Positions 1-52,682 of a stretch of 52,682 nucleotides of DNA are shown in pieces. The stretch lies in contig MFZK01000017.1 in assembly GCA_001789395.1 (NCBI GenBank), forward strand, positions 1-52,682, read 5' to 3'. Position numbers and translations under genes: made by a program. The first letter of the stretch is position 1; each line of letters begins with the position of its first letter. This DNA is from Candidatus Roizmanbacteria bacterium RIFCSPHIGHO2_02_FULL_37_13b. GTDB lineage: Bacteria > Patescibacteriota > Microgenomatia > UBA1406 > HO2-37-13b. The notes below the pieces were generated by a model. The model did no database searches. It was not told the origin of the DNA and saw only the letters and a list, made by a program, of their open reading frames with translations.

Positions 1-1118
1 CGATTCGCTGCGGCCGTTATCTCAGGCCACCAGTAGGCTACAGAGTCTGGAAGCCAGGCCACTCCACTGTTGTTCGGGATCCCCCGGAAGGGAACCCGAC
101 TTATCAACTCCAGCTTGAAGTTCTGGGCGAAGATAACGATGTCTGTACCTGTCTCCATCGCCCAGATCGATACAGCGCAGAAGACAGCGGGGATGGCCGC
201 TGAGAGGAACACACTCAGCGCCCACTTGAACGCACCCCACCACCTTCGACGCCTCACTCTTGCATGGACCTGTCGTAGTAGACGTAGCGCTGTGATGACC
301 AGCTTTACGCTTACTTCAACCACCGTCTTCGCTGCCTCAACCACGAGACCGAAGTTGAAGATCGCGACGACGATTATCACGATCAGAGCCACGATGATGA
401 AGATCTCGAGCCAGTGTTGACCAGAACCAACCCAGCTTACCACTTGCCGCGACATGTTCGTAGCTTGGAGCGTAAAAGGATTGTACTCCTTATCCTCTGT
501 CCACTCTTCACTAGTCTCACAGCACAAGCAGTACGTTAGCTTACTTGTGTCGAAGTAGTTTTCGGGTTCTACTGACACACCATCTTTCATAATGACGAAA
601 TGGACGTGAGTCCACGCCGTCATCCCCGTAAGAGACACACGACCGATGACTGTGTTCTGATCTACCCTATCCCCTACTTGAGCCAGGGGACGACCATCCG
701 CCTTAGGGTACCGGATGATGTTGTTACCGACGATGGTGATCGGCGGAAGGTAGTCGGGTCGAGTTTCGTCCAGAAGATGTCCGTAGATGGTAACGATTCC
801 GTTACCATTGTTTACCCATACTTGACATCCTCTGTTTCCTGCGTTTTTGCAGTCAGATACGTCTACTACTCCGGATGCCATCGCCCTCACAGGTGCCCGA
901 TAAACAGCAGACAGATCGACTGCATACTCACCACCCCGACCGTGGTGATCTGCAGAGTTTGAACTTTCAATTCCCGATGCAACAGGAAGAAACCAACGAC
1001 CGTCTTTTGAAATCAGACGACCCTTGCTGAATCCTCCCTGCGCATATGAAGTTGTTGTGATGAAAAGGCACAGCCCGATGAGGAGCAGTGCCACGACACA
1101 GCGCCGCACTGTCTTCAT
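1..1118 (-). CDS. Secreted/membrane M23 (LytM-type) metallopeptidase, 3' end cut by window
   Basis: The frame stays open from an ATG at 1118 to the window edge (about 372 codons, no stop). An AAAGGAG ribosome site lies 6-7 nt upstream. Residues 1-26 form a signal peptide ending in SYA. The M23 zinc-peptidase pattern follows: H59 and D68, YGHL at 112-115 and HVH at 171-173, so the catalytic ligands look intact. These enzymes cut peptidoglycan cross-bridges or stem peptides outside the membrane. A membrane segment follows at about 239-257, then a basic stretch and a second hydrophobic segment near 287-310, so the protein continues as a membrane protein, which is unusual for a plain LytM enzyme. 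Base composition is far richer in G+C than the rest of the window, suggesting transfer or an assembly join. The family call is firm; the biological role is unknown. Confidence 0.85.
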   Translation of the reverse strand, partial: MKTVRRCVVALLLIGLCLFITTTSYAQGGFSKGRLISKDGRWFLPVASGIESSNSADHHGRGGEYAVDLSAVYRAPVRAMASGVVDVSDCKNAGNRGCQVWVNNGNGIVTIYGHLLDETRPDYLPPITIVGNNIIRYPKADGRPLAQVGDRVDQNTVIGRVSLTGMTAWTHVHFVIMKDGVSVEPENYFDTSKLTYCLCCETSEEWTEDKEYNPFTLQATNMSRQVVSWVGSGQHWLEIFIIVALIVIIVVAIFNFGLVVEAAKTVVEVSVKLVITALRLLRQVHARVRRRRWWGAFKWALSVFLSAAIPAVFCAVSIWAMETGTDIVIFAQNFKLELISRVPFRGIPNNSGVAWLPDSVAYWWPEITAAAN

Positions 1119-1563
1119 CAGACTCTCCTTTCTTTCTATTTCGAATGCCGGATTATCAAAGTACCACCCCTGTTCGGGGGTAGCACAAAACTCACCCCCG
1201 GTAAGAGCTTAGCGGAAATTATAAACTGTTATTAATTTTTTTTCAACTTATAGGATATCTTAATTTTTATATTAAGATGTTTCATTGATGTAAATGACAT
1301 TTTAATTTTAATTATGGGCTATGAAAATTTAGCTGTTTATTTTTTTGTAATAATTTGATAGAAACATATATGAGTCATAATATGGTGAAGGAAGAGTATA
1401 GATCCTGAAACAAGTTCAGGATGACAGTTTCTCATCGTTTAGGATGATAGTTTATGGAGATTGCTTCGTCGTTATACTCCTCGTAATGACAAGAAATTGT
1501 CATCCCCGACTAGATCGGGGATCTATTAGATAGATTCCCGCCTTCGCGGGAATGACCTTTATT
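1119..1563. other. Intergenic spacer with a composition break near 1210
   Basis: No gene is seen here. From 1119 to about 1210 the DNA keeps the G+C-rich character of the M23 gene and includes a short C-rich/G-rich hairpin around 1163-1185. From about 1210 it becomes strongly AT-rich like the rest of the window. The last ~160 bases hold the REP-like hairpins listed separately. Confidence 0.7.
1402..1555. repeat. Cluster of REP-like hairpins with ATGAC tails
   Basis: Three perfect 8-bp stems are visible: ATCCTGAA/TTCAGGAT (1402-1422), ATCCCCGA/TCGGGGAT (1502-1522) and ATTCCCGC/GCGGGAAT (1534-1553). The first and third run into ATGAC, and the middle one is preceded by GTCAT, i.e. it is inverted. 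A fourth, non-palindromic piece (1458-1490, starting GAGATTGCTTCG) also ends in ATGAC. Repeats of this style are common interspersed elements in many bacteria. Confidence 0.75.
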
Positions 1564-2772
1564 ATGAAAAATAAAGAAAAAATACGATTAATAATTTTTT
1601 CATCTATTTATTTTTTGACAATCGCTATATTACTATCGACAAATTATTATTTCTTTAAATCATCCAATACATCGATAAAACAAATAAACACTTTATCTGC
1701 AAAAGAAATTGTTTTAAAAAAAGATTTAAATCATCTAACTACCAAATTTAGTGAAACTGAAAAAGCATTGATTGATCTGCAAAATCAAGACCAGCTGAAA
1801 ATTAACCAAAATCTTACGGAAGAAATTAAGAATATCAATACTACATATAATAGTAGTGTCAAGACTTATGAAAATTTGCTTGATCTTAAAAGCATTTCAA
1901 AAAAGACTGAAAACTTCGACAAAACCTTTGCTGAGATTTTATCTCTTCTCTCTGAAAAAAATTACATTAGTGCATCGGCTTTACTTGCTCAATTGGATAA
2001 AGACATAAAAACAGAATCAGATAAAATCTCGTCTTCATTTGTGATTCCGCAAAATGTGAAGGCAGTTGATGCTGCACCCGGTTCAGGATACAGTCAGCAA
2101 AAAGTGACAACTGACGTCGGCGATTTTTTAGTCGACGTCTTAGCAGCTGACCTAAATTCAACACGAGTCATGGTCGATACTGCATCAGATTCCACATGCG
2201 GAAATGACTGCCCGGTCCTTTCCCTATCCACCTTTATATCCCGTTCCGGTGGATTTGCAGGAATTAACGGTCCATATTTTTGTCCTGCCAGTTATCCAGC
2301 ATGCAGTGGCAAAAAAAATTCTTTTGATACTCTGTTAATGAACAAAAACAAAGTCTATTTTAATTCCGATAATAATATTTACTCAAATGTACCTGCAGTA
2401 ATCTTTACCGGAAATTCGGCCCGATTTGTCGGAGCTTCCTCCCAATGGGGCCGCGATACCGGTGTCGATGCTGTGATAGCATCACAACCAATGTTACTAT
2501 CAGGTGGGAATGTGACTTTTTCCGGTGATTCGGAAAGCAAAAGAGCTTCAAAAGGAAATAGAAGTTTCATCGGTAATAAAGGCAATACCGTTTATATTGG
2601 CGTCGTTCATAATGCTTCAGTTTATGACGTCGCTCAAGTTCTCAAAAAAATGGGATTGGAAAATGCTTTAAATTTAGACAGTGGTGGATCAACAGCTTTT
2701 TATACCAATGGTCATTTTGTCGCCGGACCGGGTCGCGATCTACCATTTGGCATCGTATTAGTCCACAAATAG
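1564..2772 (+). CDS. Phosphodiester glycosidase-like (NAGPA/DUF2233) exoprotein
   Basis: A 402-residue protein with a short cytoplasmic N-terminus, one membrane segment (about residues 8-28), a coiled-coil-like Lys/Glu/Asn-rich stalk to about 165, and a C-terminal NAGPA domain. Domain hallmarks are GINGPYF, the IASQPMLL stretch, the GNRSFIG stretch, LDSGGST near the end and a terminal PFGIVLV. Relatives cleave sugar phosphodiesters or are linked to exopolysaccharide and cell-wall sugar metabolism; the substrate cannot be read here. An in-frame ATG at 1552 lies inside the GCGGGAAT arm of a REP-like hairpin, so the ATG at 1564 is the better start. There is no clear ribosome site. The protein is probably anchored with its enzyme domain outside the cell. 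Confidence 0.8.
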   Translation: MKNKEKIRLIIFSSIYFLTIAILLSTNYYFFKSSNTSIKQINTLSAKEIVLKKDLNHLTTKFSETEKALIDLQNQDQLKINQNLTEEIKNINTTYNSSVKTYENLLDLKSISKKTENFDKTFAEILSLLSEKNYISASALLAQLDKDIKTESDKISSSFVIPQNVKAVDAAPGSGYSQQKVTTDVGDFLVDVLAADLNSTRVMVDTASDSTCGNDCPVLSLSTFISRSGGFAGINGPYFCPASYPACSGKKNSFDTLLMNKNKVYFNSDNNIYSNVPAVIFTGNSARFVGASSQWGRDTGVDAVIASQPMLLSGGNVTFSGDSESKRASKGNRSFIGNKGNTVYIGVVHNASVYDVAQVLKKMGLENALNLDSGGSTAFYTNGHFVAGPGRDLPFGIVLVHK

Positions 2773-2777
2773 CCCCC

Positions 2778-2794
2778 CGTAACCTTCAAGGTTA
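2778..2794. repeat. Left REP palindrome flanking the RAYT gene
   Basis: CGT followed by TAACCTT-C-AAGGTTA (7-bp arms) sits 5 nt after the preceding stop codon. The 16-mer CGTAACCTTCAAGGTT recurs in opposite orientation at 3585-3600. Confidence 0.8.
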
Positions 2795-2823
2795 AGAATC
2801 TTGTCAAAATAGGCTAATCCTGT

Positions 2824-3501
2824 TTATTTCCACCTGGATGCATGCTTTACCGTTTCTAAAGTCCTTTGATAATCCGCATGATTTTCAACGAAATCGCGAT
2901 AACTTTCTCTTTTATTATTAAATAGAGACATTACAGGATTAATATTGCATAATCTTTTTTCGCCAGCTATATATTCACGATAGGATGTCCAAGGATACTT
3001 ATTCAACGCAGATATATTATTTACTAACTTTGATGTATAAGGATTTAAATGAATATACCGTGATACGTGTTTTAGTTCTTCGTCATTATCAATCTGCTCT
3101 GATTTAAATTTAGTTAAAAAAATAGGTCCGAGTCCATCAGTTTCCAAATTAACATGTCGTGTAAACGAATTCATTACGAGACTGATGAAATGTGAAAGTC
3201 CCGAATCAATATTTTGCTTTAAAAGAAAATGATAATGCGTTGGCATTAAACAATAACTAAGTAACTCAACTCTAAAAAATTTCGCATCGCCAAGCTGAAT
3301 AATAATTCGATTACGATCAGATTCAGGTAAATCTAGAAAACGAGAAAAACTTAGACGAGCTTTCATTGATCGATAGTAGTGAATTATTTTAATAAAAAGA
3401 TGACAATTATGTATATCTAGGAATATCTTGTTCGAATGAATTGTTTTATTAAACACATGATAGATTCCATCGGTATATATTTTCTTTCTTCTTCCTGCCA
3501 T
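2824..3501 (-). CDS. REP-associated tyrosine transposase (Y1_Tnp/RAYT, IS200-like)
   Basis: A 225-residue HUH-type single-strand transposase. It opens with AGRRKKIY...GIYHVFNK, carries the histidine motif in MPTHYHFLLKQ, and has the likely catalytic tyrosine in SRYIHLNP; the C-terminal basic region follows. Members nick and join single-stranded DNA at hairpins, using a 5'-phosphotyrosine intermediate. A GTG at 3516 would add five residues (MENLD). I prefer the ATG at 3501 because RAYT proteins usually begin close to the M-A/G-R-x-x motif. Catalytic residues appear intact, so it may still be active. The gene is alone, with 100 nt or less to the flanking palindromes. Confidence 0.88.
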   Translation of the reverse strand: MAGRRKKIYTDGIYHVFNKTIHSNKIFLDIHNCHLFIKIIHYYRSMKARLSFSRFLDLPESDRNRIIIQLGDAKFFRVELLSYCLMPTHYHFLLKQNIDSGLSHFISLVMNSFTRHVNLETDGLGPIFLTKFKSEQIDNDEELKHVSRYIHLNPYTSKLVNNISALNKYPWTSYREYIAGEKRLCNINPVMSLFNNKRESYRDFVENHADYQRTLETVKHASRWK

Positions 3502-3584
3502 ATCTAAATTTTCCACAAAGTTACACTAAAGTCAAGATGAATATAAATAAATACAACGATTTAGTTTGTAATAACGCCAATTTC

Positions 3585-3600
3585 AACCTTGAAGGTTACG
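3585..3600. repeat. Right REP palindrome flanking the RAYT gene
   Basis: AACCTT-G-AAGGTT followed by ACG, the reverse complement of the left copy at 2778-2793 (identical 16-mer on the opposite strand). Confidence 0.8.
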
Positions 3601-3642
3601 TAAATTATTATAGAGCCAAAAACAGGATTGTAATAAATTCAT

Positions 3643-3670
3643 TTGACAAAGTTTTTTTATTTTGTAGAAT
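3643..3670 (+). promoter_or_regulatory. Promoter P1 upstream of the first repeat protein
   Basis: A perfect -35 TTGACA (3643-3648), 16-nt spacer and -10 TAGAAT (3665-3670). The predicted start of transcription is near 3677, giving a leader of about 210 nt. Confidence 0.6.
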
Positions 3671-3677
3671 CTTTTTT

Positions 3678-3704
3678 GAACTATTATTGTGACACTAATA
3701 GTTC
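3678..3704. promoter_or_regulatory. Perfect inverted repeat at the P1 transcription start
   Basis: GAACTATTA (3678-3686), 9-nt spacer, TAATAGTTC (3696-3704). It begins where transcription from P1 should start, so it could be an operator for a dimeric repressor or a 5'-end mRNA hairpin. Which one is unknown. Confidence 0.5.
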
Positions 3705-3797
3705 ATAGTGAAATATGTTGATACATTACGATAACATAAATATCAAATTAGATAGATTTAGAATATGATAGCACCAGAAAGTTATAAAGATACTATC

Positions 3798-3827
3798 TTG
3801 ACAGGAAAAAAGCCTTATGTATACAAT
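3798..3827 (+). promoter_or_regulatory. Promoter P2, proximal to the first repeat protein
   Basis: TTGACA (3798-3803) with TATACA at 3820-3825 (16-nt spacer) or TACAAT at 3822-3827 (18-nt spacer). It would give a leader of about 55-60 nt. Confidence 0.6.
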
Positions 3828-3853
3828 CACAACAGACGTTAAAAATGGATCGA

Positions 3854-3881
3854 TTATCCTTTATATTAAGCGCAAGGATAA
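3854..3881 (+). promoter_or_regulatory. 5'UTR hairpin covering a possible ribosome site
   Basis: TTATCCTT (3854-3861) and AAGGATAA (3874-3881) are perfect complements around a 12-nt loop. The AAGGA in the right arm is the only Shine-Dalgarno-like sequence before the ATG at 3891, although its 12-nt spacing is long. Both promoters would include the hairpin. Confidence 0.45.
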
Positions 3882-3890
3882 AATAAGCAG

Positions 3891-5849
3891 ATGAAAAATA
3901 AACAACTTCTAGCTAAACTTATTTCAATTTTTTTGAGTTTCAATTTAATTTCCTTCAATGCATTACCGACTTTAATCTTCGCCGCTGATATGCCAAATAG
4001 CGACACCTTAAAACAACAAATCATCGATAAAGCGTCTACTAAAACAGATACTATAAATGCTGATACATCAAAAGCGACGGGTGCAGTCCCTACTCAACCA
4101 CCAGCAACAAACAGCAATACTACAAATACTGGTGATAATGTCAATAACACCACATCAACTAACAATGATCAAACCACTCAAGTGAATAACACCACTGATA
4201 CAACTGTTAATCAAGATATAAATGCAGAAGCTAACACCGGTGATAATACCACTGATGGAAATATTTCGATCTATGGAACTGGAGCTGGCGTAATCGATTC
4301 AGGAGATGCGACTATTAATGCAACGGGAGTTGTCAAAGCCGGAAACAACGAGACAACTATAATTGGTTCCGGAAATGGCGGTTCAGCCGGCAGTAATGTC
4401 GTAAATACCGGAAATAGTCTAACCACGTCAACTAACGCGAATAACTCAACAACAACGATGGTTAATAGTGGAAATACTACAGTAATTAATCAAAATTCCA
4501 ACCTTTATGCCAACACTGGTGGAAACAGATCTAGAGGGAATATCGCCATCGGTGGTGGACCAGCTGGTGCCGTCTATACCGGAAATGCTACAGTTAATAG
4601 TAATTTCTTAGTGACTGCTAATGGCAATGTCACGCTTATTGGCGGAACAGGCGGAAATGGACCAGGAAACGGTGCATCAATAATTCTTGCCAATTCAGGC
4701 AATCGTGGATATTTTTTCACCAGAGCAAATACTACTCACTTTATCTTAGTGAACAATAGTAATCGCGCTCTCGTATCTCAAACCTGTGGATATCCTGTTG
4801 CTCCCACCACCAATATGGTCGATGCATCATCATGCGCAGCGATTACGGGAGGAAATAATTCTTCGGCCAATATCGCCTTCGGAGGCGACGCTGGAAGAAT
4901 CACTACCGGAAACGCTACCGTGAACGTCACCATGGTCGCTGATGTCAACAACAATTCAACAACTATAAATGGTGCTGGTTCAGGTAGTAGTGCGAATTCC
5001 GACGTCCTTAACACGGGAAATGATGTAAATATAGATACTACATCTAATAATACATCCAATACCACTGTCAATAATCGTAATTCTGCAACAATTAATCAAA
5101 GAGTCAATGCAAAAGCGATTACCGGTAAAAATATCGCCAATGGAAATATTTCATTTGGCGGTTGTGCAGGATGTATCACAACAGGTGATGCCACTGTCAA
5201 TGTCACCCTTGTTGCAGATGTAAACAATAACAAAACCTTAATTGACAATGGTAGTCTAAATGGTAACGTTGGTGGTTCAAATTCACAAGTCGTCAATACA
5301 GGAGATGATGTAAAAATATCAACTGAAACCAATAACAATACTCAAATTACATCAAACAGCACTAATTTCTTAGATCTTGCCCAAAATGTATTTGGACGTG
5401 TCATAACAGGTTTTGTCAAAGCAATTGGAAATATAGGCAGAAGCGCCGGAATAATTGTCACTGGTGATGCAGAACTAAATGTTAATCAAAAAGTCACCGG
5501 TAATAATAATGAAACAGTCATAATCGATCCTGTTCAAATTGGTGGTGCAGAAACCGCAAACCCAACGCCAACTCCTCAACAAGAAGTTGCGCGTGGTGGT
5601 ACAACGGATCCTGTTGTCACCAATAATTCGACAACGCCATCTAATCCATCACCAAGCAATTCATCGACCAATTCTACTATCTCCTCTTCTTCAGTAGGTA
5701 GCGTATCGGATGGAGACATATTAGGAGCAGCAACAGCAATCCTGCCTGCATCAGGTCCGGAACTATTACTTTGGATTTTGGCAATCGCGTTGTCATCATT
5801 AATATTAGGAAATTATTTAAGAAATTATAAAGCGGAGAAATCCAGCTAA
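3891..5849 (+). CDS. Secreted surface repeat protein 1 with LPxTG-like C-terminal signal
   Basis: A 652-residue Asn/Thr/Gly-rich protein. It has a signal peptide (1 to about 31, ending LIFAA) and five degenerate repeats of about 95-105 residues starting at the (N/S)TG(D/N) motifs near 79, 172, 268, 374 and 469. Each unit goes from NTGDxV, through N-rich strands and a GNI-x-x-GG motif, to TGxATVN and ends NNxTxI. This regular glycine/asparagine pattern suggests a beta-solenoid, which is inference. A Pro/Ser/Thr linker (555-605) leads to LPASG (618-622), a hydrophobic helix and a tail with Arg and Lys: the layout of a sortase sorting signal, although LPASG differs from LPxTG at position 4. No sortase is in the window. 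It is the first of three paralogues. I know no named family; a structural or adhesive surface role is likely. Confidence 0.8.
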   Translation: MKNKQLLAKLISIFLSFNLISFNALPTLIFAADMPNSDTLKQQIIDKASTKTDTINADTSKATGAVPTQPPATNSNTTNTGDNVNNTTSTNNDQTTQVNNTTDTTVNQDINAEANTGDNTTDGNISIYGTGAGVIDSGDATINATGVVKAGNNETTIIGSGNGGSAGSNVVNTGNSLTTSTNANNSTTTMVNSGNTTVINQNSNLYANTGGNRSRGNIAIGGGPAGAVYTGNATVNSNFLVTANGNVTLIGGTGGNGPGNGASIILANSGNRGYFFTRANTTHFILVNNSNRALVSQTCGYPVAPTTNMVDASSCAAITGGNNSSANIAFGGDAGRITTGNATVNVTMVADVNNNSTTINGAGSGSSANSDVLNTGNDVNIDTTSNNTSNTTVNNRNSATINQRVNAKAITGKNIANGNISFGGCAGCITTGDATVNVTLVADVNNNKTLIDNGSLNGNVGGSNSQVVNTGDDVKISTETNNNTQITSNSTNFLDLAQNVFGRVITGFVKAIGNIGRSAGIIVTGDAELNVNQKVTGNNNETVIIDPVQIGGAETANPTPTPQQEVARGGTTDPVVTNNSTTPSNPSPSNSSTNSTISSSSVGSVSDGDILGAATAILPASGPELLLWILAIALSSLILGNYLRNYKAEKSS

Positions 5850-5884
5850 CTTAGCTGTTAGAAATTATTAAGTTCTCGAACGGA

Positions 5885-5894
5885 AAGGGGGTGA
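5885..5894 (+). promoter_or_regulatory. Strong ribosome site that fixes the start of repeat protein 2
   Basis: AAGGGGGTGA matches the full Shine-Dalgarno AAGGAGGTGA at nine of ten positions and lies 8 nt before the ATG at 5903. A GTG inside it (5891) is in frame, but it is part of the ribosome site, so 5903 is the better start. Confidence 0.8.
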
Positions 5895-5902
5895 AATATA
5901 AA

Positions 5903-7159
5903 ATGAGAAAAACAATTGCATCTTTAAGCTGCGCAGCGATTCTTTTATCAAACGCAGCAGGTGTTTTCGGTCAGACATATACTGATATCACCAATAGTGG
6001 ATCAGGTCTGGATGTAAAAAACACAACCAATACAACTACTGTTGTTACTATTGATCAAACCAATAGTGCCTTTGTCAAACAAGATTCAACCAATGTCGTA
6101 AAGACAGGTGATGTTGAAGTAAAAGGCAATATTGCAACTGGAACTGGATGTGGTACCTGTACCTTAGGTACAATAGGTGTCACAACCGGAGCCGGAACTG
6201 CAACGACAGTCCAAGAAGTTGATGTAAATAATAATACCGCCGCCGCAGAAGTAACAGGTGGCAGCGCTACATCTGTTCTTGGTTTAGTCAACACTGGAAA
6301 AGACGTCACTATTGATACTAGTGCCAATTCAACGACTGTTCTTACTGAACAACAAGCTAATAAAGCTTTTGTGTCTCAAAGTAGCATGAATCTTGTCGAT
6401 ACAGGAGGCGTCGTTGCCAGTAACAATATCGGCAATGTCGATGTAACCACTGGTCCAGGTACAGCAGTAACTGTACAAAAAATCAAGGCTAATGAAAATA
6501 CAGCTTTGGCAGTAGTTAAACCAGCCCCCACAACAGTTCTTCCACCTATGTGTGGATTAAATCCATGTGGTGCTGGCTTAGTCGGTGCTAATGGTGCTTA
6601 CACCATGATAACCAATACTGGTAATAAACTTATTGTCGACAATCACACAAACAATACCACCGTTTTAGGATTATTGCAAAGTAATTTGCTTTACTCCTCT
6701 CAAAAGGCTGGTAATTACGTCACAACAGGTGATGTCGTTGCTAAGAAAAATATTGGTGGTGTAGACATAACCACTGGTGCTGGTGTTGGATCAACCTTGA
6801 TGGAACTGGTTGCCAACAAAAACACTGCAGCCGCTTCAATCGGTTCAGATGAAATGCCTTTAGGAGGATCATTACTTCAACTTGTCAATACAGGTGTGAA
6901 TGCTAATGTTGATGCGAGCGCTAACGACACAACTGTTGTCGGTGGCAAACAAAACAACCTTTCATTCATATTTGAAAAGACCTGTAATTATGTCCAAACT
7001 GGTTTAGTTGGAGTTTTGAAGAATGTCGGCATGGTATCGACCCTTACTGGAGTAGGAGCTAGTGGAGTCGGTCAATCAACCACAGCTAATACCAATACGT
7101 TCTTGGTAACAAGTTCACCATTGGGATTACTTGGTTTATTGCTCGCTCTTACGCTTTAA
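5903..7159 (+). CDS. Secreted surface repeat protein 2
   Basis: A 418-residue paralogue of its neighbours, 53 nt downstream of repeat protein 1 with no terminator between, so probably co-transcribed. It has a signal peptide (about 1-23, ending VFG-Q) and four units of roughly 95-105 residues starting at ITNSGSGL (about 29), LVNTGKDV (127), ITNTGNKL (235) and LVNTGVNA (327). Each unit contains TGxVxxxxNIG and VTTGxGxxxTxxxxxxNxNTA signatures. It ends in a short hydrophobic run (LGLLGLLLALTL) without the basic tail of a transmembrane anchor, so the mode of attachment is unclear. Its strong ribosome site contrasts with the weak leader of repeat protein 1 and suggests higher expression. No enzymatic motif is seen; a structural role is inferred. 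Confidence 0.8.
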   Translation: MRKTIASLSCAAILLSNAAGVFGQTYTDITNSGSGLDVKNTTNTTTVVTIDQTNSAFVKQDSTNVVKTGDVEVKGNIATGTGCGTCTLGTIGVTTGAGTATTVQEVDVNNNTAAAEVTGGSATSVLGLVNTGKDVTIDTSANSTTVLTEQQANKAFVSQSSMNLVDTGGVVASNNIGNVDVTTGPGTAVTVQKIKANENTALAVVKPAPTTVLPPMCGLNPCGAGLVGANGAYTMITNTGNKLIVDNHTNNTTVLGLLQSNLLYSSQKAGNYVTTGDVVAKKNIGGVDITTGAGVGSTLMELVANKNTAAASIGSDEMPLGGSLLQLVNTGVNANVDASANDTTVVGGKQNNLSFIFEKTCNYVQTGLVGVLKNVGMVSTLTGVGASGVGQSTTANTNTFLVTSSPLGLLGLLLALTL

Positions 7160-7178
7160 TCTGATTTTTTGTGATCAT

Positions 7179-7198
7179 TTTTTTTAGATCTAAAAAAA
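7179..7198. other. Perfect AT palindrome after repeat protein 2
   Basis: Seven T, AGATCT, seven A: a 20-bp perfect palindrome 20 nt after the stop codon. It may be a weak terminator hairpin preceding the strong one downstream. Confidence 0.4.
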
Positions 7199-7223
7199 GA
7201 TTAAAGATAAGAGAAACAAAATA

Positions 7224-7256
7224 CCCGCCACGTCAAACGTGGCGGGATTTTGTTTT
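7224..7256. terminator. Rho-independent terminator
   Basis: CCCGCCACG (7224-7232), TCAAA loop, CGTGGCGGG (7238-7246), then ATTTTGTTTT. The flanking ACAAAAT/ATTTTGT extends the pairing, so it should work on both strands. It closes the transcript of the first two repeat proteins. Confidence 0.9.
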
Positions 7257-7364
7257 AGAGCAGATTTCGCTTTAGCTTGTTGCAGTATGATGACCTTAAA
7301 TACAGTTTAAGCTTTAAAGACGTTCATATATCTATATTGATACCCTTTTTTACTCTTTTATAGG

Positions 7365-7393
7365 TTGCATTTAAAATTTATATAATTTATAAT
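7365..7393 (+). promoter_or_regulatory. Promoter of repeat protein 3
   Basis: TTGCAT (7365-7370), 17-nt spacer, perfect TATAAT (7388-7393). Transcription should start near 7400, about 20 nt before the ATG. The short leader holds a GCCAA/TTGGC hairpin (7397-7411) and no obvious ribosome site. Confidence 0.7.
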
Positions 7394-7420
7394 ATCGCCA
7401 AGTTCTTTGGCTCTTAACAC

Positions 7421-9772
7421 ATGAATTCTATAGCTTTACGTATAATATTATCGGTTTTGATATGTTTTAATATAGTATTTTATCCTCTTTCAATATATTC
7501 ACAGGAAGTCGAACCAACACCAACTATAGATGAATCACCTACGCCTACGACGGTTGTTGAAAGTACGCCAACACCATTTTCAGAATTCGTTGACCTATCA
7601 CCTACTCCGGTTGATGAGATAACGCCAATAGTTGATATCACTCCGACCCCGACAATACCACTTGACGCTGATCTACAAATCGTCAATAGTGGCGATGATA
7701 CAAGCGTAAGTGCGACAGACAGCAGCAGTCTAACTGTAAATATAGAAAGCACCAATAGCGCTCAAGTAGATAATTCTGTGAATCATGACGTAAATACGGG
7801 TGATAACATTTCCGACAATCCTGTCTCAAACTCAGATGTCAAAACAGGCGAGGCTAAATCAGATGTTGTTATAGTTAATGAAGTCAATCAAGCTATAGTC
7901 GGAGGTGAAATCACTCCTGTTTTAGTCAATATCACAGAGGATCATCAAGGAGAGATAGATTTATCGATGATTCAACCATGTCTTGATAAATTATTCGGAT
8001 CAGAAGGTCAACAATCATATATCGTCAATACAGGTGACAATGTTGACATTCAAAATGATAAAAAGGAAACTACGGATACAACTATCACTGTAAATAACGA
8101 CGCGACAATTAATAATGATGTTAAGGTAAAGATCAACACCGGATCAAACGATGTCAACGGATTAAATGCTTCCCTTACTACAGGCGATGCTCAATCAAAT
8201 GTATTTATCTATAATGGAGCAAATACAACGCTTGTAGGTGATTGTAACATTTTTACAATAATCAATCTTTTTAAAGATCAAAATGGAAACATCATTCTTC
8301 CCTATGAACTTGGTATGACCGAGCTTGATTCCGGGTTGCCGGCTATATACTACAAATTAGATGTCACAAATTCCGGTGATAATCTTGATATAAATCAACA
8401 ATCATCAACTAATGATTCAACAACAATTGATACTCAAAACAATGCTGATGTCACAAGCAATGTCAATTCTGACGTCAATACCGGCGGTAATCAGATTTCA
8501 GGTATCTGGAATGGACTCATTTCGACGGGAAATGCCACTTCAACAGTCAAAATGGTTGATGCCATCAACACGACAATTGTCGGTGACCGATGGATGATGC
8601 TAAAAATTAATATTTTGGGTAATTGGTCGGGCAATATCATCGGCTTTGATGGCCCATATATTCGAGGTGAGAACTACATTATTCTTTTTTTCAGAATTCC
8701 TGCGAGTGATGGATCGGGCAACGCGCAATCAACTAATATCGTAAACAGTGGCGATAATTTATCGCTTGATCAAATAAATGAATATTCAAACACTCTTAAA
8801 GTCAATACAAATAATACCGCATCCGTGACAAACAATGTCGACGTCACCGCAAATAGCGGAAATAACCAAGTGTCAGGCATAAATACTTCGCTTAAAACAG
8901 GAGATGCCACCTCAAATATCAGCATTTTCAATTTCTTGAATACGACCATAATCGGCAATAATTGGTACTTTGCCATAATAAATATCTTTGATAACTTTGT
9001 TGGCGATATAATCTTTCCTCGTCCTGACCTTGCTATAGCAAAATTTGTTGATAAAACTACTGCCTTGAAAAATGATCAACTGACATATACGATCAAATAT
9101 GCTAATATAGGGCGATACTATGCCAATAAAACGGTTTTGACTGATGTATTACCTCAAGATGTAGAATTCGTCACATCTTTACCTGCTCCAACCATTAATG
9201 GAAATAACTTATCTTTTTCTTTAGGACGACTAAAACCAGGATCTGTCGGTGAAATTTCGATTCAGGTAAAAGTAAAAGATATTGATGCATCATTTGATTT
9301 GATAAACAATGCCATAATCAAGACTGATACACCGGAATCAGATAAATCAAATAATAGTTCATCTGCCGTGACTAAGATAAGTTTCGCACCACCGCAAATA
9401 CAAACAAATGACAATGCCAATAATAATAATTCAGGTAATTCTTCAAACCAAAATAATCAATCGACGTCTACACCATCTAGTCAATCTAGTACGACTAATA
9501 TCATTCCGACACCAACTGAGATGCCGGTAATTGATACAAAAATCCCGGCTCCTTTATCTTACATCCGTTATTTATCAAAAACTAAGGAAAATCCGGCAGA
9601 AATCAATCAAGGATCAATTTTGGCTATTTCGGATAAAAACAATTGCGGGTTTATGTGTATGTTACGCAGTCTATTTTATAAGTACTGGATAATACCTGTG
9701 TTGTCATTGCTTTTGGTACCTTTAATTAGAAAAAGATACAAACTTAAAAAAATTACCTCCCGAAAAACCTGA
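7421..9772 (+). CDS. Secreted surface repeat protein 3 with DUF11 domain and C-terminal anchor
   Basis: A 783-residue protein. It has a signal peptide (1 to about 28), a Thr/Pro-rich segment with repeated PTP motifs (31-78), and four units of about 113-125 residues starting at (I/V)xN(S/T)GD near 87, 201, 315 and 440. Each unit carries NTGxN and (K/S)TG(D/E/N)A motifs and ends NxTxIG or similar. A DUF11-type beta-sandwich follows (about 536-655, DLAIAKFVDKTTAL to NNSSSAV), then an Asn/Ser/Thr linker, a transmembrane helix (about 755-769) and a strongly basic tail. DUF11 domains are typical of large cell-surface proteins. The repeats are homologous in pattern to those of the two genes before it, but this gene has its own promoter after a terminator. 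Its 3' end overlaps the convergent small secreted gene by 20 nt. Function unknown. Confidence 0.82.
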   Translation: MNSIALRIILSVLICFNIVFYPLSIYSQEVEPTPTIDESPTPTTVVESTPTPFSEFVDLSPTPVDEITPIVDITPTPTIPLDADLQIVNSGDDTSVSATDSSSLTVNIESTNSAQVDNSVNHDVNTGDNISDNPVSNSDVKTGEAKSDVVIVNEVNQAIVGGEITPVLVNITEDHQGEIDLSMIQPCLDKLFGSEGQQSYIVNTGDNVDIQNDKKETTDTTITVNNDATINNDVKVKINTGSNDVNGLNASLTTGDAQSNVFIYNGANTTLVGDCNIFTIINLFKDQNGNIILPYELGMTELDSGLPAIYYKLDVTNSGDNLDINQQSSTNDSTTIDTQNNADVTSNVNSDVNTGGNQISGIWNGLISTGNATSTVKMVDAINTTIVGDRWMMLKINILGNWSGNIIGFDGPYIRGENYIILFFRIPASDGSGNAQSTNIVNSGDNLSLDQINEYSNTLKVNTNNTASVTNNVDVTANSGNNQVSGINTSLKTGDATSNISIFNFLNTTIIGNNWYFAIINIFDNFVGDIIFPRPDLAIAKFVDKTTALKNDQLTYTIKYANIGRYYANKTVLTDVLPQDVEFVTSLPAPTINGNNLSFSLGRLKPGSVGEISIQVKVKDIDASFDLINNAIIKTDTPESDKSNNSSSAVTKISFAPPQIQTNDNANNNNSGNSSNQNNQSTSTPSSQSSTTNIIPTPTEMPVIDTKIPAPLSYIRYLSKTKENPAEINQGSILAISDKNNCGFMCMLRSLFYKYWIIPVLSLLLVPLIRKRYKLKKITSRKT

Positions 9773-10214
9773 ACTTTAACCGATTGAATATACTTTGAAT
9801 TTGATTGTGAATATAATCACTTAAACTCGTAGTCTTAATTTTGTCTATATATGAGATAGTATCTGTGTTTAAAACGATATTATTTTTTTTTGATTCGTCG
9901 GTTGCTTGGGTTTGCGTTGTATAATTTCCGTTCTTATATTCAACAGAGTATAACCCGGGCTTATCACTTTCAACAATTTTTTTTTGACCATTAACATCGA
10001 CTTCTATTCTTGTTTTGGTTGTACCTGATTCTTTTTTTTCAACTTTTCCATTATTTTCGATAGTTACACTCTGACTACTTTGAGAATTTACATTAGTTTG
10101 AACTTGTACCTGTCCACTGCCTTGCTGAGTTACTTTTGTCTCAATTTTATTTGTCGCAGTTTCTGAAACCAGAAACAGAGGTAATAAAAAAATTGGTGAT
10201 AGCTGCTTTTTCAT
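9753..10214 (-). CDS. Small secreted Asn/Gln/Thr-rich protein directly after tRNA-Val
   Basis: The chosen start gives 153 residues. A signal-peptide-like N-terminus (KKQLSPIFLLPLFLVS) is followed by a hydrophilic body rich in Q, N, T, K and V (TKVTQQGSGQVQVQTN...) and a basic C-terminus (FNRLKFRFFGR). No family is recognised. The frame extends upstream into the tRNA gene, but that part is tRNA sequence, so the ATG at 10214 is the real start. Only two bases separate the tRNA 3' end (10217) from this ATG, and there is no usable ribosome site outside the tRNA. After tRNA 3' processing the mRNA would be nearly leaderless. It faces, and slightly overlaps, repeat protein 3, and may belong to the same surface system. 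Confidence 0.65.
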   Translation of the reverse strand: MKKQLSPIFLLPLFLVSETATNKIETKVTQQGSGQVQVQTNVNSQSSQSVTIENNGKVEKKESGTTKTRIEVDVNGQKKIVESDKPGLYSVEYKNGNYTTQTQATDESKKNNIVLNTDTISYIDKIKTTSLSDYIHNQIQSIFNRLKFRFFGR

Positions 10215-10216
10215 AG

Positions 10217-10288
10217 TGGCCGCTGGAGGATTTGAACCTCCGACATCTGCAATGTGAATGCAGCGCTCTACCACTGAGCTAAACGGCC
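10217..10288 (-). tRNA. tRNA-Val (anticodon CAC)
   Basis: A complete 72-nt cloverleaf on the minus strand. The acceptor is GGCCGTT/AGCGGCC with one G-U pair and discriminator A; the D-arm is AGCTC...GAGC. The anticodon stem CTGCA/TGCAG holds loop TTCACAT, so the anticodon is CAC for GUG codons. The T-arm is GGAGG-TTCAAAT-CCTCC. No 3' CCA is encoded. A secreted-protein ATG follows 2 nt after the discriminator base. Confidence 0.95.
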
Positions 10289-10293
10289 ATACA

Positions 10294-10341
10294 GCACCCT
10301 TCCTGCCTGCAGGTGCAGGTCTTCTATTGAGCTACGGGTGC
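10294..10341 (-). pseudogene. Degenerate tRNA-like element
   Basis: On the minus strand a 48-nt unit starts GCACCCGTAGCTCAAT, like a tRNA acceptor plus D-arm, and ends GGGTGC, which pairs perfectly with GCACCC. Between them lies one CCTGC/GCAGG hairpin in place of the anticodon and T arms. It starts inside the last codons of the GIY-YIG gene, whose stop TAG lies in the D-arm-like part. It is a tRNA remnant or a tRNA-derived small structured RNA. Confidence 0.5.
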
Positions 10342-10598
10342 TCCGCTTTTAAAAAATAATTTTTTAATATTCTCCGCAAATAATTTCTTCCCCATTGAGT
10401 TTTAAAGAATTTTTCTCTTGATGTTGCATCTTGTTGATTTAAATACGCCTCATAATAAATGACTTTCCAAGGTATTTTATATTTTGTACTATCAACTTCT
10501 CTATGATTATGTTCTTGGAGTCTTCTTTTAAGATTGTCTGTATACCCTTTATAAAGACTCTTATCTTTTAAACTCTCTAAAACATAGGTATAATACAT
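10332..10598 (-). CDS. Small GIY-YIG nuclease-domain protein
   Basis: 88 residues that are almost entirely the single-domain GIY-YIG fold (UPF0213/YhbQ-like). They carry YYTYVLES (GIY equivalent), LYKGYTDNLKRRLQEH (YIG equivalent plus the conserved Arg), an acidic residue in the TSREKFFK stretch, and WGRNYL. The domain makes nicks or breaks in DNA; stand-alone copies are numerous in Patescibacteria and their role is unclear. A TTG at 10607 would add MLN; the ATG at 10598 matches the usual family start (MYY-x-Y-V-L). The gene lies between tRNA-like sequences on both sides: hairpin repeat A ends 9 nt before its ATG, and its stop codon falls in the degenerate tRNA-like element. This arrangement recalls endonucleases that home to tRNA genes. 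Confidence 0.85.
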   Translation of the reverse strand: MYYTYVLESLKDKSLYKGYTDNLKRRLQEHNHREVDSTKYKIPWKVIYYEAYLNQQDATSREKFFKTQWGRNYLRRILKNYFLKAEHP

Positions 10599-10607
10599 AT
10601 TTAACAA

Positions 10608-10673
10608 CGCTCTTCACCCGCGCAAATTTCATATATACTGTATTGAAATTTGAACGGGTAAACCACTGAGCTA
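10608..10673 (-). repeat. 66-bp tRNA-like hairpin repeat, copy A
   Basis: Identical over 66 bp to copy B, exactly 120 bp away. On the minus strand it reads TAGCTCAGTGG (the same as the D-arm of the nearby tRNA-Val) and then folds into nested stems GCTC/GAGC, ACCCG/CGGGT and CAAATTTCA/TGAAATTTG around a 12-nt loop. It would form the leader of the GIY-YIG gene. Confidence 0.8.
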
Positions 10674-10725
10674 CGGATCAATAACATTAATTATAACGAA
10701 CTAAACATCTAGTTAAACTCTACTT

Positions 10726-10800
10726 GCCGCTCTTCACCCGCGCAAATTTCATATATACTGTATTGAAATTTGAACGGGTAAACCACTGAGCTAAACGGCC
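10726..10800 (-). repeat. 66-bp tRNA-like hairpin repeat, copy B (core 10728-10793)
   Basis: Same 66-bp core as copy A. Here the flanks add an acceptor-like stem: GCCGTT (10799-10794) pairs with AGCGGC (10731-10726), closely copying the acceptor of tRNA-Val. Anticodon and T arms are replaced by the long hairpin, so it cannot decode. It may be a tRNA-derived element or a small structured RNA. Confidence 0.7.
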
Positions 10801-10816
10801 TACCCTCCAAATTCTA

Positions 10817-10845
10817 TTGTTATTTTACCAGAATTTAGCTAGAAT
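10817..10845 (+). promoter_or_regulatory. lepB promoter, leaderless geometry
   Basis: TTGTTA (10817-10822), 17-nt spacer, TAGAAT (10840-10845), then 8 nt to the ATG at 10854. Transcription should start at or within a base or two of the start codon. Confidence 0.7.
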
Positions 10846-10853
10846 CATAAGTT

Positions 10854-11462
10854 ATGGATCTTTTAAAAAAGGTTATCGAGTTTGTCATGGATATTCTGGA
10901 AACTGTGGTCTTTGTCGGCTCACTTTTCATCGTCAGCTACCTCTTTTTAATTGCTCCAAACCAGGTCAAAGGTGCTTCGATGGAACCAACTTTTGATTCG
11001 GGTGATTATATATTAACAAGCAAAATTTCTTATAAATTTTCTCATCCAAAAAAAGGAGATATTATCGTATTTGCATCCTTGAGAAATAAGGACATTGATT
11101 ATATAAAAAGAATTATTGGCATCCCGGGAGATAGAATAGTTATTAAAGATAATGAAGTTTACTTAAATGGCAATCTGATCAAAGAAGACTACATATCAGC
11201 AAAAACAACTATATTTGAAAGCGGTTTTATGAAGAATAACGTCGAGGTTACCGTACCGGAAGATTATTTATATGTCATGGGCGACAATCGACCTCGTTCC
11301 TCAGACTCAAGAGATTTTGGATTTATTCCAGCGACCAATGTCATTGGAAAAGTCATTTATCGCTATTTTCCTTTTAATAAATTGGGCGGAGTCAAAAACC
11401 CATTTCAAAGTATAATATTGCAGTATTTATTATCTGACAAACAAATCATTAATCTTTTTTAA
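10854..11462 (+). CDS. lepB: Signal peptidase I
   Basis: A 202-residue type I signal peptidase. One N-terminal membrane anchor (about 15-35) is followed by the catalytic serine S42 in GASMEPT and the general-base lysine K85 in YIKRIIG. The conserved GDNRPRSSDSRDFG box follows. It cleaves Sec signal peptides on the outer face of the membrane, so the four secreted proteins immediately upstream are obvious substrates. Only one membrane segment is present, as in Gram-positive-type enzymes. It has its own promoter 8 nt before the ATG. Its 3' end overlaps the convergent ParB-like gene by 33 nt; the residues after about 190 are less conserved and may be a tail. Confidence 0.95.
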   Translation: MDLLKKVIEFVMDILETVVFVGSLFIVSYLFLIAPNQVKGASMEPTFDSGDYILTSKISYKFSHPKKGDIIVFASLRNKDIDYIKRIIGIPGDRIVIKDNEVYLNGNLIKEDYISAKTTIFESGFMKNNVEVTVPEDYLYVMGDNRPRSSDSRDFGFIPATNVIGKVIYRYFPFNKLGGVKNPFQSIILQYLLSDKQIINLF

Positions 11463-11972
11463 GACTTGAGTAGTCTTGTCTAAATTACCTCTTACCTGAA
11501 TGATTATTTTTGCTCTAACTCTTGTTTGGATAAATTCTATCTCCAAATATGGATCGACTTTTTTAAATAGATCGATAATATTTTGCCTAACTTCAGTTGA
11601 AAGTTTTTCTCCTTTGGGATCAATTTTGTAAATGTGTTGTCTTACTAAATCCTCAGTCTGCATCGTTGATAAATCATTCGTTAAAATTTTCTCATAAATA
11701 TGAATCAAAGTATTTTCGTTTTTGATTCTTGAGAGAATGATTAAATGTGTTATCGAAATAGTCTTTGATAAATAACCCTCGATAACAATATCGGGCAATC
11801 GTAGGACTCTTAGAAGTTGACAAATTTTCGATGGTGATTCTGAAAGAAGTCGACTTATATCGACTATTCGAAGACTTTTATCATTTTTCAATGCAAGTAT
11901 CAATGAAGCTTTTTCAAAAACATTATTTTCGTTTTTGATTTTATTGATAATTACCTCAACATCTTCATTCAT
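11430..11972 (-). CDS. ParB/KorB-like helix-turn-helix protein
   Basis: 180 residues. The N-terminal half resembles the ParB central DNA-binding region: an ALxLAL-type helix, then a helix-turn-helix at about 36-60 (IVDISRLLSESPSKICQLLRVL), followed by helices (ISITHLIILSRI). The N-terminal CTP-binding ParB/sulfiredoxin-like domain is missing. A C-terminal basic beta-rich part (TRVRAKIIIQVRG) is unlike classical ParB dimerisation domains. It could be a shortened partition or nucleoid-occlusion (Noc-like) factor or a transcription factor. It lies 34 nt after rpmA on the same strand and is probably transcribed with the ribosomal genes. The only nearby -10-like sequence (TACAAT) is 3 nt from the ATG. 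Confidence 0.6.
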   Translation of the reverse strand: MNEDVEVIINKIKNENNVFEKASLILALKNDKSLRIVDISRLLSESPSKICQLLRVLRLPDIVIEGYLSKTISITHLIILSRIKNENTLIHIYEKILTNDLSTMQTEDLVRQHIYKIDPKGEKLSTEVRQNIIDLFKKVDPYLEIEFIQTRVRAKIIIQVRGNLDKTTQVLKKINDLFVR

Positions 11973-12006
11973 GGCATTGTAAAGCGGAGAAAGATAAATA
12001 TCTTAA

Positions 12007-12261
12007 TTATTGACGAGGAACTACACTCACATACTGTTTATCATCACGTTTCTTAAACTGGACAATCCCATCCACAACAGCATATATTGTATAATCTCGA
12101 CCAAGTCTTGTCCCCTCTCCGGCCTGGCATTTAGTTCCTCTCTGGCGAATGATAACGTTTCCTACCTTGGCTTTTTGATTTCCATAAATCTTTACGCCTA
12201 ATCTTTTAGAGACGCTGTCCTTATTTCCCCGCGTTGTTTTTTGTGATTTAGTATGGGCCAT
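12007..12261 (-). CDS. rpmA: 50S ribosomal protein bL27
   Basis: 84 residues with the typical bL27 body: AHTKSQKTTRGNKDSVSKRLGVK, then GNVIIRQRGTKCQAGEGTRLGRDYTIYA and VQFKKR. bL27 lies near the peptidyl-transferase centre. The mature-like N-terminus needs no processing peptidase. It follows rplU after a 43-nt gap that contains a heptamer tandem repeat, the usual rplU-rpmA order. No long extension is present. Confidence 0.97.
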   Translation of the reverse strand: MAHTKSQKTTRGNKDSVSKRLGVKIYGNQKAKVGNVIIRQRGTKCQAGEGTRLGRDYTIYAVVDGIVQFKKRDDKQYVSVVPRQ

Positions 12262-12270
12262 ATCTAGTTA

Positions 12271-12298
12271 TGAAACATGAAGCATGAAACTTGAAACA
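12271..12298. repeat. Heptamer tandem repeat between rplU and rpmA
   Basis: Four 7-bp units: TGAAACA, TGAAGCA, TGAAACT, TGAAACA. Confidence 0.85.
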
Positions 12299-12304
12299 TT
12301 TTTT

Positions 12305-12613
12305 TTAAATTTTTAATATCTTTATTTTTGATAACTTGGCTCGAAAACCTTTGACTTTGTGATAACGAGTTTTGGATTTAAACCGAGCCACTCTGACTTT
12401 ATCACCCTTCAGGTTTTGAAGAACCTGAACTGAAACTTTTGACTTTGCATTTGGTGTTCCTAAGTCCAACTTTGCTCCATCATCGTCACTTATCAGCAAT
12501 GTTTCGAGTTCGATCTTTTCACCCTCCTTTTTGTTTAAGTTATCAACATATATCTCTTCTCCCTCACGGACAAAATATTGCTTATTACCTGATTTAATTA
12601 CTGCGAATGTCAT
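12305..12613 (-). CDS. rplU: 50S ribosomal protein bL21
   Basis: 102 residues from the chosen start: TFAVIKSGNKQYFVREG, a GEKIELETLL strand, and the RNA-binding C-terminus (VARFKSKTRYHKVKGFRAKLSKIKILKI). bL21 binds 23S rRNA. A longer frame starts at 12637 (adding MILFIIEK), but that ATG lies upstream of the -10 hexamer TATAAT at 12621-12626. The ATG at 12613 fits both the family and the promoter. The mRNA would be leaderless, and it continues into rpmA. Confidence 0.96.
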   Translation of the reverse strand: MTFAVIKSGNKQYFVREGEEIYVDNLNKKEGEKIELETLLISDDDGAKLDLGTPNAKSKVSVQVLQNLKGDKVRVARFKSKTRYHKVKGFRAKLSKIKILKI

Positions 12614-12620
12614 TTTCTCT

Positions 12621-12649
12621 ATTATAAACAATATCACAAGGTTTCACAA
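12621..12649 (-). promoter_or_regulatory. rplU-rpmA promoter, leaderless geometry
   Basis: On the minus strand: TTGTGA (12649-12644), 17-nt spacer, perfect TATAAT (12626-12621), then 7 nt to the ATG. This promoter decides the rplU start. Confidence 0.8.
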
Positions 12650-12669
12650 CTGAAATTGAAGTCAATTCA

Positions 12670-13704
12670 TCATAGAGAAAGGCAGAGTCCCAACATAATT
12701 AGGGTTGATACTATCGAAGAACCACCATATGAAATCAAGGGTAATGCTATTCCGGTGATCGGCAACATTCCCAAATTCATGCCTATATTGATGACTATTG
12801 ATGAAAAAATCATAAATACAACGCCATATAAAAACATATAGGTAAATCGACTATCAGAGCGCTTTTCTGCTTTTTTTACTAATCGATAAATAAGCAGCCC
12901 ATATAAAATAATTACTGTCAAACCACCAATGAAACCAAATTGTTCTGTCAAAGAAGCGAATGCAAAATCGGTATGATATTCCGGTAAAAAAAGGTAGCGT
13001 GCTTGAGTACCCAAACCTAATCCTCTACCCATAAATCCTCCTGAACCAACTGTTATCACTGATTGAATAAGGTTATAAGCTATTCCTTGAGTATCTATTT
13101 CGGGATTAACGAAGCTGATGATTCTATTTTTCTGGTAATCCTTTAAGAAATGCCAAAAAATGGGCAGACATATCAGACTGATTGCTGATATTGAAAGAAA
13201 ATTTCTGATGGAAAAACCTGCTAAATATAGAAGTCCGAAGAATGCTGAAGTATAAATTAGTGCATTTCCTAAATCCGGTTGCTTAAATATGATTAATGTT
13301 GGAATAAGAAACAGGAGAAAATATTTCCACCACTGATGTACACTTCCAGGCCTTTTTTTTGAGAATACTTCACATATAAAAATTAAGAAAAAAACTTTAA
13401 AGAATTCTGACGGTTGAAATTGAAAAAAATATAAATCTATCCAACGTCGACTACCTCTTACCAAAGACCCAAAAATAAAAGTTAATATCAGTAAAAATAA
13501 AGAAATTATATATATCGCTCGTGCATTTAGCCTAAAAAAACTTAGTCCTAAAAAATAGAATACAAATAGCAATCCATAACCAAAAAAGAAAAAAATTAAT
13601 TGGTTGCCAAAAAGATCCTTTTTTGTTCCAAGAATCGTGAATAGACTAAAAATTGCAAGTCCAACTGTCGAAATAAACATCCAAATATCGAAACTTCTTT
13701 TCAT
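12670..13704 (-). CDS. rodA: SEDS-family peptidoglycan polymerase (RodA-like)
   Basis: 344 residues, about ten membrane helices. SEDS signatures include RGSRRWIDL-x-x-FQFQPSEFFK, QPDLGNALIY, the VGSGGFMGRGLG-x-G loop, FLPEYHTDFAF-x-x-L-x-EQFGF, and GMLPITGIALPLISYGGSS near the end. SEDS proteins polymerise lipid II with a class B PBP; RodA works in elongation and FtsW in division. The window has a second SEDS gene inside the dcw cluster (25002-26096), so this one is more likely RodA. That assignment is by context, not by motif. It begins one base after the ileS stop codon and is surely co-transcribed with it. No PBP2 partner lies next to it. Confidence 0.85.
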   Translation of the reverse strand: MKRSFDIWMFISTVGLAIFSLFTILGTKKDLFGNQLIFFFFGYGLLFVFYFLGLSFFRLNARAIYIISLFLLILTFIFGSLVRGSRRWIDLYFFQFQPSEFFKVFFLIFICEVFSKKRPGSVHQWWKYFLLFLIPTLIIFKQPDLGNALIYTSAFFGLLYLAGFSIRNFLSISAISLICLPIFWHFLKDYQKNRIISFVNPEIDTQGIAYNLIQSVITVGSGGFMGRGLGLGTQARYLFLPEYHTDFAFASLTEQFGFIGGLTVIILYGLLIYRLVKKAEKRSDSRFTYMFLYGVVFMIFSSIVINIGMNLGMLPITGIALPLISYGGSSIVSTLIMLGLCLSL

Positions 13705-16700
13705 TTAATCAAGGTCCACTGCCTCTTTTATGACTAATTTATCTCCAACACTGATATTAACTGCCAAAACTTTTCTTTTAATCATAGATTCATATTTCTT
13801 TGGATATTCCGGTAAAGTGAGAGAAATTTTGGTATCAGATCGCAGATTCATTTGCTTTCTTTGTTTTTGAATGTTTCTTATTAATTCTCTAATCTTCCCT
13901 ACCTCTAATAACTCATCGGTTAATCTAGTATCGAAACCAACTTCAATATCTTCCTCTACGTGATAAGTAAGATCGATTGCTGTGGTATTTAACTCATCTT
14001 TAATCAGATTGAGATACTGTATTTCAAAGTTAGATTTCATGAATTTTTTATTTTGGGGCATTTTTATCATTACTTTGCTTAATTTCTGTCGTACCTTTAT
14101 TTGCTCTTCTTTTCTGATTCGATGACCAACCTCAACGATTTCTCGAATTGTATTCATATCATGTATTAAATTCTGATCAACTTTCATATCTTTCACTTCT
14201 TCAGGCCACATCGCCAAATGGACCGATACTTCATCGGTCAAATTGGTAAATATTTCTTCGGAAACAAATGGTAATATCGGTGAAAGAACAAGAGAAACCT
14301 GCACCAAAACAAAATGGAGAGTTTGATAAAAAACCTGCTTATCCTTTGTAGATTCAGAATTGACCCATACCCGGTCACGACTACGACGAATATACCAAGT
14401 TGACAGATCGGAAACAAACTTTTCTGCCTCCAGCGCCACGTCTTTTACGTTATAATTCTTTAGGTTTTCTTTGACAAAATCGATTAACCAATGAAGTCTA
14501 TTGACAATCCACAAATCAAGAACCTGTTGATTTTTTTCATCATACTTAATACTTATTGCCTCATACTTATCTAAATTCGCATATTCAATAAAATATTTAT
14601 AAATATTCCATAGCATAAGATAAAATTGGCGCCGAACTTCATCTGCGTGTTTATAGCCAAACAGCATATTATCCTCCGGACTTTGTCTGGCATACATCCA
14701 TCTCATTACATCAACACCGATTTTATCAGCCCCTTCGTTAAACTCTATCGCGTTACCCCAACTTTTGTGCATTGGTCGACCATCTTCCCCAAGCAGAGTC
14801 CCAAACCCGAGAACTGTCTTAAACGGCGGCTCATTTTCAAGAGCTGTTGACATGGCTACAAGAGCATAAAACCAATTTTTAAACTGACCTGGAAAAGATT
14901 CTGTGATAAAATTAACCGGAAACCATTTTTTCCATTCTGCATTATTTTCTAAATACAATGGATCGCTTTTGTTATCTTTTGATATAGTAGAATATGGTAC
15001 GATCCCAGCATCAAGCCACGGATTACCTACATCTGAAATTCTTGATACAACCGCATTGCATTTAGCACATTTGATTTTAACTTCATCAATCCAAGGTTTA
15101 TGAGGACTTTTACCTTTCAAAAGTTCCCATCCTGAAATAGCTCTTTTTTTTAGTTCTTCTTTTGAGCCGATCACTTCAAAATGATGACATTTTTTACACT
15201 CATAGATGGGTAAGGCTAATCCCCAATATCTATTTTTCTTGCTGATTAACCAATCGTGCATGTTGTTTAGCCAATCTAATTCACGGTTCCTACCAAATTC
15301 CGGCAGCCACTTGATTTTCTTGATAACCTCAATCATCATTTCTCTAAATGTTTTATTCTGTAGTTTTGACTTTTGACTTTTGATTTTTGAACTCGATGGA
15401 CGAATGTCCATCGCTATATACCACTCTTCCTCTACTTTCCAAACCAGCTCTGTCTTGCATCTCCAGCACGCCGGATAACGGTGTTTATATTCGTGAATCC
15501 TGTAAGCCCAATTATTATTCTCCATATAGTCAAGAATAATACGGGGATTTTTTTTGGCATTTTTGCCTGATAAAAATCCTAAATGTTCAAGATAATCTGC
15601 ATTATCGGCAATAACTGGTATCATCGGCAGTCCAAGTTTCTTACCCAGTTTGAAATCTTCGGCACCAGCTGAAACTGCCGTATGGACCATTCCCGTCCCT
15701 TCGGTCAATGTTATCGGCATGATGCGGGAATCAGTAGGGATAACCGTGTGAAAATTCTTATTTTGTTTAGCTACTTGTTGAACGGCTGGCAAATCATCAA
15801 ATGGGCCTTCATATTTTATACCAACTAACTCTCTGCCTTTTACTGTCTTGACAATTTTTTTGTAATTATTTTGTAAAACGCTGTCGATTAATTCTTTAGC
15901 TAACCAATATAAATCGCCGGATTTCATCTCAACCAGAGCATATTCAAAACTTATATCAACGGCAACAGCAATATTAGCCGGAAGCGTCCAGGGAGTTGTT
16001 GTCCATACCAATAAATATGTTTTCGTATCGTGTAACGTGTTACGTGTTACGGGTAACTTGAAATACACCGATTCATGGATTACTTCTTTATAATCTTCAG
16101 TCAGCATTTCATGTTGTGATATCGCCGTCTCGCATCGAGGACACCAAGGTACGCTATCCGGGGCTTTATAAATCCACCCAAGCTCAAAACATTTTTTTAA
16201 AAAATGCCAAATCATATAATTGTTTTCATCGCTCATGGTAAAATAGGAATTATCCCAATCCATGAAATTGCCTAGGCGTTTTGTCTGCTCTGTTTGAATA
16301 TCGGCAAATTTTCTAACCCGTTTCTTACAGAGTTCGACAAACTTAGCTATTGACGCTTTAGAATCACCGACAACTAGATTCTCTATATCTCTTTTAGTCT
16401 TCAATTTAAGTTCCTTTTCTACCTCAACTTCAACCCATAAACCCTGACAATCAAATCCATTTTGAAATCGCTGTCTATACCCTAAAAGATTAAAAAAACG
16501 CTGCCAAACGTCCTTATAAGTTCGGCCCCATGCATGATGTACACCCATGGGATTATTGGCAGTTATCGGCCCATCTTGGAAAGAAAATCGTTTATCAGAT
16601 TTATCATTTTTATGAAGATATGCCGTCACAACGCCCTTTTCATACCAATGCTGTAACCACTTCTTCTCCATCTCAACAAAATTGGGATTTGGATCTACAG

Positions 16701-16710
16701 GTTTGAACAT
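13705..16710 (-). CDS. ileS: Isoleucyl-tRNA synthetase
   Basis: 1001 residues, class Ia synthetase that charges tRNA-Ile. The HIGH motif appears as HHAWG (58-62) and the KMSKS loop as MHKSWGN. The editing (CP1) domain includes VWTTTPWTLPANIAVAV and GTGMVHTA. An anticodon-binding C-terminal domain follows, and Cys pairs suggest zinc sites (CPRCE, CWRCK, CKKC, CAKC). Two short low-complexity inserts are encoded by tandem heptamers: TRNTLHDTK (16029-16056), beside the editing-domain strand, and SSSKIKSQKSKLQ (15364-15391). Both keep the frame. A TATAAT ends 8 nt before the ATG, indicating a leaderless mRNA. rodA follows directly. Confidence 0.95.
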   Translation of the reverse strand: MFKPVDPNPNFVEMEKKWLQHWYEKGVVTAYLHKNDKSDKRFSFQDGPITANNPMGVHHAWGRTYKDVWQRFFNLLGYRQRFQNGFDCQGLWVEVEVEKELKLKTKRDIENLVVGDSKASIAKFVELCKKRVRKFADIQTEQTKRLGNFMDWDNSYFTMSDENNYMIWHFLKKCFELGWIYKAPDSVPWCPRCETAISQHEMLTEDYKEVIHESVYFKLPVTRNTLHDTKTYLLVWTTTPWTLPANIAVAVDISFEYALVEMKSGDLYWLAKELIDSVLQNNYKKIVKTVKGRELVGIKYEGPFDDLPAVQQVAKQNKNFHTVIPTDSRIMPITLTEGTGMVHTAVSAGAEDFKLGKKLGLPMIPVIADNADYLEHLGFLSGKNAKKNPRIILDYMENNNWAYRIHEYKHRYPACWRCKTELVWKVEEEWYIAMDIRPSSSKIKSQKSKLQNKTFREMMIEVIKKIKWLPEFGRNRELDWLNNMHDWLISKKNRYWGLALPIYECKKCHHFEVIGSKEELKKRAISGWELLKGKSPHKPWIDEVKIKCAKCNAVVSRISDVGNPWLDAGIVPYSTISKDNKSDPLYLENNAEWKKWFPVNFITESFPGQFKNWFYALVAMSTALENEPPFKTVLGFGTLLGEDGRPMHKSWGNAIEFNEGADKIGVDVMRWMYARQSPEDNMLFGYKHADEVRRQFYLMLWNIYKYFIEYANLDKYEAISIKYDEKNQQVLDLWIVNRLHWLIDFVKENLKNYNVKDVALEAEKFVSDLSTWYIRRSRDRVWVNSESTKDKQVFYQTLHFVLVQVSLVLSPILPFVSEEIFTNLTDEVSVHLAMWPEEVKDMKVDQNLIHDMNTIREIVEVGHRIRKEEQIKVRQKLSKVMIKMPQNKKFMKSNFEIQYLNLIKDELNTTAIDLTYHVEEDIEVGFDTRLTDELLEVGKIRELIRNIQKQRKQMNLRSDTKISLTLPEYPKKYESMIKRKVLAVNISVGDKLVIKEAVDLD
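15364..15391. repeat. Heptamer tandem repeat inside ileS
   Basis: Plus-strand units TTTTGAC, TTTTGAC, TTTTGAT, TTTTGAA. They encode the Ser/Lys/Gln-rich insert of IleRS on the minus strand. Confidence 0.85.
16029..16056. repeat. Second heptamer tandem repeat inside ileS
   Basis: Plus-strand units CGTGTAA, CGTGTTA, CGTGTTA, CGGGTAA, a different unit from the other ileS repeat. They encode PVTRNTLH on the minus strand. Confidence 0.85.
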
Positions 16711-16718
16711 ATTTGTCT

Positions 16719-16724
16719 ATTATA
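16719..16724 (-). promoter_or_regulatory. ileS -10 element, leaderless geometry
   Basis: Perfect TATAAT on the minus strand with 8 nt (AGACAAAT) to the ATG at 16710. No convincing -35. Confidence 0.55.
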
Positions 16725-16740
16725 ATATAAAAACAGCTGC

Positions 16741-16774
16741 GATTCTTCGGTCGCTATCGCTCACTCAGAATGAC
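16741..16774. repeat. REP-like element ending GAATGAC
   Basis: GATTCTTCGG...CTCAGAATGAC: the same style (ATTC/GAAT ends, TTCGNTCG centre, ATGAC tail) as the pieces at 1402-1555. It lies between the divergent ileS and typA genes. Confidence 0.6.
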
Positions 16775-16844
16775 ACGAAGAAGGAATGAATGATGATAAA
16801 GGCAAAAGTATGATATAATTTGTTTTTCTTTTATATAGAATTAT

Positions 16845-18674
16845 ATGGATATATATAATATTGCTATCATAGCCCATGTCGATCATGGCAAAACCACGCT
16901 TGTTGACGGTATGTTGAAACAAACACATACATTTCGAGATAACCAAAAAGAGATGAATCAGGTTCTGATTATGGATTCAAATGATCTTGAACGGGAGAAA
17001 GGTATCACTATTCTTTCCAAAAATACCAGTGTTTGTATTAATGATAAAAAAATTAACATTATCGATACACCTGGACATGCTGATTTTGGCGGTGAAGTTG
17101 AACGAGTTCTAAACATGGCTTCAGGCGCAATTCTTTTGGTTGATGCAGCTGAGGGACCACTGCCTCAGACTCGATTTGTTTTAAAAAAAGCATTGGAGGC
17201 TAAATTAGCAATGATCGTGATTATAAATAAAATAGATAAAAAAGATGCCAGGCCTTTGGAAGTATTGCATGAGGTTGAAAGTCTGTTTCTTGAGCTTGTC
17301 TCTAACGAATCAGCTCTTCATTTCAAGACTTTATTTGGAGTCGGTCGTGATGGAAAAATGTATAAGGAACTACCTGCAAAGTATACATCAGAACTTCCTG
17401 GTAACTTAAATCCACTATTTGAGTTAATTATAGAGTCTGTTCCTAACGCAACTCATGATAAAAATAAACCGTTTCAAATGCTTATTTCAACACTTGATTA
17501 TGATAATTATGTTGGCCGACTTTGTATTGGAAAGGTTAATCAAGGAATGTTAAAGAAAGGTGGAAAAATTGCCTTGATTGAAGATGAGAAGCTGATGGGA
17601 ACGTATACGGCGATGAAATTATTTACCAGCGTAGGCCTTATTCGTACTGAGGTCGATATGATTACCTGTGGTGATATCGTCGCTATAGCTGGTATTGCCG
17701 AGTTAAACATCGGTCAAACTGTCACTGACCCACATTTTCCGATAAGCCTACCGAATATTGAAGTTGAAGAACCGACTATTAAAATTACAATTGGTCCAAA
17801 TACCAGTCCATTTTCAGGAAAAGAAGGAACCTACACCACATCACGTCAGATACGGGAAAGATTGGTAAAAGAAATCCAAACCAATTTAGGACTCAAAATG
17901 GAAGAATCTGATCAATCGGGAAGTCGGTTTACAGTCAGTGGTCGAGGCGAGCTTCATTTAGCAATTCTCATTGAAACGATGCGTCGGGAAGGATATGAAC
18001 TCGAGGTCTCTAAACCTCAGGTTATTTATAAAACTATTGACGGAAAAACCGTTGAACCCTACGAGGAAGTTACTATTGATATCAATAAAGAATATTTAGG
18101 AGTGATAAGTCAAGAACTTGGAAAAAGAAAAGGAGAACTACAAAATATGACTACCGATCATAATGATAACGCAAGACTTGTATATAAAATTTCAAGCCAA
18201 AATCTCATCGGTATCCGAAGTAGTCTATTGACAAATACTAGAGGAACAGTCGTAATGAATAGCTTTTTCTTAGGCTACGAACCAAAAGGCGAAAAAATGG
18301 ATTCAATGCGATCGGGTGCTCTTATCGCCAGCCAATCAGGCACAACATTCACATATGGATTGGCAAACGCACAAGAGCGAGGCACCTTGTTTGTGGGTCC
18401 TGGTATCGTGGTCTATGAGGGTATGATTGTCGGCATAACGCCAAATGAAAAAGATATTGAGGTAAACGTTTGTAAAGCAAAAAAATTGACTAATAACCGA
18501 TCATCCGGTGAAGGTGTATCCGTTTCAGTTGAACCACCAACAATATTAAGTCTGGAACAGTGTCTGGATTTTTTGAATGATGATGAGCTTCTCGAGGTTA
18601 CTCCTAAATCACTTCGACTACGTAAAACATTACTGTCCATAACTGCTCGACGCGTCGAAAGTCGGATGAAATAA
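16845..18674 (+). CDS. typA: Translational GTPase TypA/BipA
   Basis: 609 residues, the usual TypA length. G1 is AHVDHGKTT (10-18), G2 lies in EREKGITILSKNT, G3 is DTPGHADFGGE, and G4 is NKIDKKDARP. EF-G-like domains II, III and V follow, and the TypA-specific C-terminal domain (EPKGEKMDSMRSGALIASQSG, ANAQERGTLF) is intact. TypA binds the 70S ribosome and helps ribosome assembly and stress responses. It is divergent from ileS. A TATAAT lies at 16814-16819, 25 nt from the ATG, so this gene does not show the 6-8 nt spacing of many others. It converges on the DUF2130 gene. Confidence 0.95.
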   Translation: MDIYNIAIIAHVDHGKTTLVDGMLKQTHTFRDNQKEMNQVLIMDSNDLEREKGITILSKNTSVCINDKKINIIDTPGHADFGGEVERVLNMASGAILLVDAAEGPLPQTRFVLKKALEAKLAMIVIINKIDKKDARPLEVLHEVESLFLELVSNESALHFKTLFGVGRDGKMYKELPAKYTSELPGNLNPLFELIIESVPNATHDKNKPFQMLISTLDYDNYVGRLCIGKVNQGMLKKGGKIALIEDEKLMGTYTAMKLFTSVGLIRTEVDMITCGDIVAIAGIAELNIGQTVTDPHFPISLPNIEVEEPTIKITIGPNTSPFSGKEGTYTTSRQIRERLVKEIQTNLGLKMEESDQSGSRFTVSGRGELHLAILIETMRREGYELEVSKPQVIYKTIDGKTVEPYEEVTIDINKEYLGVISQELGKRKGELQNMTTDHNDNARLVYKISSQNLIGIRSSLLTNTRGTVVMNSFFLGYEPKGEKMDSMRSGALIASQSGTTFTYGLANAQERGTLFVGPGIVVYEGMIVGITPNEKDIEVNVCKAKKLTNNRSSGEGVSVSVEPPTILSLEQCLDFLNDDELLEVTPKSLRLRKTLLSITARRVESRMK

Positions 18675-18680
18675 TTTTAG

Positions 18681-18726
18681 ACACCCGTCGGGCCTACGGA
18701 TTTTAATTATATTAAATTAATTAAAA
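18681..18726. terminator. Convergent spacer with CACCCGTCGGG, CCTACGGATT and an AT stem
   Basis: A small CCCG-T-CGGG palindrome and CCTACGGATT (18693-18702) are followed by TTTTAATTA (18701-18709), 8-nt loop, TAATTAAAA (18718-18726). The AT stem could end transcription on both strands. CACCCGNCGGG plus CCTACGGATT recur at 43806-43843. Confidence 0.45.
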
Positions 18727-18729
18727 GAT

Positions 18730-19914
18730 TTAAAAAGGCATTTCGTCTTGATTGTTGGATTCTTCTTCAGATGCAGATGGAAGCTCAAGTCTTTCGATTT
18801 TTGGCAATGCATCATCTGTTGCTCCCTGTAAATCCCCATAGAGACTGGCTGTGGATGCTATTACCCGTTCTATTTCTTTTTCCCTTCTTGCCCATATCGT
18901 CGTCATTGCTCGCTTTTCCCGATCCAATTCACCTTTCAGATTTGAAAATGCATTGATGATATTCTCAATTTTACTTTTGAATTCCGGACTTAATAAATAT
19001 TGATAAAGATACTCCATTTTTTTGTTCCCACCATCGATTGATTGACGAAGTTTGTACATAGCAATTAAATTGCCTCGAACTACATGGATCAGCGGTAATA
19101 TATAAGCTAAATCAACGACCAAGATTCCCTTGATTTCACCAAATATCTTGATTGAATCGGGCATAGTCTTCGATACCAAAATAGCAATATCTGCCTTGGC
19201 TTTTGCCAGATCATCTCTCAATTTATCAACCCATTCGTTACTGAATGCCTTAGTATTTTTGAACTCCCATAATATCATTCCGGAGCGTAGACCTGATCGT
19301 TGGTTCACTTCTTGAATCAGATCTGCGCCCGTTATCCCTGTTGGCACATCATAAATTTTGTCAGTTGGAAAATTCTGTGAAAGTAAGTTTTTTAAATCGG
19401 TCTCAAGAGCATCACCCTGGATTTGCATTGAACCTTGGTCTGATTTTCTTTTCAACTCCTCTATAGTCTTTCGCATTTGATCAATTTGTTTTTCCTTTTC
19501 GGCTAATTTTAGCCTGGAGTTATCTTCAAGTTCTTTTTGCAATTTCTCTGTCATATCGCGACGAATTTCGTCTATTTTTCGCTCTAAGACTAATTCCATC
19601 TGCTTTTTTTGTTCTTCTATTTCTCTTTTTGATCTTCTTAACTCCAATTCCTGCTTCTGAAATTCCTCAAGACGCCTCTTTTGATCTTCAAGAATTTCAT
19701 TTTTATCTTTCAGCTCCTTTGTCACTTTTTCGCTTGCTTTTTGTTGCGCCACTTCCCACATTTTTGCTTTTTCTTTTTGAAGAAAATTTTGTTTTTCTTT
19801 TTCAAAATCCTGGCGTAATTTAATCTCGACTGCATCATGCATCTGTTTAGTTAGAGTCTCAGACAGAGGTATTTGAGTTCCACAATTTGGGCATTTTATA
19901 TTTTGATCCGTCAT
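18730..19914 (-). CDS. DUF2130 coiled-coil protein with N-terminal zinc ribbon
   Basis: 394 residues from the chosen start. It begins TDQNIKCPNCGTQIPLSE (zinc-ribbon half with CxxC), has a long charged coiled coil (about 30-165), then the DUF2130 domain: GDALETDLKNLLSQNF, GADLIQEV, GMILWEFKNTKAFSNEWVDKLRDDL, ADIAILVS. The E-x-K core resembles restriction-endonuclease-like folds (inference). The C-terminus is acidic and Ser-rich. A TTG at 19953 would overlap the ftsZ end; the ATG at 19914 is 7 nt after the ftsZ stop and fits the zinc-ribbon start. Co-transcription with ftsZ is likely. The function of the family is not established. Confidence 0.85.
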   Translation of the reverse strand: MTDQNIKCPNCGTQIPLSETLTKQMHDAVEIKLRQDFEKEKQNFLQKEKAKMWEVAQQKASEKVTKELKDKNEILEDQKRRLEEFQKQELELRRSKREIEEQKKQMELVLERKIDEIRRDMTEKLQKELEDNSRLKLAEKEKQIDQMRKTIEELKRKSDQGSMQIQGDALETDLKNLLSQNFPTDKIYDVPTGITGADLIQEVNQRSGLRSGMILWEFKNTKAFSNEWVDKLRDDLAKAKADIAILVSKTMPDSIKIFGEIKGILVVDLAYILPLIHVVRGNLIAMYKLRQSIDGGNKKMEYLYQYLLSPEFKSKIENIINAFSNLKGELDREKRAMTTIWARREKEIERVIASTASLYGDLQGATDDALPKIERLELPSASEEESNNQDEMPF

Positions 19915-19921
19915 GACAGAA

Positions 19922-21091
19922 TTATTTTCTACGCAAGAAAGTAGGTACATCAAATTCAGTATCTGCTAAATCTGAACCTGAATTATCATCCTCTATGTCT
20001 TTTGAGTTGACATCAACCTTCTTCTGTTCTTTATTTATATCTTTTTTTGCGACAATAAAATCTTCTAAGTCATCTTCTTCACTTTCATCCTGCAGCATCG
20101 ATGTCGATCTGTTTTGTAATCTTAATAGTCTTAATCGATTTTCATCAAATTTAGTCGCAATAACTGTAATTTTAACCTGATCCATCATTTTTTCATCTAT
20201 CACAGCCCCAAAAATTATTTCGGCGTCAGAATCAACAATTTTAGATATAATTGACGCTGCTTCATCGACCTCAAGCATGGATAAATCAGGCCCCCCAACA
20301 ATATTGAAAAGGACTCCCTTTGCACCTTCTATAGATGTCTCCAAAAGCGGTGATGAAATTGCTTGCTTTATGGCAATCCCGGTGCGTTTATCTCCCGACC
20401 CTACTCCAATACCCATCAAAGCAGTCCCGGCGTCTTTCATGATAGAACGAACATCAGCAAAATCAACATTGATAAGTCCGGGAGTAGTTATAAGTTCAGC
20501 AATTCCTTTTACACCTTGATGGAGTATCGAATCAATTTTCTTAAATGCCTGGGTAACACTAACTTTGTTATCGATTATTTCCAATACTTTTTGGTTGGGA
20601 ATAATTATTAGCGTATCAACCTTATCTTTAAGCTTGGTGATACCATCATCAGCAGCCACTTTTCGTCTGGATCCTTCAAAGTTAAAGGGTCTGGTCACGA
20701 CCGCTACGACTAACGTATTAATTTCTTTGACTATTTCAGCAACAACTGGTGCTGCTCCCGTTCCAGTCCCACCGCCTTCTCCACATGCAATAAAAACCAT
20801 ATCTGCTCCATCGACAGCTTCTTTTATTTTATCACGCGACTCTTCAGCGGCCTTTAATCCTATTTCTGGATCTCCCCCCGATCCCAGACCTTTAGTCAGA
20901 TTTTCTCCTATCTGAATCTTGACATCTGCTTTGGTTTTAAGTAATGCTTGAGCATCGGTATTTAATGCAATGAACTCGACGCCCTGAATATCTTCTTCCA
21001 ATACCATGGTCGATATGGCATTACCACCCCCACCACCTATACCTACAACTTTAATTTTTGCCGGTTGTCCAGCCTTTGGTTTTATTAGCAC
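19922..21091 (-). CDS. ftsZ: Cell division GTPase FtsZ
   Basis: 389 residues. The GTP-binding signature GGGTGTG is at 106-112, the N-terminal GIGGGGGNA and NTDAQAL are present, and the T7 loop contains NVDFADVRSIM. An acidic, poorly conserved linker (about 335-380) leads to a conserved C-terminal peptide (FDVPTFLRRK). FtsZ forms the division ring. The start is GTG at 21091. A perfect TATAAT lies in the 20-nt gap after ftsA with 6 nt to the GTG, so besides read-through from ftsA it should have its own leaderless transcript. Confidence 0.97.
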   Translation of the reverse strand: MLIKPKAGQPAKIKVVGIGGGGGNAISTMVLEEDIQGVEFIALNTDAQALLKTKADVKIQIGENLTKGLGSGGDPEIGLKAAEESRDKIKEAVDGADMVFIACGEGGGTGTGAAPVVAEIVKEINTLVVAVVTRPFNFEGSRRKVAADDGITKLKDKVDTLIIIPNQKVLEIIDNKVSVTQAFKKIDSILHQGVKGIAELITTPGLINVDFADVRSIMKDAGTALMGIGVGSGDKRTGIAIKQAISSPLLETSIEGAKGVLFNIVGGPDLSMLEVDEAASIISKIVDSDAEIIFGAVIDEKMMDQVKITVIATKFDENRLRLLRLQNRSTSMLQDESEEDDLEDFIVAKKDINKEQKKVDVNSKDIEDDNSGSDLADTEFDVPTFLRRK

Positions 21092-21097
21092 GTGTGA

Positions 21098-21103
21098 ATT
21101 ATA
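21098..21103 (-). promoter_or_regulatory. ftsZ -10 element, leaderless geometry
   Basis: Perfect TATAAT on the minus strand within the ftsA-ftsZ gap, 6 nt (TCACAC) before the GTG start. The -35 would fall inside the ftsA end and is weak. Confidence 0.55.
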
Positions 21104-21111
21104 TCTAAATT

Positions 21112-22395
21112 TTAAGGGATATACGATTTAAAAATCCCAATTACTTTTTTTACTGATCCTTTAACTGAAAAGCTTCGCAAGATTGAGTTAAAATCTTTAA
21201 TATTTAATTTTGCTTTCTCCTCCACGTAATCTTTAGCGTAAAGAAGCAAACCAACAACAGCTGAATATTGCGGATACATTATTTCATCTATTAGACCCGT
21301 GACATGTTGAGGTGTTCCCACTCTAGCACTCATACCAATTATATGTTTAGCGACTTCAACTGATGATACGGTCGATGCACCACCACCAACGATAACTAAA
21401 CCCGATGGTACTTGATTTGATAGCTCACTTTTTTCTATCTCAGAAAATACTTTTTCGTATATCTCTTCGAGCCTTGGTTTCATAATTCCATCGATGACGG
21501 TTTTATAAGAAACAGTTGATAGTCCTTCCAACAAATTAAGATCCGACACATCTATATCATCTTTTTTTGAAAGATTGTCTTTATCTAACTTCTTTTTTAA
21601 ATTCTTTTTATCCATTAAAAATAATTTGATTTTTTCTGACGACTCAAGCGATATCCTAAGTCCCACGGCAATATCATTTGTTATATGTCTGGCGCCAATG
21701 GGAATAGATGATGAATAAGATAGTGCTCCATCTACAAATATACAGATGTCTGTCTTACCGCCTCCGATATCAATCAGTACAACTCCCAATTCTTTTTCAG
21801 TTTCAGAGACGACGGCAAGTGATGAAGAAAGTCCTGAAAATACAAAACCATCGACAGCTATCCCGAGATCAGTAAGACATCTTTCAATATTTTTTAGATT
21901 TGTAACCGAGGCAGTAATAATATGAGTGTTGACTTCAAGTCGCACACCACTCATTCCAATAGGATTTTTGATACCCGATTGACCGTCAACAATATATTCC
22001 CGAGGTATTACTTCGATTACTTCTCTGGTTGAGGACAATGAAATAGCTTTAGCAGCTTCTATTGCTCTTTCTATATCTGATGCATTTATATCCGCGTCAG
22101 GTTGGGATACGGCAACAACTCCATGTGAATTTATAGAGCTTATATGTGGACCACCGACGGTTACATATGCTGAATTTACCTTAATTCCTGCCATTCTTTC
22201 AGCTTTTTCGATACAATCTTCCAAAGCTGAAGAAACATGGGCAATATCAACAATTTGCCCTTTTCTTACTCCTTTAGAATCCACAGTGGCAAAACCCATG
22301 ATTCTTGGTGTTCTATCTTCTCCGGCTACAGAAGCAATAATTGAGACGATTTTACTGGTACCAATATCAATACCAGTGATTATTTGTTCAGCCAT
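21112..22395 (-). CDS. ftsA: Cell division protein FtsA
   Basis: 427 residues, actin-like ATPase fold. Phosphate-1 motif is GIDIGTSKI, the SHS2 (1C) domain region includes VNSAYVTVGGPHI, phosphate 2 is VLIDIGGGKTDI, and the adenosine motif is LVIVGGGAS. A Lys/Asp-rich insert (about 252-276) precedes the last third. The C-terminus ends in a hydrophobic/basic helix (KKVIGIFKSYI) that could be the membrane-targeting helix. FtsA tethers FtsZ to the membrane. It begins 2 nt after the ftsQ stop, so the two are translationally coupled. Confidence 0.95.
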   Translation of the reverse strand: MAEQIITGIDIGTSKIVSIIASVAGEDRTPRIMGFATVDSKGVRKGQIVDIAHVSSALEDCIEKAERMAGIKVNSAYVTVGGPHISSINSHGVVAVSQPDADINASDIERAIEAAKAISLSSTREVIEVIPREYIVDGQSGIKNPIGMSGVRLEVNTHIITASVTNLKNIERCLTDLGIAVDGFVFSGLSSSLAVVSETEKELGVVLIDIGGGKTDICIFVDGALSYSSSIPIGARHITNDIAVGLRISLESSEKIKLFLMDKKNLKKKLDKDNLSKKDDIDVSDLNLLEGLSTVSYKTVIDGIMKPRLEEIYEKVFSEIEKSELSNQVPSGLVIVGGGASTVSSVEVAKHIIGMSARVGTPQHVTGLIDEIMYPQYSAVVGLLLYAKDYVEEKAKLNIKDFNSILRSFSVKGSVKKVIGIFKSYIP

Positions 22396-22397
22396 AT

Positions 22398-23102
22398 TTA
22401 CTTCAATTTAACCACAGGCTTATTAAATCTCAAATCGATAGATTTGAAGTCAATCTTTTCAACTTTTATCTTTATCATTAAATTCTTTAAATCTATTACT
22501 TGTTCTTCTAGTTTTTTTTCATTACTTATAATTATTTCTTTATCATCACTTGTTCTAAATACTAACATATCAGGTCCATTAATATCAAGTCTCCTAACAT
22601 CAATATTCATTTCGTTTAAAGCTGATATGAATGATAAACCGGTTAATATATCTTCTTGATTTATTAAGTCAGAAACCTGAAAATCGTCGTAATTAAAATT
22701 CTGGTAATAGACAATTTGAGGATGAATGTCGTTACTCATACTTTTGAGTCGAGATATGACTTTGCCTTCCTTAGATAGAGAATAAAAACCTTGATCAACT
22801 TTCAAATAACCTAATACTGAACTAAGCTTTACAGTTAAACGTATAGTTGAGGGATACTGTTTCACTATTTCTATGTCGGAAATACCAGGATTTAATTTAA
22901 GTAGATTTTTTTTAATTTTGGAGGTATCCAAAAACAATAGCGTTTCACCTTGAAGCGCACTTAAACCATACAAATTATTTGTTCCACTAAGTGTAATAGT
23001 TTTAATTACTAAATGATTTGTAATTAAATAAAATGACGCGACAAAAAAAATGATTAATAAGAAAAAAATAACTATTTTTTTAATGAAAGATATTCGGACC
23101 AT
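22398..23102 (-). CDS. ftsQ: Cell division protein FtsQ/DivIB (POTRA domain)
   Basis: 234 residues: a short basic N-terminus, one membrane helix (about 10-30), then a POTRA-type domain (TITLSGTNNLYGLSALQGETLLFLD, IEIVKQYPSTIRLTVK) and a beta domain (VSRLKS...PQIVYYQNFN). This is the bitopic scaffold of the septal complex with FtsL and FtsB. It precedes ftsA-ftsZ in the standard order. A TATACT ends 8 nt before the ATG, so a promoter may start a ftsQ-ftsA-ftsZ transcript inside the larger cluster. The gap to murG upstream is 58 nt. Confidence 0.85.
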   Translation of the reverse strand: MVRISFIKKIVIFFLLIIFFVASFYLITNHLVIKTITLSGTNNLYGLSALQGETLLFLDTSKIKKNLLKLNPGISDIEIVKQYPSTIRLTVKLSSVLGYLKVDQGFYSLSKEGKVISRLKSMSNDIHPQIVYYQNFNYDDFQVSDLINQEDILTGLSFISALNEMNIDVRRLDINGPDMLVFRTSDDKEIIISNEKKLEEQVIDLKNLMIKIKVEKIDFKSIDLRFNKPVVKLK

Positions 23103-23110
23103 CCTAATTT

Positions 23111-23116
23111 AGTATA
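23111..23116 (-). promoter_or_regulatory. ftsQ -10 element, leaderless geometry
   Basis: TATACT on the minus strand, 8 nt before the ATG. A TTTCTG 16 nt upstream could be a weak -35. Confidence 0.5.
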
Positions 23117-23160
23117 ACAGAATAGACTATTTCAGAAAGATTTTACAAAAAAAATTTGTG

Positions 23161-24243
23161 TCAATCATTCATTAAAATACTGATTATTTTTTTTGCTGCG
23201 TCAGGATGATAATAGAACATGAGTTTAGAAAAATTATTTTTATATTTATTTAAATCTGCGTCCATTGTTTTAATGATCTGATAAAGTTCTTTACTACTTC
23301 GCTCATCGGATAAAATTTCTGCAGCCCCGGCAGTCTTTAAAAGAAGCGCCTGTTCTCTCTGTTCTTGAAATGACGCTATCGACAATGGAATTAGTATCGA
23401 TGGTAACTGAAAGGCTATTAGTTCCATCACAGTATTGGCACCGGAACGTCCTATCACAAGATTGGCTTTTTTGTAAATCTGTCCAACTTGCCAATCGTCA
23501 AAATGCGGCTTAACAAGATAATTTCCTTTTTTGTAACTTATCAAACGATTATAATTTTCATTATTATTATACGATCCACACTGATGAATGACAAAAAAAT
23601 CCTTTGTCAGAAGGGGTAATATTTCTTCTATCAACTTATTGATGGTTTTTGATCCTAGAGATCCTCCTGTAATGTAAATGATTTTTTGCTTGGGTTTTCT
23701 TATGAAATCTGAATGATTTGTGGTATTTAAAAGAGACTGGCGCAACGGATTGCCTGTAATAATAGTTTTATTACCAGAAAATGCAGTCTTAGTTTCGGGA
23801 AAGGAAAGTAAAATATATTTAGCGAATAACCCACTTAAACGATTGGCAATTCCCGGCTTTAAAGTTTGTTCGTGAATTATAACAGAAATTCGAAGTAAAA
23901 AAGAAGCCATGACTACAGGTAATCCTAAATATCCTCCAAAAGACAAAACTCGATCTGGACGATATCTTAAAACAATGAAGAAGGCCTGAATAAAACCAAT
24001 TGGAATAAAGAGAATATTAATAAAAGAAATTAGATTAATACTACGTGTTAAACGCCCTGCGTTGAGATTTACAAATTTAATTCCCAATTTAGTAATTTGT
24101 TGATATTCATAGGACTGCTCTTTATCAAAAAGAAGTGCATGCTTTCTGCCGACAAAAAGTACTTGTTGTTTCTCATTTGAAATTAGTTCATCAATGACCG
24201 CTAGTGCCGGCGTCACATGTCCGCCAGTAATAAGAATTTTCAT
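23161..24243 (-). CDS. murG: UDP-GlcNAc:lipid I GlcNAc-transferase MurG
   Basis: 360 residues, GT28/GT-B fold. The N-terminal glycine loop is ILITGGHVTPALAV, shorter than the usual GGTGGH. The HEQTLKPGIANR region is typical, and the C-terminal donor site contains GGSLGSKTIN and IGRSGANTVMELIAFQLPSILIPL. MurG makes lipid II from lipid I at the inner membrane face. Its ATG overlaps the stop codon of the HAD gene (ATGA), so translation is coupled. No key donor-site residue appears lost. Confidence 0.95.
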   Translation of the reverse strand: MKILITGGHVTPALAVIDELISNEKQQVLFVGRKHALLFDKEQSYEYQQITKLGIKFVNLNAGRLTRSINLISFINILFIPIGFIQAFFIVLRYRPDRVLSFGGYLGLPVVMASFLLRISVIIHEQTLKPGIANRLSGLFAKYILLSFPETKTAFSGNKTIITGNPLRQSLLNTTNHSDFIRKPKQKIIYITGGSLGSKTINKLIEEILPLLTKDFFVIHQCGSYNNNENYNRLISYKKGNYLVKPHFDDWQVGQIYKKANLVIGRSGANTVMELIAFQLPSILIPLSIASFQEQREQALLLKTAGAAEILSDERSSKELYQIIKTMDADLNKYKNNFSKLMFYYHPDAAKKIISILMND

Positions 24244-24971
24244 TTTAAATAAGAAAATTTCTTAATTTCGTAAATGACATCTTTGCGTTCAATGACTATC
24301 TTCCAGTGCTTTTTCTTTGCATAATCTGCTAACTGTTGATTAGGATTAAAAGCTATCGGATTTCCTACTTGTTCAAGGAGTGGTATATCAATATCAGTAT
24401 CACCGACGGCGACTGAGTTTGCCCAATCAGGTTTAAGCTCATATTTTTCAATAATATGGTTTAAGACAAGTTCCTTATGAGACACTGGATTCATATTAAG
24501 TATCCTACCCGTAAATTCGCCATTAATTACTTCATAATGCAGACCGTATGCTACGTGAAATCCCATATTGATCGCAAATTTCTTGACTATATATGACGGT
24601 GATCCGGAGATAGCAATAAGATAATATTTTTTTCGACGTAATTTCTTAATCAAATCCCTTGGATAACGATAAACACGATCTTGTTGCCATTTAATAACTT
24701 GCTCAACAATAATATCAACCCTATCTTTGTTAAGTCCCGGCAAATATGCAAGAAGAATTTCGATTAATTTCTTGGAAAATGTATCATAATCCCCTTTTCG
24801 ATTGATCCAAGCGAGATAATCATTTTCCATGTCCTTCTTTGCTGTCTTGGGAAATAATCCAGCACGAAAAAAGCTATTGACTAACTCTACGGTTAAACTG
24901 GATCGAAATATAGTTCCATCGATGTCAAATAGAGCTATATTATGTTTATTTGGCCCATTCATTAACTCCAT
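24240..24971 (-). CDS. HAD-IB family phosphatase (SerB-like)
   Basis: 243 residues. Motif I is ALFDIDGTIF, motif II is IAISGSPSYIV, and motif III/IV is VAVGDTDIDIPLLEQVGNPIAFNP, so all catalytic aspartates are present. HAD-IB enzymes dephosphorylate small molecules such as phosphoserine or lysophosphatidate; the substrate cannot be deduced. Its position between ftsW and murG with a 4-nt overlap into murG suggests a cell-envelope substrate, for example a phospholipid or undecaprenyl intermediate (inference). The start could also be the ATG three codons later. Confidence 0.8.
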   Translation of the reverse strand: MELMNGPNKHNIALFDIDGTIFRSSLTVELVNSFFRAGLFPKTAKKDMENDYLAWINRKGDYDTFSKKLIEILLAYLPGLNKDRVDIIVEQVIKWQQDRVYRYPRDLIKKLRRKKYYLIAISGSPSYIVKKFAINMGFHVAYGLHYEVINGEFTGRILNMNPVSHKELVLNHIIEKYELKPDWANSVAVGDTDIDIPLLEQVGNPIAFNPNQQLADYAKKKHWKIVIERKDVIYEIKKFSYLK

Positions 24972-25001
24972 TTTACTAAATTAATTGAACTACTGCCACC
25001 T

Positions 25002-26096
25002 TTATGAATACTTACTTATGCTTATCAAAATACCCATTAAAGCAAAAAAAACCATCAGACTCGATCCTCCATAGGAAATAAAAGGTAATGGAATCCCCGT
25101 CAAAGGGATTAAATTGACCATGCCACCCAAATTAATTACCACTTGAAGTCCCAAGACTGAAAAGATTGCGCCGGCCAAAAGCTGTCCAAACTTATCATTT
25201 GATTCTCTAGCGACCTTATAGGCTTGTAAAATCAAAGCTATATACAACACGATGATAACAATAGCTCCCAAGAATCCGAATTCTTCGCCTAAAATTGCAA
25301 AAATTGAATCTGTATGAGCCTCTGGCAAAAATTGGTATTTCTGCCTTGATGCAGAAAAGCCTCGTCCGATAATTCCACCATTAGCCAGTGAAATGAGAAT
25401 TTGCTTGATGTGATAGCCTATCCCCAATGGATCTGAGTCTGGATTTAAAAAAGCCGTAAATCTCGCTGCCCGATAAGTAGATGATTTAACCAATAACAAA
25501 AATCCGGCTAACGCCGTTGGAATCAAAAATAATAAATACCCAACTTTATAACCTGACAAAAAGTAGACTGTAATAAACAAACCAAAGATGACAATTGCCG
25601 TACCCATATCAGGCTGCATCATAATTAGAACAATTGTAAATATCAAAAGTCCAAAAAAAGATATGAATCTGTTTTTCTCTTTATGTGAGAACCATGATGA
25701 TAAATATAGGATTAAAGAAAACTTAATAATCTCACTTGGTTGTATATTGATAAATCCAATTTCAATCCAACGTCGAGCCCCACCTATTTTTTGACCGATG
25801 CCAGGTATCAGAACCAATATTAATAGAATCATTCCGATTATCAATGATGGATAAGATAATCGATGAAATAAACGATAATTAATTCTTGAAAAAATAATCA
25901 TCAAGACTATTCCTAAACCAAACCAGATTAATTGACGCTTTAAGTAAAAATAGCTGTCTCCAAGTTGACGAAATGCTACGACAGATGATGCTTCAAAGAT
26001 AAATAATAAACCAATTATCGTTAATAATATCGGAATAAAAAAAAGTAGATTAAATTGAGTTTGGTCTTTTTTTAGATGTCGAAGTTTTTTATTCAT
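25002..26096 (-). CDS. ftsW: SEDS-family septal peptidoglycan polymerase FtsW
   Basis: 364 residues with about ten membrane helices. SEDS motifs include GGARRWIEIGFINIQPSEIIKFSL, QPDMGTAIVI, LANGGIIGRGFSASRQKYQFLPEAHTDSIFAILGEEFGFLG, and NLIPLTGIPLPFISYGGSSL. It polymerises lipid II at the septum with its cognate class B PBP (39057-40712). Its place between murD and murG is the classical position of ftsW, which supports FtsW over RodA. The gap to murD is 8 nt. Confidence 0.92.
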   Translation of the reverse strand: MNKKLRHLKKDQTQFNLLFFIPILLTIIGLLFIFEASSVVAFRQLGDSYFYLKRQLIWFGLGIVLMIIFSRINYRLFHRLSYPSLIIGMILLILVLIPGIGQKIGGARRWIEIGFINIQPSEIIKFSLILYLSSWFSHKEKNRFISFFGLLIFTIVLIMMQPDMGTAIVIFGLFITVYFLSGYKVGYLLFLIPTALAGFLLLVKSSTYRAARFTAFLNPDSDPLGIGYHIKQILISLANGGIIGRGFSASRQKYQFLPEAHTDSIFAILGEEFGFLGAIVIIVLYIALILQAYKVARESNDKFGQLLAGAIFSVLGLQVVINLGGMVNLIPLTGIPLPFISYGGSSLMVFFALMGILISISKYS

Positions 26097-26104
26097 TGAT
26101 GATT

Positions 26105-27337
26105 TTAAGGGGCATATTTTAAGACATAATATTTAAATTGATCACCTTTCTGATTGAAATTTTTCCAGATACTGTATGATGGAGAAGCCATCGATAGCAA
26201 ACACGTAGTATTTGGTTTTGTAATTTTGTAAGCCCATGACACTCCCTGTTTCAAATCATTGGCCGTTAAATAATTAAATTTCCTCTTAGATAATTTACTA
26301 AGCAACTGCTTTATTTTCTCACCAGTGTCTTTATAAAGAACAATGTTTTCTATGCTGCTTTGATCGATAATATGACAAAGATCATCAAATCGGTAACCCC
26401 GATCTTGCCCACCTAAAAAAATTGTATTGACATTACAAATGGTCTTTATTGCATAAATTGTTGATTGTGGTGTCGTCGCTGCGGCGTCATCAATGAAAGT
26501 GATATTTGAGAAACGACCCAGATTCTGCATTCTATGAGGTAATCCTTCAAAATCCATTATGACCCGTGATACTTTATCATTTTTCACGCCAAATAATCTC
26601 GTGGCAGTTAACGAAGCTCGAATATTATCAATATTATGATCACCTTTAATTTTTAAATCATCACTTGAAACTGGAATTTTTTTACTAAACGGAATTTTTT
26701 GTGATTTAATCTGAGGTAGGTATTTATCAATCGAAGTTATTTTTGGATTATAAATAAAAAAATCATCTTCAGTTTGATATCGAGTTATGTTCATCTTTGC
26801 GTTTACATAATCTTCAAACGATGAATGATAATTCATGTGATCGGGAAAAAGACTAGTCAAGACACCAATGTGTGGTGAAAAATTAATATCATCAAGTTGA
26901 TAGCTTGATAATTCATAAACACATATTTGTTCTTTCTTTTTTGATGTCATAAGATATGCTAGCGCAGGTAAACCGATATTACCTGCCGGAAATGCATCAA
27001 AACCGGACGCTTTCAAAATTCTATAGATCAAAGTCACGGTCGTACTTTTGCCCTTTGTACCAGTAACGCCTATTATTTTCCCTTTAAAATTGGCAAAAAA
27101 TATGTTTGTCGCTGTCGTATATTTTGTTTTTACGAGATTTTTTTGAATCCCCGGGGTTTTAATCACTAAATCAAATTCGTACTGTTTTTTTAAATAATCA
27201 AGGTCATCTTTCTCATCAGCATAAGCGACTTTAGCTTCCGGATGAATTTTTTTTAAATAATCATAACTTGCCTTTCCTTCAACGCCATAACCTAGAATCA
27301 AAATTTGTTTAAATTTAACCAATTCGTCATTTCTCAT
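26105..27337 (-). CDS. murD: UDP-MurNAc-L-Ala-glutamate ligase MurD (possibly the L-Glu type MurD2)
   Basis: 410 residues from ATG 27337. A Rossmann-like N-terminus (ILILGYGVEGKAS) is followed by the ATP loop GVTGTKGKSTT near residue 95, the LSSYQLDDI and FPDHMNYH motifs of Mur ligases, and DDAAATTPQST in the C-terminal domain. A TTG at 27343 would overlap the murL stop; the ATG at 27337, 2 nt after the stop, is preferred. MurD normally adds D-Glu. Because murL lies immediately upstream, this enzyme probably adds L-Glu like MurD2 of Xanthomonas, with MurL then epimerising it. That is inference from context. Confidence 0.9.
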   Translation of the reverse strand: MRNDELVKFKQILILGYGVEGKASYDYLKKIHPEAKVAYADEKDDLDYLKKQYEFDLVIKTPGIQKNLVKTKYTTATNIFFANFKGKIIGVTGTKGKSTTVTLIYRILKASGFDAFPAGNIGLPALAYLMTSKKKEQICVYELSSYQLDDINFSPHIGVLTSLFPDHMNYHSSFEDYVNAKMNITRYQTEDDFFIYNPKITSIDKYLPQIKSQKIPFSKKIPVSSDDLKIKGDHNIDNIRASLTATRLFGVKNDKVSRVIMDFEGLPHRMQNLGRFSNITFIDDAAATTPQSTIYAIKTICNVNTIFLGGQDRGYRFDDLCHIIDQSSIENIVLYKDTGEKIKQLLSKLSKRKFNYLTANDLKQGVSWAYKITKPNTTCLLSMASPSYSIWKNFNQKGDQFKYYVLKYAP

Positions 27338-27339
27338 AA

Positions 27340-28632
27340 TCAATCTGACAAGACTTGTCTTCGCATCTCTTTAATATTTTTAATTTTTGGGTAAACTTCA
27401 CGTTCAAACATCTGCATAACGATATCATTTTTATATTCACTCCTTCTTGATGCTGCATAAAAAGCCACCATTGTCTCTTCAGGTGTACCGACACACTCAA
27501 AGGGTTTAATTTTCTCAAGACCTAACAGTTCACGATAAATATGGATCAGATCAGTTTTGGCAAATAAATTTTCCTTAAATATTTTGATTAACTCATTTTT
27601 TGAAATAAAAGATGACATAAGTGTAAAAATAAAGCAACACTTGGCACATGATCCACACCATTTTTTCTTCCCAACATTTTTTTTAATTTGAAAATTGACG
27701 TTGCAGCTGGAAAAAAGCGGAAAATATTGTGGCCATTTCACAAATTGATGTATCACTTCGATTTCATAAAATGGCCTAAGTAATGAATAATAATTAATAT
27801 CACCCGTTACAAATTTATTTATATAGTCGTGAAATAAACGTTCAAATTCTTCTGACTTGCTCCACTGATGATTAATTTCAGATCCAAGATACTCAACATT
27901 GCCGAAGCTTGCGCTTTTTTCATTTGACATGACTATTTCGTTAAATCCATACATGTATGCCACGATGATCGCCACAAATGAATAAATTGCCGTAATGGGA
28001 ATGTGGCCGTTGTATACACCTTTATGTTCGTTTAATACAAAGAGTTTTGGATCTAATTCTCTCATAACTATAATATTATTAACATTCAGGAGTTTGATTA
28101 AATCTTGCTGCAAGCGCGTCGTATTAAGAGTAAATGTCTCAAAGGGAATATTTTTTTCTTTCAGTATTTGGGCTGTGACAATAGAGTCTTTACCACCGCC
28201 AAATGGCACCAAGGCTTTCTGTGAAACTATTAGTTTTACAGATTCAACACCCGACGTTGAATTATGATACGGAAAATTCACCAACCCATGAAAGTCAATC
28301 TTATTTTTATAGAAAAACTCTCCTAATCCTTTTGTATAGACCGTATTCCAAAACTTGGCTTGGTCGCTGGTCAATGAATAGCCATTTATCTTTATCTCCT
28401 TTGGGCAGTATAGTTTATAGTAGCTTATACCTAACATGAGAAGTAAATTTTGAAGAATGTTATCTAATGAATTTTCAATCACCAATCTATTCTGACTTGC
28501 TATACGAAGTTTTTCGACAAACTCTTCACTCTTGCCATCGTCAAATAATATTTTGTAATAAAACTCGAATTTACCCTCATTGAGATAAGCCTTATAACCT
28601 ACAAATTCAAAAACCGTAGCTTTGGTTCTCAT
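27340..28632 (-). CDS. murL: MurL-like UDP-MurNAc-L-Ala-L-Glu epimerase
   Basis: 430 residues. A central PP-loop-like ATP motif PFGGGKDS (143-150) is followed by the conserved region NGHIPITAIYSFVAI...IVMSNEKSAS and a Cys cluster (KKWCGSCAKCCF). This is the pattern of MurL, which uses ATP to invert the terminal L-Glu of UDP-MurNAc-L-Ala-L-Glu to D-Glu. MurL makes MurI glutamate racemase unnecessary. The gene has its own TATAAT 7 nt before the ATG and leads into murD. The family assignment rests on motifs plus the murD neighbour; an alternative would be another ATP-pyrophosphatase-like enzyme. Confidence 0.82.
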   Translation of the reverse strand: MRTKATVFEFVGYKAYLNEGKFEFYYKILFDDGKSEEFVEKLRIASQNRLVIENSLDNILQNLLLMLGISYYKLYCPKEIKINGYSLTSDQAKFWNTVYTKGLGEFFYKNKIDFHGLVNFPYHNSTSGVESVKLIVSQKALVPFGGGKDSIVTAQILKEKNIPFETFTLNTTRLQQDLIKLLNVNNIIVMRELDPKLFVLNEHKGVYNGHIPITAIYSFVAIIVAYMYGFNEIVMSNEKSASFGNVEYLGSEINHQWSKSEEFERLFHDYINKFVTGDINYYSLLRPFYEIEVIHQFVKWPQYFPLFSSCNVNFQIKKNVGKKKWCGSCAKCCFIFTLMSSFISKNELIKIFKENLFAKTDLIHIYRELLGLEKIKPFECVGTPEETMVAFYAASRRSEYKNDIVMQMFEREVYPKIKNIKEMRRQVLSD

Positions 28633-28639
28633 AGTGAGA

Positions 28640-28645
28640 ATTATA
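28640..28645 (-). promoter_or_regulatory. murL -10 element, leaderless geometry
   Basis: Perfect TATAAT on the minus strand with 7 nt (TCTCACT) to the ATG at 28632. Confidence 0.55.
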
Positions 28646-28669
28646 TGTTAACTGACTTAGAAATACCAA

Positions 28670-29707
28670 TTACTGCATGAAGGCAATCATAAGACCGATT
28701 ATGGCAAACATTACTGAGATCACCCAAGCTCTCATAACGATCTTAGGCTCCTCCCAACCGCGAAGCTGTAACCATAAATGTAATGGTGCTACGGGAAAGA
28801 ATTTCTTTTTCCTGAATTTTTTACTTAAAAGTTGAATCAAAGATGTGACAATTTCTAGCATAAAGATACCTCCGATTATTGGCAGAGCAAAGCTCTTTCC
28901 AAGCATCAATCCTATTACTGCAAAAGTAGCTCCAAAAGATAGTGAACCGGTATCACCAATAAAAATTCTCGCGGGATAAACGTTAAAATAAAGTAGCGCA
29001 ACCATTCCCCCAATCCAAACAACCAAAAAAAGTGATAGCGGTGTATCAAGTATTGATACACTTATTGCCCAAAGACCTGTTAAGGCAACTGCCAAACTTC
29101 CACTTGCAAGACCATCAAGACCATCGGTTATATTAACTGCATTGGCAAATGCAACAATGACAAATGCAGCAAATAATATATAAAACCATCCCAAATGCAT
29201 GATCCCAAAAAAGGGAATATTTATAAAATCTACTTTTAAATCCTTAAATATCCAAAATGAAACAACAAGTGCCAAAGCAATTTCTATAAATAACTTATGC
29301 CTTAAACGAAGTCCAAAAAATGAACCTTTTTGTAAAAAAAGAATTTTTGAAATATCATCATATAAACCTAAAAAAGAAAAAAATACGAAAGTAAATAGGA
29401 TAATTTTAATTTCATTAATGACTTGACCAAAATTGCTGATTACAGGGACTTTTAGAGCCGTAAATATAAATGAAAATAAAAGAAATAAAATTAAAGTTGT
29501 CACAACAAGCATTAATCCCCCACCGACAGGTGTACCAACCTTTGCTTTATGAAAACTATCAAAAATTGGCGTTCTTTTGTCAAAAGCATCTTTCGTCTCT
29601 TGCTTACCTCGTTGAAATTTAAGTTTGTATAGAAGATTGATAAAAGGAATTATAAATATGAGATTGATAATAAAAGATGTACAAAGTACAAAAAGATATA
29701 TCGACAT
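28670..29707 (-). CDS. mraY: Phospho-MurNAc-pentapeptide translocase MraY
   Basis: 345 residues, about ten membrane helices. Signatures are KVGTPVGGGLML, the aspartate motif NAVNITDGLDGLASG, and FIGDTGSLSFGA. MraY transfers phospho-MurNAc-pentapeptide to undecaprenyl phosphate to give lipid I. The usual cytoplasmic triple-His motif (PLHHH) reads APLHLWLQLRGW here, so two of the three His are replaced. The aspartates remain, so the enzyme is probably active but its active-site loop differs. It lies 9 nt after the lipid kinase gene dgkA, a sensible pairing because both use undecaprenyl carriers. Confidence 0.93.
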   Translation of the reverse strand: MSIYLFVLCTSFIINLIFIIPFINLLYKLKFQRGKQETKDAFDKRTPIFDSFHKAKVGTPVGGGLMLVVTTLILFLLFSFIFTALKVPVISNFGQVINEIKIILFTFVFFSFLGLYDDISKILFLQKGSFFGLRLRHKLFIEIALALVVSFWIFKDLKVDFINIPFFGIMHLGWFYILFAAFVIVAFANAVNITDGLDGLASGSLAVALTGLWAISVSILDTPLSLFLVVWIGGMVALLYFNVYPARIFIGDTGSLSFGATFAVIGLMLGKSFALPIIGGIFMLEIVTSLIQLLSKKFRKKKFFPVAPLHLWLQLRGWEEPKIVMRAWVISVMFAIIGLMIAFMQ

Positions 29708-29716
29708 ATTATTTGT

Positions 29717-30073
29717 TTAAAATTTTGGAAAAAATATACATGAAGCGATCACAATCGCACCGATGGCATATGTGAGCATCGCTCCGGCGGCAACATCCTT
29801 AGCTATTGCAATATCTTGGCGAAGATTCCGATCAATTGCGTCTGTCGTTGCTTCAATGGCAGTATTTATCATCTCAATAACTAACCCAATAAATATAAGC
29901 ATTAATATTATCAACCACTCAAAAGTCTCAAGTTGTAAATAAAAACTTAAAAAAATTGCAACAAGACTAAGAAGTAAATGGATTCTAAAATTGGGTTGAG
30001 TTTTAAAAGACCAAATTACACCATCAAACGCATGTTTAAATGATATTGTGTGCTTTTTAATAAGATGTCTCAT
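29717..30073 (-). CDS. dgkA: DgkA-family undecaprenol/diacylglycerol kinase
   Basis: 118 residues with three membrane helices. The family core reads SFKHAFDGVIWSFKTQPNFRIHLLLSL, then EMINTAIEATTDAI and AKDVAAGAMLTYAIGA, with the catalytic Glu/Asn/Asp residues present. In Gram-positive bacteria this family mainly phosphorylates undecaprenol to feed the cell-wall lipid carrier. The position next to mraY supports that role here. The start overlaps the yvcK stop (ATGA). Confidence 0.9.
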   Translation of the reverse strand: MRHLIKKHTISFKHAFDGVIWSFKTQPNFRIHLLLSLVAIFLSFYLQLETFEWLIILMLIFIGLVIEMINTAIEATTDAIDRNLRQDIAIAKDVAAGAMLTYAIGAIVIASCIFFPKF

Positions 30074-31041
30074 GTACGTTTATTTATTATGCTCCATAAA
30101 GCCCTTCCTAATTTCCCCGAATCATGTCTTACCAAACTTCTTAATGTGTTATCCGCTATATTTTGATGATATATCTTTTTTGCCAATAAATTTTCTCTCT
30201 TTATAAATTGATCTTGTGGTAAATCATCAACAATCTGTTTTTCATCATATTTATTGTAATACTCTCTAACCCGATTACCCATGACAGTTTTATTTACAAT
30301 CACAAGATCTATCTTTCGACCAATATAATATTCAAGATCACTGATATGATCTGATGCGAAATAATCAGTCGTTTGTCCTCGTTTTGTCATAAGATTTAGA
30401 ATATATATTATTTTCCCTTTGCCTTTTGTTATACTTTCTGAAATTCCCTTCACGAGAATATTTGGAATTAAACTGGTATATAAATCTCCTGGGCCTATAA
30501 CAATATAATCTGCCAGAAGTATTGCATTTTTTGCAGCGGGATTGACAGTTGCTTTTGGTTTTAAAAAAGCACTGACAATTCGGCTTTTTTTATGAAATGC
30601 AGTATCAATCAAATCTTCTTTAAAAATAATTTCGCCATCTTCATACTTGACTCCAAGATTTACATTATCAAAAGTCACCGGAATGACTTTACCCTGTATT
30701 TGAAGTATGTACGAAGCAACATTAATCACTTCTTGGTAATTTTTTGCATTCTTTTCTAGTGCTGTTAAAAAAATATTGCCAAAATTATGACCTTTAAAAT
30801 CACCTGTTGAAAACCGATACAAGAAAAGCTTACGCCACAGATCCGACGCTTTTGACAACGCTACCAAACACTGTCTAAGATCTCCCGGAGGTACGACACC
30901 ATATTGATCTCTAAGTCTCCCTGTAGAACCACCGCTATCCATGACGGATACAATGGCTGATATATTAACCGGATATTGTTTTAATCCCGACAGGACCACA
31001 AATGCTCCGGTACCACCACCCATGACCACGACTTTTTTCAT
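30070..31041 (-). CDS. yvcK: YvcK/CofD-like protein (gluconeogenesis factor family)
   Basis: 323 residues. It opens VVVMGGGTGAFVVLSGLK (8-12 GGGTG) and continues DSGGSTGRLRDQYGVVPPGDLRQCL, the family signature. NPAAKNAILLADYIVIGPGDLYTSLIPN follows. YvcK in Bacillus binds UDP-sugars and is needed for normal cell shape and wall synthesis during gluconeogenic growth; it is not a CofD enzyme there. Placement within the dcw cluster fits a wall-regulatory role. A TATAAT 6 nt before the ATG suggests a leaderless internal promoter for yvcK-dgkA-mraY. The gap to the PIG-V-like gene upstream is 37 nt. Confidence 0.92.
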   Translation of the reverse strand: MKKVVVMGGGTGAFVVLSGLKQYPVNISAIVSVMDSGGSTGRLRDQYGVVPPGDLRQCLVALSKASDLWRKLFLYRFSTGDFKGHNFGNIFLTALEKNAKNYQEVINVASYILQIQGKVIPVTFDNVNLGVKYEDGEIIFKEDLIDTAFHKKSRIVSAFLKPKATVNPAAKNAILLADYIVIGPGDLYTSLIPNILVKGISESITKGKGKIIYILNLMTKRGQTTDYFASDHISDLEYYIGRKIDLVIVNKTVMGNRVREYYNKYDEKQIVDDLPQDQFIKRENLLAKKIYHQNIADNTLRSLVRHDSGKLGRALWSIINKRT

Positions 31042-31047
31042 ACTGTA

Positions 31048-31053
31048 ATTATA
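31048..31053 (-). promoter_or_regulatory. yvcK -10 element, leaderless geometry
   Basis: Perfect TATAAT on the minus strand with 6 nt (TACAGT) to the ATG at 31041. Confidence 0.55.
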
Positions 31054-31078
31054 AGCGATGAACGCGATATAACCAAAT

Positions 31079-32179
31079 CTAGCCGATAAAATATCCTTGA
31101 ATAAACAATGACAACATGATGACTTGTAAACAAAAAAATAAGACGGCGATAATTATTTTAATTGATCGATTTTTCAGTTCTCCCAAATAAAAAAAAATCG
31201 ACAGCGACATGACCGCATATCGAGGAATGGATGAAAAAGTACCGGTCAGTGTAGGCAATATCAAATTGACTAAAGAGAATATATTAAGTAGTGTTAGCTC
31301 TATGTTCGTTTTGTACCTTTTTTTAAAATCCAAAATCAATATAAAGAATACGAAGTTAAATATAAAAAACTCAATTAACGCTGTAAAATAGGCATTATCT
31401 TTATTTGCAGTGATAAAAATTTTTAGATAACGATAATAAACTTGAGGTAGAAAAATCAAACTTGTACTACGATGAGCGCCAAAAATGGGTTGTGAATTTA
31501 AAAAGAAAAGTGGATCCTGAACTGTCAGAAAAAGATATATCATATAAATAATAAGTCCAAAAATGGGAAAAATAATAAGCCAAACAATAGATGATTGTTT
31601 TTTCTTGAATGGCAAATAGAATATCAGAGTAAATAAACCTATTAATCTCGTTAAAACGCAAAAAAATGAAAAAATGGCGCTAATCCAATATTTCTTCTTC
31701 AGATGCAGATAAATTACCAATAAAAAAAGCAATAAAAAGAAACTTTCTGTATAAACAGTAGAAAAGTAAAAACTCGAAGGAAAAAGAAATAACAATAAAA
31801 TAAACCATGGAACATTTTGGTATTTGAGAAGATGAAGTAGCTTATACATTACTATACAAGCTAAAAGAAATGATAAATTAGAAATCAAAAGCCCGGAAAT
31901 AAGATAATTTTTGCCTACAAATATAGCAACGACTCTAATAATAATTGGGTAAAGTGGAAAGAAAGCCTGTTGATATTGATAATACCCGCTCTGGGCAATA
32001 CTTATATAATGCAACCCATCGAAATTAGCAAACGCCTTGATAAATATAGGCAAATTATAGACATTGAGCAATTCTTTGTAAGGAAAAAAACCTTTATAGG
32101 GTAATAAAAAACCCGCTATATAGGCAATTGAGAAAATAAAGAACAACCGGATAAAATAAATACTTAATACCTTTTTCAT
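31079..32179 (-). CDS. PIG-V-like membrane mannosyltransferase (GT-C fold)
   Basis: 366 residues, about ten hydrophobic helices. The N-terminal loop FANFDGLHYISIAQSGYYQYQ followed by QAFFPLYPI matches the PIG-V pattern (W/F-D-G-x-x-Y-x-x-I-A-x-x-G-Y, AFFPLYP); the acidic residue D is the likely catalytic base of GT-C enzymes. Bacterial members use polyprenyl-phosphate sugars to glycosylate lipids or proteins outside the membrane. The acceptor is unknown. It lies 8 nt after the nucleotidyltransferase gene, so the two may supply and use the same sugar. It is not a usual member of a dcw cluster. Confidence 0.7.
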   Translation of the reverse strand: MKKVLSIYFIRLFFIFSIAYIAGFLLPYKGFFPYKELLNVYNLPIFIKAFANFDGLHYISIAQSGYYQYQQAFFPLYPIIIRVVAIFVGKNYLISGLLISNLSFLLACIVMYKLLHLLKYQNVPWFILLLFLFPSSFYFSTVYTESFFLLLFLLVIYLHLKKKYWISAIFSFFCVLTRLIGLFTLIFYLPFKKKQSSIVWLIIFPIFGLIIYMIYLFLTVQDPLFFLNSQPIFGAHRSTSLIFLPQVYYRYLKIFITANKDNAYFTALIEFFIFNFVFFILILDFKKRYKTNIELTLLNIFSLVNLILPTLTGTFSSIPRYAVMSLSIFFYLGELKNRSIKIIIAVLFFCLQVIMLSLFIQGYFIG

Positions 32180-32187
32180 TAAAAAAA

Positions 32188-33393
32188 TTAGGATATATCT
32201 GTTTTAATTAGGCTTTGAGGACTGACGACCGAGCTTGGTGCGATTTTAACCCCGGGCATAATGCTACTATTGACACCGATTTTAACATTGGAGCCTATTA
32301 CGGCACCAAATTTGCTTCGTCCGGTAGATATGTATTCCCCTCGAACACGTGATGATATCAACTGTTCATCAAAGCGGTAATTAGCTATTACAGCATCCGC
32401 ACCCATTAAAATATTATTCTCCAAGACTGAATCACCGACATAATTACGGTGTAGATAAACGTGATTACCTAAATAGGAACGTGTTACTTCTGAATAACCT
32501 CCGATTAAACTGTCACGGCCGATATTACTTTCTCTGATCATACTGTATGACCCAATAATGGTATTTTTACCGATATAACAAGGACCCACAATGGTGGCAA
32601 ACGGATGAACAACAACACCTTCATCAAAATACACGCGTCCCTGGATTTCAGCGCTACCGGCTATCTTTACACTATTTTTTTTTGTATCTTTAATTTTTGA
32701 TAAGAAAAATTGCATGGCTGCTATGACATCCCATGGATATTTTATCGCTATCCAATCCTCTGAATAATCTTCGTATGTTATTTTTTTACCTAATTTGATA
32801 TATTTTGATATTGATTGTTCATATTGATCGTCTTTTATAGGTTGTGTGCTTTCTAGTATTTGAATAAACTCACTTATGTCTCTATAACCATCAACTACTA
32901 ATTTTATCCTTTCTGACGGCACATGATTTTTTTCCGGCTTTTCAATTATTTCCGTAACATTATCATCTTGACAAATGACATATCCACCAGGAAAGTAATC
33001 TGAAACGATTCTTGTTGTTATTACGCCATCGCAATCGGATAATTCCAATTTCCGGCTTAGTATTGACACAATATTTTGGTTAAAAATATCATTTGCATTG
33101 ATTATCAACGTCTTACCGTGAAGATATTTTTTTGCTGATAATATTGCCTCCCCCTGCCCATTTCCTACCTGTTCTACAAGCTTTACCTGAATATCAGTAC
33201 CATTAACAATTTGTTCAATTACAGATTTATTGCTTTTGTTTGTCACGATGATAATTTGTTGCGCAATTTTTTGAAAAGTAGAGAGCTGATATTCTAATAA
33301 GGTCAATCCAAGATAAGGCGTTAAATTTTTATCAGTTAGAGGCCAAAATCTCGTACTTGATCCTCCGCTTAAGATTAATAATGAATTAAACAT
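32188..33393 (-). CDS. GlmU-like sugar-1-phosphate nucleotidyltransferase with left-handed beta-helix
   Basis: 401 residues. The N-terminal nucleotidyltransferase domain starts LLILSGGSSTRFWPLTDKN (a variant of the G-x-G-T-R-x-x-P signature) and contains NANDIFNQNI and EKPEKN. The C-terminal half (about 245-395) is a hexapeptide left-handed beta-helix (GRVYFDEGVVVHPFATIVGPCYIGKN...). This layout is that of GlmU or ADP/GDP-sugar pyrophosphorylases. Acetyl-CoA site residues of GlmU cannot be confirmed, so the activity on GlcN-1-P is uncertain. Placed between murA and the mannosyltransferase, it could provide UDP-GlcNAc for MurA or an NDP-sugar for glycosylation. Confidence 0.72.
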   Translation of the reverse strand: MFNSLLILSGGSSTRFWPLTDKNLTPYLGLTLLEYQLSTFQKIAQQIIIVTNKSNKSVIEQIVNGTDIQVKLVEQVGNGQGEAILSAKKYLHGKTLIINANDIFNQNIVSILSRKLELSDCDGVITTRIVSDYFPGGYVICQDDNVTEIIEKPEKNHVPSERIKLVVDGYRDISEFIQILESTQPIKDDQYEQSISKYIKLGKKITYEDYSEDWIAIKYPWDVIAAMQFFLSKIKDTKKNSVKIAGSAEIQGRVYFDEGVVVHPFATIVGPCYIGKNTIIGSYSMIRESNIGRDSLIGGYSEVTRSYLGNHVYLHRNYVGDSVLENNILMGADAVIANYRFDEQLISSRVRGEYISTGRSKFGAVIGSNVKIGVNSSIMPGVKIAPSSVVSPQSLIKTDIS

Positions 33394-33410
33394 TTTCTTG
33401 AATTATTTAA

Positions 33411-34742
33411 TTAAACTTTTTTTATTGTAGCACCAAGAGTTAAAAGTTTTTTGTCAATTTTTTCATAACCTCGATCGATAACAGAAGCACCATTAATGAT
33501 TGTTTCCCCTTGTGTACATGCAGCGGCTATCAGCAAACTTGCTCCGGCTCTGAGATCACTCACCGTTAGAACACCACCATGAAGGGTTGATCCTCCTTCT
33601 ATCCGTATTGCTTGTGGTTCACATTCCTTATTTCGATCGTTTATATTAAACTGATAAATTTTATTTGAATTTCTAACCTTAGGTTCATAAAAATCAATTC
33701 GTGCGCCTAATTTTTTTAATTCCGATACATACCCAAATCTATTTTCAAATACAGTTTCATGAATTGTAGATATTCCTTTTGCCTGCGTCATCAAGACTGC
33801 CCAAGGCCCTTGCCAATCCGTCATAAATCCCGGATGTGGTCGAGTGGTAATATTAGAGCTCAATAATCTTCTTTTATAAAAGAAACGAATACCGCCACGA
33901 ACCTCCTCAACGCCTCCACCCGCTTCTTCAAGTCTTTTTACAAAAGATCTAATGGCTTGTTTTGATATACCTTTAACACAAACATCGCCTTTTGTTGCAA
34001 TGGCAAAAGCAGCAAAAGTTGGCGCTTCATTTCGATCATTAGATATAGTAAAAACGTTTCCCGGAATTAATTTGTCCACACCCACAATATTAAAACAACC
34101 GTTTTTTCCTGTAATTTTAGCGCCTGATTGATTTAAAAAATTGACTAAATCATCAATTTCTGGTTCACAGGCTGCATTGTCTATACGGCTAGAACCGTCA
34201 GCAATTGCTGCAAACATCAATGCCAACTCTGTTCCGGTGTGGGTCGGTTTTGAAAATTTATAATGAGTAGATTGAGGTTTTTTTGATTTTAACGATGTGT
34301 GATAATATCCCGACGACGAATCATATATTACCTTAACACCGAAGGCTTTCATCATTTCTATCTGCCTATCTATTGGACGAGCGCCTAGTCGACAACCTCC
34401 AGGATTTGGAATTGAAGCCTTGCCAAAACGATATAGAAGAGGTGCAAAAAGCATAAAAGAGACTCTTATTTTTGATGCGGACAACATGTCAATTTTTTTT
34501 TCAAGAAAACCTTTAGAATCAATAGTTAAATTATGTCCATCACGTCTTAACTTTATGCCTAATGACGTCGTAAGCTCTATGAGTTCAGCAACATCTCTGA
34601 TGTATGGAATATTTCCGAGAATGACTTCACCATCGAGCAATAATGAAGCAATGATTACTTTTAAAGCAACGTTTTTAGCTCCTGATAATTGCACTTCACC
34701 ACTATATGGCTTTCCTCCAGTGATAATATAAGCATCTTTCAT
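33411..34742 (-). CDS. murA: UDP-GlcNAc enolpyruvyltransferase MurA
   Basis: 443 residues, EPSP-synthase fold. The catalytic cysteine is C117 in GGCRLGARPID, so the enzyme should be fosfomycin-sensitive in principle. KNVALKVI near residue 23 holds the conserved Lys and Asn, and TDWQGPWAVLMTQA and RAGASLLIAA are typical. It starts the peptidoglycan pathway by transferring enolpyruvate from PEP to UDP-GlcNAc. The start lies 3 nt after the murB stop, so the two first committed steps are adjacent and coupled. Confidence 0.96.
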   Translation of the reverse strand: MKDAYIITGGKPYSGEVQLSGAKNVALKVIIASLLLDGEVILGNIPYIRDVAELIELTTSLGIKLRRDGHNLTIDSKGFLEKKIDMLSASKIRVSFMLFAPLLYRFGKASIPNPGGCRLGARPIDRQIEMMKAFGVKVIYDSSSGYYHTSLKSKKPQSTHYKFSKPTHTGTELALMFAAIADGSSRIDNAACEPEIDDLVNFLNQSGAKITGKNGCFNIVGVDKLIPGNVFTISNDRNEAPTFAAFAIATKGDVCVKGISKQAIRSFVKRLEEAGGGVEEVRGGIRFFYKRRLLSSNITTRPHPGFMTDWQGPWAVLMTQAKGISTIHETVFENRFGYVSELKKLGARIDFYEPKVRNSNKIYQFNINDRNKECEPQAIRIEGGSTLHGGVLTVSDLRAGASLLIAAACTQGETIINGASVIDRGYEKIDKKLLTLGATIKKV

Positions 34743-34745
34743 AAT

Positions 34746-35675
34746 TTAGATAAAGACAACTTCTTCCTGTAGCTTAATATTATGTTTTTGATAAACTTCA
34801 CGTTTAATGTGAGATATCAGCTTCTTAATATCGTCACTTGATGCATGATTAAAATTGATAATAAAATTTGCATGTTTGTCAGATACCCTAGCTCCACCAA
34901 TCCTAAATCCTTTTAATCCGGACTTGTCAATTAACTCTCCTGCCGATCTACCATCTGCATTTCTAAAAAAACAACCTGAAGAAAAAACACCAAATGGTTG
35001 TGTTTGTTTTCGATACAAAAAAGCTTTTTTACCTTGCTCGATAACGGCTTGAGGTTTTGCCTTTTTAAGACGAAATTGTGCCCATATTACTATTTCTTTG
35101 GTCTTTTGTAAGATGCTCTGATCATAACCAAATTGAAAATAATCACGATTAACAATTTTGATCTCACCACTGGGATTAATTAATTTGGCGCTCGTGAGAG
35201 TATCACCAACATAAGACACTGGATTAGTCCACTTTGAATTCATAAAAAGCGCGCCTCCGACTGTACCTGGTAATCCTAAATGAAATTCAAGACCAGTCAA
35301 CCCGTCTTCTGCCGTCTCTTTCGCCAGTCGTGTCATTGAGTATCCTGAGGAGACCTTAAGATACACAACTTTGTCCTCTTCGCATACGATAGTCTTATAA
35401 ATATTTCTATTAATGACCACTAGGCCTTTTATACCTGCATCAGAAATTATCACATTTGATGTACCTCCAAGAATAGTGATGGGTAACTTTAATTTTGCGC
35501 TCGATTTAACTGCATGCACTAAATCATCATCCGATAAAGCCTCGAAAAAAAATTGCGCCGGTCCACCAATTTTAAATGTAGTAAATGGAGCTAACAATAT
35601 GTTGTTACGAACGCGCTCTTTTCCAAGAATTTTTTCCAATTGTTTATGTACATCTTTTGATATAGTTTGTATCAT
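34746..35675 (-). CDS. murB: UDP-N-acetylenolpyruvoylglucosamine reductase MurB
   Basis: 309 residues, FAD-binding PCMH fold (TTFKIGGPAQFFFEA, LGGTSNVIISD at 69-79, GLEFHLGLPGTVGGALFMNS). The C-terminal domain contains SSGCFFRN, where Cys stands at the place of the catalytic proton-donor Ser of E. coli MurB (GSFFKN); Cys at this position is seen in some MurB proteins. The terminal acidic residues (KLQEEVVFI) supply the conserved Glu. It reduces the MurA product to UDP-MurNAc. The gap to murC upstream is 42 nt and holds a small hairpin. Confidence 0.95.
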   Translation of the reverse strand: MIQTISKDVHKQLEKILGKERVRNNILLAPFTTFKIGGPAQFFFEALSDDDLVHAVKSSAKLKLPITILGGTSNVIISDAGIKGLVVINRNIYKTIVCEEDKVVYLKVSSGYSMTRLAKETAEDGLTGLEFHLGLPGTVGGALFMNSKWTNPVSYVGDTLTSAKLINPSGEIKIVNRDYFQFGYDQSILQKTKEIVIWAQFRLKKAKPQAVIEQGKKAFLYRKQTQPFGVFSSGCFFRNADGRSAGELIDKSGLKGFRIGGARVSDKHANFIINFNHASSDDIKKLISHIKREVYQKHNIKLQEEVVFI

Positions 35676-35699
35676 ATTGCAATAGATGTTATATGATTT

Positions 35700-35716
35700 A
35701 CCAAGTTTGACTTGGT
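35700..35716. other. Hairpin between murC and murB
   Basis: ACCAAGT-TTG-ACTTGGT, a perfect 7-bp stem in the 42-nt murC-murB gap. There is no T-run on either strand, so an mRNA processing or stability element is more likely than a terminator. Confidence 0.45.
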
Positions 35717-35717
35717 T

Positions 35718-37067
35718 TCACATTACGTCATTCATGGCTCTAATTATATCAGAATGAGCTTGATATATCGACCCAGCACCCATAGTTACGATCACATCAC
35801 CCCGTTTTAAAATTGTCTTGAGTTTGATACTCAGGTCGTCTATAGGACAGAAACTTATGTTCTTGAATCCTTGATTTCGTGCTTCTTCAACTAGTTGTGG
35901 ACTAGAAATTGAAAAATTCTTTGCTGCTTCACGTTTAGAGGAATAAATCTCAGTTACTATTGATATATCCGCCTTAGCTAATGCATTAATAAAACCAGAC
36001 TTAAATGTTTGGGTTCGAGAGTAGGTATGAGGCTGAAAAATAACCAGAAGCCGTCTAGTTGGATATTGAGCTCTAGCGGCTTCTATTGTGGCGACTATTT
36101 CCATTGGATGATGTGCATAATCGTCGTATAATATCGATCCAAAGTTTTCATATATTTTTTCAAAGCGCCGTGAGGAACCTCTAAACTCAGTTATGGCTTT
36201 TTTTACCTGAGATTCATCTTCACCCATAGATCGAAATAATGCCAAAACCGCTGCCGCATTAAGTCGATTATGCTTCCCAGAAATATTAAGGGATAAATTT
36301 TGCGCGTCGTCTAGATCGTAAGTATGAATTTCAGGTATCAATAGTTGGCCGGCGATTTTTTGTAGCAGAACATCGTTTTTATAATAAATAAGCTTGCAAG
36401 TTTTTGTTGTTAATTTTTCGAGAAAATTAGTAAAAGCATCATTGACCTCGTCAAGACTTTTATAAACATCGGGGTGATCAAAATCAATGTTTGTACATAT
36501 AATAATATCGGGGTTTTGATACATAAACCGTGGAGTATTATCTATTCCAGGCGATGCAACATATTCATCTGCTTCAGAGACAAAATAATCGAAACCAGAA
36601 AATCCACCTGCATCAAATCCTGAAAATGAGGAAACACCAACATGGTAACCAAATTTTTTACCCAGTTTTGCAAAGACGAAAGCGATCATTGCGGAAACTG
36701 TCGTTTTGCCGTGACTACCACATACAGATATCTTTACTTTGAATAGATTCATAACTTGCCCCAGGGCTTGAGCATGAGTCATGACGACAATATTACGCTC
36801 CATCGCTTTTTGTACTTCGATATTTGAGAGACCACCATGTGCAGCCGTTGTAATTACCAGATCAATATCATCATTAATATTTTGCTCTTTAAATCCGAGA
36901 CTAATGGAAATATTATTTTTCTTTAACACCTCATCGGTCTTGTATTCATCTCCCAAGTCTGATCCCCAAACATTTTTGTTCATTTTCTTCAATATCAAAG
37001 CCAAAGCCGTCATGCCCACACCTTTTATCCCAACCATATAGATGTTTTGAGTTTTTTGTATGTCCAT
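35718..37067 (-). CDS. murC: UDP-MurNAc-L-alanine ligase MurC
   Basis: 449 residues. The N-terminal Rossmann motif is MVGIKGVGMTALA, the ATP loop is CGSHGKTT (116-123), and VSEADEYVASP, NIDFDHPD, DDYAHHPMEI and FQPHTYSRT are the classical MurC/Mur ligase sites. It adds L-Ala to UDP-MurNAc. All catalytic sites look intact. A TATACT lies 12 nt before the ATG, so a very short leader is possible. It follows pgeF by 53 nt. Confidence 0.96.
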   Translation of the reverse strand: MDIQKTQNIYMVGIKGVGMTALALILKKMNKNVWGSDLGDEYKTDEVLKKNNISISLGFKEQNINDDIDLVITTAAHGGLSNIEVQKAMERNIVVMTHAQALGQVMNLFKVKISVCGSHGKTTVSAMIAFVFAKLGKKFGYHVGVSSFSGFDAGGFSGFDYFVSEADEYVASPGIDNTPRFMYQNPDIIICTNIDFDHPDVYKSLDEVNDAFTNFLEKLTTKTCKLIYYKNDVLLQKIAGQLLIPEIHTYDLDDAQNLSLNISGKHNRLNAAAVLALFRSMGEDESQVKKAITEFRGSSRRFEKIYENFGSILYDDYAHHPMEIVATIEAARAQYPTRRLLVIFQPHTYSRTQTFKSGFINALAKADISIVTEIYSSKREAAKNFSISSPQLVEEARNQGFKNISFCPIDDLSIKLKTILKRGDVIVTMGAGSIYQAHSDIIRAMNDVM

Positions 37068-37079
37068 AGAGTAAAAATA

Positions 37080-37085
37080 AGTATA
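37080..37085 (-). promoter_or_regulatory. murC -10-like element
   Basis: TATACT on the minus strand, 12 nt before the ATG, which would give a leader of about 5 nt. No good -35. Confidence 0.35.
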
Positions 37086-37120
37086 CGAAAAGCGACTTCA
37101 AAGATAAAGTAAAGGAAAAT

Positions 37121-37804
37121 TTAACTAAACACCACAAAATTTGTCATCTCTTTTTTTATCGGTAACCCATCTCGTCTAAAGGAATAAAAATGTTTTTCAT
37201 GACATTTAGTGCAAAACGGAAAAAAGTCAATCTGTTCTTTGTTTAAGCCCATTTCAATAAGTTGTAGATAATTAAGGTAGCTAAGGTTCAAAAATGGTTT
37301 ATCTAGATGGATATCGAATACGGATTGAGGATATGAAGCGAATTCTACTTTAAAAATCTTCAATCTCTCTTCATCAATGTTGTAACAACAGCTCCCAATT
37401 GATGGACCGATCGCTACTCTTAGATCTTTGATCATAGAATTAAGATTTAAGAATTGGCGAATCATTTTTTGGGTAAGCCTAAGTTGAGTTCCCTTCCACC
37501 CTTGATGAGAAATACCAATAATTTTCTTCTTTTTATCTGCATATATTATCGGGACACAATCGGCTGTTTGTACTGTAATAACAACGTGTTTATCATTAGT
37601 ATACATACCATCACCCTCTTCTTGCTTATTTAAATAATTAAAACATACAATCTTATCGGAGTGAATTTGCTTTAACTGAAAAATTCTACGATCTCGTCCG
37701 ACTATTTGTTTTAATTTAGTTTTTTTTGTCCCAAAACCCGAAAAAAAATCGTTGTCATTAATCTTTGTTGAAAAATATATACCTATTTTTTTATCGTAGA
37801 TCAT
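37121..37804 (-). CDS. pgeF: PgeF/YfiH-family protein (laccase domain, peptidoglycan editing factor)
   Basis: About 227 residues. The family pattern is LKQIHSDKI, then TADCVPIIYAD, GISHQGWKGTQ, and AIGPSIGSCCYNI, which include the His/Cys zinc ligands. PgeF in E. coli prevents L-Ser from replacing L-Ala in muropeptides; other members act on purine nucleosides. Position between murE and murC supports a wall-precursor editing role. Three possible ATGs (37813, 37807, 37804) lie in the overlap with the murE 3' end. I give the innermost one, but the choice is not certain. Confidence 0.88.
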   Translation of the reverse strand: MIYDKKIGIYFSTKINDNDFFSGFGTKKTKLKQIVGRDRRIFQLKQIHSDKIVCFNYLNKQEEGDGMYTNDKHVVITVQTADCVPIIYADKKKKIIGISHQGWKGTQLRLTQKMIRQFLNLNSMIKDLRVAIGPSIGSCCYNIDEERLKIFKVEFASYPQSVFDIHLDKPFLNLSYLNYLQLIEMGLNKEQIDFFPFCTKCHEKHFYSFRRDGLPIKKEMTNFVVFS

Positions 37805-39017
37805 CATGATCAATACTATTAGAGTGCAATTTATGTAGAGCCTGTTCTACAGCATTAAATTCATCCCATGGATATTCTTTTTCACCTCGGGCAAGACTTT
37901 TTTCGTGACTTTTACCTGTGGTAATAACTACATCATCTTTTTTAGCCGTTTTTATCGCTAAAGAAATAGCATCTTCTCGATTATGAACTATACAATATGT
38001 TTTGTTTGGCTGATTTGAAAAGTCATTTACATTGTCTTTAAGGAATCCTCTTAACTCAAGACCACTACCAATTTCTACACAAATTTTATCAACATCCTCT
38101 GTTCGATAATCCTCCTCAGTCAATATAACAAGATCGGCAAATCGACCACTGGCCAGCCCCATCGCTTGTCTTTTCTTAAAATCGCGTAGTCCCGCAGATC
38201 CAAAAACATGGATAATTCTACCTTTTGGCTCATATTCATGTTTTACAGCTGCTAAAACGTTAAAAATCGCATTTGGAGTATGAGCAAAATCTATAATGAC
38301 TTTAAAGTCTTTATCATATACAACATCCATCCTTCCTTGTGGTAACTTGAAATTATTTATAGCACTGACAATTAGTCGCTCCTCAAGTCCTAGCTCTCGA
38401 CATGCCGCAAATGCAGCCAGAATATTTTGCTTATTATACTGACCGGTGATTTGAGAAGACAGAGAAGATTTCCAAATATAGTCACCGTCTCCTGATAAAC
38501 AATATTTAATAAGTTCTCGTCCCTCCATCAACTTCTTAATTGATGAGTATGAATCATCATCACGATTTATAATCTTATGATGTGATACTTGTAATAATTT
38601 AACTTTGGCAGATACGTATTCATTATAAGTTCTGTGATAATCAAGATGTTCGCGGGTGATATTGGTAACTATCCCCACCTCATATTTAATTCCCCAGACT
38701 CGATTTTGATCTAATGCATGCGACGTTGTCTCTAGAACCACATACTCTATACCTTGATCAACTGCAGCTTTTAGAAATTTTTGTGTCTCCCATGCGCGTG
38801 GTGTTGTCGTATGTAATCCTGGCGCCGAGATACTTGAAATCATCGTCGCTTTTTTACCGGCTTGAGTCAATATGTGATGAATCAGATGAGTAGTTGTCGT
38901 TTTTCCATCAGTTCCGGTGACACCAATAATTTTTAAGGATCGACTCGGGAACCCGAAACAAATATTAGCTACAACTGCTTCAAAAAGATGGAAATAATTT
39001 TTTATTTGTTGTCTCAT
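37791..39017 (-). CDS. murE: MurE-like UDP-MurNAc-tripeptide ligase, short N-terminus, no DNPR motif
   Basis: 408 residues. The ATP loop GVTGTDGKTTT is at about 32-42, roughly 75 residues earlier than in E. coli MurE, so most of the N-terminal UDP-binding domain is missing. ETTSHALDQNR, NITREHLDYH, DFAHTPNAI and TTGKSHEKS are typical of MurE. The meso-diaminopimelate-selecting DNPR motif is replaced by EDYR in LTEEDYRTED, so the third amino acid is probably not bound in the standard way; Lys, Orn or another residue is possible. It lies between the PBP gene and pgeF. MurF is not found nearby. Confidence 0.85.
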   Translation of the reverse strand: MRQQIKNYFHLFEAVVANICFGFPSRSLKIIGVTGTDGKTTTTHLIHHILTQAGKKATMISSISAPGLHTTTPRAWETQKFLKAAVDQGIEYVVLETTSHALDQNRVWGIKYEVGIVTNITREHLDYHRTYNEYVSAKVKLLQVSHHKIINRDDDSYSSIKKLMEGRELIKYCLSGDGDYIWKSSLSSQITGQYNKQNILAAFAACRELGLEERLIVSAINNFKLPQGRMDVVYDKDFKVIIDFAHTPNAIFNVLAAVKHEYEPKGRIIHVFGSAGLRDFKKRQAMGLASGRFADLVILTEEDYRTEDVDKICVEIGSGLELRGFLKDNVNDFSNQPNKTYCIVHNREDAISLAIKTAKKDDVVITTGKSHEKSLARGEKEYPWDEFNAVEQALHKLHSNSIDHDDLR

Positions 39018-39056
39018 AAATTCTTGTATTTCTAACTATATATTTTGATACGTATC

Positions 39057-40712
39057 TTACTCTGGTGCGATGTTATAGTATAACAAAAGCTCATTTAAAA
39101 TCTCAAAAAAAACCGGCGCTGCTGTTTCTGAACCCCATGGTGAAGTTTGGGGTTCACGATATACAACTAGAATTATTAATTGGGGGTCTTCAACAGGAGT
39201 AAATCCAACAAATGAAGCAATAGTTTTTGAAGGATCATAATGTCCAGCGATTGCAACTTGAGCAGTTCCAGTTTTACCACCGATTTTATAACCTGCTGGA
39301 CGTTTCCATTTTACTTCTGCATTTTCAACTGTCTTTTGTAACATGTTCTTAATTACAATTGATGTTCGCCTACTTATCACCCTATCTACAATTGCAGGTT
39401 GAGTCGTTTTTGTTATTTTACCTTTCATTTTTGATACAACATACGGTCTCATTAAATTGCCTCCATTTATCAAAGCGGCAAATGAAGTAATCATTCTTAT
39501 TGGAGTAACAGCCAAACCTTGTCCAAAAGTCGCAGTCGCATAATCGACGTCATACCATTGAGATTTTGGTTTGAGAATTCCCGAGATCTCTCCTTGAAGA
39601 TCAATTCCTGTCTTTTTTTCAACGCCAAATTTATCTAAATAATCTATTAACTTTTCATTCCCTAGTCTACTTCCGATAAAAACCATCCCTACATTGGATG
39701 ATTTTTCTAGTATTCTCGTCATAGAAATTTCTCCCTCATATTTATTGTCCCAAGTTTGAATTTCATACCCGCCAACATTGATAGAGCCCGTTTCGTTATA
39801 AACATCTGTGGGTTTAATGGACTCACTATTCAATGCCGAAGCCATAATTATAGGTTTCCAGATTGATCCAGGTTCATAAAGCGAAGATACAGCTGGATTT
39901 TTATATATTTCTTCACTTGAAGATTGATAATTTGTAGGATCATAATCAGGTAAACATGACATCGCGATAATTTCCATAGTTTTTGGATTTGCAACTATAG
40001 CACAACCTCCCTTAGCTTTATAGCGATTAAGTCCTGCTAATAAATTTTTCTTGACGATATATTGAACATTTTTATCAAGAGTCAGTATCAAATCACGTCC
40101 ATTCTCTCCTCGCAGTAAATTTTGAACACCGACTAGAATCGGATTGCCAAGTAAGTCTCTCTCTGTCTTAACAATACCAGGTAGTCCAGCCAAATCTTTT
40201 TCATAAAAACCTTCTATACCAAAATAACCAACATTGTCTCCTACATCATTCTTACCCACAAATCCCATGATATGAGCGCTTAAGGAGCTTTCTGGATAAA
40301 ATACCCTTTGTCTTTCCTCAAACCCCAACCCAACAATTTTTTCACTCTCTATCTTTTTTTTTTGTTCTTGCGAAATACCGTCTCCGATAGCTATCCACGA
40401 CTTATCAGTGTTTAGTTTTGCCGAAATAGTTGTTTCTCCGATTTGTGTAATTGAATCGATTTTTTTTACAATTGACTCTTTGTCAATGATTTTTTTGGGC
40501 TCAGCAAAGAGCAAGTAGGTTATTTCATTAAACGCAAGAGGTCGAGACGAATGATCAAATATGGCACCTCGAAAAGGCTGAATTTTTTGCGTTTTTAAAT
40601 ATATATTGCCAGTGTATTTATCTGAAAAGACAACTTGAATTATAAATAATTTAATAATGACAGCTAATAGAAGTAGAAAATAAGCAGCAAGTATTATTCT
40701 TAACCTAGTCAT
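39057..40712 (-). CDS. ftsI: Class B penicillin-binding protein (FtsI/PBP2-type transpeptidase)
   Basis: 551 residues with one N-terminal membrane helix (about 5-28). A pedestal domain starts at PFRGAIFDHSSRPLA. The transpeptidase domain has SIWK (S283-K286), SSN (338-340) and KTGTAQ (480-485), all intact. It cross-links septal peptidoglycan with the SEDS partner FtsW. Its start overlaps the ftsL end by 8 nt, the standard rsmH-ftsL-ftsI order. No PASTA domains are present. Confidence 0.93.
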   Translation of the reverse strand: MTRLRIILAAYFLLLLAVIIKLFIIQVVFSDKYTGNIYLKTQKIQPFRGAIFDHSSRPLAFNEITYLLFAEPKKIIDKESIVKKIDSITQIGETTISAKLNTDKSWIAIGDGISQEQKKKIESEKIVGLGFEERQRVFYPESSLSAHIMGFVGKNDVGDNVGYFGIEGFYEKDLAGLPGIVKTERDLLGNPILVGVQNLLRGENGRDLILTLDKNVQYIVKKNLLAGLNRYKAKGGCAIVANPKTMEIIAMSCLPDYDPTNYQSSSEEIYKNPAVSSLYEPGSIWKPIIMASALNSESIKPTDVYNETGSINVGGYEIQTWDNKYEGEISMTRILEKSSNVGMVFIGSRLGNEKLIDYLDKFGVEKKTGIDLQGEISGILKPKSQWYDVDYATATFGQGLAVTPIRMITSFAALINGGNLMRPYVVSKMKGKITKTTQPAIVDRVISRRTSIVIKNMLQKTVENAEVKWKRPAGYKIGGKTGTAQVAIAGHYDPSKTIASFVGFTPVEDPQLIILVVYREPQTSPWGSETAAPVFFEILNELLLYYNIAPE

Positions 40713-40989
40713 GATCTAGTATAAAAGCATAATGAAGCTGTTTTAGATATACTGGGTTACTAATCTTCGAAAACCCATATTTCACGGCAAGTTTGGTAAG
40801 ATTTTCAAGTGAATAATTATTCGCTAATTGTTTTTCAAGTGAAATATTTTCAATACGCAGTTGTTTAGTATCTTTTTCCAACTTTAACATTTGATCACTT
40901 AAAACAGTAGTCTTTGTATAGAGGAACATATTGATAACTAATAGAATTAGCAAACAACCCGATAATATTTTATTTAGAGATATTTTCAT
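40705..40989 (-). CDS. ftsL: FtsL-like bitopic division protein
   Basis: 94 residues: a short N-terminus, one membrane helix (about 8-26), and a heptad-like coiled coil (MLKLEKDTKQLRIENISLEK to NYSLENLTKLAVKYG). Sequence identity in FtsL is always low, so the call rests on size, topology and position between rsmH and the PBP gene. It should pair with an FtsB/DivIC-like partner, which is not seen here. The ATG overlaps the rsmH stop (ATGA). Confidence 0.75.
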   Translation of the reverse strand: MKISLNKILSGCLLILLVINMFLYTKTTVLSDQMLKLEKDTKQLRIENISLEKQLANNYSLENLTKLAVKYGFSKISNPVYLKQLHYAFILDHD

Positions 40990-41825
40990 GATGTTGCCTT
41001 TGATACAACTCTTAGCAATGCTGTTTTTTCAAATCTATTATTACTTCTCGATCTAATTGGTCTCTGTGTTTTGAGTTCTGTTTTTTTCTTAAATATATCT
41101 TTGACAAACCGATCTTCAGTCTGATTAAAAGAAATAATTAACAATCTACCACTCGGCTTTAAAACATTAAGCGCTCCATCAATACCTTTCTCGATATTTG
41201 TTAACTCATCATTTACTCTCATTCGTAGTGCTTGAAAAATTCTTCTTAGGACGCTTTCACGCTTAGATCTCAAACTTAAACCACTAATAAGGTCGGTTAA
41301 ATCAACCACTTTATCAAATTTTTTCATATGACGGGCGCGAGAAATAGCCTCAGCAATTGGCCCAGAATCGATCTCCTGAGAATTCCTGCTAAATATCTCA
41401 TATAATTCATGCACGGACGAACTGTTAATAATATCCGCTGCCGTAGTCGTTAATTTCTGATTGATTCGCATGTCTAAAGGCTCTTCAAGTGCTAAATATG
41501 AGAAGCCTTTACCCGCGTTTCTTATCTGGTTCATTGATATCCCCAGATCAAACAAAATTCCATCAACCGGAAAAAAGTCATTTTCTCTTGCAATTCTTTC
41601 AATGTCTTTAAAATTACCATTGACCAATTTCAAATCTCCAATTTGGAACTTTGAACTTTGAACTTTGAACTGTTCAAGATCCCATTCAATTGCCAAAACC
41701 TTTCCTCCTCTTTTAATAATTTCGCGACTATGTCCGCCTTCTCCATAAGTCGCATCAATATATTTATCCTTATTTATAATTTTCAATGCATCAATTACTT
41801 GTTCTAACAATACCGGTGTATGCAT
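40986..41825 (-). CDS. rsmH: 16S rRNA m4C1402 methyltransferase RsmH (MraW)
   Basis: 279 residues. HTPVLLEQVIDAL and DATYGEGGHSREII form the SAM-binding start, DGILFDLGISMNQI and GFSYLALEEPLDMRINQ are the RsmH signature, and the C-terminus is RSNNRFEKTALLRV. It methylates the decoding-site cytosine of 16S rRNA. A short Gln/Lys/Ser insert (QFKVQSSKFQ) directly after the first SAM motif is encoded by the heptamer repeat 41643-41670. It follows mraZ by 17 nt and is coupled to ftsL. Confidence 0.95.
   Translation of the reverse strand: MHTPVLLEQVIDALKIINKDKYIDATYGEGGHSREIIKRGGKVLAIEWDLEQFKVQSSKFQIGDLKLVNGNFKDIERIARENDFFPVDGILFDLGISMNQIRNAGKGFSYLALEEPLDMRINQKLTTTAADIINSSSVHELYEIFSRNSQEIDSGPIAEAISRARHMKKFDKVVDLTDLISGLSLRSKRESVLRRIFQALRMRVNDELTNIEKGIDGALNVLKPSGRLLIISFNQTEDRFVKDIFKKKTELKTQRPIRSRSNNRFEKTALLRVVSKATS
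41643..41670. repeat. Heptamer tandem repeat inside rsmH
   Basis: Plus-strand units TTGGAAC, TTTGAAC, TTTGAAC, TTTGAAC. The minus strand encodes FKVQSSKFQ, in frame, in a surface loop of RsmH. Confidence 0.88.
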
Positions 41826-41835
41826 AAAATAGTTT

Positions 41836-41856
41836 CTAGTAACTAGTTACTAGTCA
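41836..41856. repeat. Heptamer tandem repeat at the mraZ 3' end
   Basis: Plus-strand units CTAGTAA, CTAGTTA, CTAGTCA. They supply the last codons and the stop codon (TAG) of mraZ on the minus strand and run into the mraZ-rsmH gap. Confidence 0.75.
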
Positions 41857-42256
41857 CTTGCTGGTTAATTTGTTTCAAATAACCTTGCCAGCTTTTAGTC
41901 TCCCAGATTTCAAAATGGTCTCCGACTCCAATGATCGTTAAAGTGCTTCTTATCAGATTTATATAACCAAATAAGGCTTTTGGTATCACGAATCTACCTT
42001 GTACATCAATTTCAATCTCACACGCTCCAGAAAATAGAAAACGTCGTTTGCTTACATTGTCAGTCTCCAGCAATGAGATTTTTGTCAACTCTCCCGCGCG
42101 ATTGTTCCAATCTTGCTTGTCATAACCGGCTAAACATATATCGTAACCTTTGGTTAATATAAAGGTGTTTCCTTTCAAATTCTCTCTTATCTTCTTTGGT
42201 AGTACAATTCTCGATCCTGCTGTTACCGATACTTCATATTCACCTAAAAATGCCAT
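41843..42256 (-). CDS. mraZ: Transcriptional regulator MraZ
   Basis: 137 residues with two AbrB-like halves: GEYEVSVTAGSRIVLPKKIRENL and GACEIEIDVQGRFVIPKALFGYI, each with the DxxGRxxxP-like turn (SRIVLP, GRFVIP). MraZ represses its own dcw operon by binding TGGG-type direct repeats. Three such repeats lie in its promoter here. The C-terminal QQVTSN and stop come from a heptamer repeat, so the tail may be recent. It heads the large dcw region, and its ATG lies 8 nt after the -10. Confidence 0.93.
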   Translation of the reverse strand: MAFLGEYEVSVTAGSRIVLPKKIRENLKGNTFILTKGYDICLAGYDKQDWNNRAGELTKISLLETDNVSKRRFLFSGACEIEIDVQGRFVIPKALFGYINLIRSTLTIIGVGDHFEIWETKSWQGYLKQINQQVTSN

Positions 42257-42264
42257 TTATCACC

Positions 42265-42293
42265 AGTTTACATCCATATAGACCCACTGTCAA
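42265..42293 (-). promoter_or_regulatory. mraZ (dcw) promoter with MraZ-box-like repeats
   Basis: On the minus strand: TTGACA (42293-42288), 17-nt spacer, TAAACT (42270-42265), then 8 nt to the ATG. Between and after these lie TGGGT, TGGAT and TGGTG at 10- and 11-bp spacing, like the MraZ operators of other bacteria. A direct repeat CCTTGAC/CCTTGAC overlaps the -35. Confidence 0.7.
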
Positions 42294-42330
42294 GGAGTCA
42301 AGGGAGTTAATAGACACTAAATGTAGCGAT

Positions 42331-42370
42331 TTTCTTTATTGTCAAAAACTGCTATGATTATTTTAGGTGA
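42331..42370 (+). promoter_or_regulatory. Promoter and ribosome site of the dockerin protein
   Basis: Weak -35 TTTCTT (42331-42336), 16 nt, TATGAT (42353-42358) preceded by TGC, then AGGTGA (42365-42370) 6 nt before the ATG. Unlike many genes here, this one has a real Shine-Dalgarno sequence. It is divergent from the mraZ promoter. Confidence 0.5.
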
Positions 42371-42376
42371 AATTAT

Positions 42377-43798
42377 ATGTTTCTTAACGATATTACTGGA
42401 TCTTGCGTTAAATTCATCATATGCAGCAGCATATTCCTTTTTTTAGCCCTTGGTACTACTTTTGCACAACAAAATACACAGCTGTTTTCACCTAAAGTTC
42501 TTCTCGTAAATCTTGATCCGCAAGAAAACGGCAAATCGATGATGAGTGAATTCTGGAGCCATCTTTTTCCGGGTAAAACCCCCGATGAGGCTGCGGCTGA
42601 AGCTGCTTCCTCAAATATTGATGCTTTTAAAAGACTATCTAAAGACTCCATTAACTATCAAGTTGTAAAAAAAATAAAGATTACTACTTTTCCTAAATAT
42701 TTAAATGGTTTCAATTATTCATTTGCCAAATATAGGGAATGGCAATGTGCAGGTCCTGATCCAACAGGAAATTGTGAAAAGCAAAAATGGCAAATAGATT
42801 ATACGAGCTTAATAAAAGATAATAATATATGTTCCATAGCATTAGAAAATAATGTCGATGAAATATGGATCTCTAGTCCATCATATACTCTTGCCTATGA
42901 AAGTTTAATGATTGGACCCAAGTCGGGTTTTTGGGTCAATGGACCGTTTTATAAGATCGACGGTTGTAACAAAAATTACATGGTAGTAACTTCTGAATTC
43001 GGCCCACATCCCTTTACCCATGTTTATGCTCACAGGATCGAATCAACAATGATTTTTATGACCGAGAATTGGAACACTTCAGACAGACAAAAATACTGGG
43101 AAAATTTCTCTATCGTCTGCCAACTACCTATGGGAACCAATACAACACCCTGTACGATGACGTATTGTGGCTATGGACATATTCCTTCAAATGCACAAAG
43201 TCAATATGACTACAGCAATAAAAGTTATAAAAAATCAAGCTGTATCGATTGGAAAAATTTTCCTAACTTTACCGGACAAACAGAGAATCTTAATTGCGAC
43301 AAATGGAATTGCACAGACACAGATCCGAATGGGTGGGAAGAATTTTGGTTTGGCAGTTTGCCTCGGAGTGACGGTGAAATAGACATGATCAGCCGTTATA
43401 GCACTACTTTTAAAATGAAAAAAAATTGGTGGTATTATTTACTTTATCCAGAAAATGCTATACAATTCAGGCAAGCACAGCTATCCGTGCCTACGCCAAT
43501 ACCGTCAGGCATTCCAACAATTTCCCGTCCCACGCTAACCAATATCCCACCTGTCAATACTCAAATACCAGATGTACCGACTCCAACAATTATTAACAAT
43601 AACTGTCTTAGTAAAAAAAATGGTGATGCAGACTGCAATAACAGCATAAATTTAGCAGATTTTAACATTTGGCGAAGCGAATATAACTCTTCTACAAATC
43701 AACAAAATCCATTACTTAATAAAAGTGATTTCAACACAGATGGAAATATAAATTTATCTGATTTTAATCTCTGGAGAAGCAATTATTTTAAGTCATGA
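42377..43798 (+). CDS. Secreted protein with C-terminal type I dockerin-like EF-hand pair
   Basis: 473 residues. A signal peptide (about 1-30, ending TTFAQ) is followed by a 340-residue domain with several Cys and aromatic-rich motifs (WISSPSYTLAYESLM, FGPHPFTHVYAHRIEST) that I do not recognise. A Pro/Thr/Ile linker (about 373-408) leads to two calcium-loop repeats: NGDADCNNSINLADFNIW and DFNTDGNINLSDFNLW. That is the type I dockerin pattern, which binds cohesin domains on scaffoldins or cell surfaces. No cohesin is in the window. A role in a secreted complex is inferred. The gene stands alone between divergent and convergent neighbours. Confidence 0.75.
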   Translation: MFLNDITGSCVKFIICSSIFLFLALGTTFAQQNTQLFSPKVLLVNLDPQENGKSMMSEFWSHLFPGKTPDEAAAEAASSNIDAFKRLSKDSINYQVVKKIKITTFPKYLNGFNYSFAKYREWQCAGPDPTGNCEKQKWQIDYTSLIKDNNICSIALENNVDEIWISSPSYTLAYESLMIGPKSGFWVNGPFYKIDGCNKNYMVVTSEFGPHPFTHVYAHRIESTMIFMTENWNTSDRQKYWENFSIVCQLPMGTNTTPCTMTYCGYGHIPSNAQSQYDYSNKSYKKSSCIDWKNFPNFTGQTENLNCDKWNCTDTDPNGWEEFWFGSLPRSDGEIDMISRYSTTFKMKKNWWYYLLYPENAIQFRQAQLSVPTPIPSGIPTISRPTLTNIPPVNTQIPDVPTPTIINNNCLSKKNGDADCNNSINLADFNIWRSEYNSSTNQQNPLLNKSDFNTDGNINLSDFNLWRSNYFKS

Positions 43799-43803
43799 AG
43801 CTA

Positions 43804-43843
43804 TCCACCCGACGGGTGGACATTCCTTGGCACCCTACGGATT
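43804..43843. repeat. Palindrome plus CCTACGGATT motif
   Basis: TCCACCCG-A-CGGGTGGA (43804-43820), then CCTACGGATT (43834-43843). The pair CACCCGNCGGG plus CCTACGGATT also occurs at 18682-18702. Both sites lie between convergent genes. There is no T-run directly after the stem. Confidence 0.55.
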
Positions 43844-43848
43844 CGGTA

Positions 43849-44331
43849 TTAAATTTCAAACTCTTTTTCAAAAGACCTACTGCCGTATTCTCCATTAAAC
43901 TTCAACGCAACTTTAATGCTTTTTACACCTTTATCATACACGCATGCTCCTGAAGAACATGTTCCGAGCGTAATTCCTGTTTTTTCAACCTCTGTCTTAC
44001 CGTCAACTTCGACAGTCCCGATAACACCCTTTGGTAAATTACCATCAGCTAAATATGACATTTCATATTCAATATTATTTGTACTCTCCGGTACTCCTTT
44101 GATTGTCAATGACACTTCACGTTTTAATCTATCCGCTTTTAAATCAACTGTTGTAGAGGAGCCGACCGTCGGTATAATCTCACTTTCCGGAAGCAATTCT
44201 TCAGTCTGAGTTTTACTTGGTGAAACTTTCTTATTGCTTTTTATCAAAAAAAAACCAACGATTAACATTAGTACAATAACCACACTCACCAAGATTTTTT
44301 TGCTTTGCAAAATTTGATTTAATATTTTCAT
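43849..44331 (-). CDS. Membrane-anchored hypothetical protein
   Basis: 160 residues. A membrane helix (about 13-30, VSVVIVLMLIVGFFLI) follows a basic N-terminus, so the body is outside. A Ser/Glu/Pro-rich spacer (35-60) leads to a beta-rich domain (VDLKADRLKREVSLTIKGVPES, EYEMSYLADG, KSIKVALKFNGEYGS) with a Cys pair (CSSGAC) that could form a disulfide. No family is recognised; the pattern resembles a small Ig-like fold. It is followed by a convergent spacer and preceded by glyS with a 34-nt gap. Confidence 0.65.
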   Translation of the reverse strand: MKILNQILQSKKILVSVVIVLMLIVGFFLIKSNKKVSPSKTQTEELLPESEIIPTVGSSTTVDLKADRLKREVSLTIKGVPESTNNIEYEMSYLADGNLPKGVIGTVEVDGKTEVEKTGITLGTCSSGACVYDKGVKSIKVALKFNGEYGSRSFEKEFEI

Positions 44332-44365
44332 ATTTTAATGAATTAACGTTATGACTATATAAAAA

Positions 44366-45742
44366 TTATAATATTTTTTTCTTAATAAATTCTATAATGT
44401 CGTCCTGACGAATTCTTTCTTGTTTCATCGTATCTCTTTCTCTTATTGTGACTGTGTCATCTACAATTGTATCGTAATCGACGGTAACGCAAAATGGTGT
44501 ACCAATTTCATCCTGTCTTCGATACATTTTACCAATGTTGCCGCTGTCATCAAATTCACAAACGAAATGTGATTTCAATTTACTATATAATTCTTTGGCT
44601 TTTTTTTGTAACTTCTCATCCTTTTGCAATGGGAAAATCGCAGCTTTAATAGGCGCAATTTTTGGATTTAACTTCAAATATACTCGCTGTTTGCCATTTA
44701 CTTCATCCTCTTTATAAGCGTCAAATATTATTGCTCCAACCAATCGTGACAATCCAAATGTTGGTTCAATAACATGGGGAATAAAAGTTTCACCCGTTTG
44801 TGGATCACGATATGCTAAATCTTTTCCCGAGTTTTTTGCATGATTGGTTAAATCAAAATCAGTACGATATGCGATCCCAAACAATTCTTTATACCCAAAA
44901 GGATATTTGTATTCGATATCTTCTGTTTTCTTTGAATAATGAGATCTTTCTTTTTCGTCGTGCTCGCGCCAACGCACATTCTCTTTTGCAATACCTACTA
45001 TAAGTGCAAAATCAATCATTTCAGTTTTCCACATTTCATATATTGACTCCCACGCGTCTGATTTTATGAAATATTCAAGCTCCATCAAGTCAAATTCTAA
45101 AGTACGGTGTATAAACTGGCCTAAAGTGACTTCATTTCTGAAGGCTTTTCCTATTTGGGCGATCCCAAAAGGTAGACGAACTCGCATCGTGTCTAATACG
45201 TTTTTAAAGTTAACAAATATTCCTTGTGCGATCTCACCACGAAGATAAACCTTTGCTTTCTTTTCTTCAACAATACCTACCCGTGTTTCAAACAGGAGAT
45301 TAAAACGGCGTACTTCGGTGAAATCATAAGCCCCGCATTTTGGACATTTAATCTTATTTTCTCTGATAATTTTTTCCAGTTCGTCAATACTGAGTCCTTC
45401 AACTTTGATATCCGGTAACGATTCTTCAACCAAAAAATCAGCGCGAGTTCGAAATTGACATGTTTTGCAATCTATCAACGCGTCAGTAAAATTTGCCACA
45501 TGACCCGAGGCCTCCCAAACTTTTGGGTTTAAAAAAATAGATGCTTCAAGACCCACCATATCATTTCTCTCTAATACAAATTTCTTCCACCATAAATCAC
45601 GAATGTTATTTTTTAATAGCGTGCCATAATGCCCAAAATCCCAAGTATTGGCTAAACCTCCATAAATATCTGACGATGGATAGACAAAACCACGACGTTT
45701 ACAAAGTGCAGTGATTTTATCTAGCGTTGTATATGAATTCAT
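44366..45742 (-). CDS. glyS: Glycyl-tRNA synthetase, homodimeric class II type
   Basis: 458 residues. Class II motifs: motif 1 region FLNPKVWEASGHVANFTDALIDCK, motif 2 FRNEVTLGQFIHRTLEFDLMELEYF, motif 3 EPTFGLSRLVGAIIFDAY. A zinc-type pair CKTC and CPKC is present. The anticodon-binding domain is at the C-terminus (IKAAIFPLQKDEKLQKKAK, IGKMYRRQDEIGTPFCVTVD). This is the single-chain alpha2 GlyRS, not the alpha/beta type. A perfect TATAAT ends 7 nt before the ATG. It is divergent from the GT2 gene. The symbol glyS follows common usage for this form. Confidence 0.95.
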   Translation of the reverse strand: MNSYTTLDKITALCKRRGFVYPSSDIYGGLANTWDFGHYGTLLKNNIRDLWWKKFVLERNDMVGLEASIFLNPKVWEASGHVANFTDALIDCKTCQFRTRADFLVEESLPDIKVEGLSIDELEKIIRENKIKCPKCGAYDFTEVRRFNLLFETRVGIVEEKKAKVYLRGEIAQGIFVNFKNVLDTMRVRLPFGIAQIGKAFRNEVTLGQFIHRTLEFDLMELEYFIKSDAWESIYEMWKTEMIDFALIVGIAKENVRWREHDEKERSHYSKKTEDIEYKYPFGYKELFGIAYRTDFDLTNHAKNSGKDLAYRDPQTGETFIPHVIEPTFGLSRLVGAIIFDAYKEDEVNGKQRVYLKLNPKIAPIKAAIFPLQKDEKLQKKAKELYSKLKSHFVCEFDDSGNIGKMYRRQDEIGTPFCVTVDYDTIVDDTVTIRERDTMKQERIRQDDIIEFIKKKIL

Positions 45743-45749
45743 AAAAAAG

Positions 45750-45755
45750 ATTATA
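45750..45755 (-). promoter_or_regulatory. glyS -10 element, leaderless geometry
   Basis: Perfect TATAAT on the minus strand with 7 nt (CTTTTTT) to the ATG at 45742. Confidence 0.6.
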
Positions 45756-45769
45756 GCAAACGAATTGAT

Positions 45770-45780
45770 TATAATATAAT
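45770..45780 (+). promoter_or_regulatory. GT2 gene -10 element(s)
   Basis: Two overlapping TATAAT hexamers: 45770-45775 (9 nt before the ATG) and 45775-45780 (4 nt before). The first could give a near-leaderless mRNA. It is divergent from glyS. Confidence 0.45.
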
Positions 45781-45784
45781 CATC

Positions 45785-46696
45785 ATGACTGACTTATCGA
45801 TAATTGTTATCTCCTATAACACCAAAGTCCTGACGGAAAAATGTCTTGAAACTATCATTTCTTCTTTACACCATAAATCAACCATTACCGCAGAAATCAT
45901 TGTCATTGACAACAACTCTAATGACGGTAGCGTTGAAATGCTAAAAGACTTTCATAGCTCTATGCTCATGTCTCAAAGTCCGAATATAAAACTTAAAACA
46001 ATTTTCAGTAAATCAAATCTCGGATACGCAAAAGGAAATAATGAAGCTGTAAAACGTGCCGAGGGCAAAATAATTCTATTCCTCAATTCAGACATTGAAG
46101 TTTTAGCTGATGCGATTCCTAAACTATATCAGTTCTTTGTAAACCAGAAACGTTTCCAATTTATCGGTGGAAAACTTTTTAATCAAGACATGACATCACA
46201 AGCATCCTGCGGACCGGATTACAGTTTGCCAATTGTTTTTACCGCTCTTTTTTTAAGAGGTGATTATTATGGTCTAACACGCTATTCACCAAATCAACTA
46301 AGGCAAGTTGATTGGGTTTCGGGCGCCTGCTTTATTTGTAAAAAAACAGACTTTGAAAATATTTCCGGATTTGACAATAACATCTTTATGTATATGGACG
46401 AAATTGACCTTTTTTTTCGAGCTAGAAAACATCAATTAATAGTTGGGTTTTATCCTGATGCACAATTTATTCATATAGGATCAGGCTCAAGCCACGGCCG
46501 TACCCAACCTATCTTGCAAGTGTTTAAAGGACTTATATATTTTTATAAAAAACATCATAGAACGTCGGCGATCAACTTTCTAAAGTTTATGTTAAAATTA
46601 AAAGCACTTGTTGCTTGTCGAATTGGCCGACTTTTAGGTAACCAGTATCTCATTAGTACATATGCAAAAGCTTATAAAATTGTTGACAATAATTGA
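45785..46696 (+). CDS. GT2 family glycosyltransferase (rhamnosyltransferase-like)
   Basis: 303 residues, GT-A fold. It opens DLSIIVISYNTKVLTEKCLETI, has VIDNNSNDGSVEML, and the DXD-type metal site in ILFLNSDIEV. WVSGACFICKK and MYMDEIDLFFRARKHQ carry the acceptor-side ED motif. Such enzymes, often called WcaA/WbbL-like, add rhamnose or other sugars to lipid-linked glycans. It is the first gene of a plus-strand polysaccharide set and overlaps the next gene by 35 nt. Confidence 0.9.
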   Translation: MTDLSIIVISYNTKVLTEKCLETIISSLHHKSTITAEIIVIDNNSNDGSVEMLKDFHSSMLMSQSPNIKLKTIFSKSNLGYAKGNNEAVKRAEGKIILFLNSDIEVLADAIPKLYQFFVNQKRFQFIGGKLFNQDMTSQASCGPDYSLPIVFTALFLRGDYYGLTRYSPNQLRQVDWVSGACFICKKTDFENISGFDNNIFMYMDEIDLFFRARKHQLIVGFYPDAQFIHIGSGSSHGRTQPILQVFKGLIYFYKKHHRTSAINFLKFMLKLKALVACRIGRLLGNQYLISTYAKAYKIVDNN

Positions 46697-48305
46697 TAAT
46701 AATTTATTGTTAACGGTATTATCTTTCTTTGTTTTTCTAATTTCGCTGTACCCTAAATTACCACTTATCCACGTTGAATACACCTATATCTACATCCGCG
46801 CGGACGATTTTCTTGTGGTTTTTTTGTCGGTAATTTTTTTGCTTCAACTTGTTCGTAGAAAAGTTCATTTAAATCGAAAACTGATTATTCCAATTGGAAT
46901 TTTTTGGTTGGCCGTGTTTTCAAGTTTTGTGTACCATGTTTACATTGTCAAGACAATGCCTTATGTACAAGTTGCTTTTCTTCATACTTTAAGGCGCATA
47001 GAGTATATGACAATTTTTTTTATCACAGCGTCTTTTATCAGATCAAAAAAAGATTTTTTCCTGATTTTATTTACAATTTTTTGTTCATTGACGTTAGTCG
47101 GAATTTATGGATTGGGGCAAAAATTTATTGGTTTCCCTGCGGTTCAAACAATGAATCCAGCTTTTGCTCGAGGATTAATATTGCTCCTTACTCCTGAGGC
47201 AAGAATATCCGGGACTTTTGCCGGCCACTATGATTTATCATCATATTTAGTCTTTCTTTTACCTCTGGTTTGGGGTATGTATTTAAGCCGTAGATACTTT
47301 CAAACTTTACAAAAAAGCCAGAATTTCATTTATATTGTCGGGTTTGTCTCGATTTTGATCTTGACATACAATCTTCGTATTACCAACTGGTGGATTCTTG
47401 TACTTGTCATGACAATGCCACTTTTGATCTTGTATTTATCAGATCAGAACCTGAAAGAAAAAATGCTGACTTTTCTCATATGTCTTTGTTCAATCACTGT
47501 ACTCATCTTCACTGCCTCTAGAATCTCTTTTATCTCCTACATGCTGACAACACCGATCTTTCTTCTCTTTATGAAAAAGTATCGATTGTTTGTTATTGTT
47601 TTAATTTTCACATTATCGTTATCATTTTTTAGCAAAGATCTAACCAATCGTTTCTCAAAGACATTTCAAGTAAAACAAATATTAGTTGATGACACGACTG
47701 GAAGCGTTTATGTGCCACAGCGAATCTCTACTAAAGAATTACCAGCGGGCTCAGCATATATTGATTTAAATAAACAAAAACCAATCACAAAAGAAACAGA
47801 GGCCTATAAACAACAAGTAATAAGAGATGCTACTGCATCCGGAAAAACACTGACGCAGGAAGAAAGAGATAAACTTCTTGCCTCACTTGAAGCAAACCTT
47901 AGAGCGATATCTAGCGTCGTGGCTGATATTTCTTTTGCGACGAGACTTCAAATTGAATGGCCAAGAGCTCTAAGGGCATTTAGAAAAAACATGATTTTTG
48001 GCACCGGTCCTTTTTCAATAACTGAAGCAACCGATAATGATTATCTTAGATCACTTGGTGAATTTGGTTTATTTGGTTTCCTGAGTTTTGCCTATGTATT
48101 ATTTACCATTTTCTGGCTAATTGTCAGAAATATAAAAAATACAGCACAAGACCATCGACCCATTTTCATTGGTTTTATTTTTGGATTTTTTGGTCTCATG
48201 ATCAATGCTTCATATATAGATGTTTTTGAAGCATCTAAAGTCGCATATACATTTTGGTTGGTCAGTGGATCAATGATTGGATTTATTAGCTTATCAAAAA
48301 AATGA
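46662..48305 (+). CDS. O-antigen ligase/polymerase-like membrane protein (Wzy_C type)
   Basis: 547 residues, about 11-12 membrane helices. A large hydrophilic loop (about 325-430) lies between late helices and leads to RALRAFRKNMIFGTGPFSI and DNDYLRSLGEFGLFGFLSF, the pattern of O-antigen ligases and Wzy polymerases. These transfer or polymerise undecaprenyl-linked glycans outside the membrane. The loop contains a basic/Gln-rich stretch (TEAYKQQVIRDATASGKTLT) unusual for the family. The start at 46662 lies inside the GT2 end; a later start cannot be excluded. It shares an ATGA overlap with the next gene. Confidence 0.75.
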   Translation: MQKLIKLLTIIDNNLLLTVLSFFVFLISLYPKLPLIHVEYTYIYIRADDFLVVFLSVIFLLQLVRRKVHLNRKLIIPIGIFWLAVFSSFVYHVYIVKTMPYVQVAFLHTLRRIEYMTIFFITASFIRSKKDFFLILFTIFCSLTLVGIYGLGQKFIGFPAVQTMNPAFARGLILLLTPEARISGTFAGHYDLSSYLVFLLPLVWGMYLSRRYFQTLQKSQNFIYIVGFVSILILTYNLRITNWWILVLVMTMPLLILYLSDQNLKEKMLTFLICLCSITVLIFTASRISFISYMLTTPIFLLFMKKYRLFVIVLIFTLSLSFFSKDLTNRFSKTFQVKQILVDDTTGSVYVPQRISTKELPAGSAYIDLNKQKPITKETEAYKQQVIRDATASGKTLTQEERDKLLASLEANLRAISSVVADISFATRLQIEWPRALRAFRKNMIFGTGPFSITEATDNDYLRSLGEFGLFGFLSFAYVLFTIFWLIVRNIKNTAQDHRPIFIGFIFGFFGLMINASYIDVFEASKVAYTFWLVSGSMIGFISLSKK

Positions 48306-49774
48306 AAGAAAACTCTATAAAACCGCATTTTGGGTTAAAAAAGATTGATATTTTGCTCATATTCTTTCTCATACTAATTGGTCTCGTTTTTAGACTATAT
48401 AAAATAGGAAATCCCGTTGCTGATTGGCATTCATGGCGTCAGGCCGATACCGCAGCAGTTGCGCGAAATTTTGTGAGAGGTGGCTTTGATTTATTGCATC
48501 CAAAATATGATGATTTAGGTAGAAATCAGACAGGATTAGATAATCCTCAAGGATATAGATTTGTAGAATTTCCTTTTTATAATAGTCTGTTTGCCACACT
48601 GTATAAAATATATTCTGGTGTATCTTTAGAAATTTATGGGAGATTAACATCAATTATCTTTTCACTTTTGATAATTGCGGTCATTTATATCTTGCTACTG
48701 TATGAAGATCATCAACTTTCAGCTTTTTTTGGTGCACTGGTTTTTGCTATCATGCCCTTTTTTATTTATTATTCAAGAGTTATTTTGCCTGAAATGACAG
48801 CTTTATCACTGATGTTTGTCTCTATACTACTATTGTATTTTTGGCCGGGTAACTTTCACAAAAAAAAAGGTTGGCTATTTTTCTCATTGTCCTTGATATT
48901 TGGCGCTTTAGCACTACTCGTTAAACCAACGACCATTTTTTTTCTTATTCCCTTAATTTATATTTTCATTCAAAAAAATGGAATCTATACTCTAAAAAAA
49001 GTCAGTCTATACATATTTTTGATACTTGTTTTGCTGCCGACTGGACTCTGGAGACTATGGATACAAAATTTCCCACAGGGCGTTCCTGCTTCGAATTGGT
49101 TAATATCCGTAGTCAATACATACGAAGGACCAAAAAATATTTTTTTTAGACCGGCTTTTTTTCGCTGGATATTTTATGAAAGAATTCCAAATTTAATATT
49201 GGGTAGCTATTTGATATTTCCATTATTATTGGGTTTTCTTAAAAAACCAAAAAAAAGTTGGCTGATACATTCTATTGCATTATCTTCTTTGGTATACCTT
49301 TTTACTTTTCAAGGAGGCAATGTCCAACATGATTATTATCAGACCTTGATTTTACCCTCTCTTGCCATGCTAATTGGAATCGGTTTTGGCAATATTTTTC
49401 ATGAGAAAAGACTTTTCAGTAATCAGATATTTAATATATCAACCGTTATTGTAATATTGGGATTTTCATTTGCTTTTTCTTACTATAAAGTTAAAGATTA
49501 TTATTCCACAGATCCAAATTTAATTAAAATTGCTAAAATTGTAAATACGGTAACAGCATCTAACGTCAAAATTGTTACCGATCGAGATGGCGATACTACA
49601 CTTCTCTACCTTGCAGATCGAAAAGGTGTAGCTGCAGTCTATGAAGACTTATCCATATTTAAAAATAATGGATTTAAATATTTTGTCACTCTACATAAAG
49701 AAATAGCAGACGAGGTAAAAAAGCAATATAAAACCATCTTTGAAAACGACCAAGTGTTTATCTTTAAACTATAA
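48302..49774 (+). CDS. ArnT/PMT-like GT-C glycosyltransferase (GT39/GT83 style)
   Basis: 490 residues, about 11-12 membrane helices. The first periplasmic loop contains DWHSWRQADTAAVARNFV, where the acidic D and the RQAD motif are the PMT/ArnT-like signature. RVILPEMTALSLMF and KPTTIFFLIPLIYIFI follow. These enzymes use polyprenyl-phosphate sugars to modify lipids or proteins outside the cell. The substrate is unknown. The ATG overlaps the upstream stop, and the next gene follows after 8 nt, so it is part of one operon. Confidence 0.82.
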   Translation: MKENSIKPHFGLKKIDILLIFFLILIGLVFRLYKIGNPVADWHSWRQADTAAVARNFVRGGFDLLHPKYDDLGRNQTGLDNPQGYRFVEFPFYNSLFATLYKIYSGVSLEIYGRLTSIIFSLLIIAVIYILLLYEDHQLSAFFGALVFAIMPFFIYYSRVILPEMTALSLMFVSILLLYFWPGNFHKKKGWLFFSLSLIFGALALLVKPTTIFFLIPLIYIFIQKNGIYTLKKVSLYIFLILVLLPTGLWRLWIQNFPQGVPASNWLISVVNTYEGPKNIFFRPAFFRWIFYERIPNLILGSYLIFPLLLGFLKKPKKSWLIHSIALSSLVYLFTFQGGNVQHDYYQTLILPSLAMLIGIGFGNIFHEKRLFSNQIFNISTVIVILGFSFAFSYYKVKDYYSTDPNLIKIAKIVNTVTASNVKIVTDRDGDTTLLYLADRKGVAAVYEDLSIFKNNGFKYFVTLHKEIADEVKKQYKTIFENDQVFIFKL

Positions 49775-49782
49775 AAATAGGT

Positions 49783-50985
49783 ATGAAGATTTTGATGCTT
49801 ACCCCATACTTACCTTTCCCTCCGTCATCAGGTGGTCAAGTCAGATCTTATAATTTGCTCAAAAATTTGGGGAAAAAACACAAAATTGTCTTAGTTGCTC
49901 TGATCAAAAATGACAGTGAAAAAAAATATGTTGACGATCTCAAAGATTATTGTGAAAAAATTTATGTCTGCAAAAGATCGGAGAGTCCATGGACAATGCA
50001 AAATATTTTTCGTAGCATTTTTGGTCTTTATCCATTCTTAGTAGTCAGAAACTATTCGACAGAAGCAAAAGAGAGAGTTTACCAACTACTTCAAGAGAAT
50101 AACTTCGATCTAATACATGCCGAAACTTTTTATATCATGCCTCATATCCCGGAGACAAATATCCCTATTCTCTTAGTTGAGCAAACTATCGAATATATGG
50201 TCTACCAGCATTTTGTCAAAAACTTTAAATTATTTTTTGTGAAACCATTATTTTACTTTGACATCCTTAAGCTTAAATTCTGGGAAAAATCATATTGGCA
50301 AAAGGCAGATTTGGTTGGCGCTATGTCGGAGATAGATCGACAACAAATGGTTAAAATTATTCCTGATCTTAAGGTGGAGATTATCCCCAATGCTGCCGGG
50401 GAGGATTTAAGTCTAATTTATCAAACGCAAAAATCTGAAAAACCGATATTTCTTTATCAAGGGAATTTTTTTTGGTTACAAAATATTGAAGCAGCCAGAC
50501 TTCTCATTGATCAAATATTTCCTGAGATTATAAAAAAAATCCCATCGGCAATTTGTTATATCGCCGGACAAAAGGCGAAAGAGAAGCTGGGGAAAATTAA
50601 GACTAAGGGAATTAAAATCATAGAAATTGAACCATCGGACGTTGATACGGTCAAAAAAGTATACCGGCAGGCATCGATTTTTTTGGCACCGATTAAGGGT
50701 CCTGGCGGAACCAGGCTTAAAATATTGGGAGCTATGGCAGCAGGATTACCAGTAATCTCATCACCGACGGGAGTTAGTGGACTTGATATTAAAGATAGGG
50801 AAAATGTATTGATCGCAAAAAACAATCAGGAATTTGTGAAATTAGCAGTGGAAATTTTTGAAAGTAGAACTTTATATGAAAAGATCAGGCAAAATGCCAA
50901 AAAACTTGTCGAAGAAAAATATAATTGGAACACTGTCTCTTCAAAGCTTGAGCAGATATATTTAAAGTTAACTAAAACTAAGTAA
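49783..50985 (+). CDS. GT4 family glycosyltransferase
   Basis: 400 residues, GT-B fold. The N-terminal domain begins ILMLTPYLPFPPSSGGQVRSYNLLKNL. The C-terminal donor domain has FLYQGNFFWLQNIEA, then LAPIKGPGGTRLKILGAMAAGLPVISSPTGVSGL, in which the E-x7-E motif is weak. It resembles sugar transferases of exopolysaccharide clusters (EpsH1/PEP-CTERM style). It ends the plus-strand operon; a hairpin follows its stop. Confidence 0.9.
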   Translation: MKILMLTPYLPFPPSSGGQVRSYNLLKNLGKKHKIVLVALIKNDSEKKYVDDLKDYCEKIYVCKRSESPWTMQNIFRSIFGLYPFLVVRNYSTEAKERVYQLLQENNFDLIHAETFYIMPHIPETNIPILLVEQTIEYMVYQHFVKNFKLFFVKPLFYFDILKLKFWEKSYWQKADLVGAMSEIDRQQMVKIIPDLKVEIIPNAAGEDLSLIYQTQKSEKPIFLYQGNFFWLQNIEAARLLIDQIFPEIIKKIPSAICYIAGQKAKEKLGKIKTKGIKIIEIEPSDVDTVKKVYRQASIFLAPIKGPGGTRLKILGAMAAGLPVISSPTGVSGLDIKDRENVLIAKNNQEFVKLAVEIFESRTLYEKIRQNAKKLVEEKYNWNTVSSKLEQIYLKLTKTK

Positions 50986-51002
50986 ATTATTTTTACTTTA
51001 GT
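50977..51002. terminator. Possible bidirectional terminator between convergent genes
   Basis: ACTAAGTAAA, loop TTATT, TTTAC-T-TTAGT: a ten-pair AT-rich stem with one bulge that overlaps both stop codons. It is weak because of low G+C. Confidence 0.35.
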
Positions 51003-51376
51003 CTTACTGCAGGTGCCACTTGTCGAACTGCAACAGTTGGTGGTTTTGCACTGGCGCTTTGTGCAATCTCTTGTCTTAACCCAGTAAGAATGTCTTGCGC
51101 TCTTTGACTTGTTGCTTGTGATTGTTCAGGCCTACCCATCGCTTTATCAACTTCTTGACGCGCTCTTAATTTTGCCTCATCCAATTCAACACTCTCTCTA
51201 GCTCGAGTTCCTTGTACTGTCCCAGGTGTGGCTACACGCTCACGCATGCCTTCCATAGCTTGTCGTCCCATATCTTTTAATGCTGCAGCATTTTTTAATA
51301 TTTGCTCACGCGATATAACTGGCTTTGGTGGTTCAAAGGATCGATTACCGCTACCACCTTCTCCTACTTCAGACAT
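50993..51376 (-). CDS. Hypothetical Ala/Gln/Arg-rich soluble protein
   Basis: 127 residues, no signal peptide or membrane segment, no recognised family. It begins with a Gly/Ser/Pro-rich stretch (SEVGEGGSGNRSFEPPKPV). Two likely helices follow, rich in Ala, Gln, Glu and Arg (EQILKNAAALKDMGRQAMEG; DEAKLRARQEVDKAMG), and the tail is low-complexity. Base composition is somewhat richer in G+C than its neighbours. It lies on the opposite strand between two glycosyltransferase genes, so its membership in the pathway is doubtful. The lack of a ribosome site and its amino-acid bias keep confidence moderate. Confidence 0.5.
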   Translation of the reverse strand: MSEVGEGGSGNRSFEPPKPVISREQILKNAAALKDMGRQAMEGMRERVATPGTVQGTRARESVELDEAKLRARQEVDKAMGRPEQSQATSQRAQDILTGLRQEIAQSASAKPPTVAVRQVAPAVRLK

Positions 51377-51461
51377 AAGATTTTAAAATAAACTTATAAT
51401 ATATTATTACACTACTTTAAAGTACTAATTTTGTCAATTATGAATTTGATCAGTCTTAGAA

Positions 51462-51467
51462 TATAAT
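51462..51467 (+). promoter_or_regulatory. -10 element of the last GT4 gene, leaderless geometry
   Basis: Perfect TATAAT, 6 nt (GGAATC) before the ATG at 51474. No clear -35. Confidence 0.55.
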
Positions 51468-51473
51468 GGAATC

Positions 51474-52586
51474 ATGATAATCGGAGTTGATGGCAATGAA
51501 GCAAATGTTGAAAAACGAGTCGGGGTTTCAGTCTACACATATGAACTTTTGAAATATTTTCAAAAAAAAGCCTCAAACGACACTCAATTCATCATCTACC
51601 TAAGAGTAAATCCCGAATCGTCCATGCCTGTAGAAACTCAATTTTTTAAATATCGCGTGGTTAAAGGCCCTCTATGGAGTCAGATTTTTTTGCCTATTGA
51701 TCTTTATCTCAACCGAAAAATTAATGTCTTCTTCTCCCCTGCCCATTATACCCCCCGATTTTGCCCTATCCCACTTGTCGTCTCCATCCACGACCTGGCG
51801 TATGAATATTATCCTGATGAATTTCTCAAAAAAGACCTCTATAAGCTTAAAAATTGGACTAAACATGCTGTAAGTCAAGCCAAAAGGATTATTGCTGTTT
51901 CAAATAACACTAAGAAGGATATTGTCAAGTTTTATAAGATACCGAAAGAGAAAATAGATGTTGTTTATAATGGATATACAAATCGCATCACACTTGACAC
52001 GTTACATGCAAGTCGATCAAATCTAAATACCAAATACCAAATACTAAATACTAAATACTTACTTTATGTTGGAACGATACAACCGCGAAAAAATTTACTA
52101 ACTCTTATTGAAGCATTCCATTTGCTACTTCACGATAAACCAGACTTTAAGCTTGTCATCGCAGGGAAAAAGGGATGGATGTATGATGAAATTTATCAAA
52201 AAGTCGAAAAACTTAAACTAACTGATAAAATAATGTTCACAGGATATATAAATGAATCAGAATTATCTTTTCTATATCAAAATGCAGCTATATATGTCTT
52301 ACCATCTCTCTATGAAGGATTTGGGATACCGATCCTTGAAGCTATGAGTCATGGATGTCCGGTCATTTGTTCCAATGTCTCAAGCTTGCCTGAAATCGGT
52401 GCCAACGCTTGTCTTTACGTTAATCCAAATGATAAAATAGAATTAAAGCTGAAGATAGTTAAACTAATAGAGGATAGAGAATTGAGGGCAGATTTGATTG
52501 AAAAAGGCAAACAAAGAATAAAGAAATTCAGTTGGGAGAAATGTGGAATAGAAACTCTCGCGATACTACAACGTGTCGCTATTTGA
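51474..52586 (+). CDS. GT4 family glycosyltransferase (mannosyltransferase-like)
   Basis: 370 residues. It starts IIGVDGNEANVEKRVGVSVYTYELLKYF, then FSPAHYTPRFCP and VVSIHDLAYEYYPDEF. The donor domain contains YVGTIQPRKNLLTLIEAF, and PSLYEGFGIPILEAMSHGCPVICSNVSSLPEI holds the E-x7-E pair. This is a typical GT4 of polysaccharide synthesis, most like WbdB/MtfB-type mannosyltransferases. A short Asn/Thr/Lys/Tyr insert (NLNTKYQILNTKY) at the hinge between the two domains is encoded by the heptamer repeat at 52023-52057. It has its own promoter. Confidence 0.92.
   Translation: MIIGVDGNEANVEKRVGVSVYTYELLKYFQKKASNDTQFIIYLRVNPESSMPVETQFFKYRVVKGPLWSQIFLPIDLYLNRKINVFFSPAHYTPRFCPIPLVVSIHDLAYEYYPDEFLKKDLYKLKNWTKHAVSQAKRIIAVSNNTKKDIVKFYKIPKEKIDVVYNGYTNRITLDTLHASRSNLNTKYQILNTKYLLYVGTIQPRKNLLTLIEAFHLLLHDKPDFKLVIAGKKGWMYDEIYQKVEKLKLTDKIMFTGYINESELSFLYQNAAIYVLPSLYEGFGIPILEAMSHGCPVICSNVSSLPEIGANACLYVNPNDKIELKLKIVKLIEDRELRADLIEKGKQRIKKFSWEKCGIETLAILQRVAI
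52023..52057. repeat. Heptamer tandem repeat inside the last GT4 gene
   Basis: Five units: CTAAATA, CCAAATA, CCAAATA, CTAAATA, CTAAATA. They translate to a heptapeptide repeat (NTKYQIL/NTKYLL) at the interdomain hinge. Confidence 0.88.
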
Positions 52587-52590
52587 ATTT

Positions 52591-52682
52591 ATGTTTAAAG
52601 ACAAAACAGGTCGTCAATTAACTTATAACGAATTAGTACAAAAACTTATCTCTCGATTGTATAATATCCTTCTTGAATTAGA
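52591..52682 (+). CDS. Start of an unidentified gene, cut by the window end
   Basis: An ATG 4 nt after the GT4 stop opens a frame of 30 codons (MFKDKTGRQLTYNELVQKLI..., then SRLYNILLELE) that is still open at the edge. The composition is normal for the region, and the close spacing suggests the same operon. No domain can be recognised from so short a piece. Confidence 0.5.
   Translation, partial: MFKDKTGRQLTYNELVQKLISRLYNILLEL

Follow-up and report, generated by a model that had tools for sequence, protein, structure and literature searches.

The chaplins of Streptomyces comprise long sortase-anchored members, ChpA-C, and short free ones, ChpD-H (PMC7766987); one repeat is common to the anchored multi-unit scaffolds and the free subunits, and polymerization on the cell surface has been proposed. 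In Fap (FapB/FapC; PMC12392863), imperfect repeats with variable linkers have conserved Asn/Gln and a hydrophobic core, and the nucleator and the major subunit have a common repeat. Curli (CsgA/CsgB) pair a major with an anchored subunit and have Q/N-rich alternating strands with an NxAxVxQ half-motif. Sortase-anchored LPXTG surface proteins carry a signal peptide and a tripartite C terminus of the LPxTG type. The sortase family fam000526 is near-ubiquitous in Microgenomates according to the portion of PMC6744442 available to us, which does not name its substrates.

We analyzed a window of 52,682 nucleotides, contig MFZK01000017.1 of Candidatus Roizmanbacteria bacterium RIFCSPHIGHO2_02_FULL_37_13b (assembly GCA_001789395.1), and found a three-gene cassette that is like each of these systems in the traits just given, polymerization and a nucleator role being inferred for it. 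As in the chaplins, its free protein B and its LPxTG-type protein A (named E in other orders; A/E below) match one repeat-unit HMM. Unlike chaplins, it has a longer unit (~80 residues), a third partner, C, with a transmembrane anchor and DUF11, a sortase gene inside the cluster in relatives, and a different phylum; no chaplin domain was among the Pfam matches of A, B, C or their orthologues. It departs from Fap in repeat length, 80 versus 39 residues, and in a Gram-positive-like envelope with sortase. The PDB FapC chains give no sequence match to the unit profile, and no fapA-F operon was seen. For curli, an outer membrane is not expected in Patescibacteria, and Curlin_rpt (PF07012) had no match at E ≤ 1 in A, B, C or 32 orthologues. 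A and E have the layout of LPXTG proteins but are part of a set whose main subunit has no sorting signal; they are candidate substrates of fam000526. The best reading by analogy is that the cassette may work like chaplins or Fap, yet it fails their sequence tests. Ultrasmall Patescibacteria presumably live attached to other cells; to our knowledge, apart from type IV pili, their surface has been little described.

Three proteins with a common repeat

The preliminary description of this DNA reported three adjacent genes for secreted proteins, and indeed we located all three open reading frames (ORFs), each with a signal peptide, in the following layout.

3798 to 3827, + strand: promoter-like site upstream of A, TTGACA-18-TACAAT (consensus match only)
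3891 to 5849, + strand: gene A, 652 residues; signal peptide, five units, P/N/S-rich linker, LPASG sorting-type C terminus
4122 to 5522, + strand: units A1-A5 at 4122-4361, 4398-4643, 4689-4970, 5004-5243 and 5289-5522 (unit HMM, E 6e-19 to 2e-26)
5742 to 5756, + strand: LPASG motif of A, then a hydrophobic segment and basic tail (from sequence)
5903 to 7159, + strand: gene B, 418 residues, ATG at 5903; signal peptide, four units, no anchor, bare hydrophobic tail
5987 to 7108, + strand: units B1-B4 at 5987-6244, 6287-6508, 6608-6832 and 6884-7108 (unit HMM, E 5e-12 to 3e-16)
7112 to 7156, + strand: hydrophobic C-terminal tail of B, SSPLGLLGLLLALTL (from sequence)
7224 to 7246, + strand: strong hairpin of the intrinsic-terminator type, in the gap from B to C
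7357 to 7386, + strand: promoter-like site upstream of C, TTTATA-18-TATAAT (consensus match only)
7421 to 9772, + strand: gene C, 783 residues; signal peptide, PT-rich stretch, four units with IN-F-G linkers, DUF11, transmembrane anchor and basic tail
7679 to 8953, + strand: units C1-C4 at 7679-7891, 8021-8236, 8363-8581 and 8738-8953 (unit HMM, E 3e-12 to 1e-15)
9026 to 9367, + strand: DUF11 domain of C (Pfam PF01345, E 1.5e-16, 61.1 bits against a cut-off of 24.6)
9753 to 10214, - strand: gene D, 153 residues, ATG at 10214; small protein (exported or membrane) whose core is VNGexKxxxSxxPG, kept beside C
10854 to 11462, + strand: lepB, signal peptidase I (Pfam PF10502, E 4e-48), a cassette neighbor in relatives

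A, B and C are built from one common repeat. An 80-position HMM of the unit finds five copies in A, four in B and four in C, each at E ≤ 5e-12, which bears out the 13 units counted earlier; unit starts lie ~91-125 residues apart, the earlier figure being ~95-125 residues per unit, and the matched part spans ~80 residues. Of 74 units from loci of the A-B-C type, 62 have a spacing of exactly 36 residues between the first TG signpost and the second. When the HMM was made from orthologues of A alone, B and C of the window scored 58.0 and 58.9 bits, and the top score among 600 shuffled versions was -14.3 bits. The preliminary description could not name the repeat, nor can we: it is absent from Pfam, NCBIfam, PHROGs and PDB, and among the parts of A, B and C only DUF11 was known. 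C proteins of other orders (L109, L110) had no Pfam match. A profile search of PDB sequences, FapC included, returned nothing at E ≤ 10 except one unrelated lipoprotein, and we found no paper naming the repeat or the cassette.

The C termini are distinct, as had been described: LPASG-type in A, bare and hydrophobic in B, and DUF11 with a transmembrane segment in C. B ends without an LPxTG motif and without a basic tail; at least four of the last 10 residues are from LIVFMW in 63 of 73 B proteins, and K/R is absent from the C terminus in 66 of the 73. A has the features of a sortase substrate, namely, a signal peptide and a C terminus in which an LPxTG-type motif precedes a hydrophobic segment with a basic tail. 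Orthologues of A occur in G002, G006, G008, G024, G030 and others; motifs seen in orthologues are LPATG, LPTTG and LPDTG. The LPXTG anchor HMM stays below its cut-off for A of the window and exceeds it only in relative E; in L110/L122, both the LPXTG_anchor and Sortase HMMs are above cut-off. Judged from these sequence features, A is best read as a putative wall-anchored partner, its covalent fixation by sortase being inferred.

Transcript layout and the ribosome site of B

Separate promoters had been proposed for the three genes. For C, a promoter-like site of its own fits this, and the terminator-like hairpin sets it apart from A and B. A and B, however, are probably one transcript, since only 53 nt separate the stop of A from the ATG of B. 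Promoter-like sites overall showed no excess over chance in the region (32 found versus 26.9 ± 4.4 expected).

The start of B is preceded by an exceptional translation signal.

5884 to 5894, + strand: near-perfect Shine-Dalgarno sequence of B, AAAGGGGGTGA (-15.0 kcal/mol with the anti-Shine-Dalgarno; conserved over loci)

A longer GTG start of B, at 5891, falls inside this sequence. Across loci the median anti-Shine-Dalgarno energy is -15.1 kcal/mol for B, -1.2 for C and -2.1 for A/E; the site of B is the stronger one in 62 of 64 loci when compared with C and in 36 of 37 when compared with A/E. Of 74 B genes, 66 reach -13 kcal/mol or lower, a level seen in 1.9% of 480 other ORFs. The strong ribosome site remarked on for the second gene is a conserved trait of B across loci, not a local accident. 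Because of this site, we predict B to be the abundant major subunit, with A and C as minor anchored ones; there are no expression data.

Such a protein might also be an S-layer-like lattice subunit, linked by A and C to the wall and membrane. One free subunit, highly translated by prediction, together with anchored partners would fit this, as would the joint conservation of B and C. Against it, no SLH or other known S-layer domain or family matched in Pfam or NCBIfam, B is small (300-450 residues), N/T/G-rich and internally repetitive, and it is found in merely about a quarter of the class genomes. We consider a lattice of this kind distinctly improbable.

Conservation of the set and its sortase

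A profile search of Patescibacteria, much as the preliminary description had proposed, uncovered relatives across the class, with B profile matches in 95 of 373 genomes (about a quarter of those sampled), and also in other classes of the phylum. The A-B-C trio is in identical order in related genomes; in other orders, from which a set of B proteins is at 38-58% identity, the arrangement is B-C-E-sortase. Of the 54 loci having both B and C, 52 have C immediately downstream of B in the same orientation (median gap, 105 bp), and free B, transmembrane-anchored C and LPxTG-type A/E recur together in dozens of class loci and in other classes. This recurring set supports the earlier idea of one core attached in several ways; it does not settle the choice among adhesin, fiber and coat.

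The suggested sortase neighborhood is real in relatives: a sortase follows C in the same orientation, at most 2.5 kb away, in 34 of the 58 class loci, and 5 further loci end at a contig or stretch edge. The chance of this, estimated from 4 sortases in 1.16 Mb, is ~0.4%. The cassette of the window has no adjoining sortase; its source genome has four elsewhere. An LPxTG-like protein beside a sortase on contig 3 of that genome was considered and set aside, being without the repeat unit. Since the set, often with its own sortase, occurs in roughly one in four of the sampled class genomes and in other classes, it is probably an undescribed cell-surface fiber or coat system.

A dedicated sortase in most class loci and one subunit with LPxTG might point to a pilus in which the neighboring enzyme links the subunits covalently. 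But a sorting motif is missing from B, the predicted major subunit, and the anchor of C is a plain transmembrane one, so sortase can fix A/E only, and the sortases are below the cut-off for pilus class C. We give polymerization by sortase very little credence. A phage tail-fiber origin was dropped, since no relatives were found in viral contigs, plasmids or PHROGs.

Coevolution of the units and a proposed assembly

Units of different proteins from one genome resemble each other: after correction for composition, the similarity within genomes has z values of 7 to 10 for B-C, B-E and C-E units and holds within the class alone. Gene conversion or repeated duplication, rather than contact, could be its source.

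An explanation to be weighed here takes A, B and C for separate adhesins, with the repeat as a rigid stalk or binding domain and no joint polymerization. Repeats with an LPxTG or transmembrane anchor and DUF11 are a common layout of fibrillar adhesins, and Patescibacteria are thought to attach to hosts. However, B lacks an anchor and, judged from its ribosome site, is translated more strongly than A or C, an odd combination in an adhesin; Pfam and related searches saw no separate binding domain in A or B; and the tracking of paralogue units within genomes, as well as the fixed B-C-E set maintained over the class, speaks against it. Separate adhesins thus appear unlikely to us, although they are the alternative that we take most seriously.

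In couplings computed from 808 units, the band i + j = 92-96 holds 17 of the 30 strongest, where 1.5 would be expected and shuffles gave no more than 9; inward-inward pairs score far higher than outward-outward ones. This coevolution suggests that the unit is a beta-arch whose hydrophobic core is lined with Asn/Gln; contacts inferred for the arch are 26-67, 30-65, 34-61 and 36-57 in unit numbering. Only three DCA pairs exceed the top shuffled score, and the case for the arch rests on the pattern; the excess-MI ranking fits the arch band yet is mixed with clade signals. Coupling between adjacent units was rejected as proof of stacking. In register, neighboring units reach 4.7 sd and next-but-one units nearly as much, 4.1 sd, which indicates concerted evolution, not contact. 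AlphaFold2 models were too weak for use (pLDDT 40 for whole B with 7 orthologues; pLDDT 63 for two units with 41 fragments). Foldseek on them gave no significant match, the leads being CsgA, FapC and giant-virus membrane proteins; CsgA, a beta-solenoid of ~22-residue rungs, came first for whole B (E 0.06, TM 0.05; the pLDDT 40 model), and the best lead, also weak, was FapC 9nqd (E 0.044, TM 0.09), in which each repeat makes a Greek-key cross-beta layer.

With moderate confidence, we favor a multicomponent surface fiber or coat of Patescibacteria in which free B stacks onto anchored A and C. B would be the secreted, unanchored and abundant building block. A/E, with B-type units, would be tied covalently to the wall by sortase, and C, with the same type of units, would be retained in the membrane. 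From coevolution we infer that every ~80-residue unit may form a single beta-arch layer, its core made of Ala/Val/Ile and its Asn/Gln facing inward. Layers of B would then stack on one another as well as on A and C units, with A as the wall-bound and C as the membrane-bound nucleator of B polymerization, and the product would be an amyloid-like or solenoid coat. Stacking, polymerization and a biological role as a coat or in host-cell attachment are likewise inferences. More tentatively, and with some doubt on our part, the system may be an as yet undescribed, phylum-wide functional-amyloid-like coat, B polymerizing on partners fixed either to the wall, by a dedicated sortase, or in the membrane, by a transmembrane segment; if true, it would be a main substrate system of the near-ubiquitous Microgenomates sortases (PMC6744442).

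The cassette is now a named set with predicted roles: major B, wall-anchored A/E, membrane-anchored C and, often, a dedicated sortase. The question of what Microgenomates sortases act on becomes directly testable through four genes, and the repeat HMM would annotate many hypothetical proteins. Flanking genes recur as well. The preliminary description had raised lepB as a possible conserved neighbor, and in L055, L057 and L059, all related genomes, it adjoins the cassette. Homologues of gene D adjoin C in L055, L057, L059, L061 and L066 and lie near the set in L118.

Cassette organization and repeat unit

The window is contig 17 of a 1.16-Mb genome. It carries A, B, and C, three genes sharing one repeat unit, as consecutive same-strand ORFs that each open with a signal-peptide-like stretch.

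Features of the A-B-C region
3891-5849, + strand: gene A, ORF
5903-7159, + strand: gene B, ORF
7224-7246: terminator-like hairpin between B and C
7421-9772, + strand: gene C, ORF
9753-10214, - strand: gene D, small, adjoining C

The C-termini differ: A ends with LPASG, a hydrophobic segment, and a basic tail; B has a bare hydrophobic tail; and C carries DUF11 (E 1.5e-16) plus a transmembrane (TM) segment with a basic tail. The hairpin and a promoter-like site 5′ of C fit separate control of C, but promoter-like sites in the region showed no excess over chance. Directly upstream of the cassette lies an IS200-like Y1 transposase (PF01797, E 2e-5; 2824-3516, - strand), possibly relevant to its patchy distribution.

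An 80-position HMM of the unit (consensus IVNTGDNVNVSTSSNSTTNVTVNNTNTATITQTVNANANTGNNTASRNISGGGAGVITTGNATVNVNMSADANTNTTLIG) finds 5 units in A and 4 each in B and C. An HMM built from A orthologues only scored B at 58.0 bits and C at 58.9 bits, while 600 shuffled sequences reached -14.3 at most. In A-B-C type loci, 62 of 74 units show a spacing of exactly 36 residues between the two TG signposts. The repeat had no match in Pfam (a search that also took in 32 orthologues), NCBIfam, PHROGs, or PDB sequences.

AlphaFold2 models were weak, and the best Foldseek leads, CsgA and FapC, were not significant. In a coevolution alignment of 808 units, 17 of the 30 top coupled pairs satisfied i+j = 92-96 (1.5 expected); the best band in 20 shuffled alignments held at most 9. 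This band joins leg 22-46 with leg 49-70 through inward positions that are hydrophobic or Asn/Gln (26-67, 30-65, 32-63, 34-61, 36-57, 22-70). Outward pairs are barely coupled despite higher variability (mean 0.19 versus 1.32), and mutual information gives the same contrast. Only 3 pairs exceeded the top shuffled score, so the claim rests on the pattern and not on single pairs. A β-arch packed around a core of side chains, forming a single layer in a solenoid or cross-β stack, would be expected to give such couplings, a hydrogen-bonded hairpin less so; stacking between units is not shown.

Distribution and linkage to sortase

Relatives with names are Candidatus Roizmanbacteria and other Microgenomates. 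Only 5 or 6 of 57 near relatives have A or B. Two genomes (G006, G030) keep the order and orientation of the window; in G024, A and B come with a shorter C, the three orthologues of G002 are split over two contigs, and G008 has A and B. The neighborhood in three related genomes shares lepB, a ParB-HTH gene, rodA, ileS, and partly rplU. Gene D, which had no Pfam match, also sits beside C in relatives' loci, and it does so even where the genome lacks A and B (L061, L066). Its likely start is ATG 10214, since the longer ORF-finder version extends into the tRNA-Val gene at 10216-10288. At three loci of order relatives without A or B (L061, L063, L066), a C-like protein of 700-970 aa adjoins a small protein with 2 units, which makes a pared-down form of the system.

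At E ≤ 1e-8, the B profile matched 95 of 373 genomes of the class Microgenomatia (75 of 299 of good quality). Across a phylum sample it matched 30 of 380, 18 of them outside the class. In the class's other orders, a free B of about 420 aa comes first, followed by a TM-anchored C of about 730 aa, then E, an A-like partner of 1-3 units with an LPxTG-type or similar anchor, and finally sortase. Sortase and LPXTG anchor passed curated HMM cut-offs in example loci. For gene-order counts we picked 58 class loci irrespective of sortase presence. Among the 54 loci having both B and C, 52 place C downstream of B in the same orientation (median gap, 105 bp). A same-strand sortase follows C within 2.5 kb in 34 of 58; 5 further loci end at a contig or stretch edge. 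By our arithmetic from the 4 sortases in the window's own 1.16-Mb genome, the chance expectation is about 0.4% per locus. Other classes keep B and a TM-anchored C, with a small LPxxG-type E in about half. Size and anchor were the criteria for calling a protein E, so some of these calls may be mistaken.

Upstream of B, most class loci encode two small proteins of membrane or exported type (L122 5312-5971, 4774-5253, and equivalents), one ending FPINDTDKN..VGEI and the other PT-rich, ending EIRVEIS. Neither had a Pfam match above cut-off; they are probably further parts of the class-type system. In many class loci a fourth repeat protein (about 200 aa, 2 units) lies past sortase on the opposite strand (L122 11205-11804 (-), L113 3678-4262, and others).

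B as putative major subunit and a model of assembly

To compare translation signals, we took the energy with which the ribosome-binding region pairs with the anti-Shine-Dalgarno. The median was -15.1 kcal/mol in B genes, compared with -1.2 in C and -2.1 in A/E; B had the stronger pairing at 62 of 64 loci when set against C and at 36 of 37 against A/E. Energies of -13 or below occurred in 66 of 74 B genes versus 1.9% of 480 other ORFs from the same stretches, and in the window AAAGGGGGTGA lies eight bases upstream of ATG 5903. From these signals, B looks like the bulk product, with A and C as minor anchored partners. In the other orders (e.g., L122 6415-7692), B has a conserved C-terminal tail, PE-F-FNF-L-L--LL-LLGL, that ends at the stop codon and is unlike a membrane anchor. 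It is perhaps a docking or assembly signal and is missing from B of the other classes looked at.

If the proteins shared only an ancient repeat, B would be equally similar to C of any genome. Own-genome partners were more alike after composition correction (z 10.3 for B-C, 9.5 for B-E, 7.1 for C-E), and this persisted within the other orders of the class (10.1, 7.0, and 7.0). Judged from sequence, this likeness is concerted evolution, which fits a common assembly interface; gene conversion or fresh duplication could also produce it.

In the simplest model, which is inferred from sequence alone, B would be secreted in bulk without an anchor, A/E would be attached to the wall by sortase, C would be seated in the membrane, and A/E and C would nucleate a B coat or fiber. 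A role in protection or host-cell attachment is inferred from the way these bacteria are reported to live. An anchored scaffold with free subunits works like the chaplin model, where the scaffold for short free proteins is made of long sortase-anchored ones (PMC7766987), and the imperfect Asn/Gln-lined repeats with linkers resemble Fap (PMC12392863). By sequence, the set does not belong to chaplins, Fap, or curli. Sortases are near-ubiquitous in Microgenomates (PMC6744442), and the A/B/C/E set supplies a candidate substrate for them. On another contig of the window's genome (L146 4270-5487; contig 3, about 94.3-95.5 kb), a sortase overlaps a PT/S-rich protein of 226 aa that has no repeat unit and whose GLAETG-type C-terminus resembles E.
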